From the NCBI GenBank assembly GCA_008080835.1, contig VMDK01000061.1:1-34320 (forward strand): a stretch of DNA of 34,320 nucleotides. Direction: 5' to 3'. Positions 1-34,320 of the stretch are shown here, piece after piece. The position numbers and the translations under genes were made by a program. Numbering within the stretch: position 1 is the first letter of the stretch; each line of letters starts with the position of its first letter. The stretch is from Sphingobacteriia bacterium (GTDB taxonomy: Bacteria; Bacteroidota; Bacteroidia; NS11-12g; UBA9320). The notes beneath the pieces are model-generated. The model made no database searches and was not told the origin of the DNA. It saw only the letters and a program-made list of their open reading frames with translations.

Positions 1-72
1 TGGGCCGTTGCAACCCATGCAAGGCAAGCAGATCAGAGTAAGAATGACTATTTGAAGAGTTCGAAATTTCAT
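1..72 (-). CDS. N-terminus of a putative lipoprotein (partial)
   Basis: On the minus strand an ATG at 72 opens a frame that stays open to the window edge and encodes 24 residues starting MKFRTLQIVILTLICLPCMG, followed by Cys-Asn-Gly-Pro. This is a short basic start, a hydrophobic stretch and a C-M-G-C lipobox, as in a signal peptidase II substrate. It begins 11 bp after the suhB stop and reads in the same direction, so it is probably the next gene of that transcript. The mature protein lies outside the window and no function can be given. Confidence 0.55.
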   Translation of the reverse strand, partial: MKFRTLQIVILTLICLPCMGCNGP

Positions 73-83
73 CTGATTCGAAA

Positions 84-866
84 TTAATCAAATGCAGCTT
101 CAATGATCGATTGGACATCCGCCATTACTTTGGGCTGAGCTGCGATGATCTCCTTTCCGTAGATGTAATCTGAACCACCTGCGAAATCTGTGATCAATCC
201 ACCTGCTTCCTCAACCAAAAGGGATCCACCTGCTACATCCCAGGGACTCAAGCTGTATTCAAAGAAGGCGTCAAACATTCCACATGCCACATAAGCCAGA
301 TCCATTGCCGCACTTCCGAGGCGTCGCACACCACGAGTGTGCTTCATGAACTGTTCCAATGCCTTGAGGTATTTCGAAGTTCGTTCAAAATCATAGTAGG
401 GGAAACCTGTTGCGATCAGAGTATCGTCCAGCTTTTCGTGTTCTGCAACTTTGATGCGTTCATCGTTCAGGAAGGCTCCCTTTCCGCGAACGGCGTGAAA
501 GAACTCACGGCGGTTCAATTCGAATACTGCACCAAGTTCCACTCTTTTGTCGACCTCAAGTGCGATACTGATGGCATATACGGGTACACCATGAACGAAG
601 TTCGTGGTTCCGTCAATGGGATCTATGATCCATCGGCTTCCCAATTGGCTTTGCGCCGTTGTCTTTTCCTCGGTAAGGAATCCTGCCTCCGGCAAAATAC
701 CATTGAGCCCATCTACCAGTTCTCGCTCCACTTGAACATCCATGTCCGTGACCAATTGGTTGAGTCCTTTGATGTCGAGATCCTTGAATCTTTGCCGCGG
801 ATCATTGAAGTGACCCGCTGCAATGTCGTTGACGAGTTTGTGAATGGGAGCGATCAGTTTTTGCAC
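84..866 (-). CDS. suhB: Inositol monophosphatase family protein
   Basis: A 260-residue member of the Mg2+-dependent, Li+-sensitive phosphatase family that hydrolyses myo-inositol-1-phosphate and related sugar phosphates in the cytoplasm. The metal-binding motifs are all visible: the Glu pair in LTEEKT (E66/E67), the core DPIDGTTNF (82-90, with D82 and D85), and WDVAGG with D210 near the C-terminus. The length is typical of the family. Translation starts at GTG 866 (MQKLIAPIHK), and a TAAATTCG sequence resembling a Bacteroidota -7 element lies at 879-872. The exact substrate cannot be read from the sequence; SuhB-type activity is the default call. Confidence 0.93.
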   Translation of the reverse strand: MQKLIAPIHKLVNDIAAGHFNDPRQRFKDLDIKGLNQLVTDMDVQVERELVDGLNGILPEAGFLTEEKTTAQSQLGSRWIIDPIDGTTNFVHGVPVYAISIALEVDKRVELGAVFELNRREFFHAVRGKGAFLNDERIKVAEHEKLDDTLIATGFPYYDFERTSKYLKALEQFMKHTRGVRRLGSAAMDLAYVACGMFDAFFEYSLSPWDVAGGSLLVEEAGGLITDFAGGSDYIYGKEIIAAQPKVMADVQSIIEAAFD

Positions 867-908
867 GGTGCGAATTTAGGATAATGCAGTTCGGTGAGGT
901 TAGGGGGG

Positions 909-1016
909 CCTGAAACAAGTTCAGGATGACCTCGTTATTTTCCAGCGACGGCCCTTGTTTGTGAGAATTTCGAGAACTTGATTTAGAAAGCGCTGTCATC
1001 CTGAACTTGTTTCAGG
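909..1016. repeat. Pair of inverted 22-bp repeats, each itself near-palindromic
   Basis: Positions 909-930 and 995-1016 are exact reverse complements over 22 bp, separated by 64 bp. Each copy is itself an imperfect hairpin (TCCTGAAC-TTG-TTTCAGGA). Two facing copies between suhB and the RNA methyltransferase gene look like a REP-type intergenic element. Similar words recur in many bacterial genomes, but that is memory, not a search. The stretch 867-1041 holds no convincing gene. Confidence 0.75.
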
Positions 1017-1041
1017 ATCTGTTCAAAACACAGAGTAACGC

Positions 1042-1773
1042 TCATCCGCACATCGCGTAGCAGATTATTCCTGCGCTTACACCCGCATTGAGACTCTCGG
1101 CATTCCCTTGGCCTTCAATGCTAATTGCTGTGTGGGTAATGGAAAGGAGCTCAGGGCGGATCCCGTTTGCTTCACTTCCGATCACAATGACTCCCGGAGC
1201 GGGATCATGCAGTTCCTTGACGGATGTACCTTCCAAGAGGGCGAAATAGAGTGGTGTTTTCCCTTCGGACATGAGTTCCTTTAGATCGGTATAGCTCACC
1301 TTCACTCGCGTGAAAGAACCCATTGTGGCCATCAAGGTCTTGGGGTTGTACAGTTCAACCGTGTCTGTTGAACAGATCACCTGTCTGATCCCGAACCAAT
1401 CGGCAATGCGGATCATGGTGCCGAGATTGCCCGGATCGTTGATCCCATCAGCCACCAATGTCCATTCATTTGCCGGGATCCGCACCTCTTCCTGCTTGGG
1501 TATATTCACCTGAGCAAGTGCACCGGGAGGACTTTTTAAGTTGCTGATACGCTCCATGTCCTTTGCAGAACATTCGACCAATTCAATTCCTGAATTTAAT
1601 ATCACATTGGATACACGCTCCGACTGTATATAAAGTCGTTCCACCCCATAGGAAGACGTGAGTAACTCCTGAATGGATTTCTCACCCTCCACGACAAATT
1701 GCGCGTATTTTTGGCGATACTTTTTGAGACCTAGAGACCTTATGTACTTGATATGCTGATTCGTAAGCGCCAT
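1042..1773 (-). CDS. TrmH/SpoU family RNA 2'-O-methyltransferase
   Basis: A 243-residue SPOUT-fold methyltransferase using S-adenosylmethionine to 2'-O-methylate RNA. The N-terminal substrate-binding part runs to about residue 100. The three SpoU motifs follow: motif 1 DGINDPGNLGTMIRIADWFG, motif 2 VIVIGSEANGIR and motif 3 with the knot-loop pattern IEGQGNAESLNAGVSAG. Whether the target is rRNA (RlmB/TsnR-like) or tRNA cannot be decided from sequence. The gene is divergent from the TamL gene, with no free DNA between them: its ATG (1773-1771) lies inside or immediately beside the TamL start, so each promoter must lie in the other gene's coding sequence. Confidence 0.93.
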   Translation of the reverse strand: MALTNQHIKYIRSLGLKKYRQKYAQFVVEGEKSIQELLTSSYGVERLYIQSERVSNVILNSGIELVECSAKDMERISNLKSPPGALAQVNIPKQEEVRIPANEWTLVADGINDPGNLGTMIRIADWFGIRQVICSTDTVELYNPKTLMATMGSFTRVKVSYTDLKELMSEGKTPLYFALLEGTSVKELHDPAPGVIVIGSEANGIRPELLSITHTAISIEGQGNAESLNAGVSAGIICYAMCG

Positions 1774-3999
1774 GTGAGCAAGCTGCTGACAAAAGTAGCC
1801 ATACTCCTGCTATCGAGTGCAGCCATGCAATCATGCAAGATGAGCAAGGTCGTTCCCGATGGGAAGTATCTCTTGCAAAAGAACAAGGTGAAAGGAAATG
1901 AGCTGGTCTCAAAAGGGAGTGTGCTCGATCAGGTAAACCATCGCCCCAATCGCAAGCTTCTCTTCTTCAAATTTCATCTTTGGGCTTACCGATCGGGATT
2001 CAAGAAGATCGGCGAACCACCGGTGATACTTGATTCGAACCTGATTGAAAAGAGCGCAAAGAATATCAGTGTCTATCTCTTCAAGAAAGGGTTCTTTTAC
2101 AATGACGTAGGCTATACGGTTAAAACCAGGAAGCACGGTAAGAAGGCCAAGGTATTCTATCAGGTGAAAGAAGGTCCGCAATTCAAGATCCACTCCGTAG
2201 AGTATCGGTCGATTAATCGGAGCATTCAGCATATCTTGGACAGTACTCGTTCAGCTTCCCTGATCAAAAAGAACAACGCCCTCGACTACGATGTACTTGC
2301 ACGTGAAAGAAGCAGGATCAATGACTTGATGCGAGAGAATGGTTATTTCATTTTTAACCGATCTCTGATCGATTACGAGCTGGACACTACAGTGACCACG
2401 AATCAAGTGGAGGTGCTGGTGAATATTTTGGAGGATCAGCGCCGTAAACAGCATGTTTACAGGATAGGGAGGGTCTTGACAGAAGTGGAGACCGGTATGA
2501 ACATCCCGGATACGGTCAAATCAGCCACAGCTGCATACATCATGAACGGGATGCGACTGAATACCAACGTTCTTCGAAGAAGTACGCAGCTGAGGAAGGG
2601 TGAGATCTTCCGGCAAAAGAACGTGTCCAATACCTATGAACGATTGATCAGTCTGGATCTGTTCCAGTCGGTTGATGTGCGTCTCACGCCGCGCGAAGGG
2701 ACAGATAGCACATTGATCGATGTATACATCCGTTTGGTAGCCGCACCGCGACATGACCTGATCTGGGAGCCACAACTGGTCACGACGGAACAACGATTTA
2801 ACGAGGAGATATCAACCAGGAACTATGGTCTTGCGAACGAGATCACATTGAAGAATAAGAATGTCTTTCACAATGGTGAAGAATTCAATGTGAGGCTGCG
2901 TACGGCACTGGAAACGCAGTTTGCGCGCGACAGCAACTCGCTGTTCTCGACCTTCATTCAGGAAGTGAATACCGAGCTGAAGGTCCCGGATCTACTGTTC
3001 CTGCCAAACCTCGGGAATAAGGTGAATTCCAGGACGAATTCTACCCGGATGAGTCTGTCGTATTTGTATGAGCGCAACCAATTCTACAATCGGCATTTGC
3101 TGCCGCTCACTTACAGTTACGAATTTGTCCAGAAGAATGCGACCTATTACTGGACGCCGATGCTCATCAGTTTGAACAAAGCCAGTTTCCACCCTGATGT
3201 CCTCGGTGAGCTGAATGAAGATTATCTGGAGGCTCAAAAGCGGTTGTTTACGAATAACTTGATCACTAGTCACCGATTTAGTGGTGTTGTGACCAACCGA
3301 GCCAAGTCACCGAACAACTTCTACTACTTGAATTCGAACTTCATTGAATTGGCGGGGGTGTTCCTTCCTCAGATCACTGATTATGGAGACAAGCTGGGAG
3401 TGAGTCACAGCACGTTTGTCCGCACCGATATAGATGTGCGTTACAATACGAAAGTGGGAGCAGGTCAGACCATGGTCTATCGATTTTACGGAGGAATAGG
3501 TGTGCCAATTGGAGACCGATCCATCATACCATTTGAGCGTCGTTTCTTTGCTGGCGGATCAAACCGATTGCGTGCCTGGAGGCTGCGTACCGTTGGGCCG
3601 GGTGGTTTTTCAAACGATTCCTCAGCCATTCAATTCTCCCGATCGGGAGACCTCGGAATCGCAGGGAATATCGAATACCGATTCGACATCATAGATGCCG
3701 CGGTAGATCTAGAAGGCGCTCTGTTCGCGGATGCCGGAAACGTGTGGAACTTGAAGAAGGATACGCTCTTTCCTGAGGGTGATTTTGACTTCAGCAAATT
3801 CTACAATCAATTCGCTGTCAACACCGGATTCGGACTGCGCGTCGATTTCGACTTCCTCCTGGTCCGTCTAGACCTGGGATTACCGATCATAGATCCTAAC
3901 GAACCGGCCGGCAAACGCTGGGTATTTGTCCACCCATGGCGAACCAGTTGGTTCCGCGAGCATGCGGTGTGGAACCTGGCTGTTGGTTATCCGTTCTAG
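1753..3999 (+). CDS. tamL: TamL-like lipoprotein, BamA/TamA family outer membrane protein
   Basis: A 748-residue protein of the Omp85 superfamily, which inserts or assembles outer-membrane and surface proteins. The N-terminus has a hydrophobic stretch and a lipobox-like MQSC around residue 27, followed by KMSKVVPDGKYLL. Lipid modification is the known hallmark of TamL, the Bacteroidota form of TamA. POTRA-like segments occupy roughly residues 100-340 (for example MNGMRLNTNVL and LDLFQSVDVRL). The C-terminal part is a 16-strand-type barrel, including the conserved RRFFAGGSNRLRAWRLRTVG (lid-loop-like) and an aromatic end (WNLAVGYPF). Start: ATG 1753 overlaps the divergent methyltransferase by 21 bp; GTG 1774 would abut it exactly and still keep the signal sequence. 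The gene ends 19 bp from the convergent T9SS gene. Confidence 0.9.
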   Translation: MLIRKRHVSKLLTKVAILLLSSAAMQSCKMSKVVPDGKYLLQKNKVKGNELVSKGSVLDQVNHRPNRKLLFFKFHLWAYRSGFKKIGEPPVILDSNLIEKSAKNISVYLFKKGFFYNDVGYTVKTRKHGKKAKVFYQVKEGPQFKIHSVEYRSINRSIQHILDSTRSASLIKKNNALDYDVLARERSRINDLMRENGYFIFNRSLIDYELDTTVTTNQVEVLVNILEDQRRKQHVYRIGRVLTEVETGMNIPDTVKSATAAYIMNGMRLNTNVLRRSTQLRKGEIFRQKNVSNTYERLISLDLFQSVDVRLTPREGTDSTLIDVYIRLVAAPRHDLIWEPQLVTTEQRFNEEISTRNYGLANEITLKNKNVFHNGEEFNVRLRTALETQFARDSNSLFSTFIQEVNTELKVPDLLFLPNLGNKVNSRTNSTRMSLSYLYERNQFYNRHLLPLTYSYEFVQKNATYYWTPMLISLNKASFHPDVLGELNEDYLEAQKRLFTNNLITSHRFSGVVTNRAKSPNNFYYLNSNFIELAGVFLPQITDYGDKLGVSHSTFVRTDIDVRYNTKVGAGQTMVYRFYGGIGVPIGDRSIIPFERRFFAGGSNRLRAWRLRTVGPGGFSNDSSAIQFSRSGDLGIAGNIEYRFDIIDAAVDLEGALFADAGNVWNLKKDTLFPEGDFDFSKFYNQFAVNTGFGLRVDFDFLLVRLDLGLPIIDPNEPAGKRWVFVHPWRTSWFREHAVWNLAVGYPF

Positions 4000-4018
4000 T
4001 TCCCTGATCTTTCTTGGA

Positions 4019-5438
4019 TCAAGACTTCATCACCTTGATCGATTCCGTGCGATAACGGGATTTGATCCGGATGATATACATACCCGGGATCCGATCCGTC
4101 ATATCCAATTCTATGGTCTCAAGCGTCGGATGTGGGAATACGGTCTCTTCGCGAAGCACTCGTCCGTGGTGATCCATGATCGTGAGATCCAACAACCCGC
4201 AATGCTTAAACCTTGAAGCGTCAAGCGTGATGTTCTCAGCGAATGGAACCGGGTATGCTTTCAGGTTCACATCACTCATGAATTCAACAGGGATCACGTT
4301 GGTCATGGTGCTTGCACCATCGAAGTCGAGCTGCGCGATGCGATAGTAATTCACACCGATCTCGGGAACTCCGTGTTCAAAGGTGTATTCACTTACCGAG
4401 TTACTGAAACCTACGGCCTCAACTTCTCCAACAGTCTGGAAGGAGCCATCACAAAGCATGTGCTCAACAAGAAATTTCTCTGCATTCCATTCCGCAGCAG
4501 TGGACCAATACAGGATAATCTTGTCGCCGAACTGTTCACCCGTGAAAGACAACCATTCTACCGGTAGTGGATCTCCCCATTCGATCACATATACAGCAGG
4601 GGACAGGTCTTCGAATCCTGCACTGTCCGACATGGTATAATTGAAGTAACAGGATGTCGAGCCAACACCCACGAACACGACTTTCAGGTTGTCGGCTTTG
4701 AAATTATGAATAACGGTATCCCCTGTGATCAATTCGCCCCTATAGCGCAATAGATTTCCATTCATGCCAGCCACGGAAGTGATTCGTAACGTATTGAATT
4801 CAGCTATCTTCGAACCGTCTTCTGCGTCGGTGATCGACATATCCACGTACGGATCGTGCCAAAGGTCGTCCGATGTATTGAGGTTTGGAGATTTTTCCAG
4901 ATAGACATATTTGTCTTCTGCTTCCGGTCTTTTATTGATCCCGAAATTCACTTCGGTGATATCTCCGCTGGCTCCGGTCTCCACAGCTACAAAGCCGTCG
5001 GGAGTGCCAGGTTCGATCCCAACATCAGTTTGGTTGTTCGAGCCGTACTGCTCTCCGGCAAACACCCAATTCTCCGGAAGAACCGGTGAGGGGAATTGGG
5101 TAGAGGTGCCAGCTCACGGTGCTGAGCATCAGTGAATAGCGTTCATTTGCCATTCCTTGCACCACATAAGTACCCGACTCACTCACGGAGGAGGAATCAA
5201 TGATCTTCGAGTCGACTACCCGGATCAGGTATGCCCAGAGTCCATCGCCTTCCACGCTGCTGATTGTAGTACCGTCAATGGTTGAATCTGTGAGACCTGA
5301 ACCATCATCATAAACAGTACCTGAAATCCCGATTGTTTGAGAATGGGCGAGAGGTGCAAATGTGAGCATCGCCAACATGAGCCCGATCTTACCGATCACA
5401 TTTCCGTAGAGTAAATTTCTAAAACGTATAGTTTTCAT
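4019..5438 (-). pseudogene. T9SS-sorted secreted protein, interrupted by a one-base frameshift
   Basis: Two frames together make one protein of about 472 residues. The 5' part (5438-5025) has a signal peptide (MKTIRFRN ... APLAHSQ) and a GISGTVYDDGSGLTD carbohydrate-regulatory or SdrD-B-like start. The 3' part (from about 5089 to 4019) carries LPENWVFAGEQYGSNN, a fibronectin-like module (LPVEWLSFTGEQFGDKIILY) and a C-terminal type A sorting domain (AYPVPFAENI ... GMYIIRIKSRYRTESIKVMKS). Removing one C from the minus-strand CCCC run (plus GGGG at 5090-5093) joins them as YPIPSPVLPENWVFAG, the expected family wording. Start: ATG 5438 is preferred over the upstream 5462 because the signal peptide begins there. 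The lesion may be a real mutation, slippage in a G run, or a sequencing error. Ligand and function are unknown. Confidence 0.82.
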
Positions 5439-5602
5439 GGATTTAGGTTTCAAAAATGTCATTGCCCCATAAGCCGGAGCATTACCTTACAAAGGTCAAA
5501 CAGAAACCCTGATAATTAAGTGCTTTTGCTCACATTGGACAGATGATATTTGGCAGTAGAACTACACTATTGGTCACGAGAAAGTCCTGGAATCATTCAT
5601 TC

Positions 5603-5631
5603 TTGAAGCACACTTTTTTATCGTAATATTG
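5603..5631 (+). promoter_or_regulatory. Putative Bacteroidota promoter (TTG, 18 bp, TAATATTG)
   Basis: TTG at 5603-5605 and TAATATTG at 5624-5631 are 18 bp apart and match the Bacteroidota -33/-7 pattern (TTG, about 19 bp, TAnnTTTG) with one mismatch. The GTG start of the M48 gene is only 5 bp downstream of the -7 box, implying a leaderless or nearly leaderless message. Confidence 0.4.
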
Positions 5632-5636
5632 AACCC

Positions 5637-6437
5637 GTGAGAAATCGTCTATTCATAGTACTCGCTTTTCTGTCCATCGGGCTTGGTGCCTGCAAGGATG
5701 AGGAAGGCAATTCCAAGGGCCTGAATCTGTTCTCTTTGCAGGACGATAAGGACTTCGGTAAGCAAGTGTCTGCCGAGATCGAATCGGATCCTGCGACGTA
5801 CCCGATCCTGGACAGCGCTCAATACCCTGAGGCCTATGCTCATTTGCATCGCATCACGAATAATATTCTCAACTCAGGGAGGGTGCAGTATAAGGACGAG
5901 TTCGTTTGGCAAACGAAGATCATTCACGACGACTCGGTACTTAACGCATTCTGCACTCCCGGTGGTTACATTTACGTCTATACCGGACTGATCAAGTTCC
6001 TGGATAGCGAGGATCAGCTAGCCGGAGTGATGGGTCACGAGATCGCACATGCGGATGAAAGACACTCTACAGAAGCTCTTACGAAGCAATACGGAACAGA
6101 AGTTCTGTTCGCTATTTTGTTCGGAAATGATCCCGGAGCGTTGGCGCAGATCGCGAAAGGTTTGCTCTCCCTGCAGTACAGCCGTACTAACGAGACCGAA
6201 GCTGACATGCGCTCCGTGGAATATCTTTATGAGACCGAATATGATGCCAGAGGTGTCGCAAGATTCTTTGAGAAACTTATTGCGGCAGGAGCAGGTGAAG
6301 GACCGGAATTCCTGAGCACACATCCAAACCCTTCTAACCGAGTAGAAGCGATCACGGATAAATGGACTGAGCTGGGCGGAAAGACCGGTGAGACCTTCGT
6401 AGACCGCTACAAAGAATTTAAAAACAGTTTGCCCTAA
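5637..6437 (+). CDS. M48 family zinc metalloprotease, lipoprotein
   Basis: A 266-residue envelope protease of the M48 family (BepA/LoiP-like), expected in the periplasm attached through a lipid. It starts at GTG 5637 with MRNRLFIVLAFLSIGLGAC, whose lipobox Cys is residue 19. The zinc motif HEIAH is at 134-138 (GVMGHEIAHADERH) and the third-ligand region NETEAD is at 185-190. SLQYSRTNETEAD and FLSTHPNPSNRVEAI are standard M48 sequence blocks. Family members degrade or mature misassembled outer-membrane proteins, so its position near TamL is suggestive, but the two genes are separated and not in one operon. A terminator follows at 6457-6492, so it appears monocistronic. Confidence 0.93.
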   Translation: MRNRLFIVLAFLSIGLGACKDEEGNSKGLNLFSLQDDKDFGKQVSAEIESDPATYPILDSAQYPEAYAHLHRITNNILNSGRVQYKDEFVWQTKIIHDDSVLNAFCTPGGYIYVYTGLIKFLDSEDQLAGVMGHEIAHADERHSTEALTKQYGTEVLFAILFGNDPGALAQIAKGLLSLQYSRTNETEADMRSVEYLYETEYDARGVARFFEKLIAAGAGEGPEFLSTHPNPSNRVEAITDKWTELGGKTGETFVDRYKEFKNSLP

Positions 6438-6456
6438 TTTTGCAGAGAAGCAACGG

Positions 6457-6492
6457 AAAAAGCCTTCCTGCATTTGTCGGAAGGCTTTTTTT
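6457..6492 (+). terminator. Rho-independent terminator
   Basis: AAAAAGCCTTCC (6457-6468), a 10-nt loop, then GGAAGGCTTTTTTT (6479-6492). This is a perfect stem with a T-tract, lying 20 bp after the M48 protease stop. Confidence 0.9.
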
Positions 6493-6520
6493 GTAACTTA
6501 AATAAACGCGTACTAAAAAA

Positions 6521-7756
6521 ATGGAACTTATTGACAACACCTACCAGATACAGGGAGTAGATCTCCTTAGTGTCGCAGAAGAGTTTGGAACCCCGCTTTA
6601 TGTGTATGATGCGGACATGATCAAATCGCAATACCACCGTCTGGTGGATGCATTCAAACCGGTGGATGTCAAGATAAAGTACGCGTGCAAGGCGCTCACC
6701 AATATGAATGTAATGCGCCTGCTTCGCAAAGAAGGATCAGGATTAGATACCGTTTCTATCCAGGAAGTGTATCTCGGTCTGGAGGCAGGATTTCAACCCG
6801 AAGAGATCCTCTATACGCCCAACTGCGTGAGCTTTGATGAGATCAAAAAAGCAGCGGAGATCGGTGTGCACATCAATATCGACAATATCTCAATCCTAGA
6901 ACAGTTCGGGAATGTGTTCAAAGGCGATATCCCGTGTTGTATTCGTATCAACCCGCACATCATGGCCGGAGGGAATACACATATCAGCGTCGGTCATATC
7001 GATTCCAAATTCGGAATTTCGATCTATCAGGTGCCTCATGTGGTACGAGTAGTAAATACCTATGGCATCAAAGTGAATGGCCTGCACATGCATACAGGTT
7101 CGGATATTCTCGATGCGCAGGTATTCCTAAATGGGGCCGAGCTGCTGTTCAACGCAGCACAGAATTTCAAGGATCTCGAGTTCATGGATTTTGGATCCGG
7201 ATTCAAGGTGGCGTATCGTGAAGGTGATGTCACTACCAATGTAGAAGCGATCGGAGCACAGATATCAGAGCGTTTTCAGCGTTTTTGTTCGGAGTATGGA
7301 CGAGATCTGGAGCTTTGGTTCGAACCCGGGAAATTCCTGGTCAGTGAGGCCGGATTTTTCCTGATGAAAGCGAATGTGATCAAGCAGACGACTTCCACCG
7401 TCTTTGTTGGAGTTGATAGCGGACAAAATCACATGATCCGCCCGATGATGTACGACGCCTATCACCATATCACGAATGTTTCAAACCCAAGTGGGACGGA
7501 GCGTGTGTATTCAGTAGTCGGATACATCTGCGAAACGGATACGCTGGGTTACGACCGGTTGCTCAACGAAGTACGAGAAGGAGATGTGCTTGCCATCCAC
7601 AATGGTGGGGCATATGCTTTTTCTATGTCTTCGAACTACAACAGCCGCTATCGTCCTGCGGAAGTAATGATCGTGGACGGGAAGGCACATTTGATCCGTA
7701 AGCGGGAGTCATTCGATGATCTGGTCAGAAACCAGGTCATGATCGAAAGCCTCTAA
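6521..7756 (+). CDS. lysA: Diaminopimelate decarboxylase
   Basis: A 411-residue PLP-dependent fold-III decarboxylase converting meso-2,6-diaminopimelate to L-lysine plus CO2, the last step of lysine synthesis. The PLP lysine is K57 in KYACKALTN. The phosphate-binding region is present as LHMHTGSDI and DFGSGFKVAY. EPGKFLVSEAGFFL follows, and the second active-site half is VVGYICETDTLG (the Cys-Glu-x-Asp motif) and NGGAYAFSMSSNYNSRYRPAE. GSG replaces the commoner GGG, a variant I recall from Bacteroidota. It starts at ATG 6521 just after a terminator. The stop overlaps the convergent DgkA-type gene by 4 bp. The dapB gene of the same pathway lies far away at 30247-30975. Confidence 0.96.
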   Translation: MELIDNTYQIQGVDLLSVAEEFGTPLYVYDADMIKSQYHRLVDAFKPVDVKIKYACKALTNMNVMRLLRKEGSGLDTVSIQEVYLGLEAGFQPEEILYTPNCVSFDEIKKAAEIGVHINIDNISILEQFGNVFKGDIPCCIRINPHIMAGGNTHISVGHIDSKFGISIYQVPHVVRVVNTYGIKVNGLHMHTGSDILDAQVFLNGAELLFNAAQNFKDLEFMDFGSGFKVAYREGDVTTNVEAIGAQISERFQRFCSEYGRDLELWFEPGKFLVSEAGFFLMKANVIKQTTSTVFVGVDSGQNHMIRPMMYDAYHHITNVSNPSGTERVYSVVGYICETDTLGYDRLLNEVREGDVLAIHNGGAYAFSMSSNYNSRYRPAEVMIVDGKAHLIRKRESFDDLVRNQVMIESL

Positions 7757-8109
7757 TTCAGTATTCTGAACACATACGGCAGGAATATGTGGAGCCCGAT
7801 AATGGCGCTTACGATCGCTAGGATCAGGACAGCTCCGGCTGCAACATCCTTTGCCTTAGCGATCAACGGGTCTTTCTCGGGTTCCACCTTGTCACATAGT
7901 GCTTCGATCGCTGTATTGAAGGCCTCAGCGCTCAATACTGCACCGATGCACAGAAGTACACATATCCATTCATAGTGGTCTATGTGAAATCGGAAACCGA
8001 GCAAAATGGCAACGACAGCGATGGAAGCTTCCACACGGGCATTCTGTTCTTCCCTGAAGAAGTTTCTCAAGCCTCGAAATGCGTGCTTAAAACTATGAAG
8101 GGTCTTCAT
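7753..8109 (-). CDS. dgkA: Diacylglycerol/undecaprenol kinase family membrane protein
   Basis: A 118-residue three-helix membrane kinase of the DgkA/UdpK family, which phosphorylates diacylglycerol or undecaprenol using ATP. The N-terminal amphipathic segment (SFKHAFRGLRNFFREEQNARVE) and the signature EAFNTAIEALCDKVEPEKDPLIAKAKDVAAGAVL are typical (written here only to identify the block around residues 61-94). Three hydrophobic segments are visible. It is the last gene of the minus-strand membrane-protein string, and its start lies 17 bp inside the DUF1361-like gene. Lipid specificity cannot be read; Gram-negative Bacteroidota members are often called diacylglycerol kinase. Confidence 0.9.
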   Translation of the reverse strand: MKTLHSFKHAFRGLRNFFREEQNARVEASIAVVAILLGFRFHIDHYEWICVLLCIGAVLSAEAFNTAIEALCDKVEPEKDPLIAKAKDVAAGAVLILAIVSAIIGLHIFLPYVFRILN

Positions 8110-8773
8110 GACGTTTCATTTTAAGTTGATCAGACACGTGCAGGAAGAAGTAATAATGCGCGGTGAGGAACACTCCGAATAAAAGTGTGAACATCCACAC
8201 GTGCATCTGCTCTCCCAATGGAAAGAGTAAGTGGTAAATATCGCGAATGAGTTGAAAAGGGTCCATGAACAAGTCCCAACTGTTCCAGCGTTCGATCCGC
8301 CCCAGATAGATCCCGAATGCTGCAGCCGATAATGCCACATGCACCGTGATCAAGGCAATTGTGCGGTGATAGAACTTGAGGAGCCAGAGGTATACCTTGT
8401 TCAATGAGACGAACCCAATGGCAAGGCCATTTAAAGCGAAGCTGTAGAACACAACCAGATCGATCCAAAAACTGTCAGTTGGACGACGATGCAAATGAAT
8501 GAAATCTGTGATCAGGTAAGGTGCATTTGGGAAGAACAGCAGCCACAATGCGAGCAAGCTGACACCAGCTATTCCCGGTTTCAATGTGATGAGTTTTCGA
8601 CTGATCAAATAGGGGATATACGCCAAAGCGAGATTCCAAATGAGGAATGCATACGTGATGCTGACCTCCGTAAAAATGCGGACGACGAGTATGCCGATAC
8701 TGAATGCAGCATGTAAGTAAATGATATGCCGGAATCGGAATTGTTTGTTCACAGGAAATGGGTACATGGTCAA
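8093..8773 (-). CDS. DUF1361-like integral membrane protein
   Basis: A 226-residue multi-pass membrane protein with about six to seven hydrophobic segments. It carries the wording I associate with DUF1361: LLFFPNAPYLITDFIHL (around residues 77-93), the YSFALNGLAIGFVSL block, and YLGRIERWNSWDLFMDP further on. No function is established for this family. Its start overlaps the upstream gene's stop by 4 bp (ATGA type) and its end overlaps dgkA by 17 bp, so it is translated within the same operon. Confidence 0.82.
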   Translation of the reverse strand: MTMYPFPVNKQFRFRHIIYLHAAFSIGILVVRIFTEVSITYAFLIWNLALAYIPYLISRKLITLKPGIAGVSLLALWLLFFPNAPYLITDFIHLHRRPTDSFWIDLVVFYSFALNGLAIGFVSLNKVYLWLLKFYHRTIALITVHVALSAAAFGIYLGRIERWNSWDLFMDPFQLIRDIYHLLFPLGEQMHVWMFTLLFGVFLTAHYYFFLHVSDQLKMKRHEDPS

Positions 8774-9516
8774 ATGAGTTGAGATTGAAGGATCCGTTGT
8801 CGGCTGATGTGATTATTCCGGATATAGTGGACAATACCGGAGGCGATTAATGCAGCGCCTAGACTAAAAGTGAAAACGGGAAAGGATTCGGGCGAGAATG
8901 TGGTCAACCATTTATTCGGATCAAAAGCATTGGGATCAGGTCCGAATCTCAGGGCAAATAGTATGAATTCATACATGAAAGCTCCCAGACAGATCATGGA
9001 ACCCGAAACGATGAAAAACCACTGCCATTTCCGGATCGGCGCGATCCATTTGGTATTGTAATGGATAAGCGCAGTACCCAATAACAGCATCAACATCACC
9101 AGGACCAACGGACTCCAAACCGGACCGGTCCAAACCACCGGTATCAGGAAGAGGATATCCCAATCAGCCAGACTCATCGGCCATCCGATGAATACGTACA
9201 GGAATACATAGTAAAAGAGGTCCCAAATGGCGAAAATGATCAGAAACCAGGCAAATCGAGTCCATCGACCATTGCCGGCTAACCACGCGACCGCAACGAT
9301 CATAATAAGAGTCGCTAGTTCTCGTGCAAGCTCCACACCGGCTAACTGGAGAGGCATGGCATGAAGTGGGAATTCAAATCCTTCCGGGTAGTATAGCTGG
9401 CGCAAATACACGACGACCGCACTTTCCAATAATGCCATTGCTATGCTGTATGCGATGACGAGAACTGTGGTGCCGGTAGCCATAGATCTCCAGACCTTAC
9501 TCAGCATGGCTTTCAT
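8770..9516 (-). CDS. Uncharacterised multi-pass membrane protein
   Basis: About 248 residues from the preferred ATG at 9516 (MKAMLSKVWRSM); ATG 9507 is an alternative. Six hydrophobic segments are visible. A conserved-looking loop, FAIWDLFYYVFLYVFIGWP then SLADWDILFLIPVVWTGPV, resembles uncharacterised bacterial membrane proteins I have seen but cannot name. No catalytic motif is evident. The start lies 20 bp inside the DUF4173-like gene and the stop overlaps the DUF1361-like start by 4 bp, so it is tightly coupled to both. A role in membrane or lipid physiology is only a guess from context. Confidence 0.8.
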   Translation of the reverse strand: MKAMLSKVWRSMATGTTVLVIAYSIAMALLESAVVVYLRQLYYPEGFEFPLHAMPLQLAGVELARELATLIMIVAVAWLAGNGRWTRFAWFLIIFAIWDLFYYVFLYVFIGWPMSLADWDILFLIPVVWTGPVWSPLVLVMLMLLLGTALIHYNTKWIAPIRKWQWFFIVSGSMICLGAFMYEFILFALRFGPDPNAFDPNKWLTTFSPESFPVFTFSLGAALIASGIVHYIRNNHISRQRILQSQLI

Positions 9517-10882
9517 ATTCGATGATGTTGCGATACACAATGCGGTCGTATACGGTACGGCTCAGGAATCCTGCTTCTTCGTATTCTTGTTTGAAGCGCT
9601 CGATCCTGTATTGGTTGCGCTCGGCAAATTCAGAAGGATCCACATGCTTCTGAATGATATCGAGATTCACATCTCCAAAGCGGAAGAGGTAATCGAGATC
9701 TACTTGACCCGTAGCCGCAGGAACATGACTCAAATTGTGGCTTGTGATCACTCGTGGCCAGTTAAAGCAAGAGAACAGAACCAGACTGTAGACTATGTTG
9801 TAGCTGTTGAACCGTACTAATTGCACAAGATCCATCCTTCCGTTTATAAGGATCAAAGTGAGGACCACTCCAATGCTGGTCATGAACAGGTACAGAAATA
9901 CTCCGAGTCGCTTCATGGTCATTCCGTATTCCGCGATGTAGAGAAAGTTCTTTTCAGCATTTTGAGCGATGAATACCAGGTTGAGTACCATGAAGAAGAT
10001 CGCGCTGATCTTTTCGAGCTTGGTGGCTTTTCGCTGAAATACGAATGCTATGATCCCAATGGCCAGTAGTATACTCACTATCAGTGAGAAGATGCCTCTG
10101 TGCAGATATGCCGATCGGTTGAGGCCTTCCGGCATCGCATGGAGGATAAAGCGATACACAAAATCAGAAGAGATCACAAAGAGCAGGAGGGCACTCAGTG
10201 TGAAGAAGATCACGGCCCATGTGTTGGGAAGGAGTGACGGTTCGTAAGTGCCAACTTCATCGTCTTCTTTGGGTGAAGTTGGTAGCAATTTGAAGTAGAT
10301 TGGTGGTATGTAGAAGCGGAAGGCGACTACAGAGAACAATGCTCCCAGGAAGAGCACCCAAAAGAAATCAGCCCTTAAAAAATCCCAGTTGATCTGCTCG
10401 AGGAGCTTTTCGAATACCGGGTTGGCCGAAGCATAGAAAAGAGAGAACAGTGCCACAAAGCATGCGGGAAGCAACACATAGCTGATGATCTTGCCCTGTA
10501 GTTTGGAGTCGACCTGTAATCCACGTGCTGTTCCCGTGAACAATCGAAATGGACTGAGTATGAAATTCAGGAACCCCATACCAACTGAGCTGATCGGGTC
10601 AACCCGCGGATTTGTGATCTGAGCTCCCATCACAGCAAACGAAGCAAATGCAACGAATACGGCCACAGTTGTTCCGTTGATGCCCGCACTGGACGTGGCA
10701 AGTAGAAACGGGAGAACAGCTAGAGCAAGATGATGAGAAGGTCTTTTAGCGGTGATCAGAAAGAGCACAGCAAATAAGGAGGCGAATACACCGTAGATCA
10801 GGACATTCACCCCGAGATCCTGGTGGTAGAATACGATCGTGAATACGATGCATAAAAGAATGGCTGCAGTGGATCTTTTCAT
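9497..10882 (-). CDS. DUF4173/DUF4153-like integral membrane protein
   Basis: A 461-residue protein with roughly ten to twelve hydrophobic segments in the first 380 residues and a soluble C-terminal tail (GDVNLDIIQKHVDPSEFAER onward). The run LVFIAQNAEKNFLYIAEYGM followed by TMKRLGVFLYLFMTSIGV is the conserved region I associate with DUF4173. No function is established. It starts at ATG 10882, overlapping the upstream gene's stop by 4 bp. In Bacteroidota such genes are often seen beside a small winged-helix regulator, as here. Confidence 0.8.
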   Translation of the reverse strand: MKRSTAAILLCIVFTIVFYHQDLGVNVLIYGVFASLFAVLFLITAKRPSHHLALAVLPFLLATSSAGINGTTVAVFVAFASFAVMGAQITNPRVDPISSVGMGFLNFILSPFRLFTGTARGLQVDSKLQGKIISYVLLPACFVALFSLFYASANPVFEKLLEQINWDFLRADFFWVLFLGALFSVVAFRFYIPPIYFKLLPTSPKEDDEVGTYEPSLLPNTWAVIFFTLSALLLFVISSDFVYRFILHAMPEGLNRSAYLHRGIFSLIVSILLAIGIIAFVFQRKATKLEKISAIFFMVLNLVFIAQNAEKNFLYIAEYGMTMKRLGVFLYLFMTSIGVVLTLILINGRMDLVQLVRFNSYNIVYSLVLFSCFNWPRVITSHNLSHVPAATGQVDLDYLFRFGDVNLDIIQKHVDPSEFAERNQYRIERFKQEYEEAGFLSRTVYDRIVYRNIIEYESHAE

Positions 10883-11373
10883 AGGAATAGATATTTAGTT
10901 GAGTGAGGTTGTTTGGTTTTGATAGAATGTTGTTTGTTCAATCGGATCCTAGCGAAGAGCAATAGTGCTCCCCCGAGGATCCCGAACATGGAATCCAGAA
11001 AGCTCCATAGTGGAGGAATTCCTCTGAAATGGCCTGCGATGAAGGCGGTAGGAATGATGAGGGCACATGCTACGAGTCCGAAATCGAGTAGGAAACGGTT
11101 TCTCTCCGGATCCTTCAATGCCCCCACGAACAAAATGGCGAACAGCACATGTGCGAATCCCAGCCAGTCGTATCCGTAGAGGAGGTGCGTAGCATCGGTA
11201 GATATGTACTCTACGCTTCTGGCCACTGATTCCAACCAGGGAAGAAGGGCAGGCAACATAAGCTCAGTCATCCATATGACGGCAGGCATTCCTTCGGGAA
11301 TGAAAAAGGCCGTGACCCCGCTGATGAGCAGTCCGACCTGGAATAAGACGATGGTAGTATAGTAGGCTTTCAT
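10879..11373 (-). CDS. Uncharacterised membrane protein, first gene of the DUF4173 string
   Basis: About 164 residues from ATG 11373 (MKAYYTTIVLFQVGLLISG). The upstream extension to 11421 is rejected because it would run across the palindrome at 11383-11401. Four hydrophobic segments are visible, with a conserved-looking ALKDPERNRFLLDFGL and a FRGIPPLWSFLDSMFGILGG block near the end. I do not recognise a named family. It is transcribed away from the palindromic site 10 bp upstream and overlaps the DUF4173-like gene by 4 bp. Confidence 0.78.
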   Translation of the reverse strand: MKAYYTTIVLFQVGLLISGVTAFFIPEGMPAVIWMTELMLPALLPWLESVARSVEYISTDATHLLYGYDWLGFAHVLFAILFVGALKDPERNRFLLDFGLVACALIIPTAFIAGHFRGIPPLWSFLDSMFGILGGALLLFARIRLNKQHSIKTKQPHSTKYLFL

Positions 11374-11382
11374 TTTATAAAG

Positions 11383-11401
11383 TACTTTGAAATACAAAGT
11401 A
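11383..11401 (-). promoter_or_regulatory. Palindromic operator-like site TACTTTG-N5-CAAAGTA
   Basis: A perfect 7-bp inverted repeat (TACTTTG, AAATA spacer, CAAAGTA) lies in the gap between the winged-helix regulator stop (11418) and the start of the next membrane gene (11373). Its upstream arm on the minus strand reads TACTTTG, resembling a Bacteroidota -7 box. A nearly identical site at 12365-12381 fronts the regulator operon, which argues for a shared regulator. Autoregulation by the winged-helix protein is inference. Confidence 0.65.
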
Positions 11402-11417
11402 TTATTGTAAAAAAATA

Positions 11418-11708
11418 TCACTTTCTGTTTTTGAGCAGTTGCTCAAGGGCATTCAAATGTTTCTCAAACTCGCTCCTGCCAACGAGTGTGACTCGGTAGG
11501 AGGTCTTGGGACGCTTACCCACAAATTCTTTTCTCACTTCGATATAATCCAACTTCTCCAGGGAACTGAGATGGCTGGATAGGTTTCCATCTGTGGCATC
11601 GAGGTATTCCTTCAGGTATTTGAATTCCACCCAATCATTCACCACGAGCACACTCATGATACCCAGCCTTATCCGGCTTTCAAATGCTTTATTGAGATCC
11701 TGGATCAT
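11418..11708 (-). CDS. Small winged-helix transcriptional regulator
   Basis: A 96-residue protein from ATG 11708 (MIQDLNKAFESRIRLGIMSV). The fold pattern is that of ArsR/MarR-like winged-helix proteins: recognition region FKYLKEYLDATDGNLSSHLS, then a wing (YIEVRKEFVGKRPKTSYRVT) and a C-terminal dimerisation helix (SEFEKHLNALEQLLKN). No metal-binding cysteines are seen. The longer frame to 11804 is rejected because it overlaps the preceding gene throughout, while ATG 11708 sits 1 bp after that gene's stop. It probably controls this locus through the two ACTTTG-N5-CAAAGT palindromes. Confidence 0.85.
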   Translation of the reverse strand: MIQDLNKAFESRIRLGIMSVLVVNDWVEFKYLKEYLDATDGNLSSHLSSLEKLDYIEVRKEFVGKRPKTSYRVTLVGRSEFEKHLNALEQLLKNRK

Positions 11709-11709
11709 A

Positions 11710-12357
11710 TTATCCGCGCTCGTAACGCAACCACATATAAGCTCCGTAAATGATATGCAATACACCGAATCCGATGGCCCAGAACAATAGCCCATGGCCA
11801 ACAAAGTACATACTCACCACACCGAGCAAAACTTCACTCATGCCAAAGTACTTCAAGTCGTTCAATGTGTACTTACTCGCATTGATCAAAGACAGTCCGT
11901 AGAAGATCAGCATGGAAGGAGCGACGAGACCGAAAAGGGAATGATACAGTAGCAGGAAGCAGAATACTCCACCAGTTCCCAGGGGAATAGCGAGATTGAT
12001 GAGCATTCGCATTGCCACGCGATCCCAGATCCGCTGACCTTTCTTTTTCGCCCTTCGTGAAGTGATGATCATCCCGGTGATCAAGGACAATACGACCACC
12101 AACCCGGCGTCAAGCAGGAAGAATCTGTAAAAGCCAAGATTGTCGAAAAACGCCGGACCACCTACAATGTTGTAAATGCGATCCAGATAGAATTCGTCAT
12201 GTCCGTAGTAATACCATCTCGCAGCATACGCACCGATCAGTGCATAGATGCCGGCTAATATTCCCGACCAGCCACTCAGCGACAAGAATCGGGAAGAGCG
12301 CTCCATGATCCCGCGGATCTCTCGGAGCTGGTCGATGTAGTCAGCGTTTTCGTTCAT
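11710..12357 (-). CDS. Uncharacterised membrane protein co-transcribed with the regulator
   Basis: About 215 residues from ATG 12357 (MNENADYIDQLREIRGIMER). A short cytoplasmic N-terminal helix leads into about six hydrophobic segments; LSLSGWSGILAGIYALIGAY is the clearest early one. I recall this arrangement, a membrane protein directly ahead of a winged-helix regulator, as common in Bacteroidota, but the family has no function I can name. The frame extends upstream to 12432, but that would cross the palindrome at 12365-12381, so 12357 is preferred. The stop is 1 bp before the regulator's ATG. Confidence 0.8.
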   Translation of the reverse strand: MNENADYIDQLREIRGIMERSSRFLSLSGWSGILAGIYALIGAYAARWYYYGHDEFYLDRIYNIVGGPAFFDNLGFYRFFLLDAGLVVVLSLITGMIITSRRAKKKGQRIWDRVAMRMLINLAIPLGTGGVFCFLLLYHSLFGLVAPSMLIFYGLSLINASKYTLNDLKYFGMSEVLLGVVSMYFVGHGLLFWAIGFGVLHIIYGAYMWLRYERG

Positions 12358-12364
12358 GCAAATA

Positions 12365-12381
12365 ACTTTGAAATGCAAAGT
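12365..12381 (-). promoter_or_regulatory. Palindromic operator-like site ACTTTG-N5-CAAAGT
   Basis: A perfect 6-bp inverted repeat with a 5-bp spacer, 7 bp upstream of the minus-strand start at 12357. On the minus strand the site begins within TTACTTTGC (-7-like), and a TTTG sits 21 bp further upstream (12408-12405), a plausible -33 box. It matches the site at 11383-11401 in 16 of 17 positions (one spacer difference), so the same factor probably binds both. Confidence 0.65.
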
Positions 12382-12415
12382 AAGTTGTTTTTTGCCGAGA
12401 AAAGCAAATAGGGCA

Positions 12416-13327
12416 GTGACAGATATCCACATTGATCGTCATTCTCGTTGGGAATTGGAGATTCGAGAATCGTCAAAGAAGGAAAGTCACTATTTTGCGC
12501 AGCAAATAATTGGCACGTTAGCAGCTCTTTTTCTTCGTCTTACAAAATATGCGTGGTTCCGCCGACTGGTTTGGAAACCCATTTATGAAATGGTCGCGCG
12601 CAAGTACAAAGCGCACCAATGGTATTTCATGAATTATGGATATACCCCAAATGAAAGCGAGACACCGCTTGAACTTCAGGAGAAGGATGAAGTGAACCGC
12701 TACCAGATCCAATTGTACCATTATCTCGCCGTAAAAGCGCAGGTGGAAGGCAAGGACATGCTGGAAGTAGGTAGTGGAAGAGGAGGAGGAGCCAATTACA
12801 TTGCAGAGTACCTCAAACCAAAGAGCTTGACGGGTATGGACCTTGCTCAGAATGCGGTGGATCTCAGTAATCGGGATCACGATCAGCCGAATCTGCGATA
12901 CATTCAGGGCAATGCCGAGAGTATTCCATTAGACGACAACTCCATGGACGTGGTGATCAATGTGGAATCCTGTCACGCCTACGGTTCGGTGCCAAAATTC
13001 ATTTCGGAGGTCAAGCGAGTGCTTAGACCGGGAGGTATGCTTGTTCTTACGGACTTGAGAGGTCCGGAAGGGATGGACAAGTTAAGATCACAGATCAGCA
13101 CTTGTGGGATGAGCCAGATCGAGGAGGATGACATCACAGATAATGTAATCAGAGCCATCGAAGAAGAAGAACCGATCAAAAAGAAGCGGATCGAGGAAAA
13201 CCTACCAAAGAGTATGTGGAATGCCTTCCGTGAGTTCGGTGGAGCAATCAATTCTCAGATCCATCTGCAATTGAAAAGTCGCGATCTCATCTATTCGCGT
13301 TTTGTCCTGAAAAATAACCTATCCTAA
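12416..13327 (+). CDS. Class I SAM-dependent methyltransferase
   Basis: About 300 residues. SAM-binding motif I is MLEVGSGRGGGANYIAEYL, followed by LTGMDLAQNAVDL, IQGNAESIPLDDNSMDVVINVESCHAY and VKRVLRPGGMLVLTDLR. The layout, with NRYQIQLYHYLA ahead of motif I and the E-S-C-H-A-Y motif, resembles from memory mycobacterial phthiotriol dimycocerosate methyltransferases, which methylate lipid hydroxyls. The substrate here is unknown; a lipid target is only an analogy. The start is uncertain: the frame opens at ATG 12356, inside the divergent promoter. GTG 12416 or TTG 12455 are likelier, and family similarity begins near 12530. Confidence 0.82.
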   Translation: MTDIHIDRHSRWELEIRESSKKESHYFAQQIIGTLAALFLRLTKYAWFRRLVWKPIYEMVARKYKAHQWYFMNYGYTPNESETPLELQEKDEVNRYQIQLYHYLAVKAQVEGKDMLEVGSGRGGGANYIAEYLKPKSLTGMDLAQNAVDLSNRDHDQPNLRYIQGNAESIPLDDNSMDVVINVESCHAYGSVPKFISEVKRVLRPGGMLVLTDLRGPEGMDKLRSQISTCGMSQIEEDDITDNVIRAIEEEEPIKKKRIEENLPKSMWNAFREFGGAINSQIHLQLKSRDLIYSRFVLKNNLS

Positions 13328-13382
13328 GGAGGATTGAGCAAAATCAACTCATTTCCGCAGGAATAACTTGCGCCTAATAACC

Positions 13383-13390
13383 TACATTTG
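13383..13390 (+). promoter_or_regulatory. Putative -7 element TACATTTG
   Basis: TACATTTG matches the Bacteroidota -7 consensus TAnnTTTG exactly and lies 15 bp ahead of the ATG at 13406. No convincing -33 TTG is seen at the right spacing. It argues against the TTG at 13388 as the start codon, since that codon lies inside the element. Confidence 0.4.
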
Positions 13391-13405
13391 AGAACGTTGA
13401 AAGCT

Positions 13406-14752
13406 ATGCGCATCTTCAAGGAAGACAATTTCTTCGCCAAAATTGATAGCATCTATCACGATGCTTTGAGGCGAAAGATTGCCTACGAGAACGCCAACCG
13501 AATGGTTGTGATGTTCTATTTCTATACCGTATTCTTCGCACTCTTTATCATTCTGGACTTCCTCCGAATGGATGAAGGAAAGAGCGAGAATTGGTTGTAC
13601 ATAGCTCTGTTCGTCTCACATATCCTTTTTGCATGTCAGATCGTACCTTCCTGGAAAGCCTTCCGACACAGGAAAGAGATCGCCTTAAGGGAGATCCCTG
13701 CGATCGTTAAATTAGAGAAGAGCTTCATACGAAGCGTGCTCATTGGGTTACTTCCCATGGCCATCCTCGGGATCTTCGAACGTGAAACCCTTGTGGTTCT
13801 GGGGATATACTCGGTCATGATCAACATTGTGATGCAATTGGGGCATGCCCGCTGTATCCGATATAATGTGGCAAGTTTCATTGTCGCGATCGTGGGTGTA
13901 GCGGCCTATTTCTTTGTATATAAGGACGTTTACGAACCTACACGTGCCATTGCTTTCTTCTCTGAGATACTGGCCATCTTTGGGATACCATTCTACGTAT
14001 CACGTCGCCAGTAAAATGCGAAATTGAAGGAATTTGAATATCAGCAGATACTCAGCGAGCAGAAGGAGATCATACTACGAGAAAAGCAGAAGTCAGATGA
14101 TCTTCTGCTGAACATCCTTCCAAAGGAAGTTGCGGAAGAGCTCAAAGAAACCGGGCACTCAGAAGCGCATCAATTCGAAAACGTAACAGTCATCTTCACG
14201 GATTTTGTGAACTTCACTCAAGTCAGTGAGCATCTTACACCGAAGGAACTCGTGAACGAGATCCATACATGCTTCAAGACCTTTGACGAGATCATTGGTC
14301 GCTATGGACTTGAAAAGATCAAGACGATCGGAGATGCGTACTTAGCAGTATCCGGACTTCCTACGTCAGACACCAAGCACGCTCATCGAGCAGTGGCTGC
14401 GGCGTTGGAGATCCGTGATTTCGTGGAAAAGCACAAAAAAGACAATATCGATTACGGAAAGGAATTCCTGGATGTGCGAATTGGTATACACTCCGGACCG
14501 GTGATCGCCGGTATCGTAGGGGTGAAGAAGTTCGCATATGACATCTGGGGTGACACTGTGAATACCGCCGCACGAATGGAACAAAGCTCAACTCCGGGAA
14601 GGATCACTATCTCGGAAACCACCTTTGAACTCATCAAGGAAGGCTTCATTTGCGAGGACAGAGGAGAGATCAACGCCAAGCACAAAGGCAAAGTGCACAT
14701 GTACTACGTTGACGGATTCAGAGGTGATAAGGTGATCGAAATGATCAAATAG
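13406..14752 (+). pseudogene. Membrane-anchored class III adenylate cyclase, split by an in-frame TAA
   Basis: Two pieces in the same frame are separated only by TAA at 14012-14014. The first (13406-14011) has about six hydrophobic segments. The second resumes immediately (Asn-Ala-Lys-Leu-Lys-Glu-Phe), makes a coiled linker ending in KSDDLLLNILPKEVAEELK, and then the cyclase domain. Counting from TTG 14024, metal residues are D60 (VIFTDFVNFT) and D104 (TIGDAYLAVSG). Purine selectors K100 and D173 (EKIKT, AYDIWGDTVN) are the adenylate rather than guanylate pair, with transition-state N180 and R184. Catalytic residues are intact. Restart at TTG 14024 could give a soluble cyclase. The 3' end overlaps the convergent cupin gene by 8 bp. 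The stop may be a real mutation, a read-through site or a sequence error. Confidence 0.85.
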
Positions 14753-15626
14753 GAGCAGCCAACGCCGTAGCTTCTTTTTTCCGAATTCTGTTCAGCTTGT
14801 ACTTATACCACATGTCCGGAGCATTCTTCTTCATGAATCCGTCCAATTTTCTCATGAGTATGATGTGGTAAAGTCCGGAAAGCTTGCCTTTCCATTCCGT
14901 TTGCCAACTGCGCAAACTCAGTCCCATTCCAGCTTCGAGATATTCCATATGATGCCAGAATTTACTCGGCATATAGAGCGTATCACCGTGCTCGAGAGTA
15001 ATGTCGAATCCCTGGGCTTTTCTCAGCGCAGGATAGCGATCCAGCTTTTCAGCGAACTCCGCGTTATAGTATCCCTGAAAATCCACCAGGCTCATGACTT
15101 CAAAGGGTCTTCTGTAAATGTGATATTGCTCCTCATACGGAAAGAGAAGCACTCGTTTCTTACCGATGAACTGCGTTTGCATCACATCGCTCAGGTCCAT
15201 GTCGAAATGAAGATGAGTGACACATCCTTTGGCACCCGTGAATAACATAGGGTACTTGCGCAGTACTTCATCGAAATACGCATCCGGCCACTCGAAATCG
15301 TTGAGTAATTCGGGAGCGTGTTCCAGGATGCTGAAAAGAAACAGTCGCCACTGACCGGATCCCTTCACGATGCTGTCGATATAATCTTCGAACTGCATGT
15401 ACGCATGTGGTGCGTGTACCGGCTTGTTCTCCGGATTCTTTGCATTGCTGTAAACACCCACTTCTTTCGATCCGACCACTTCTTTCAGACGATCCCAGTT
15501 CCAGGACTTTGTCGCATTCCACGAATCAGATAAACCTTTGAGAACTACCGGTTTCTGCCGATAATACTTAGACCGGAATTCCTCCGGACTGAGATCTTGA
15601 ACGATATCTACTTCGCGTAAATTCAT
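14745..15626 (-). CDS. Cupin-like (JmjC/FIH-type) domain protein
   Basis: A 293-residue protein of the cupin_8 group of Fe(II)/2-oxoglutarate-dependent oxygenases. RQKPVVLKGLSDSWNATKSW is the typical start of the fold. The iron motif H-x-D is in VTHLHFDMDLSDVM and the distal His in PSKFWHHMEYLE. KKRVLLFPYEEQYHIY and LEHGDTLYMPS are also standard. Members hydroxylate proteins or small molecules; the substrate here is unknown. The start (ATG 15626) overlaps the patatin gene's stop by 4 bp (ATGA), so the two are one operon. The last 8 bp overlap the convergent cyclase gene. Confidence 0.87.
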   Translation of the reverse strand: MNLREVDIVQDLSPEEFRSKYYRQKPVVLKGLSDSWNATKSWNWDRLKEVVGSKEVGVYSNAKNPENKPVHAPHAYMQFEDYIDSIVKGSGQWRLFLFSILEHAPELLNDFEWPDAYFDEVLRKYPMLFTGAKGCVTHLHFDMDLSDVMQTQFIGKKRVLLFPYEEQYHIYRRPFEVMSLVDFQGYYNAEFAEKLDRYPALRKAQGFDITLEHGDTLYMPSKFWHHMEYLEAGMGLSLRSWQTEWKGKLSGLYHIILMRKLDGFMKKNAPDMWYKYKLNRIRKKEATALAAPI

Positions 15627-16543
15627 GATGCAGAAGTGGAGGAAGCACGACCGTATTTCCCAACCAGATCGTGTTCCTTGATATACTGGTCAGTGTACTT
15701 CATCCCACTGTCGTAGAGGTTTTTTTGATCTTCTTCTGTCAAATGAAATTTCGATGCCGAAATGCCGAAATCATCGATCTTGACCGAATGTGCCACGGCT
15801 TCCGGATTGTGATTAAAACCGATCACCTGAGCATACACCACCGCATCAAAGAGCACCGTGATATATTTTGTCAGTTCATCGCGCTTCAAGTCATTCAAAT
15901 GCTCGTCACCGCTGAGATTGTCCAGGTGAAATCCCACTGTAGAATCATCAACTTCTCCATGCTGGTCGAATGCGTTGATCGGATAGTTGAGAACTGTACC
16001 ACCATCGACGTAGATATCGTTGTCGGGTTTGCCATCCGGGAATTGCCAGGCTTCGAAGAATAGTGGTGCACCCATGGATGCTCTGACAGCATAAACTACT
16101 TTTACATAAGGTGTTTTGCGATAGCTGAATTCAGTGGCATTCCTCTTGTTGAGGTTACACGCAAAAACGCGCATTTCACGACAACCGGCATTGTGAAGGT
16201 CGGCAAATGTGGAATCAGATCTCTGATGCATTTTCATGCCTTCCTCCAACCACTCAAGGAGTTTTTGTCCTTTGTAATAACCATAGTGGGTAGCCACTCT
16301 CAATGGATTGGGATGATCTTAGAAATCCGAAAATGAAGTTTTGCCTACAAAATCCTTGATCTCCTCAGGAGAGCAGCCAATGCTCAGCAACATAGCCGTA
16401 GATGCACCGGCAGATGTTCCTGCCACACGTTTGACCTTATCAAGTAAGTTGTGGTTCTTTAAGGACTGCACAGCACCAGCATAGGCTATGCCTTTCACGC
16501 CTCCACCTTCGAAAACCAGATTCTCTAGATCCATGTTCGACAT
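15623..16543 (-). pseudogene. Patatin-like phospholipase, split by an in-frame TAA
   Basis: The 5' piece (16543-16322) starts MSNMDLENLVFEGGGVKGIA, with the oxyanion loop GGGVKG (13-18) and nucleophile elbow GTSAG (Ser44). It ends KTSFSDF then TAA at 16321-16319. The same frame continues Asp-His-Pro-Asn-Pro-Leu-Arg-Val-Ala-Thr and keeps the family's order: YYKGQKLLEWLEEGM, MRVFACNLNKRNATEFSY, VRASMGAPLFFEAW, and the catalytic Asp in IYVDGGTVLNYPI. The Ser and Asp of the dyad are therefore on separate pieces, and neither half should be active alone. Without the stop the protein would be about 306 residues. Patatins hydrolyse acyl chains of phospholipids. As with the cyclase, this is decay, read-through or sequence error. 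Confidence 0.85.
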
Positions 16544-16634
16544 GTTTTAATGGCAATTTATGAAAATGGACTCTAAAATGACACAAGGTGCTGATGTTCA
16601 CAACTGTTGGAAAGCGCCTCACCCCGCCCAAGAA

Positions 16635-16648
16635 AGCCTAATTAGGCT
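16635..16648. promoter_or_regulatory. 14-bp perfect palindrome ahead of an exported protein gene
   Basis: AGCCTAATTAGGCT is a perfect palindrome ending 14 bp before the ATG at 16663. It abuts TATCTTCG (16648-16655), which resembles a -7 element. It could be an operator for this gene or for the divergent patatin gene; no factor is identified. Confidence 0.35.
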
Positions 16649-16662
16649 ATCTTCGCCACTCC

Positions 16663-17154
16663 ATGAGGTGCGCAATTCTGTTGATAATTAGTTTCTGGAG
16701 CTTCAGCGTTCACGCACAGCGTCAACCGCGCCTGACTCTGGGGACTCAGAACATCTACTCCGGGACCTCTGTCAATCTTGGATATGCATTTGATATAGGA
16801 CCCTTGGAATTCAACCCTTCGGTTCGCTGGGTGGCCAGCCGCACTGCGGACCCTCTTTCAAGTCTTCCCGGTATTGACCTCACTGCGCATTGGTTCTACC
16901 AGATCGATGAGCGCATCAGCGGAGGCTTTTTTGGCCAGTACAGTTTTTTGTATTCTGGAAAACCGGTCAGCAACACTTTTCACGAGCTGTATGGTGGTCT
17001 TTGCACGAGATTCTTTCTGTCCAATCATTGGGATCTGCGACTGAAAAGCGGCGCAGGTGGTTATGTTCAAAGGGTTGATGCCGCATCAGGTATCAGCACG
17101 CTTAAAGGTTTATCGTATTGTCTAAGTTTTGGAGTTTCATATTACTTGCCCTGA
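16663..17154 (+). CDS. Small exported protein, probable outer-membrane barrel
   Basis: A 163-residue protein with a signal peptide (MRCAILLIISFWSFSVHAQ, cleavage after Ala-Gln). The mature part is a run of short alternating strands, for example TSVNLGYAFDIGPLEFNPSVRW, SGGFFGQYSFLYSG and GLSYCLSFGVSYYLP. Each is turned by Gly or Asp-rich loops and the protein ends in an aromatic residue pattern, which suits an eight-strand outer-membrane barrel. I recognise no named family. The stop lies 37 bp inside the following GDPD frame, indicating translational coupling. Barrel assignment is inference from strand pattern. Confidence 0.7.
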   Translation: MRCAILLIISFWSFSVHAQRQPRLTLGTQNIYSGTSVNLGYAFDIGPLEFNPSVRWVASRTADPLSSLPGIDLTAHWFYQIDERISGGFFGQYSFLYSGKPVSNTFHELYGGLCTRFFLSNHWDLRLKSGAGGYVQRVDAASGISTLKGLSYCLSFGVSYYLP

Positions 17155-17948
17155 TCATTTCCGGATGCAGTGAAGCAGACCCACGAGCTAGTAATGTTGT
17201 GGTTCTGGGTCATGGTGGTCTGGGGTTTCCTTCGGCGTTGAATCAGTATCCTCCCAATACCTGGGAAAGTGTAGAACGAGCCATGGCCGAAGGTGCCGAC
17301 GGTGTGGAACTTGATGTTCAATTGAGCGCCGATAGTACTTTGATCCTATTTCATGATAAGAGATTGGAGACCCAGGTCAATGCTTCCGGCACAGTGGCTG
17401 AATCCAACTCTCATGATCTATTGAAACTCGAATACCTGAGTCAGGATCTGCACTCCGCGATCCATATTCAAAGCTTGCAAGACGTGATCGATCAGGTTTC
17501 ATCCAAATATGACGTGTTGGTAGTGTCTCTGAATATTCAGGTGCCTGAGGGGCGAGAGACGGACGAGGAGTATCGGCAGAGATTTGCCAGAGCGCTCGTG
17601 TCCTTCACACGAAGTCAACAACAGATCCATTACTTCATTGAATCCGAGCGAACCGATTATCTCGAGGCGATCAAAGCGATTGATCCCGATACCGATCGAT
17701 TCCTTATTGGAGCATACACGGCTGAGAATGTAGCATTCATAAAGGCACATGGCGCTTTAGGTCTGGTTGCCAACTATACCGAGGTGAGTCCTGAACAAGC
17801 TCAGGATCTCAAGAATAATGGACTGAGGCTCATGGTCTATGGGTTGAAGATCCGGAAAGACATTGTGCGATCTGCTGATCTATTGCCATATGCTGTTCAA
17901 ACTGACAATATCTCCTTAACCTTTTCCATCTACGGTTATCAAAATTAG
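17118..17948 (+). CDS. Glycerophosphodiester phosphodiesterase family lipoprotein
   Basis: A 276-residue GDPD-fold (TIM-barrel) enzyme that hydrolyses glycerophosphodiesters to glycerol-3-phosphate and an alcohol. The signal segment MSKFWSFILLALIISGC has lipobox Cys17, so it is likely anchored on the envelope. Catalytic residues are visible as H32 (LGHGGLG), E64/D66 (GVELDVQLS) and H79 (LFHDKRL). HGG replaces the classic HRG, as in a Bacteroidota subgroup I recall. No ATG exists at the front; TTG 17118 is the only start giving a complete signal peptide, and it overlaps the preceding gene by 37 bp. It could recycle lipid headgroups, possibly alongside the ABC exporter genes downstream. Confidence 0.87.
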   Translation: MSKFWSFILLALIISGCSEADPRASNVVVLGHGGLGFPSALNQYPPNTWESVERAMAEGADGVELDVQLSADSTLILFHDKRLETQVNASGTVAESNSHDLLKLEYLSQDLHSAIHIQSLQDVIDQVSSKYDVLVVSLNIQVPEGRETDEEYRQRFARALVSFTRSQQQIHYFIESERTDYLEAIKAIDPDTDRFLIGAYTAENVAFIKAHGALGLVANYTEVSPEQAQDLKNNGLRLMVYGLKIRKDIVRSADLLPYAVQTDNISLTFSIYGYQN

Positions 17949-18029
17949 CCTTTGGTCATTTCTCAACCGTGATTAATCGATAGGGTTGTGTACAGTCCGT
18001 TTTGTCGATTTTCTTTGCGCTTCAAATAA

Positions 18030-18704
18030 GTGCACGTGATCAGGTTAGAAGGAATAGAGAAAAGCTTCAAGGTTGGGAACCACGAGCTCAAAGTACTCAA
18101 AGGCATTGACCTCCATATCAAAGAAGGGGAGATGGTTGCCATTATGGGTAGTTCCGGTAGCGGCAAGAGCACCTTGCTCAATATCATCGGAATGCTGGAT
18201 ACCCATGATCACGGGGAGTATTATCTGGACGACCTGCCCATTGAAGACTTGAATGAGACCAAGGCCGCTAAATACCGCGGGAAATACATTGGTTTTGTAT
18301 TCCAATCATTCAATCTGGTGGCTTTCAAATCAGCCATGGAGAATGTGGCACTTCCACTATACTACCAAAGCGTGGCGCGCAAGGAACGCAACAACCGCGC
18401 CCTGCACTATCTGGATCTTGTTGGATTGAAAGAGTGGGCCGACCACCAGCCGAGTGAGATGTCGGGTGGTCAGAAACAACGTGTAGCCATTGCACGAGCC
18501 TTGATCGCCGAACCCAAGATCATTCTTGCTGATGAACCAACTGGAGCTTTGGATTCTGTTACCTCACAGGAAGTCATGAATCTGCTGAAGAAGATCAACG
18601 CTGAGGGGAAGACCATGCTCGTAGTAACGCATGAGCACGACATTGCCGAACAATGCGATCGGATCATTCACCTGAAAGACGGTCGGATCACAGATCCCGA
18701 ATAA
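18030..18704 (+). CDS. ABC transporter ATP-binding protein (MacB/LolD type)
   Basis: A 224-residue ATPase of the MacB/LolD group, which drives mechanotransmission-type transporters instead of classic translocation. Walker A is GSSGSGKST (40-48), the Q-loop is FQSFNLV (Q92), the signature is MSGGQKQRVAIARAL (144-158) and Walker B is IILADEPTGALD (164-175), followed by the H-loop VVTHEHD. It starts at GTG 18030 or GTG 18036; the second gives the commoner MIRLEGIEKSF opening. TTTTCTTTG just upstream resembles a -7 box. The permease gene starts 2 bp after its stop, so the two make one transporter. Cargo is unknown (lipoprotein, peptide or drug). Confidence 0.93.
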   Translation: MHVIRLEGIEKSFKVGNHELKVLKGIDLHIKEGEMVAIMGSSGSGKSTLLNIIGMLDTHDHGEYYLDDLPIEDLNETKAAKYRGKYIGFVFQSFNLVAFKSAMENVALPLYYQSVARKERNNRALHYLDLVGLKEWADHQPSEMSGGQKQRVAIARALIAEPKIILADEPTGALDSVTSQEVMNLLKKINAEGKTMLVVTHEHDIAEQCDRIIHLKDGRITDPE

Positions 18705-18706
18705 GA

Positions 18707-19933
18707 TTGGAACGGCTCAACGAAATATGGGATAGTATCAAGTCCAACAAACTGCGGACTTTCCTCACGGGCTTCAGTGTAGCCTGGGGTATCTTCATGC
18801 TGGTCGTGCTTCTCGGAGTGGGAAGCGGCCTCCAAAATGGGACGAAAGCCCAATTCGCGGATGATGCCATCAACAGCATATTTGTTCGAAATGGACAAAC
18901 CAGTTTGCCCTACGCAGGTATGCAGCCCGGACGACAGATCCGAATGAAGAACTCGGACCTTCTGGCGATCAAGAGTGAGATCAAGGGGATCGATAAGATA
19001 TCGGGGCGATTTGGAAAGTGGGGTGGAAGCCAGGTGGTCTATCAAAGGAAGAGTACCACATTCAATATCAGAGGTGTGCACCCTGATCACCAATTTCTCG
19101 AGAAGACCATTATGGTGAAAGGGAGATTTATCAGCCAAATGGATATTGAGCGCAAGCGAAAGGTTTGCGTGATCGGAGATAAGGTTCAGGTCGATCTTTT
19201 TGCCGGAGAAGACCCTATTGGTAAATGGATCACCGTAGCCGGAGTGCCATTTCAAGTTGTAGGAGCATTTGTCGACGAGGGTAGCGAAGGGGAGAATGGG
19301 ATCATTTATACACCGATCAGCACCGCACAGCTGACCAATGGTGGGACGAACGAACTGGATGCGATCATACTTACGACCTTGGAGAATGATCTCACTACCA
19401 CCAAACGGATCGCAGAGGAAGTAAAAATGATGTTGTCACATGCGCATCACTTCGATCCGGAAGATCCCAGAGCTCTGCACGTGAGAAACAACTTTGAAAA
19501 CTATTCGCGTATTTCAAACGTGTTGGGGCTGATGAAGGCGTTCTTTTGGTTGATCGGGATCCTGACCATTATAGCCGGGATCGTAGGGGTGAGCAACATC
19601 ATGATCATTACCGTCAAAGAGCGAACCCGAGAGATTGGTATCCGAAAGAGTTTAGGAGCCACGCCACGCTCCATTGTCACGATGATCATGCAGGAGGCGG
19701 TCCTGATCACAGGACTATTCGGTTACATCGGCTTGTTCTTCGGTGTATTCCTACTCGAATTGGTGGCCAAGTTCATTCCTGACACAGGAGCTGTATTCAC
19801 AAACCCGACCGTCGATTTCAATACGGCACTTGCAGCTTTGATACTATTGATCGTAGCTGGTTCAGCAGCCGGACTGATGCCTGCACTCAAAGCAGCTCGC
19901 ATCCGCCCGATCGAGGCACTTATGGACGAATAG
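18707..19933 (+). CDS. MacB-type ABC transporter permease
   Basis: About 408 residues from TTG 18707 (LERLNEIWDSIKSNKLRTFL), 2 bp after the ATPase stop. The longer frame from 18653 overlaps the ATPase and is less likely. Topology is that of the FtsX/MacB family: one N-terminal membrane helix (FSVAWGIFMLVVLLGVGSGL), a large periplasmic MacB_PCD domain (residues about 60-280), then three helices, including ILTIIAGIVGVSNIMIITV, with the coupling segment KERTREIGIRKSLGATPRSI and the end MPALKAARIRPIEALMDE. It partners the adjacent ATPase. No periplasmic adaptor or TolC gene is adjacent, so export out of the cell cannot be assumed. Confidence 0.92.
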   Translation: MERLNEIWDSIKSNKLRTFLTGFSVAWGIFMLVVLLGVGSGLQNGTKAQFADDAINSIFVRNGQTSLPYAGMQPGRQIRMKNSDLLAIKSEIKGIDKISGRFGKWGGSQVVYQRKSTTFNIRGVHPDHQFLEKTIMVKGRFISQMDIERKRKVCVIGDKVQVDLFAGEDPIGKWITVAGVPFQVVGAFVDEGSEGENGIIYTPISTAQLTNGGTNELDAIILTTLENDLTTTKRIAEEVKMMLSHAHHFDPEDPRALHVRNNFENYSRISNVLGLMKAFFWLIGILTIIAGIVGVSNIMIITVKERTREIGIRKSLGATPRSIVTMIMQEAVLITGLFGYIGLFFGVFLLELVAKFIPDTGAVFTNPTVDFNTALAALILLIVAGSAAGLMPALKAARIRPIEALMDE

Positions 19934-19996
19934 ACTGGCTATTAGCTATTAGCACTTCGCCTTTGGCCAACAACCTAAAACCTAACAACCCAATCC
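19934..19996. repeat. Low-complexity intergenic stretch with short direct repeats
   Basis: CTATTAG is repeated in tandem at 19939-19952, followed by AACCTAAAACCTAAC and similar C/A-rich words. This sits between the permease stop and the chimeric MscS ORF and resembles degenerate intergenic filler; no gene is seen. Confidence 0.35.
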
Positions 19997-20473
19997 CTAA
20001 TCCCTCATATGTACGTCGCGCTGCGGATAAGGGATCTCTATGTTATTCGCATCGAGCGCTTTCTTGACGTTTTCGAAAGCATTGAACCACACATCCCAAT
20101 AATGCTCAGAGTTACAATGTGGTCGGACGGCTAGGTCGACACTGCTATCGCCTAAACCCATAACACCAACAAAGGGTGGAGAGTCCTTTAATACAAGTTC
20201 ATCCTGCTTCAGAACATCGACATAGCGTGTATCGATGACCAAAACACCATTGGCGGGGACCACAACCTTGTACCATATATCTGAAGAATAGTTGGATGCG
20301 CAGGAGGGACTTGCATCGTTTGACTGCGTTGCGGAGTCATTACTATAGGTTTGGAAGTTGCACGACCCCGTATAGGTCAGTAAGAAGGCATCTTTACAGG
20401 TGTTGTTTGATGGCACCGCATAGATTAGAACGGACAGTGCGACAAAGGTGAAAGAGAGGATTAGGCGCTTCAT
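19997..20473 (-). pseudogene. Chimera: secreted-protein N-terminus fused to MscS C-terminus
   Basis: One open frame joins two unrelated halves. Residues 1 to about 83 from ATG 20473 are a signal peptide (MKRLILSFTFVALSVLIYAV) and the start of a Bacteroidota extracellular domain (NTCKDAFLLTYTGSCNF, SSDIWYKVVVPANGVLVIDT). From about 20224 onward the sequence is the C-terminal domain of a small-conductance mechanosensitive channel: VLKQDELVLKDSPPFVGV, LGDSSVDLAVRP, YWDVWFNAFENVKKALDA and IEIPYPQRDVHM. The channel's membrane pore and Sm-like core are absent, so it cannot be an MscS channel, and the secreted half lacks its body and sorting domain. The simplest reading is a deletion or misjoin fusing the 5' end of one gene to the 3' end of another, by chance in frame. 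Confidence 0.75.
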
Positions 20474-20648
20474 TAAGTCAAAAAATAAACATTTATAAAG
20501 GCGTTTAGCAGTGGTGGCAGAACTCGTTGATCCGGAAAATAAATCTGGACTGATCTTTGTTCTGTACATAGTGCAACAGTGGATGTGAGAGCAGTTTGAC
20601 AATCATTTTCACCAGTTCGATACAAATTGATTTACTTTGAAAAGGATT

Positions 20649-21197
20649 ATGAATTATACAGAATCATTAAGGCGCATTTTGAAAGGCTCAGCTGTCTTTT
20701 CGCTTGTCGCTCTCATGCTTTTGGGACCTTCTGTTGGAAGTGTAACAGGACAAAGTCAGGAGGGTGAACTGGAATGGTATACTCAAGTGGAAAAAGCACA
20801 GGAGTTGTCATTGGCAACAGGTAAGCCCATTTTTGCATTCTTCACAGGAAGCGACTGGTGTGGCTGGTGTCACAAATTGCAACGCGACGTCTTTGCCAAG
20901 CCGGAGTTCATTTCGTGGGCAAAACAGAATGTGATCTTGTTGGAGTTAGATTTCCCTCGCAGAAAAAAACTACCACCTGCCTTGGCGGCTCAGAATAACG
21001 AGTTGAGAGCAGTGTTCAAGGTGACAGGATATCCCACGATCTGGATGTTCAAACTGCACCCGGATGAGCAGACCGGTAAAATGAATATCCAGGCTTTCGG
21101 TTCTTTGGGATACCCAAGCGGTGCGATCAAGGGCAAGGAAGAGGTCAAGTTCCTGGAGACTGCCAATATGATCCTGGCGAATCTGCCTGAGGGTTAA
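20649..21197 (+). CDS. Exported thioredoxin-like protein
   Basis: About 182 residues from ATG 20649 (MNYTESLRRILKGSAVFSLV). An AAAAGG stretch 4 bp upstream serves as ribosome-binding site; the TTG at 20637 overlaps a TACTTTG promoter-like word. A hydrophobic segment (AVFSLVALMLLGPSVGSVTG) suggests export. The thioredoxin fold is marked by FFTGSDWCGWCHKLQ, with active Cys71 and Cys74, and the cis-proline TGYPTIWMF. It resembles the Thioredoxin_7 group of periplasmic reductases. The substrate is unknown. Its neighbours include a di-heme enzyme and an Omp28-type CxxC protein, so a periplasmic redox role is reasonable. Confidence 0.87.
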   Translation: MNYTESLRRILKGSAVFSLVALMLLGPSVGSVTGQSQEGELEWYTQVEKAQELSLATGKPIFAFFTGSDWCGWCHKLQRDVFAKPEFISWAKQNVILLELDFPRRKKLPPALAAQNNELRAVFKVTGYPTIWMFKLHPDEQTGKMNIQAFGSLGYPSGAIKGKEEVKFLETANMILANLPEG

Positions 21198-21239
21198 TAT
21201 TTTACATTTCCCGAATGGGTGGTGTAGTATATTGCGAGC

Positions 21240-23993
21240 ATGATTCGCGCATCACTGATCCTTACATTATTTCTATCTTCTTTAGCAGTCTTTGCGCAAA
21301 CTCCGGAAGTAGCTCAAAGCATCACTCGCAATGCATTCAGTAAGGCATTGGACGAGGGCAATGGCAATTACTACATAGCCTATGACATGAAAGGTGCGTA
21401 TGGCACTGATATCGATTTCGATCGAGACGCCACCCATTTACTTCAGGACAATAATGGTCAGGATTTCTACGTCGTGAAATACGATGTGAACGACAGTATA
21501 CTTTGGACTCTACGCTTGAGAAGTACCACTCTCAGCTTAAGGGACATGTGCTATGACCCCAAAGGAGAATTGGTTTTCAGCATACAATTTGCCGATAGTG
21601 TAGGTATTGGTAGTGACACGTTGATCCGGAGCGCAGGAAGTGAGGCGGCATTGGTGAAACTAGATCCAAAAGATGGTTCCATAAGGTCGTATCATCCTTT
21701 TCGCTCCAAAGGCACCGTGGCATTGGTGAAATTACAGATCGTGAACGGAAACTATCTGATCTGTATGAACGGTTCGGATTCTGTGGACATAGACCTTCGA
21801 ACCTCGAATACCTATCAAATACCCCCAGGAGAACATTCTTTGAAATTAAAACCGGATGGTAGCGTCGTATGGGTTACTCCGGAATTGCCTTTTAGCTATT
21901 CCGAATTTTCCAGTGATACGTCAGGTGGTCTTTATATTAAAACGTATGTGAATGGTGGAAGAACTCGAGTCTTCACTTCACCTGGGAATAAATTGGACAC
22001 GGCGACCAGTAAGGTAGGCTATGCCTATATCCTCTATAAGCGTAATAAGAATGGATTCTTTGAATATGCTAATTTCATTGATGCCGGACAATTGTACCTC
22101 GACAGGTCATCTACTTCGACCAACGGACTGTATTTATCTGGGTTTTCAGACAACTCCGAAGATCATGCTTATGAGTTTCAAAATGGAGACTCTGTGATCT
22201 CTGAGAATGGAGGTTATGGTTCTTTTTTGGCTTACATGCACGCCAACGGAGATATGCTCTGGTACAAGCATTTCGACGACAAGATCTGGGACGTGTTCTA
22301 CAACGTGGGGCACGACAAAGACGATAACGCCTATTGTTCGGGTCGATTTCGAGACACATTAGACGCGGATTGGGGACCCAAGGAATCCTTGATATGGCCT
22401 GCTTCTGTAGTGAACAATGAATTGAATGCATTCGTGGTGAAATACACTCCTGATGCACGTTTTGCAGGAGCATTTGCGATCAGCGACATTCAGCAAAGTG
22501 ATCATTTGTATACGTTGAGCGGTAATAAGATCCTTGTTTCAGGATATAGCCGATTCGGTAAATCTGCAGACTTCGATCCTGGTAAAGGACGGTTTGTAGC
22601 AAACCCCGATAGTACTCCAAACCAAGACTATCTGGCGATCTACTCCTATCCTGATGTCTTGTATGACACCCTTTACAGACAAACATGCAAGAACAAGTTT
22701 GATCTTTATGGAAAGACCTACACCAAAAGCGGAACCTATCTTGATACCCTTGAAGATGGCTTTCGTCCCAGATATCTCACCTTTATCCTGAATATGCTGC
22801 GCCCGAGCTCGGGAAGTATCGACGTATCGGGATGTGACAGTGTTGTCGTGAATGGGATCGTCTACTACACGTCGGGAATCTATAATCAGGATCTCAAGAA
22901 TGACGTAGGATGCGATAGTTCGTTAAGAGTGTTCGCAGAGGTCCATCGATCGACTGATACGGCGATCTATGTGGAGTCATGCGATGGAGTGATGATCGAG
23001 GATACCACTTACGAACGAAGTGGCTCGTACAAGCATTACTACATCTCCTCAGAGGGCTGCGATAGCGTGGTGACTTACCATATTGACATTCTTGATAAGG
23101 ATACCGCAGTGGTTTATGCCGAGAATTGCTCATTCACCCTGGTCAACGGGCAGGTGTATAAAGAAAGCGGCACCTACTACCAACGAGTACCCAGAACCGG
23201 CCAGTGCGATAGTATAGTGGTGGTTGATGTCAAAATATTCGGTAAGGACACGACCAATCGGTATATCGTGGATTGTGAACCCTATGAATACCATGACCAA
23301 ACGTTCGAAAAGAGTGGGACTTATTACGTGCGTCTAGAAAACCAGCACGAATGCGATAGTATCATTAAATTTGAGTTCGCTCTTGAACCCCGAGACACCT
23401 CTGAATTCAGCTATCATTCATGTGGGCCATACTTCTTAAAAGACACGATCTTCGAAACAGAGGGTTATCACTATTTCACCGGAACCGGCAAATGCGACAC
23501 TGTTTTCGCCGTTGATCTGACGATCTCGGAGGTGGACACAGACATTAGCAGGCGTGGAGATACCCTGATCGCTGCTCAGGATTCTGCTGCTTACCAATGG
23601 CGAGATTGCGACCGCGATGATAATATCAGCGGTGCGACTTCCAGAATGTTCAGACCAACGAGTACAGGAAAGTATCAGGTGATCCTTAATTACGGACCAT
23701 GCGCAGATACCTCTGAGTGTTATGTCGTGGACCAGTTGAGAGTAGGAATTCCGAACACCAGTGTTCTGTTCAAGCTTTATCCTAACCCAACGCACGATCT
23801 CATCCAAGTGCATTGCGAGGCCCAGGGAAATAAACGAATTGAAGTCTACACGATAGGAGGGGAATTGGTTAGAACGGGCAATTTTACAGAACATCGGACG
23901 ACCGTAGACCTGACAGATCAAACCGCCGGTGTCTATTTGTTTGTAGCTTCGTTCAATGGTCAATTATTTCGTCAAAGGATCGTGAAGTACTAA
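21240..23993 (+). CDS. Large T9SS-secreted protein with Cys-containing repeats
   Basis: 917 residues with a signal peptide (MIRASLILTLFLSSLAVFAQ). Residues about 20-470 form a beta-rich region with repeated phrases such as FYVVKYDVNDSILWTL and AFVVKYTPDARFAGAF, like SBBP or propeller-type repeats. Residues about 479-765 hold six units of roughly 50 residues, each opening with a Cys, a K/V-NG-x-Y-x-x-SGTY turn and a GCDS or QCDS core. Residues about 780-825 are Ig-like (YQWRDCDRDDNISGAT). The end (LYPNPTHDLIQVH ... GVYLFVASFNGQLFRQRIVKY) is a type A T9SS sorting domain. The protein is probably surface-bound or released; no enzymatic motif is seen. The MbnP-like gene starts 5 bp downstream, so the two are co-transcribed. 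Confidence 0.88.
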   Translation: MIRASLILTLFLSSLAVFAQTPEVAQSITRNAFSKALDEGNGNYYIAYDMKGAYGTDIDFDRDATHLLQDNNGQDFYVVKYDVNDSILWTLRLRSTTLSLRDMCYDPKGELVFSIQFADSVGIGSDTLIRSAGSEAALVKLDPKDGSIRSYHPFRSKGTVALVKLQIVNGNYLICMNGSDSVDIDLRTSNTYQIPPGEHSLKLKPDGSVVWVTPELPFSYSEFSSDTSGGLYIKTYVNGGRTRVFTSPGNKLDTATSKVGYAYILYKRNKNGFFEYANFIDAGQLYLDRSSTSTNGLYLSGFSDNSEDHAYEFQNGDSVISENGGYGSFLAYMHANGDMLWYKHFDDKIWDVFYNVGHDKDDNAYCSGRFRDTLDADWGPKESLIWPASVVNNELNAFVVKYTPDARFAGAFAISDIQQSDHLYTLSGNKILVSGYSRFGKSADFDPGKGRFVANPDSTPNQDYLAIYSYPDVLYDTLYRQTCKNKFDLYGKTYTKSGTYLDTLEDGFRPRYLTFILNMLRPSSGSIDVSGCDSVVVNGIVYYTSGIYNQDLKNDVGCDSSLRVFAEVHRSTDTAIYVESCDGVMIEDTTYERSGSYKHYYISSEGCDSVVTYHIDILDKDTAVVYAENCSFTLVNGQVYKESGTYYQRVPRTGQCDSIVVVDVKIFGKDTTNRYIVDCEPYEYHDQTFEKSGTYYVRLENQHECDSIIKFEFALEPRDTSEFSYHSCGPYFLKDTIFETEGYHYFTGTGKCDTVFAVDLTISEVDTDISRRGDTLIAAQDSAAYQWRDCDRDDNISGATSRMFRPTSTGKYQVILNYGPCADTSECYVVDQLRVGIPNTSVLFKLYPNPTHDLIQVHCEAQGNKRIEVYTIGGELVRTGNFTEHRTTVDLTDQTAGVYLFVASFNGQLFRQRIVKY

Positions 23994-23998
23994 TGTGA

Positions 23999-24988
23999 AT
24001 GAGAAATCTTCTAGTCATTTTGGTATTGATTTTTCTTTCTCAAACTGGATTTGGGCAGGTACGAAGCGTACATTTCAGGATAAATCATTTGGCTAAAGGT
24101 GCTCCGTTATCCTATTCTTTAATCTACCAGAACGATCTCGAACAAGATTATAGATTCACGAGGATCGAGTACTTCATTACCGGATTTGAATTGAGTTCGG
24201 AAACAGGGAGAATGTCGCTGATTGACAGTGTATGTCTCGTTAATGCAGCCAAACCCGCCCAGTATGATCTGGGATCTATTGATCTCGAACGAGTCGACAG
24301 TCTGCATTTTCATTTTGGAGTGGATAAAGAGCGCAACCACGGTGATCCGTCCGTTTATCCATTGGGCCATCCTCTCGCACCGCGCGACAGATACAGCATG
24401 CACTGGGATTGGGCCAGTGGTTACCGTTTCTGGGCAGTAGAAGGGGATGCGGATACGACCGGAGATGGCGAAATGGATGTTTCGTTCCAATACCATATTG
24501 CAATCGATGGTAACTACCTTCCAGCGTCATTGGAAACGATCGTTCAGAATAATGATTCGATCAGCTTTCTCATGGACATTGACTATGTCGACCTCCTGGC
24601 CGGAGTTGACTTTAGAGGAGAACCGGTTGTTCATGGTGGATTTGGTGGCCCGTACGATACTCCGTTGGATTCTATGTTGGTTCGACTGCGCACGAGGTCA
24701 TGCTACAGTTCAGGGTTTCAGCGAGTGCTGAATACGAACTCTGATCTGGACTTGCAACAAACAAGTATGCATCCAAATCCGGCACATGAGAGTCTGCACA
24801 TTGATCACCCTTATCGCATCGAACATATTCAGATCCTGGATGAACTTGGCAGGATGATCAAGGACGTGCTGCCAGCGCCAACCCATGAAGTCAGCATTCA
24901 GCTTGAAGGCTTGAAACCCGGGGTCTATTTTGTGAGGATCACGGATGAAAAAGAGTGCATTTCTACAAAACGATTGATCATCCGCTGA
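23999..24988 (+). CDS. MbnP-like copper-binding family protein with T9SS sorting domain
   Basis: 329 residues with signal peptide MRNLLVILVLIFLSQTGFGQ. The MbnP core is recognisable: FRINHLAKGAPLSY near the front, IEYFITGFEL, LHFHFGVDKERN, then MHWDWASGYRFWAVEGDAD (W136, W138, W145) and VSFQYHIAIDGN. Known MbnP binds copper after a tryptophan is oxidised to kynurenine by the di-heme enzyme MbnH. A C-terminal type A sorting domain (MHPNPAHESLHIDH ... GVYFVRITDEKECISTKRLIIR) sends this one to the cell surface. The next gene, convergent with no gap, is a di-heme MbnH/MauG-like protein, supporting the call. Copper binding and kynurenine formation are inference. Confidence 0.8.
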   Translation: MRNLLVILVLIFLSQTGFGQVRSVHFRINHLAKGAPLSYSLIYQNDLEQDYRFTRIEYFITGFELSSETGRMSLIDSVCLVNAAKPAQYDLGSIDLERVDSLHFHFGVDKERNHGDPSVYPLGHPLAPRDRYSMHWDWASGYRFWAVEGDADTTGDGEMDVSFQYHIAIDGNYLPASLETIVQNNDSISFLMDIDYVDLLAGVDFRGEPVVHGGFGGPYDTPLDSMLVRLRTRSCYSSGFQRVLNTNSDLDLQQTSMHPNPAHESLHIDHPYRIEHIQILDELGRMIKDVLPAPTHEVSIQLEGLKPGVYFVRITDEKECISTKRLIIR

Positions 24989-26035
24989 TCAAGGTTTGTA
25001 GTTCTCGTTAGTTATCGCATCCTGGTCAGTCAGCCTTTTTAGAAAAGCCAGTAGTTGCTCTTGTTCTCTATCGCTCAGCCCTAGCGGTTTCACCAACGGA
25101 CTTTTCTGATGATGCGAAGAACCACCAGAATTATAGTGGTTGATCACTTGTTCAAGGCTCTCGAAGCTTCCGTCATGCATATAAGGAGCAGTCAATTCTA
25201 CATTTCTCAGACTAGGCGTCTTAAACATGGCCAGGTCACTGCTGTCGCCGGTGAGGATGAACCTTCCTACATCTTTATAGACGTCGGTAAGACCGTTATT
25301 CTTGAATTCGTAATTGGTGAAATTGAATCCTGAGTGGCATTCGCTACAGTTGGTCCTGGTTGAGAAGAACAGGTCACGACCGGCAAGTTCATCGCTATTC
25401 AGTCCGGTTCCTGTTCGTTCGTGCTTGTCATACAGAGAATTACCGCTGAGCAGCGTTCGTTGAAAGTTCGACAGGGCTCTGGTGATCACGAAGTAATCCA
25501 TGTCGCGATCGTAGGCATCCCGACTCATTTGCATGTATTCCGGATCCATTGCCATGCGCTCGCCGGCCTGAACGATGTTGAACGCCATTTCGCTGTGCTC
25601 CTGAATGGGAACGAGCACCTGTTGCTCGAGTGTTGGAACTCCTCCTTCGCGCATGAAATAGGGGTGGTATGCCACATTGAACAGAGAAGGAGCGTTTCTC
25701 CGACCTATTCTGCCATCAACACCCGGAGTGACCGGCAAGTCGTCGGCAAAGGCCAGTTGAGGCTCATGACAGGTTCCACAGCTTATGGTGCTGTCGATAG
25801 ATAGCGCAGGCTCAAAGAACAGTCGTTTCCCCAGCTCAAATCGCTCCGTAGTGAAGGCATTGTCTTCCGGGTAGTCGATCTGAGGAAAGCCTTCCGGGAT
25901 CTGTGGAGTAAAGCTGTCGTTCGGAACTGGAGGATCAGGGGTATCGTCAGATGAGCACCCAGCCGAAGACAACACAATAACTCCCAACAGGAGTGAGAGC
26001 ACTTTGAATTGCCATCTGCGGTGTGCTGTGAGCAT
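24989..26035 (-). CDS. Di-heme cytochrome c peroxidase family lipoprotein (MbnH/MauG-like)
   Basis: 348 residues. The N-terminus has a lipobox at Cys27 (VLSSAGCSSDD), so it is an envelope lipoprotein. Two c-type heme sites are visible: CGTCH (86-90) and CSECH (230-234). Family blocks are FELGKRLFFEPALS, NAPSLFNVAYHPYFMREGG, LEQQVLVPIQEHSEM, FKTPSLRNVELTAPYMHDGS and LEQVINHYNSGG. The family includes bacterial CcpA peroxidases, MauG and MbnH. The convergent MbnP-like neighbour favours an MbnH-type role, oxidising a protein tryptophan, over simple H2O2 removal. It begins 24 bp after the Omp28-like gene's stop on the same strand, so they are probably one transcript. Confidence 0.9.
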   Translation of the reverse strand: MLTAHRRWQFKVLSLLLGVIVLSSAGCSSDDTPDPPVPNDSFTPQIPEGFPQIDYPEDNAFTTERFELGKRLFFEPALSIDSTISCGTCHEPQLAFADDLPVTPGVDGRIGRRNAPSLFNVAYHPYFMREGGVPTLEQQVLVPIQEHSEMAFNIVQAGERMAMDPEYMQMSRDAYDRDMDYFVITRALSNFQRTLLSGNSLYDKHERTGTGLNSDELAGRDLFFSTRTNCSECHSGFNFTNYEFKNNGLTDVYKDVGRFILTGDSSDLAMFKTPSLRNVELTAPYMHDGSFESLEQVINHYNSGGSSHHQKSPLVKPLGLSDREQEQLLAFLKRLTDQDAITNENYKP

Positions 26036-26059
26036 GCCGCTAAGTTACATCAGCAAAAT

Positions 26060-27049
26060 TCAATGCAGGATGAGCCTTTGAACTTGTGCACCCATTTCGC
26101 TTTGCAGCACAGCCTGGTAAATGCCTTGAGGAAGATGCTTTACATCAATAGATCCTCCGCCGGTCAAGGACGAAGAGTATACGACTTGTCCTGTCATATC
26201 CCAAAGCTCAAACGTTGCATGCTCAGCAGAATTTTCAACATGGATCGTTTCGTTCGCAGGGTTTGGATAGATGCGCAAGGAAGAGTTGATCGATTGATCA
26301 TCAACAGCCAGAACCACATCGGCTGGCTGATCTTTGGAGGATGCTACTTGCTCAATGAATTTCGTATCGGTATGCTGCACAAATGCCATGACATACATAC
26401 GCTCCTTATTCCACTCTGTATGATGATCCGTGCTGATAATTAAAACTACTGAATCGCCTGTACCGGCCAGGGTCAGAGCATCGATGTGCATCACACGTCG
26501 GAATACATCTTTATGCGTTTTTTCACCATTAGGTGCATCGTAGAACACGGTGTCTTCCACAGCAACTACGAAGAGTTCCATGTCGCCAAACGAATGGTCC
26601 GCATCGGTTCTCACGACGATCCGTGCGCGCAAAGAGTCGGCGCTCCCGGCGGTCTCTTCGACCTTCACGGCGATCGGAGTGCTCTTACCTTCTTCGTCTG
26701 AAAAAAGATCCGAATTGCTATAGTTCGTGCTGATAGACTTAACCTTTCCCTGCACCACAACTCTAGGGGTTCCTCCGTAAATATTGTAGAAGCGGGTACG
26801 TGCATCATTCTCCGTGGTATTGTGTTTGTTCAACACACAACTGGAATAAGGGCTGCTCGGATGATAGGAAATATGCATGATGCTGCGATTGGCAGCGAGG
26901 TTGGTATACAGTCCGGGGTTCCGACTTCCGCAGATACCACATCTCGTATTGGTAAAATGCTCGACAACTACATTGCGGTCGACTTGAGCGCTTAGATCAC
27001 TTCCAATCAGAAGCGCAGTAAGAATAAAGGTTAGTTTTTTGAAGTTCAT
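26060..27049 (-). CDS. Omp28-like CxxC protein with T9SS sorting domain
   Basis: 329 residues with signal peptide MNFKKLTFILTALLIGSDLSAQ. VVVEHFTNTRCGICGSRNPG (C37 and C40) is the Omp28 thioredoxin-like opening, followed by IMHISYHPSSPYSS and GGTPRVVVQGK, where the proline of the cis-Pro loop is kept. A beta-sandwich region follows and the protein ends in a type A sorting domain (IYPNPANETIHVEN ... GIYQAVLQSEMGAQVQRLILH). Omp28-group proteins are surface proteins of Bacteroidota; their redox activity is unproven. It is directly upstream of the di-heme gene (24 bp gap), giving a CxxC protein plus heme enzyme operon facing the MbnP-like gene. Confidence 0.87.
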   Translation of the reverse strand: MNFKKLTFILTALLIGSDLSAQVDRNVVVEHFTNTRCGICGSRNPGLYTNLAANRSIMHISYHPSSPYSSCVLNKHNTTENDARTRFYNIYGGTPRVVVQGKVKSISTNYSNSDLFSDEEGKSTPIAVKVEETAGSADSLRARIVVRTDADHSFGDMELFVVAVEDTVFYDAPNGEKTHKDVFRRVMHIDALTLAGTGDSVVLIISTDHHTEWNKERMYVMAFVQHTDTKFIEQVASSKDQPADVVLAVDDQSINSSLRIYPNPANETIHVENSAEHATFELWDMTGQVVYSSSLTGGGSIDVKHLPQGIYQAVLQSEMGAQVQRLILH

Positions 27050-27112
27050 GCAGTTACATCAGCACTGCATGTGAATGGTTCTTCAGAAAAGTAAGAAGGG
27101 AGTAAAAAGGAA

Positions 27113-27502
27113 CTAGGGTGTCAACTTCACCACAATAGGCGATGCTTTGTATTCGCTTCCATCCTTTGCGGTCAGCAAGATGTTGTCTATGACCAGATCA
27201 GTTCCCGGTTCGCTTTTCAGGATCCTGGATATCGATCCATCCGACAGTCTGGCTCTTGGCTCGCGTGATATAAATGCCGTACCGTTCTTTGGTGCGACGA
27301 TCACCTGGTAGCTCACCACGGAATAGCCGTTCACAGCGATCAATCCCATGCGCTTCGCTTTCCTGACGGCGTCAAGACTCAGCTCACCGTCTTTGGCCAA
27401 TGTGAGTGACACAGGGGAGGGCTTGTCGGTGGATTGTGCTGAGAAGGCCGTGGTTGCAAGGAGGAATATAAGAGCGAATAGGATTTTGATGGTGGTTTTC
27501 AT
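27113..27502 (-). CDS. Exported protein resembling the GldM C-terminal domain
   Basis: 129 residues with signal peptide MKTTIKILFALIFLLATTAFSAQ. The rest, beginning near LSLDAVRKAKRMGLIAVNGY and ending DLVIDNILLTAKDGSEYKAS-PIVVKLTP, follows the pattern of the last domain of GldM: a strand pair around YSVVSYQVIV, the lk-x-x-PG-x-x-l turn (ILKSEPGTDL) and the final DNI-x-x-x-x-x-DG segment. GldM is part of the T9SS motor, but here the domain stands alone without membrane helices. It may be a secreted relative with a different job. It lies 63 bp upstream of the Omp28-like gene on the same strand. Confidence in the domain call is moderate. Confidence 0.62.
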   Translation of the reverse strand: MKTTIKILFALIFLLATTAFSAQSTDKPSPVSLTLAKDGELSLDAVRKAKRMGLIAVNGYSVVSYQVIVAPKNGTAFISREPRARLSDGSISRILKSEPGTDLVIDNILLTAKDGSEYKASPIVVKLTP

Positions 27503-27696
27503 AGCGTTCGGTGTGAGTTGCTTAGGTAACGAAATCCTGCGAAGTCGATTGCATGAGACGGGATGTCGCTTAGGATTGCGTCACTTTGTTTCGCGTTCCT
27601 CTCTTAGCCGTGTAGTGGATTAAATCCCGCCGAACTTCGTTCGATTCCGAGCTTTTTCCCTTCACAAATCCTCAAGCAAGCTTGGAATTTGGTCAT

Positions 27697-27730
27697 AAAA
27701 AAAGCCCGGGTCGCTGCACGACCGGGCTTT
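27697..27730 (-). terminator. Rho-independent terminator of the tRNA-Arg gene
   Basis: On the minus strand, AAAGCCCGGTCG and its complement with a single extra G in the 3' arm form a strong stem, followed by a T-tract (plus A7 at 27697-27703). It lies 10 bp downstream of the tRNA 3' end. Confidence 0.88.
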
Positions 27731-27740
27731 CATCATCAAG

Positions 27741-27814
27741 TGCACCCGAGAGGATTCGAACCCCTAACCCCCAGAGCCGAAATCTGGTATTCTATCCAGT
27801 TGAACTACGGATGC
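27741..27814 (-). tRNA. tRNA-Arg (anticodon TCG)
   Basis: A 74-nt cloverleaf. The acceptor stem is GCATCCG/CGGGTGC with one T-G pair and discriminator A. The D arm is GTTC/GAAT. The anticodon stem is CCAGA/TCTGG with loop TTTCGGC, giving anticodon TCG, which reads CGA and probably other CGN codons. The T arm contains GGTTCGAATCC. CCA is not encoded, as is usual in Bacteroidota. Confidence 0.93.
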
Positions 27815-27894
27815 AATATCTAGGCTATTTCTATCCCGGTGCAAACCGGTTTCCGTATTCAATCCAGCTTGCCCGCCGGAGCAAAGCGCAGGAG

Positions 27895-27911
27895 AGTTGA
27901 ACTACGGATGC
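27895..27911 (-). repeat. 17-nt copy of the tRNA-Arg 5' end (tRNA fragment)
   Basis: AGTTGAACTACGGATGC at 27895-27911 matches the plus-strand sequence covering the tRNA 5' end (27798-27814) exactly. In between lies unrelated sequence with a GCCCGCCGGAGC word. This may be a remnant of an element that entered at the tRNA, or of a duplicated, decayed tRNA. The rest of 27503-27740 holds no gene I can support. Confidence 0.6.
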
Positions 27912-27961
27912 GATTGAGCATGCAAATATAACGTCTTGCATTCTCGTCAAAGTCAGAAAAC

Positions 27962-28897
27962 TCAGCTTTTATTGAACGTATACCCCCTCAAAAACTCCTC
28001 CGTCTCCATGCGTCTCCGACCTTCCAACTGCAACTCATGAACATGCAACCAACCGTCGCTACATGCAATGCGCACATAGCTTTTGCCGTCGGAATCGAAA
28101 ACACCGGGTGAGACATCATGTGAAGCGGCCTCCACGCTCGATCGGAAGATCTTCAATACGAGATCCTTTTCAGTGTCAGGGTCGTTGATGAAAGTTCTTG
28201 CTACTGGATATGGACTCAGGCCACGCACTAGATCATGGATCTCCTTAGCACCCTTTTTCCAATCAATGATGCAATCTTCCTTGAATATCTTCGGAGCTGC
28301 ATGTCGAGCGCTTGAGTCATCCTGCGGGTGTGCAGTGAGTTCACCGCTTTCGAGGCCATCCAGCGTTTTGAGCACCAGATCCGCACCTTCGATCATCATG
28401 CGGTCGTGTAAGGAGCCGGCGTTTTCATCCGAACCAATCATCATCTTGTGCTGTAGCAGTATCTCACCCTTGTCGATCTCGTGAACCAATTGAAATGTGG
28501 TCAGACCGGTCTCGGTTTCCCCATTGATGATCGCCCAGTTGATCGGTGCTGCGCCACGGTAGTCGGGCAGGAGGGAAGCGTGCAAATTGATCGTGCCTCG
28601 AGGAGGCATATCCCAGACCGATTCGGGGAGCATCCGGAATGCAATAACGACCTGTATATCCGCATTCCAGGCTCTCAATTCTTCCTGAAAACCAGGGTCT
28701 TTCAAATTCGTTGGCTGAAGGAGCGGAATATCATTTTGGATGGCAAAATCCTTGACCGGGGAATATTGGATCTTCATCCCACGACCCGCCTTGCGGTCGG
28801 GAGCAGTGATCACTCCAACGAGTTCATGCGAACTCTCCTGGAACTTCTGCAAAGAAGGAACCGAGAAATGCGGGGTGCCGATGAATACGATCCTCAT
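27962..28897 (-). CDS. fmt: Methionyl-tRNA formyltransferase
   Basis: 311 residues. It formylates the initiator Met-tRNA using 10-formyl-tetrahydrofolate in the cytoplasm. The N-terminal fold opens MRIVFIGTPHFSVPSL. The folate/active site region is VVIAFRMLPE, then INLHASLLPDYRGAAPINWAI with the catalytic Asn and His, and HEIDKGEILL with the catalytic Asp. The C-terminal tRNA-binding domain (from about residue 205) has PYPVARTF and a usual end. Length is typical. It starts 12 bp after the lepB stop on the same strand and is the last gene of the dapB-lepB-fmt run. No def (deformylase) gene is in the window. Confidence 0.96.
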   Translation of the reverse strand: MRIVFIGTPHFSVPSLQKFQESSHELVGVITAPDRKAGRGMKIQYSPVKDFAIQNDIPLLQPTNLKDPGFQEELRAWNADIQVVIAFRMLPESVWDMPPRGTINLHASLLPDYRGAAPINWAIINGETETGLTTFQLVHEIDKGEILLQHKMMIGSDENAGSLHDRMMIEGADLVLKTLDGLESGELTAHPQDDSSARHAAPKIFKEDCIIDWKKGAKEIHDLVRGLSPYPVARTFINDPDTEKDLVLKIFRSSVEAASHDVSPGVFDSDGKSYVRIACSDGWLHVHELQLEGRRRMETEEFLRGYTFNKS

Positions 28898-28909
28898 CCG
28901 CGACTCCGA

Positions 28910-30244
28910 TTATTTGATGCCTTTGAATATGCGATTCCAGCGAATGCGGTCGAATTTCTTCTCTTCCACAACCTGCTGTTGTCCGAATCCGTCGGGAACG
29001 ATATACCGTTGAATATCATGCCTTACCGACATCCAGATGAAGAGGGCCTTACCCACCACGTGGTCTTCAGGCACAAAACCCCAGAAGCGCGAATCCAGAG
29101 AGTTGTGGCGATTGTCTCCCATCATGAAGTAATAGTCCATTTTGAACGTATACTCGGTGAGTTCATTTCCATCCAGATACACTTTACCATGTCGGCGCTC
29201 CATCTCTCCGGCGCGTTCATATACGCTGATGAGACGTTCGTACATTTCGAAGTTGGCGGAATCGATCTTGACGGTCACACCTTTCTTCGGCACCACGATC
29301 GGGCCGTAAAAGTCTCTCGTCCAGCGGTCGCTCTGATCTTCCGGGAAAACGGAATTATGTCCTTGTCCGGGTGTGTAAATACTCGTATCCAACGACAGCA
29401 CATCCGTGCGTCGTTTCAATTTCTGGTAATTCTCATCCGTTAAATGTAGGTTCGTGAGATACGGCAACTTGGGTTTATTTGCCGAAGGTTGAGATATCTC
29501 CATTTTATCAGTGATATCCAGCTTTTTGTATAGCTGCTCCGACAAGAAGTGTCCATCAGTCCGCATGATGTACTGCATCTCGCGTTTCGGTGGTACTTCT
29601 TCCGCAACCCCATTGATATGTACGACTCCTTCTCTAACCTCAAGCGTGTCACCGGCAATGGCTACACATCGCTTGATGTAGTTTTCCTTCTTGTCGACCG
29701 GTCTGCCTTCGCGCTCGTCCGGCCAATTGAACACCACCACATCGCCGTTCTTGATCTTTTGGAAGCCCGGTAGTCGGTAGTATGGGACCTTCAACGCTTC
29801 CGAATATGCCTTTACATTGAAACGCGGAATGGTGTGATGCGCGAACGGGAAGCTCAGCGGAGTCATGGTCAACCTAGCGCCGTAGTTCACTTTGCTGACG
29901 AATAGGAAATCCCCGACCAACAAGGATTTCTCCATGGATGAGGTGGGTATTTGATAAGCCTCAATGAATAGGCTCCGGATGACGGTGGCGGCTATGACGG
30001 CAAAAAGTATGGCGTCGACCCATTCACCGAACTTGTGTTTCTTCTTGAAAACGTAGCGGTAGATATAGTATCCCCAGATCGCGATCTCCCAGATGAGGAA
30101 GAAGACCAGTGCAGTGAAGAATGAAGCTCCTGCACCTAACCACATTGTAAAGAACAACAGTAGGTTGAAGAAGGTCCATACGATGATCACGACCTTAGTT
30201 CGCAATCGGAAACTCTTGAATAACTCGATCAGGTTCAGTTTCAT
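28910..30244 (-). CDS. lepB: Signal peptidase I (long Bacteroidota form)
   Basis: 444 residues, longer than the roughly 320 of the E. coli enzyme. Two membrane helices lie at about 20-66 and a third hydrophobic segment at 77-95 leads into the active site. The nucleophile is S103 in [15 protein letters not shown] and the general base K191 in [15 protein letters not shown]. The final conserved block is [19 protein letters not shown]. An inserted domain of about 150 residues, roughly 205-360, lies between the lysine block and the final block, as in related Bacteroidota enzymes. It removes signal peptides from exported proteins, including the T9SS cargo here. Its start is 2 bp after the dapB stop. 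Confidence 0.96.
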
Positions 30245-30246
30245 GG

Positions 30247-30975
30247 TCAGTTTTTAATGGCCAATACGTCTTTCATGCTGTGGATCCCGCGTTTCCCGGG
30301 TAACCACTCCGCAGCCAGAACAGCTCCCAAGGCAAAGCCTTGTCGGTTATGAGCCGTATGACTGATCTCGATCGTGTCGATCTCGCTGGAGTATTTCACC
30401 ACATGGGTTCCCGGCACACCATCTTCTCTAATGGCCTCAATGTTCAAGTCTAACGGTCCGGTCTCTGTGCGATTGTCTCCCTCCTGACAAACCCACTCGT
30501 TTTTTCTATCAACGAATTTTAGAATATCATTCGCAATGGAAATGGCGGTTCCCGATGGCGCATCGAGCTTCTGCAGGTGGTGCACTTCTTCTATGCTCAC
30601 GTCGTATTCTTCCTGAGGGTTCATCAACTCGGCAAGTCTGCGGTTGAGCTCGAAGAAGATGTTCACACCAACGCTGAAGTTAGTAGCACAAAGTAATGGA
30701 GTACCGTAGGCGGTGCTCAATTCAACGATATCATCGTAGTTGTCGTACCAGGCGGTAGTCCCAACTACGACTGGTATTCCTGCTCTCAGACAGGTCGAAA
30801 TATTATCGGCTGCAGCGGAAGGTACGCTTACCTCGATGGCAACATCCGATCCTTGGAGATCTTCTTCATCGAATCCATCACGACCCACTTTCAAGGTGAT
30901 CTCATGTCCTCTTTCCACAGCAAGCGTTTCGATCGCTTTGCCCATTTTCCCGTACCCGATGATCGCAATCTTCAT
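30247..30975 (-). CDS. dapB: 4-hydroxy-tetrahydrodipicolinate reductase
   Basis: 242 residues from ATG 30975 ([20 protein letters not shown]). It reduces 4-hydroxy-tetrahydrodipicolinate with NAD(P)H in the lysine/diaminopimelate pathway. The dinucleotide motif is GYGKMG (7-12). The substrate block is [20 protein letters not shown], with the catalytic His and Lys, and the end [20 protein letters not shown] is standard. It is shorter than the E. coli enzyme by about 30 residues, as in Bacteroidota. The upstream extension to 31014 is rejected because family proteins start at MKIAIIG. Heads the dapB-lepB-fmt operon, divergent from mltG. Confidence 0.95.
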
Positions 30976-31039
30976 GATTCTTCGTTGAATGTGTGCAAAT
31001 CTACTATTAATCACCTCAATCGAACGCCGGAGCTCGGGC

Positions 31040-31047
31040 TATATTTG
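31040..31047 (+). promoter_or_regulatory. -7 element TATATTTG of the mltG operon
   Basis: TATATTTG matches the Bacteroidota -7 consensus TAnnTTTG exactly, 10 bp before ATG 31058. Transcription would start within a few bases of the ATG, so the message would be nearly leaderless. No clear -33 TTG is seen at the usual spacing. Confidence 0.45.
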
Positions 31048-31057
31048 TCGGCAGTCT

Positions 31058-32080
31058 ATGAAAGGATTCATCCGTTTGTTACTCAGTGGCGCGGGAATTT
31101 TATTTCTCGGAGCCACAGCTGGTTTCTACTATGTGGTGCTTGCTCCAAATACGGTGAATGAGAAGTGTGTAGTCGTCAAAGTGGGGCAGGACTGGGATTA
31201 TGACAGTCTGCATGCCGAGCTGAGCAGATCAGTTTTGGCTTCGGGATCGACGTTCAACCTTCTTGCCGGTCAAATGAATCTGGCAGCAAATATCTATCCC
31301 GGTGTTTATTCTGTGGAGCCGGGTCTGAACAACCGCGAGATCATCACGATGTTTCGCAGTGGTCAAATGCGGGAGGTGAAGGTGGTCATTCGCAGTCATC
31401 AGCAGGGAGTGGATGTTTTCGGAGTTCTGGCGAAGGAGCTGGAACCCGACAGCGCTAGTATTACGAGGGCATTTGAGGAGAGCAATGAGATCGCCGAATT
31501 GGGACTCACCGGAGATAAGTGGGCGTGTATATTCCAGGCTAATACGTATCGATTCAATTGGGCATCCTCTCCGGATCAGATCGTGCAGCGATTTGTTCGG
31601 GAATTCAATACTTTCTGGAATGAAGAGCGCAGGTTGAAGGCAGAAAAGCAAAGATTGACACCTGCAGAAGTTTGCATCCTTGCCAGTATTGTCGATGGGG
31701 AATCGACCAAAACAGAAGAGATGGCCACCATCGCCGGGGTTTACCTCAATCGCCTCAAGAATCGTTGGCCACTGGGTGCTGATCCGACGCTTCTCTTTAT
31801 TGCAGGAGAGCAGGGCAGGCAGCGCGTTTTGAATGAAGATAAAGAAGTGGTTCATCCATACAACACATACAAGAATCTGGGTTTACCTCCCGGGCCGATC
31901 ATGTTACCCAGCACACAGGCGATCAAAGCTGTTTTGGATCCGGAGGATCACAACTACATGTTCTTCTGTGCACGGGCCGACTTCAGCGGATACCATGTCT
32001 TTGCCAGAACCCTTACCGAGCACAACCGAAACGCGAACAAGTATCGCAGAGCACTGAACGAACGCAATATCTATCGATGA
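31058..32080 (+). CDS. mltG: Endolytic murein transglycosylase MltG
   Basis: 340 residues. It cleaves nascent peptidoglycan at the membrane and limits glycan length. One N-terminal membrane helix (LLSGAGILFLGATAGFYYVV) is followed by a LysM-like region and the YceG domain. The catalytic Glu is E215 in LASIVDGESTK. The neighbouring position that is Glu in E. coli (EKE) is Asp-Gly here, within family variation. RLKNRWPLGADPTLLF, PYNTYKNLGLPPGPIMLPS and YHVFARTLTEHNRNANKYR are standard blocks. Start: ATG 31058, because the membrane helix begins there; the longer frame from 30989 overlaps dapB. Its stop overlaps the next gene's ATG by 4 bp. Confidence 0.95.
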   Translation: MKGFIRLLLSGAGILFLGATAGFYYVVLAPNTVNEKCVVVKVGQDWDYDSLHAELSRSVLASGSTFNLLAGQMNLAANIYPGVYSVEPGLNNREIITMFRSGQMREVKVVIRSHQQGVDVFGVLAKELEPDSASITRAFEESNEIAELGLTGDKWACIFQANTYRFNWASSPDQIVQRFVREFNTFWNEERRLKAEKQRLTPAEVCILASIVDGESTKTEEMATIAGVYLNRLKNRWPLGADPTLLFIAGEQGRQRVLNEDKEVVHPYNTYKNLGLPPGPIMLPSTQAIKAVLDPEDHNYMFFCARADFSGYHVFARTLTEHNRNANKYRRALNERNIYR

Positions 32081-33141
32081 CAGGTCGAGTTCAGATAGTG
32101 GAGCCTTTTTCTACAGGCTCACACAAGTACTGGGCTGAACGGATCCAAGAACACAGCAGCTGGGAGATCGATCTCAATACACTTCCGGGCCGACATTGGA
32201 AATGGCGCATGTCCTCAGGCTGCATTGACCTGGCAAAGTCCGCAGGCACCATGCCCGAACCTGATATATTTCTATGCAGTGATATGCTCGATCTGGCTGC
32301 ATTTAAAGGGCTTCTTCCAACCAATCTGAGCCAAAAGCGATTTGTACTGTATATGCATGAGAATCAGTTGGTTTACCCACAATTGAATCCTAATGAATTT
32401 GACCGCCAATATGCATTCATCAATTTTCGGTCGGCATTGGCCGCTTATGAGATCTGGTTCAATTCCGCTTTTCATCTGGAAGCGTTCCTTGGATCATTAC
32501 CTGACTTTCTCAAGGCATTTCCAGACAAGAGAAACACCGATCGTTTAGATGATCTTCGAGATAAATCAAAGGTGATACCTCTGGGGATAGATGAGATGGA
32601 CACGAGTGACCGGACTGTCAATGATGTCCCTCACATTCTATGGAACCATCGTTGGGAGCACGATAAGGATCCCGATGGGTTCTTTGATCTGCTCTATCGC
32701 CTCTCGGCAAATGACCTTGATTTTCGCTTGATCGTGCTGGGAGAATCGTACGGTATCATTCCTGACTGCTTCGTTGAAGCGAAAGAGCGACTAGCCGACA
32801 AGATCGTTCACTGGGGATTTGCACCACGTGATTCATATGAACGCTGGCTACTGACGGCTGATATACTCCCGGTGACCAGTCAGCAGGAATATTTTGGACT
32901 CAGTGTAATGGAAGCTGTTCATGCGGGCGTGACGCCGATCTTGCCTCGGCGCTTGGTCTATCCGGAGCTGTATGAGGCCAAAGACGTTGTATTCTTTTCA
33001 GATGAAGACGAATTATTCAGTCGGTGCGCTGAACTGATCAATGCACATCCTCATCGCACACAATTCGACATGAGCGAATTTGCTTGGGGAAATGTGATCC
33101 AGAGCTACGATCATGCATTTTCTAAGATCTGTCACGGATAA
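32077..33141 (+). CDS. Predicted tRNA-queuosine alpha-mannosyltransferase (QTMAN/GTDC1-like)
   Basis: 354 residues, a GT-B glycosyltransferase. The N-terminal half has the GTDC1/DUF3524 blocks: VEPFSTGSHKYWAERI, LPGRHWKWRMSSG, YMHENQLVYPQLN and AAYEIWFNSAFHLEAFL. The C-terminal half has ILWNHRWEHDKDPDGFFDLL and the GT4-like nucleotide-sugar block TSQQEYFGLSVMEAVHAGV. Animal GTDC1 is the enzyme that mannosylates queuosine in tRNA-Asp; transferring that function here is inference. The ATG overlaps the mltG stop by 4 bp, so it is translationally coupled. The last codons and the stop lie in the first copy of a hairpin repeat (33130-33154). Confidence 0.85.
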   Translation: MTGRVQIVEPFSTGSHKYWAERIQEHSSWEIDLNTLPGRHWKWRMSSGCIDLAKSAGTMPEPDIFLCSDMLDLAAFKGLLPTNLSQKRFVLYMHENQLVYPQLNPNEFDRQYAFINFRSALAAYEIWFNSAFHLEAFLGSLPDFLKAFPDKRNTDRLDDLRDKSKVIPLGIDEMDTSDRTVNDVPHILWNHRWEHDKDPDGFFDLLYRLSANDLDFRLIVLGESYGIIPDCFVEAKERLADKIVHWGFAPRDSYERWLLTADILPVTSQQEYFGLSVMEAVHAGVTPILPRRLVYPELYEAKDVVFFSDEDELFSRCAELINAHPHRTQFDMSEFAWGNVIQSYDHAFSKICHG

Positions 33142-33154
33142 ATACCTGCGACAG
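33130..33154. repeat. Hairpin repeat, copy 1 (overlaps the glycosyltransferase stop)
   Basis: TGTCACGGATA and TACCTGCGACA arms around a short AA core. The glycosyltransferase's last codons (Cys-His-Gly) and TAA stop are part of the unit. Two more copies lie at 33324-33348 and 33364-33389. Confidence 0.8.
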
Positions 33155-33173
33155 CGGCACGATTATGTGAAAG

Positions 33174-33201
33174 GTAGCCTAAAGGCATGCCTTTAGGCTA
33201 C
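33174..33201. repeat. 28-bp perfect palindrome
   Basis: GTAGCCTAAAGGCA followed at once by its exact reverse complement, centred on GGCATGCC. It lies 32 bp after the glycosyltransferase stop and may work as a transcription terminator (no T-tract) or be a REP-like unit. A diverged relative with the same GGCATGCC core is at 33451-33475. Confidence 0.75.
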
Positions 33202-33220
33202 TCCTGATCTCAAATAAAAA

Positions 33221-33285
33221 CCTCCGTGTCCTCCGTTCCTCAGTGGTTCAATCCTTTGTGCACTTTGTGCCTTTGTGGTTCAAAT
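33221..33285. repeat. Degenerate CTCCGTG/CTTTGTG array, copy A
   Basis: Successive short units (CTCCGTG, CTCCGTT, CTCAGTGGTTC, CTTTGTG, CTTTGTG, CTTTGTGGTTC) form a pyrimidine-rich degenerate tandem array. A second array of the same design is at 33481-33547. No coding potential is seen. Confidence 0.65.
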
Positions 33286-33323
33286 ACTATGTTCCCGCCA
33301 ACGGCAGTGCGTTTTTTGAGATC

Positions 33324-33348
33324 TGTCACGGGTAAATACCCGCGACAG
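33324..33348. repeat. Hairpin repeat, copy 2
   Basis: TGTCACGGGTA / TACCCGCGACA arms with one mismatch. It is preceded by AGATC as in copy 1 (AGATCTGTCACGG is shared), differing from copy 1 at two symmetric positions (A to G and T to C), which would keep the stem paired. Confidence 0.8.
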
Positions 33349-33363
33349 GTGAGAGATTTGAGT

Positions 33364-33389
33364 TGTCACGGGTAACATACCCGCGACAG
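33364..33389. repeat. Hairpin repeat, copy 3
   Basis: Same arms as copy 2 with one extra base in the loop (GGTAACATACCC). It lies 15 bp after copy 2. Confidence 0.8.
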
Positions 33390-33408
33390 TGTGTTAAACC
33401 AATCCCAA

Positions 33409-33475
33409 GGACCATCCTTCGACAGGCTCAGGGACCGGTCCTATTAATCTGTAGGCTGGCATGCCCGTAGCCTGC
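33409..33475. repeat. Two further hairpin-forming intergenic units
   Basis: 33409-33441 contains CTTCGACAGGCTCAGGGACC with GGACC/GGTCC ends able to pair. 33451-33475 has GTAGGCT ... GGCATGCC ... TAGCCTGC, a diverged relative of the 33174 palindrome. No gene is seen. Confidence 0.5.
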
Positions 33476-33480
33476 GGCAT

Positions 33481-33547
33481 CTTCTCCGTGTACTCCGTGC
33501 CTTCGTGGTTTCTTCTTTGTGCTCTCTGTGTTTTTGTGGTTCAATCC
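33481..33547. repeat. Degenerate CTCCGTG/CTTTGTG array, copy B
   Basis: Units CTCCGTG, CTCCGTG, CTTCGTGGTTT, CTTTGTG, CTCTGTG, TTTTGTGGTTC repeat the order and ending of copy A at 33221-33285 and run up to the 3' end of the methyltransferase gene. Confidence 0.65.
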
Positions 33548-33557
33548 TTCAATGAAA

Positions 33558-34320
33558 TCAAAACCTCAAAACAAAATGCTCCTCCGCCACACCTTCTCTT
33601 AGGAACGCGATACCTAACATGTACAGATCGACCGTCTGCGTAACTCGCTCATGCGCCTTGATGCGCTTCCAGGCTCGTTGCATACCCGCCGACCAGTTGA
33701 TATCATCGAAAATCAGCACGGTATTGCTGTGCGTGTAGGGGAGGACCATCTCGAAATACTCGATCGTTGCATCGTAATCGTGGTGACCATCGAAGAACAC
33801 AAGATCAACACGACCCAGCTCTTCCAAAACACCGGGAAGGACATCAACGAAGAGCCCTGATCGAACCTTGCCTTGTACATCGAGCGATTCCAAATTGAAT
33901 GTTGCGATTGTCGCGACCTCCTGATTGCCTTCGATAGTGATGAACTTTGATTTTTCATCGAGCGATGAAGAAATGTATGCAGCTGATATCCCAAGAGAAC
34001 TACCCAATTCGATCACATTGGACGGATGGTGGAATGCTACGATCCGGCTGAGTAATTGGGCGTATTTGGGCTGATTGTCGGCTCTTCGCGCGATCTGCGA
34101 GATAGAACGACCATCTCCGATTAAGCGTTTATCTTTTGATAATTGAGCCCGAAGCGCCTCGATCTTATTCCATTGAGCGTTTCGCTTTCGGTCTTTTAGA
34201 ATGGAGCGACTCCAATTGAAAATGAATGGGGAATGAACCGATGAAGTCGATCTTGCTTTTACCAGGTATTTCAAGTAACCGATCGCGACCTTCCCGATCC
34301 CATATCTCTCATGGGTTGGG
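33558..34320 (-). CDS. Class I SAM-dependent O-methyltransferase (5' end may lie outside)
   Basis: At least 238 residues. An N-terminal helix region with VHSPFIFNWSRSIL leads to the Rossmann fold: VIELGSSLGISAAYISSSL (motif I), FITIEGNQEVATIATFNLE, VDLVFFDGHHDYDATIEYFE and NTVLIFDDINWSAGMQRAWK. The DGHHDY and DDI residues match metal-assisted O-methyltransferases (Methyltransf_24-like). The substrate is unknown. The only start codon in frame inside the window is TTG 34274, but the frame stays open to 34320 and reads sensibly (GKVAIGYLKYLVKA), so the true start is probably beyond the edge. The repeat cluster 33130-33547 follows its 3' end. Confidence 0.85.
   Translation of the reverse strand, partial: PTHERYGIGKVAIGYLKYLVKARSTSSVHSPFIFNWSRSILKDRKRNAQWNKIEALRAQLSKDKRLIGDGRSISQIARRADNQPKYAQLLSRIVAFHHPSNVIELGSSLGISAAYISSSLDEKSKFITIEGNQEVATIATFNLESLDVQGKVRSGLFVDVLPGVLEELGRVDLVFFDGHHDYDATIEYFEMVLPYTHSNTVLIFDDINWSAGMQRAWKRIKAHERVTQTVDLYMLGIAFLREGVAEEHFVLRF

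Follow-up and report, generated by a model that had tools for sequence, protein, structure and literature searches.

The window analysed here is a stretch of 34,320 nucleotides from a Sphingobacteriia bacterium (contig VMDK01000061.1). In it, an MbnP-like protein of 329 amino acids (23999..24988, + strand) and a di-heme MbnH/MauG-like protein of 348 amino acids (24989..26035, − strand) are encoded convergently, tail to tail, with the last bases of the two ORFs abutting (0 bp between them). Upstream of the MbnP gene lie a thioredoxin-like ORF with a CGWCHK motif (Thioredoxin_7/DsbH-like, Thioredoxin_7 43.9 bits; 20649..21197, +) and then an ORF for a T9SS-tailed cell-surface (repeat) protein of 917 amino acids, assigned by profile searches (21240..23993, +). 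An Omp28-like CGIC protein with a T9SS tail, also assigned by profile searches, is encoded 24 bp ahead of where the di-heme ORF starts (26060..27049, −), and its Omp28 profile score of 20.9 bits is under the cut-off of 34.9. Our ORF check of the window recovered all named ORFs and distances of positions 20649–27049, and an earlier sequence-only reading of this DNA had described the layout correctly, including the abutting convergent genes, the CGTCH and CSECH motifs, the 24 bp gap, and the thioredoxin-like and repeat-protein genes upstream.

That reading had also grouped the Omp28-like protein with MbnH and MbnP in one possible module and suggested a survey of Bacteroidota for conserved neighbourhoods of the three. 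Linkage of MbnP and MbnH, with T9SS tails, does recur in relatives, but the Omp28 linkage does not. Homologues of the Omp28-like, thioredoxin-like and repeat proteins were absent beside MbnP in about 95 related loci, bar one thioredoxin-like match. Since they are not conserved beside MbnP in relatives, we rejected these proteins as members of the module and treat them as neighbours. In a separate ORF at 19997–20569 (−), a GBD_T9SS_assoc N-terminus runs into the C-terminal domain of MscS; either a deletion fused two genes near 20.25 kb or the assembly has a join there.

The MbnP-like protein and its sorting domain

The MbnP-like ORF carries MHWDWASGYRFW, in which a core with three Trp residues had been noted. 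In a Pfam profile search, the protein scored 88.8 bits for MbnP (PF20243, cut-off 27) and 41.2 bits for Por_Secre_tail (PF18962, cut-off 27); chance is not an issue at the profile scores obtained for the window proteins. It did not reach the TIGR04052 equivalog cut-off (30.6 versus 140 bits) and is thus a Pfam-level MbnP, not a TIGR04052 equivalog. The window MbnP alone gave no PDB match by sequence search. Its AlphaFold model (mean pLDDT 87.5) was compared with the PDB using Foldseek, with 50 matches listed, and chains of 7L6G, the MbnP of Methylosinus trichosporium, took ranks 1–6 (E 4e-9 to 7e-8). The modest TM-scores of 0.42–0.51 mark the window protein as a distant MbnP. The next fold matches, at 1e-4, were unrelated beta proteins, and neither MopE nor CorA appeared by name among the 50 matches listed.

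The T9SS C-terminal domain structures 8glk_D and 8gl8_D matched the tail of the model, where PF18962/TIGR04183 place the sorting domain (residues 258–328; 24770..24982, +), and the model begins with an N-terminal hydrophobic helix. The own genome also carries sprA, a core gene of the T9SS (SprA, 2419 bits). With a sorting domain, a Sec signal and a T9SS in the genome, the protein qualifies as a type A cargo of the T9SS. Both the MbnP-like identity and the T9SS sorting domain proposed earlier were thus borne out.

The residues M134-H135-W136-D137-W138 (24398..24412, +) contain a WxW motif, whose first Trp, W136, is the predicted kynurenine residue; in the profile alignment this MHWDW falls on GMAWNW of 7L6G. 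Across 66 aligned MbnPs, 58 of which bear a curated T9SS tail, W136, W138, G141 and G149 are invariant, and M134, H135, H166 and H212 nearly so. The third Trp of the supposed core, W145, is not conserved, unlike W136 and W138, and we dropped the three-Trp core as a special feature. As an internal control on the chemistry, we compared the motif with the presence of an MbnH within 1.6 kb: WxW is found in 126/126 distinct MbnPs that have such a neighbour, and none of the six MbnPs with WxM has one.

The di-heme protein is MbnH-like

The di-heme protein carries heme-binding motifs CGTCH at residues 86–90 (25766..25780, −) and CSECH at residues 230–234 (25334..25348, −), and its CCP_MauG profile score is 156 bits. 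Its best NCBIfam match is TIGR04039, the MbnH family. The score of 253 bits is under the cut-off of 363, so we file it as MbnH-like and not as a TIGR04039 equivalog; a search with the MbnH profile thus found the family as suggested, at a score below equivalog level. The nearest solved structure both by sequence and by fold is MbnH itself (6E1C; TM 0.83, rmsd 2.0).

Tyr301 (25133..25135, −), at the MauG/MbnH position, is the expected axial ligand of the six-coordinate heme. This column holds Tyr in 186/187 di-heme homologues, the remaining row being a gap, and in 6E1C. Bacterial cytochrome c peroxidases (bCcP) have Met as the axial ligand on the high-potential heme. Glu149 (25589..25591, −), the distal pocket acid, is Glu in 187/187 homologues. 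The axial Tyr and the universal Glu149 make the protein MauG/MbnH-like, and the axial Tyr, the tree and the fold led us to reject a CcpA identity, in line with the MbnH assignment of the sequence-only reading.

The protein is very likely a lipoprotein, judging from the predicted lipidated Cys27 (25955..25957, −), which is kept in at least 90% of the di-heme alignment (A5, n=53). The CSSDD pattern that starts there resembles, at positions +2 to +5, known Bacteroidetes surface-export signals (PMC5080379). Acidic residues at +2 to +5 were not commoner in the di-heme lipoproteins of the window's type (R-type, below) than in the W-type.

An arginine replaces the inter-heme tryptophan

Alignment-based typing put Arg129 of the window enzyme (25649..25651, −) at the column where MauG has W93, its inter-heme Trp. 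We built a tree of 67 proteins, namely 65 di-heme proteins from the family and order plus two references, in which the window protein falls in a 16-member clade with support of 100/99. Within this clade the column is Arg in 14 members, Leu in one and Trp in one, whereas all 49 family di-heme proteins outside it have the Trp. Adding 80 more loci gave 187 di-heme sequences, with 73 Arg, 109 Trp and five other residues (F, F, L, S, T) at this position; W-type is defined by the inter-heme Trp, so that its presence in 109/109 W-type rows holds by definition. In a FastTree run on this set with the trait columns removed, all 73 Arg rows fell within one 79-member clade (support 0.93), which holds a single Trp row. 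More than 20 further conserved positions separate the R-type from the W-type, and the R-type retains both heme motifs, the Tyr, the Glu and mostly the Gln. Depending on the alignment, 6E1C has at this column either the Trp or the neighbour of the Trp.

The R-type keeps to one kind of MbnP. Among the 73 Arg rows, 72 stand beside a T9SS-tailed MbnP; the MbnP next to the remaining one is long, but no tail was detected on it. R-type was found in 0/38 di-heme proteins that lie beside short MbnPs or lack a nearby MbnP. Lipoprotein MbnPs are paired with W-type enzymes only. Because these loci had been collected through MbnP, we repeated the search from the enzyme side. In 108 genomes of the order, a threshold of E <= 1e-69 returned 21 matches. 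A long, T9SS-length MbnP is the neighbour of 19 of them, another adjoins a broken MbnP gene, and the last sits at the edge of a contig. On alignment and phylogeny, then, the window enzyme belongs to a distinct Arg-for-Trp subtype tied to T9SS-tailed MbnPs, which the sequence-only reading had missed. We found no description in the literature of an Arg at the inter-heme place that is fixed in a partner-specific clade. At one locus (G016:C4:33053-35516), an R-type enzyme lies beside MbnP and HYC_CC_PP genes that each appear broken, a case of local locus decay.

The T9SS-tailed MbnP clade and its copper genes

Scanning species genomes yielded 273 stretches that encode proteins related to the T9SS-MbnP clade, and the 80 best of these come from Saprospiraceae, Chitinophagales, Flavobacteriales and others; the T9SS-tailed MbnP is a recurrent Bacteroidota clade. 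In the usual layout, MbnP opens a one-strand operon and two di-heme genes come after it. Enough downstream sequence was available for 79 T9SS-MbnP genes. In 55 of them R-type and W-type genes both follow on the same strand, in eight R-type alone and in six W-type alone. Only the window has an opposed di-heme enzyme; its row in this tally, merged with an identical locus, was listed as an opposed fragment, and separate typing of it gave R. Taibaiella lutea (L162), which its record gives as a strain rather than a MAG, has the whole operon. Three T9SS-tailed MbnP genes share one locus at L139:2390-8930, one of them with YFF for YRF in the motif.

HYC_CC_PP small proteins are encoded in 36/96 loci, mostly on the same strand and within 1 kb upstream, although a genome holds just 0–3 copies (33 genomes checked). 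CusB-type genes occur in 20 of the 96 loci, HMA in 12 and CusA-like genes in 11; CopA (L040) and a T9SS-tailed multicopper oxidase (L039, L049) also lie near MbnP relatives. These neighbours fix a copper theme for the clade, and the copper link of the T9SS-MbnPs is solid. The multicopper oxidase is split at L039:8655-11492 and L049:932-3716, with one part T9SS-tailed, and stands in a row with a T9SS-MbnP and a di-heme gene. A heavy-metal-associated domain is joined to a MauE domain near MbnP genes at L046:14078-14806 and L113:6148-6864. In a limited literature collection, which is no proof of novelty, we found no paper linking MbnP with T9SS, and the one match for MauG and type IX secretion was unrelated.

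The window holds an atypical copy

The own genome encodes two T9SS-MbnPs, one in the window and one on contig C73. The C73 locus has an HYC_CC_PP gene, an MbnP with the canonical PSMHWGW motif and a W-type MbnH, and the window holds the only R-type enzyme of the genome. The window MbnP is among the most diverged of its clade, with a mean identity to the clade of 33% versus 46% among the other members; the clade's G137 is replaced by D within its WxW, and no orthologue above 37% identity was found in the 108 genomes of the order. No copper genes were recognised among the window genes examined. The window thus holds a split and diverged copy of the system, atypical in its convergent genes, its missing W-type partner and its diverged MbnP.

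Proposed mechanism and alternatives

The account we favour, at a probability of roughly 0.6, is that the R-type enzyme drives conversion of Trp136 to kynurenine, creating a single Cu(I) site on a protein that T9SS exports to the surface. For the window MbnP we infer the following order of events. The protein would enter the periplasm by Sec and fold there. The di-heme lipoprotein would use peroxide or oxygen at its five-coordinate heme, hold the oxidising equivalents on its His/Tyr-ligated heme and oxidise Trp136 of the WxW to kynurenine, which would complete the Cu(I) site. T9SS would then export the finished MbnP and anchor it at the surface, where copper could be captured or buffered. In the OB3b MbnP study, a MauG-type enzyme reportedly oxidises the first WxW Trp, and Cu(I) binding requires the kynurenine so formed. 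CorA and MopE offer a chemical precedent for a kynurenine-Cu(I) site (PMC3912023). T9SS cargo is described as transiting the periplasm first (PMC12618676); it would be reachable there by a lipoprotein enzyme, and periplasmic oxidation followed by export is therefore the simplest order. Counting against this mechanism, R129 removes the relay Trp required in MauG, the window MbnP is diverged, no copper gene was seen and the TIGR04039 and TIGR04052 cut-offs were not reached.

Alternatively, the twin di-heme genes may divide the work, the W-type being the Trp-to-kynurenine oxidase and the R-type a helper, either an electron donor or acceptor or a non-catalytic partner. On this view the window pair would be a leftover, or else its R-type enzyme would work for the C73 MbnP alongside the W-type of that locus. 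The presence in the own genome of a single R-type, in the window, and a single W-type, beside a canonical T9SS-MbnP, fits this division, as do the usual placement of both enzymes in one operon, the exclusive use of W-type enzymes by lipoprotein MbnPs and the need of MauG for its inter-heme Trp in cofactor synthesis (PMC6405878). However, the eight loci with R-type alone and the six with W-type alone beside a T9SS-MbnP indicate that neither type strictly depends on the other, the retained heme motifs and pocket residues argue for an active R-type enzyme, and bis-Fe(IV) forms in BthA without the Trp (PMC6405878). We consider such a division of labour unlikely.

A more far-reaching idea, which we hold only tentatively and think improbable, is that the R-type represents a new catalytic subtype within the MauG superfamily, one that works without the inter-heme Trp and arose along with T9SS export. 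With the W-type, it would make a double or different MbnP modification, for example of both Trp residues of WxW. The result would be a metal or redox site at the surface unseen in known MbnP, MopE and CorA.

Decay of the window pair, with the function carried by the C73 locus, would account for the split orientation, the lack of a W-type partner, the diverged MbnP and the lack of visible copper neighbours. Yet both ORFs are intact and keep the clade-invariant motif residues, and the R-type enzyme has diverged no further than its relatives have (57% mean identity to the clade versus 60%), so a remnant seems quite doubtful. An ordinary cytochrome c peroxidase that scavenges peroxide and adjoins MbnP by chance is a very improbable identity for the di-heme protein, and largely refuted: the fold and heme motifs are shared and bCcPs are the second-best sequence matches, but the axial ligand is Tyr and not Met, MbnH is the best match by sequence and fold, and the enzyme-centred search tied the enzyme to long MbnPs.

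Comparison with known systems

The closest known system is MbnP/MbnH of OB3b (7L6G, 6E1C; TIGR04052/TIGR04039, GenProp0940), which shares with the window pair the fold of both proteins, the gene pairing, the axial Tyr and a WxW with Met two residues before its first Trp. The window pair differs in the T9SS tail of MbnP, in the R-type enzyme without the inter-heme Trp, in scores below both TIGRFAM cut-offs and in the lack of recognised methanobactin genes; its relatives often have two di-heme genes. MauG shares the axial Tyr and the distal pocket Glu and Gln and oxidises a Trp of its partner protein, but it keeps W93 and its partner is methylamine dehydrogenase. BthA, a Burkholderia di-heme enzyme (6NX0), is a more distant fold match (TM 0.69) with a His/Tyr-ligated heme and likewise no inter-heme Trp. 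It has Ser257 at that place yet reaches the bis-Fe(IV) state, while in MauG the Trp is required (PMC6405878); the window enzyme has Arg and is linked to a T9SS-exported MbnP.

In methanotrophs, MopE/SACCP and CorA/CorB each comprise a kynurenine-Cu(I) protein, located on the surface or secreted, and a di-heme protein transcribed with it, an arrangement that the window pair may parallel (PMC3912023, PMC3621798). In sequence, MopE and CorA show no marked similarity to MbnP (PMC3621798), and unlike the window MbnP they are not T9SS cargo. CorA sits on the cell surface, MopE is found both bound to the surface and secreted, and SACCP, the di-heme protein, is itself surface-located (PMC3912023, PMC3621798), so the sequence-only reading, whose interpretation is partly supported overall, overstated how unusual a surface location would be. 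Surface kynurenine-copper chemistry is already known in methanotrophs; what is new here is the T9SS export and the R-type partner.

If the favoured account is true, protein-bound kynurenine copper sites would be common on the outer surface of Bacteroidota (Saprospiraceae, Chitinophagales, Flavobacteriales) and no speciality of methanotrophs. Linked di-heme oxidases with and without the inter-heme Trp would then form a natural pair acting on the same target, a test of the purpose of that Trp that the whole operon of T. lutea makes practical. The own genome also encodes a third MbnP, on contig C60 (L058:7723-8472), with WxM for WxW and no MbnH nearby. Five relatives likewise have WxM and no MbnH, several of them beside a similar conserved gene, and the WxM MbnPs are possibly a branch that does without the modification.
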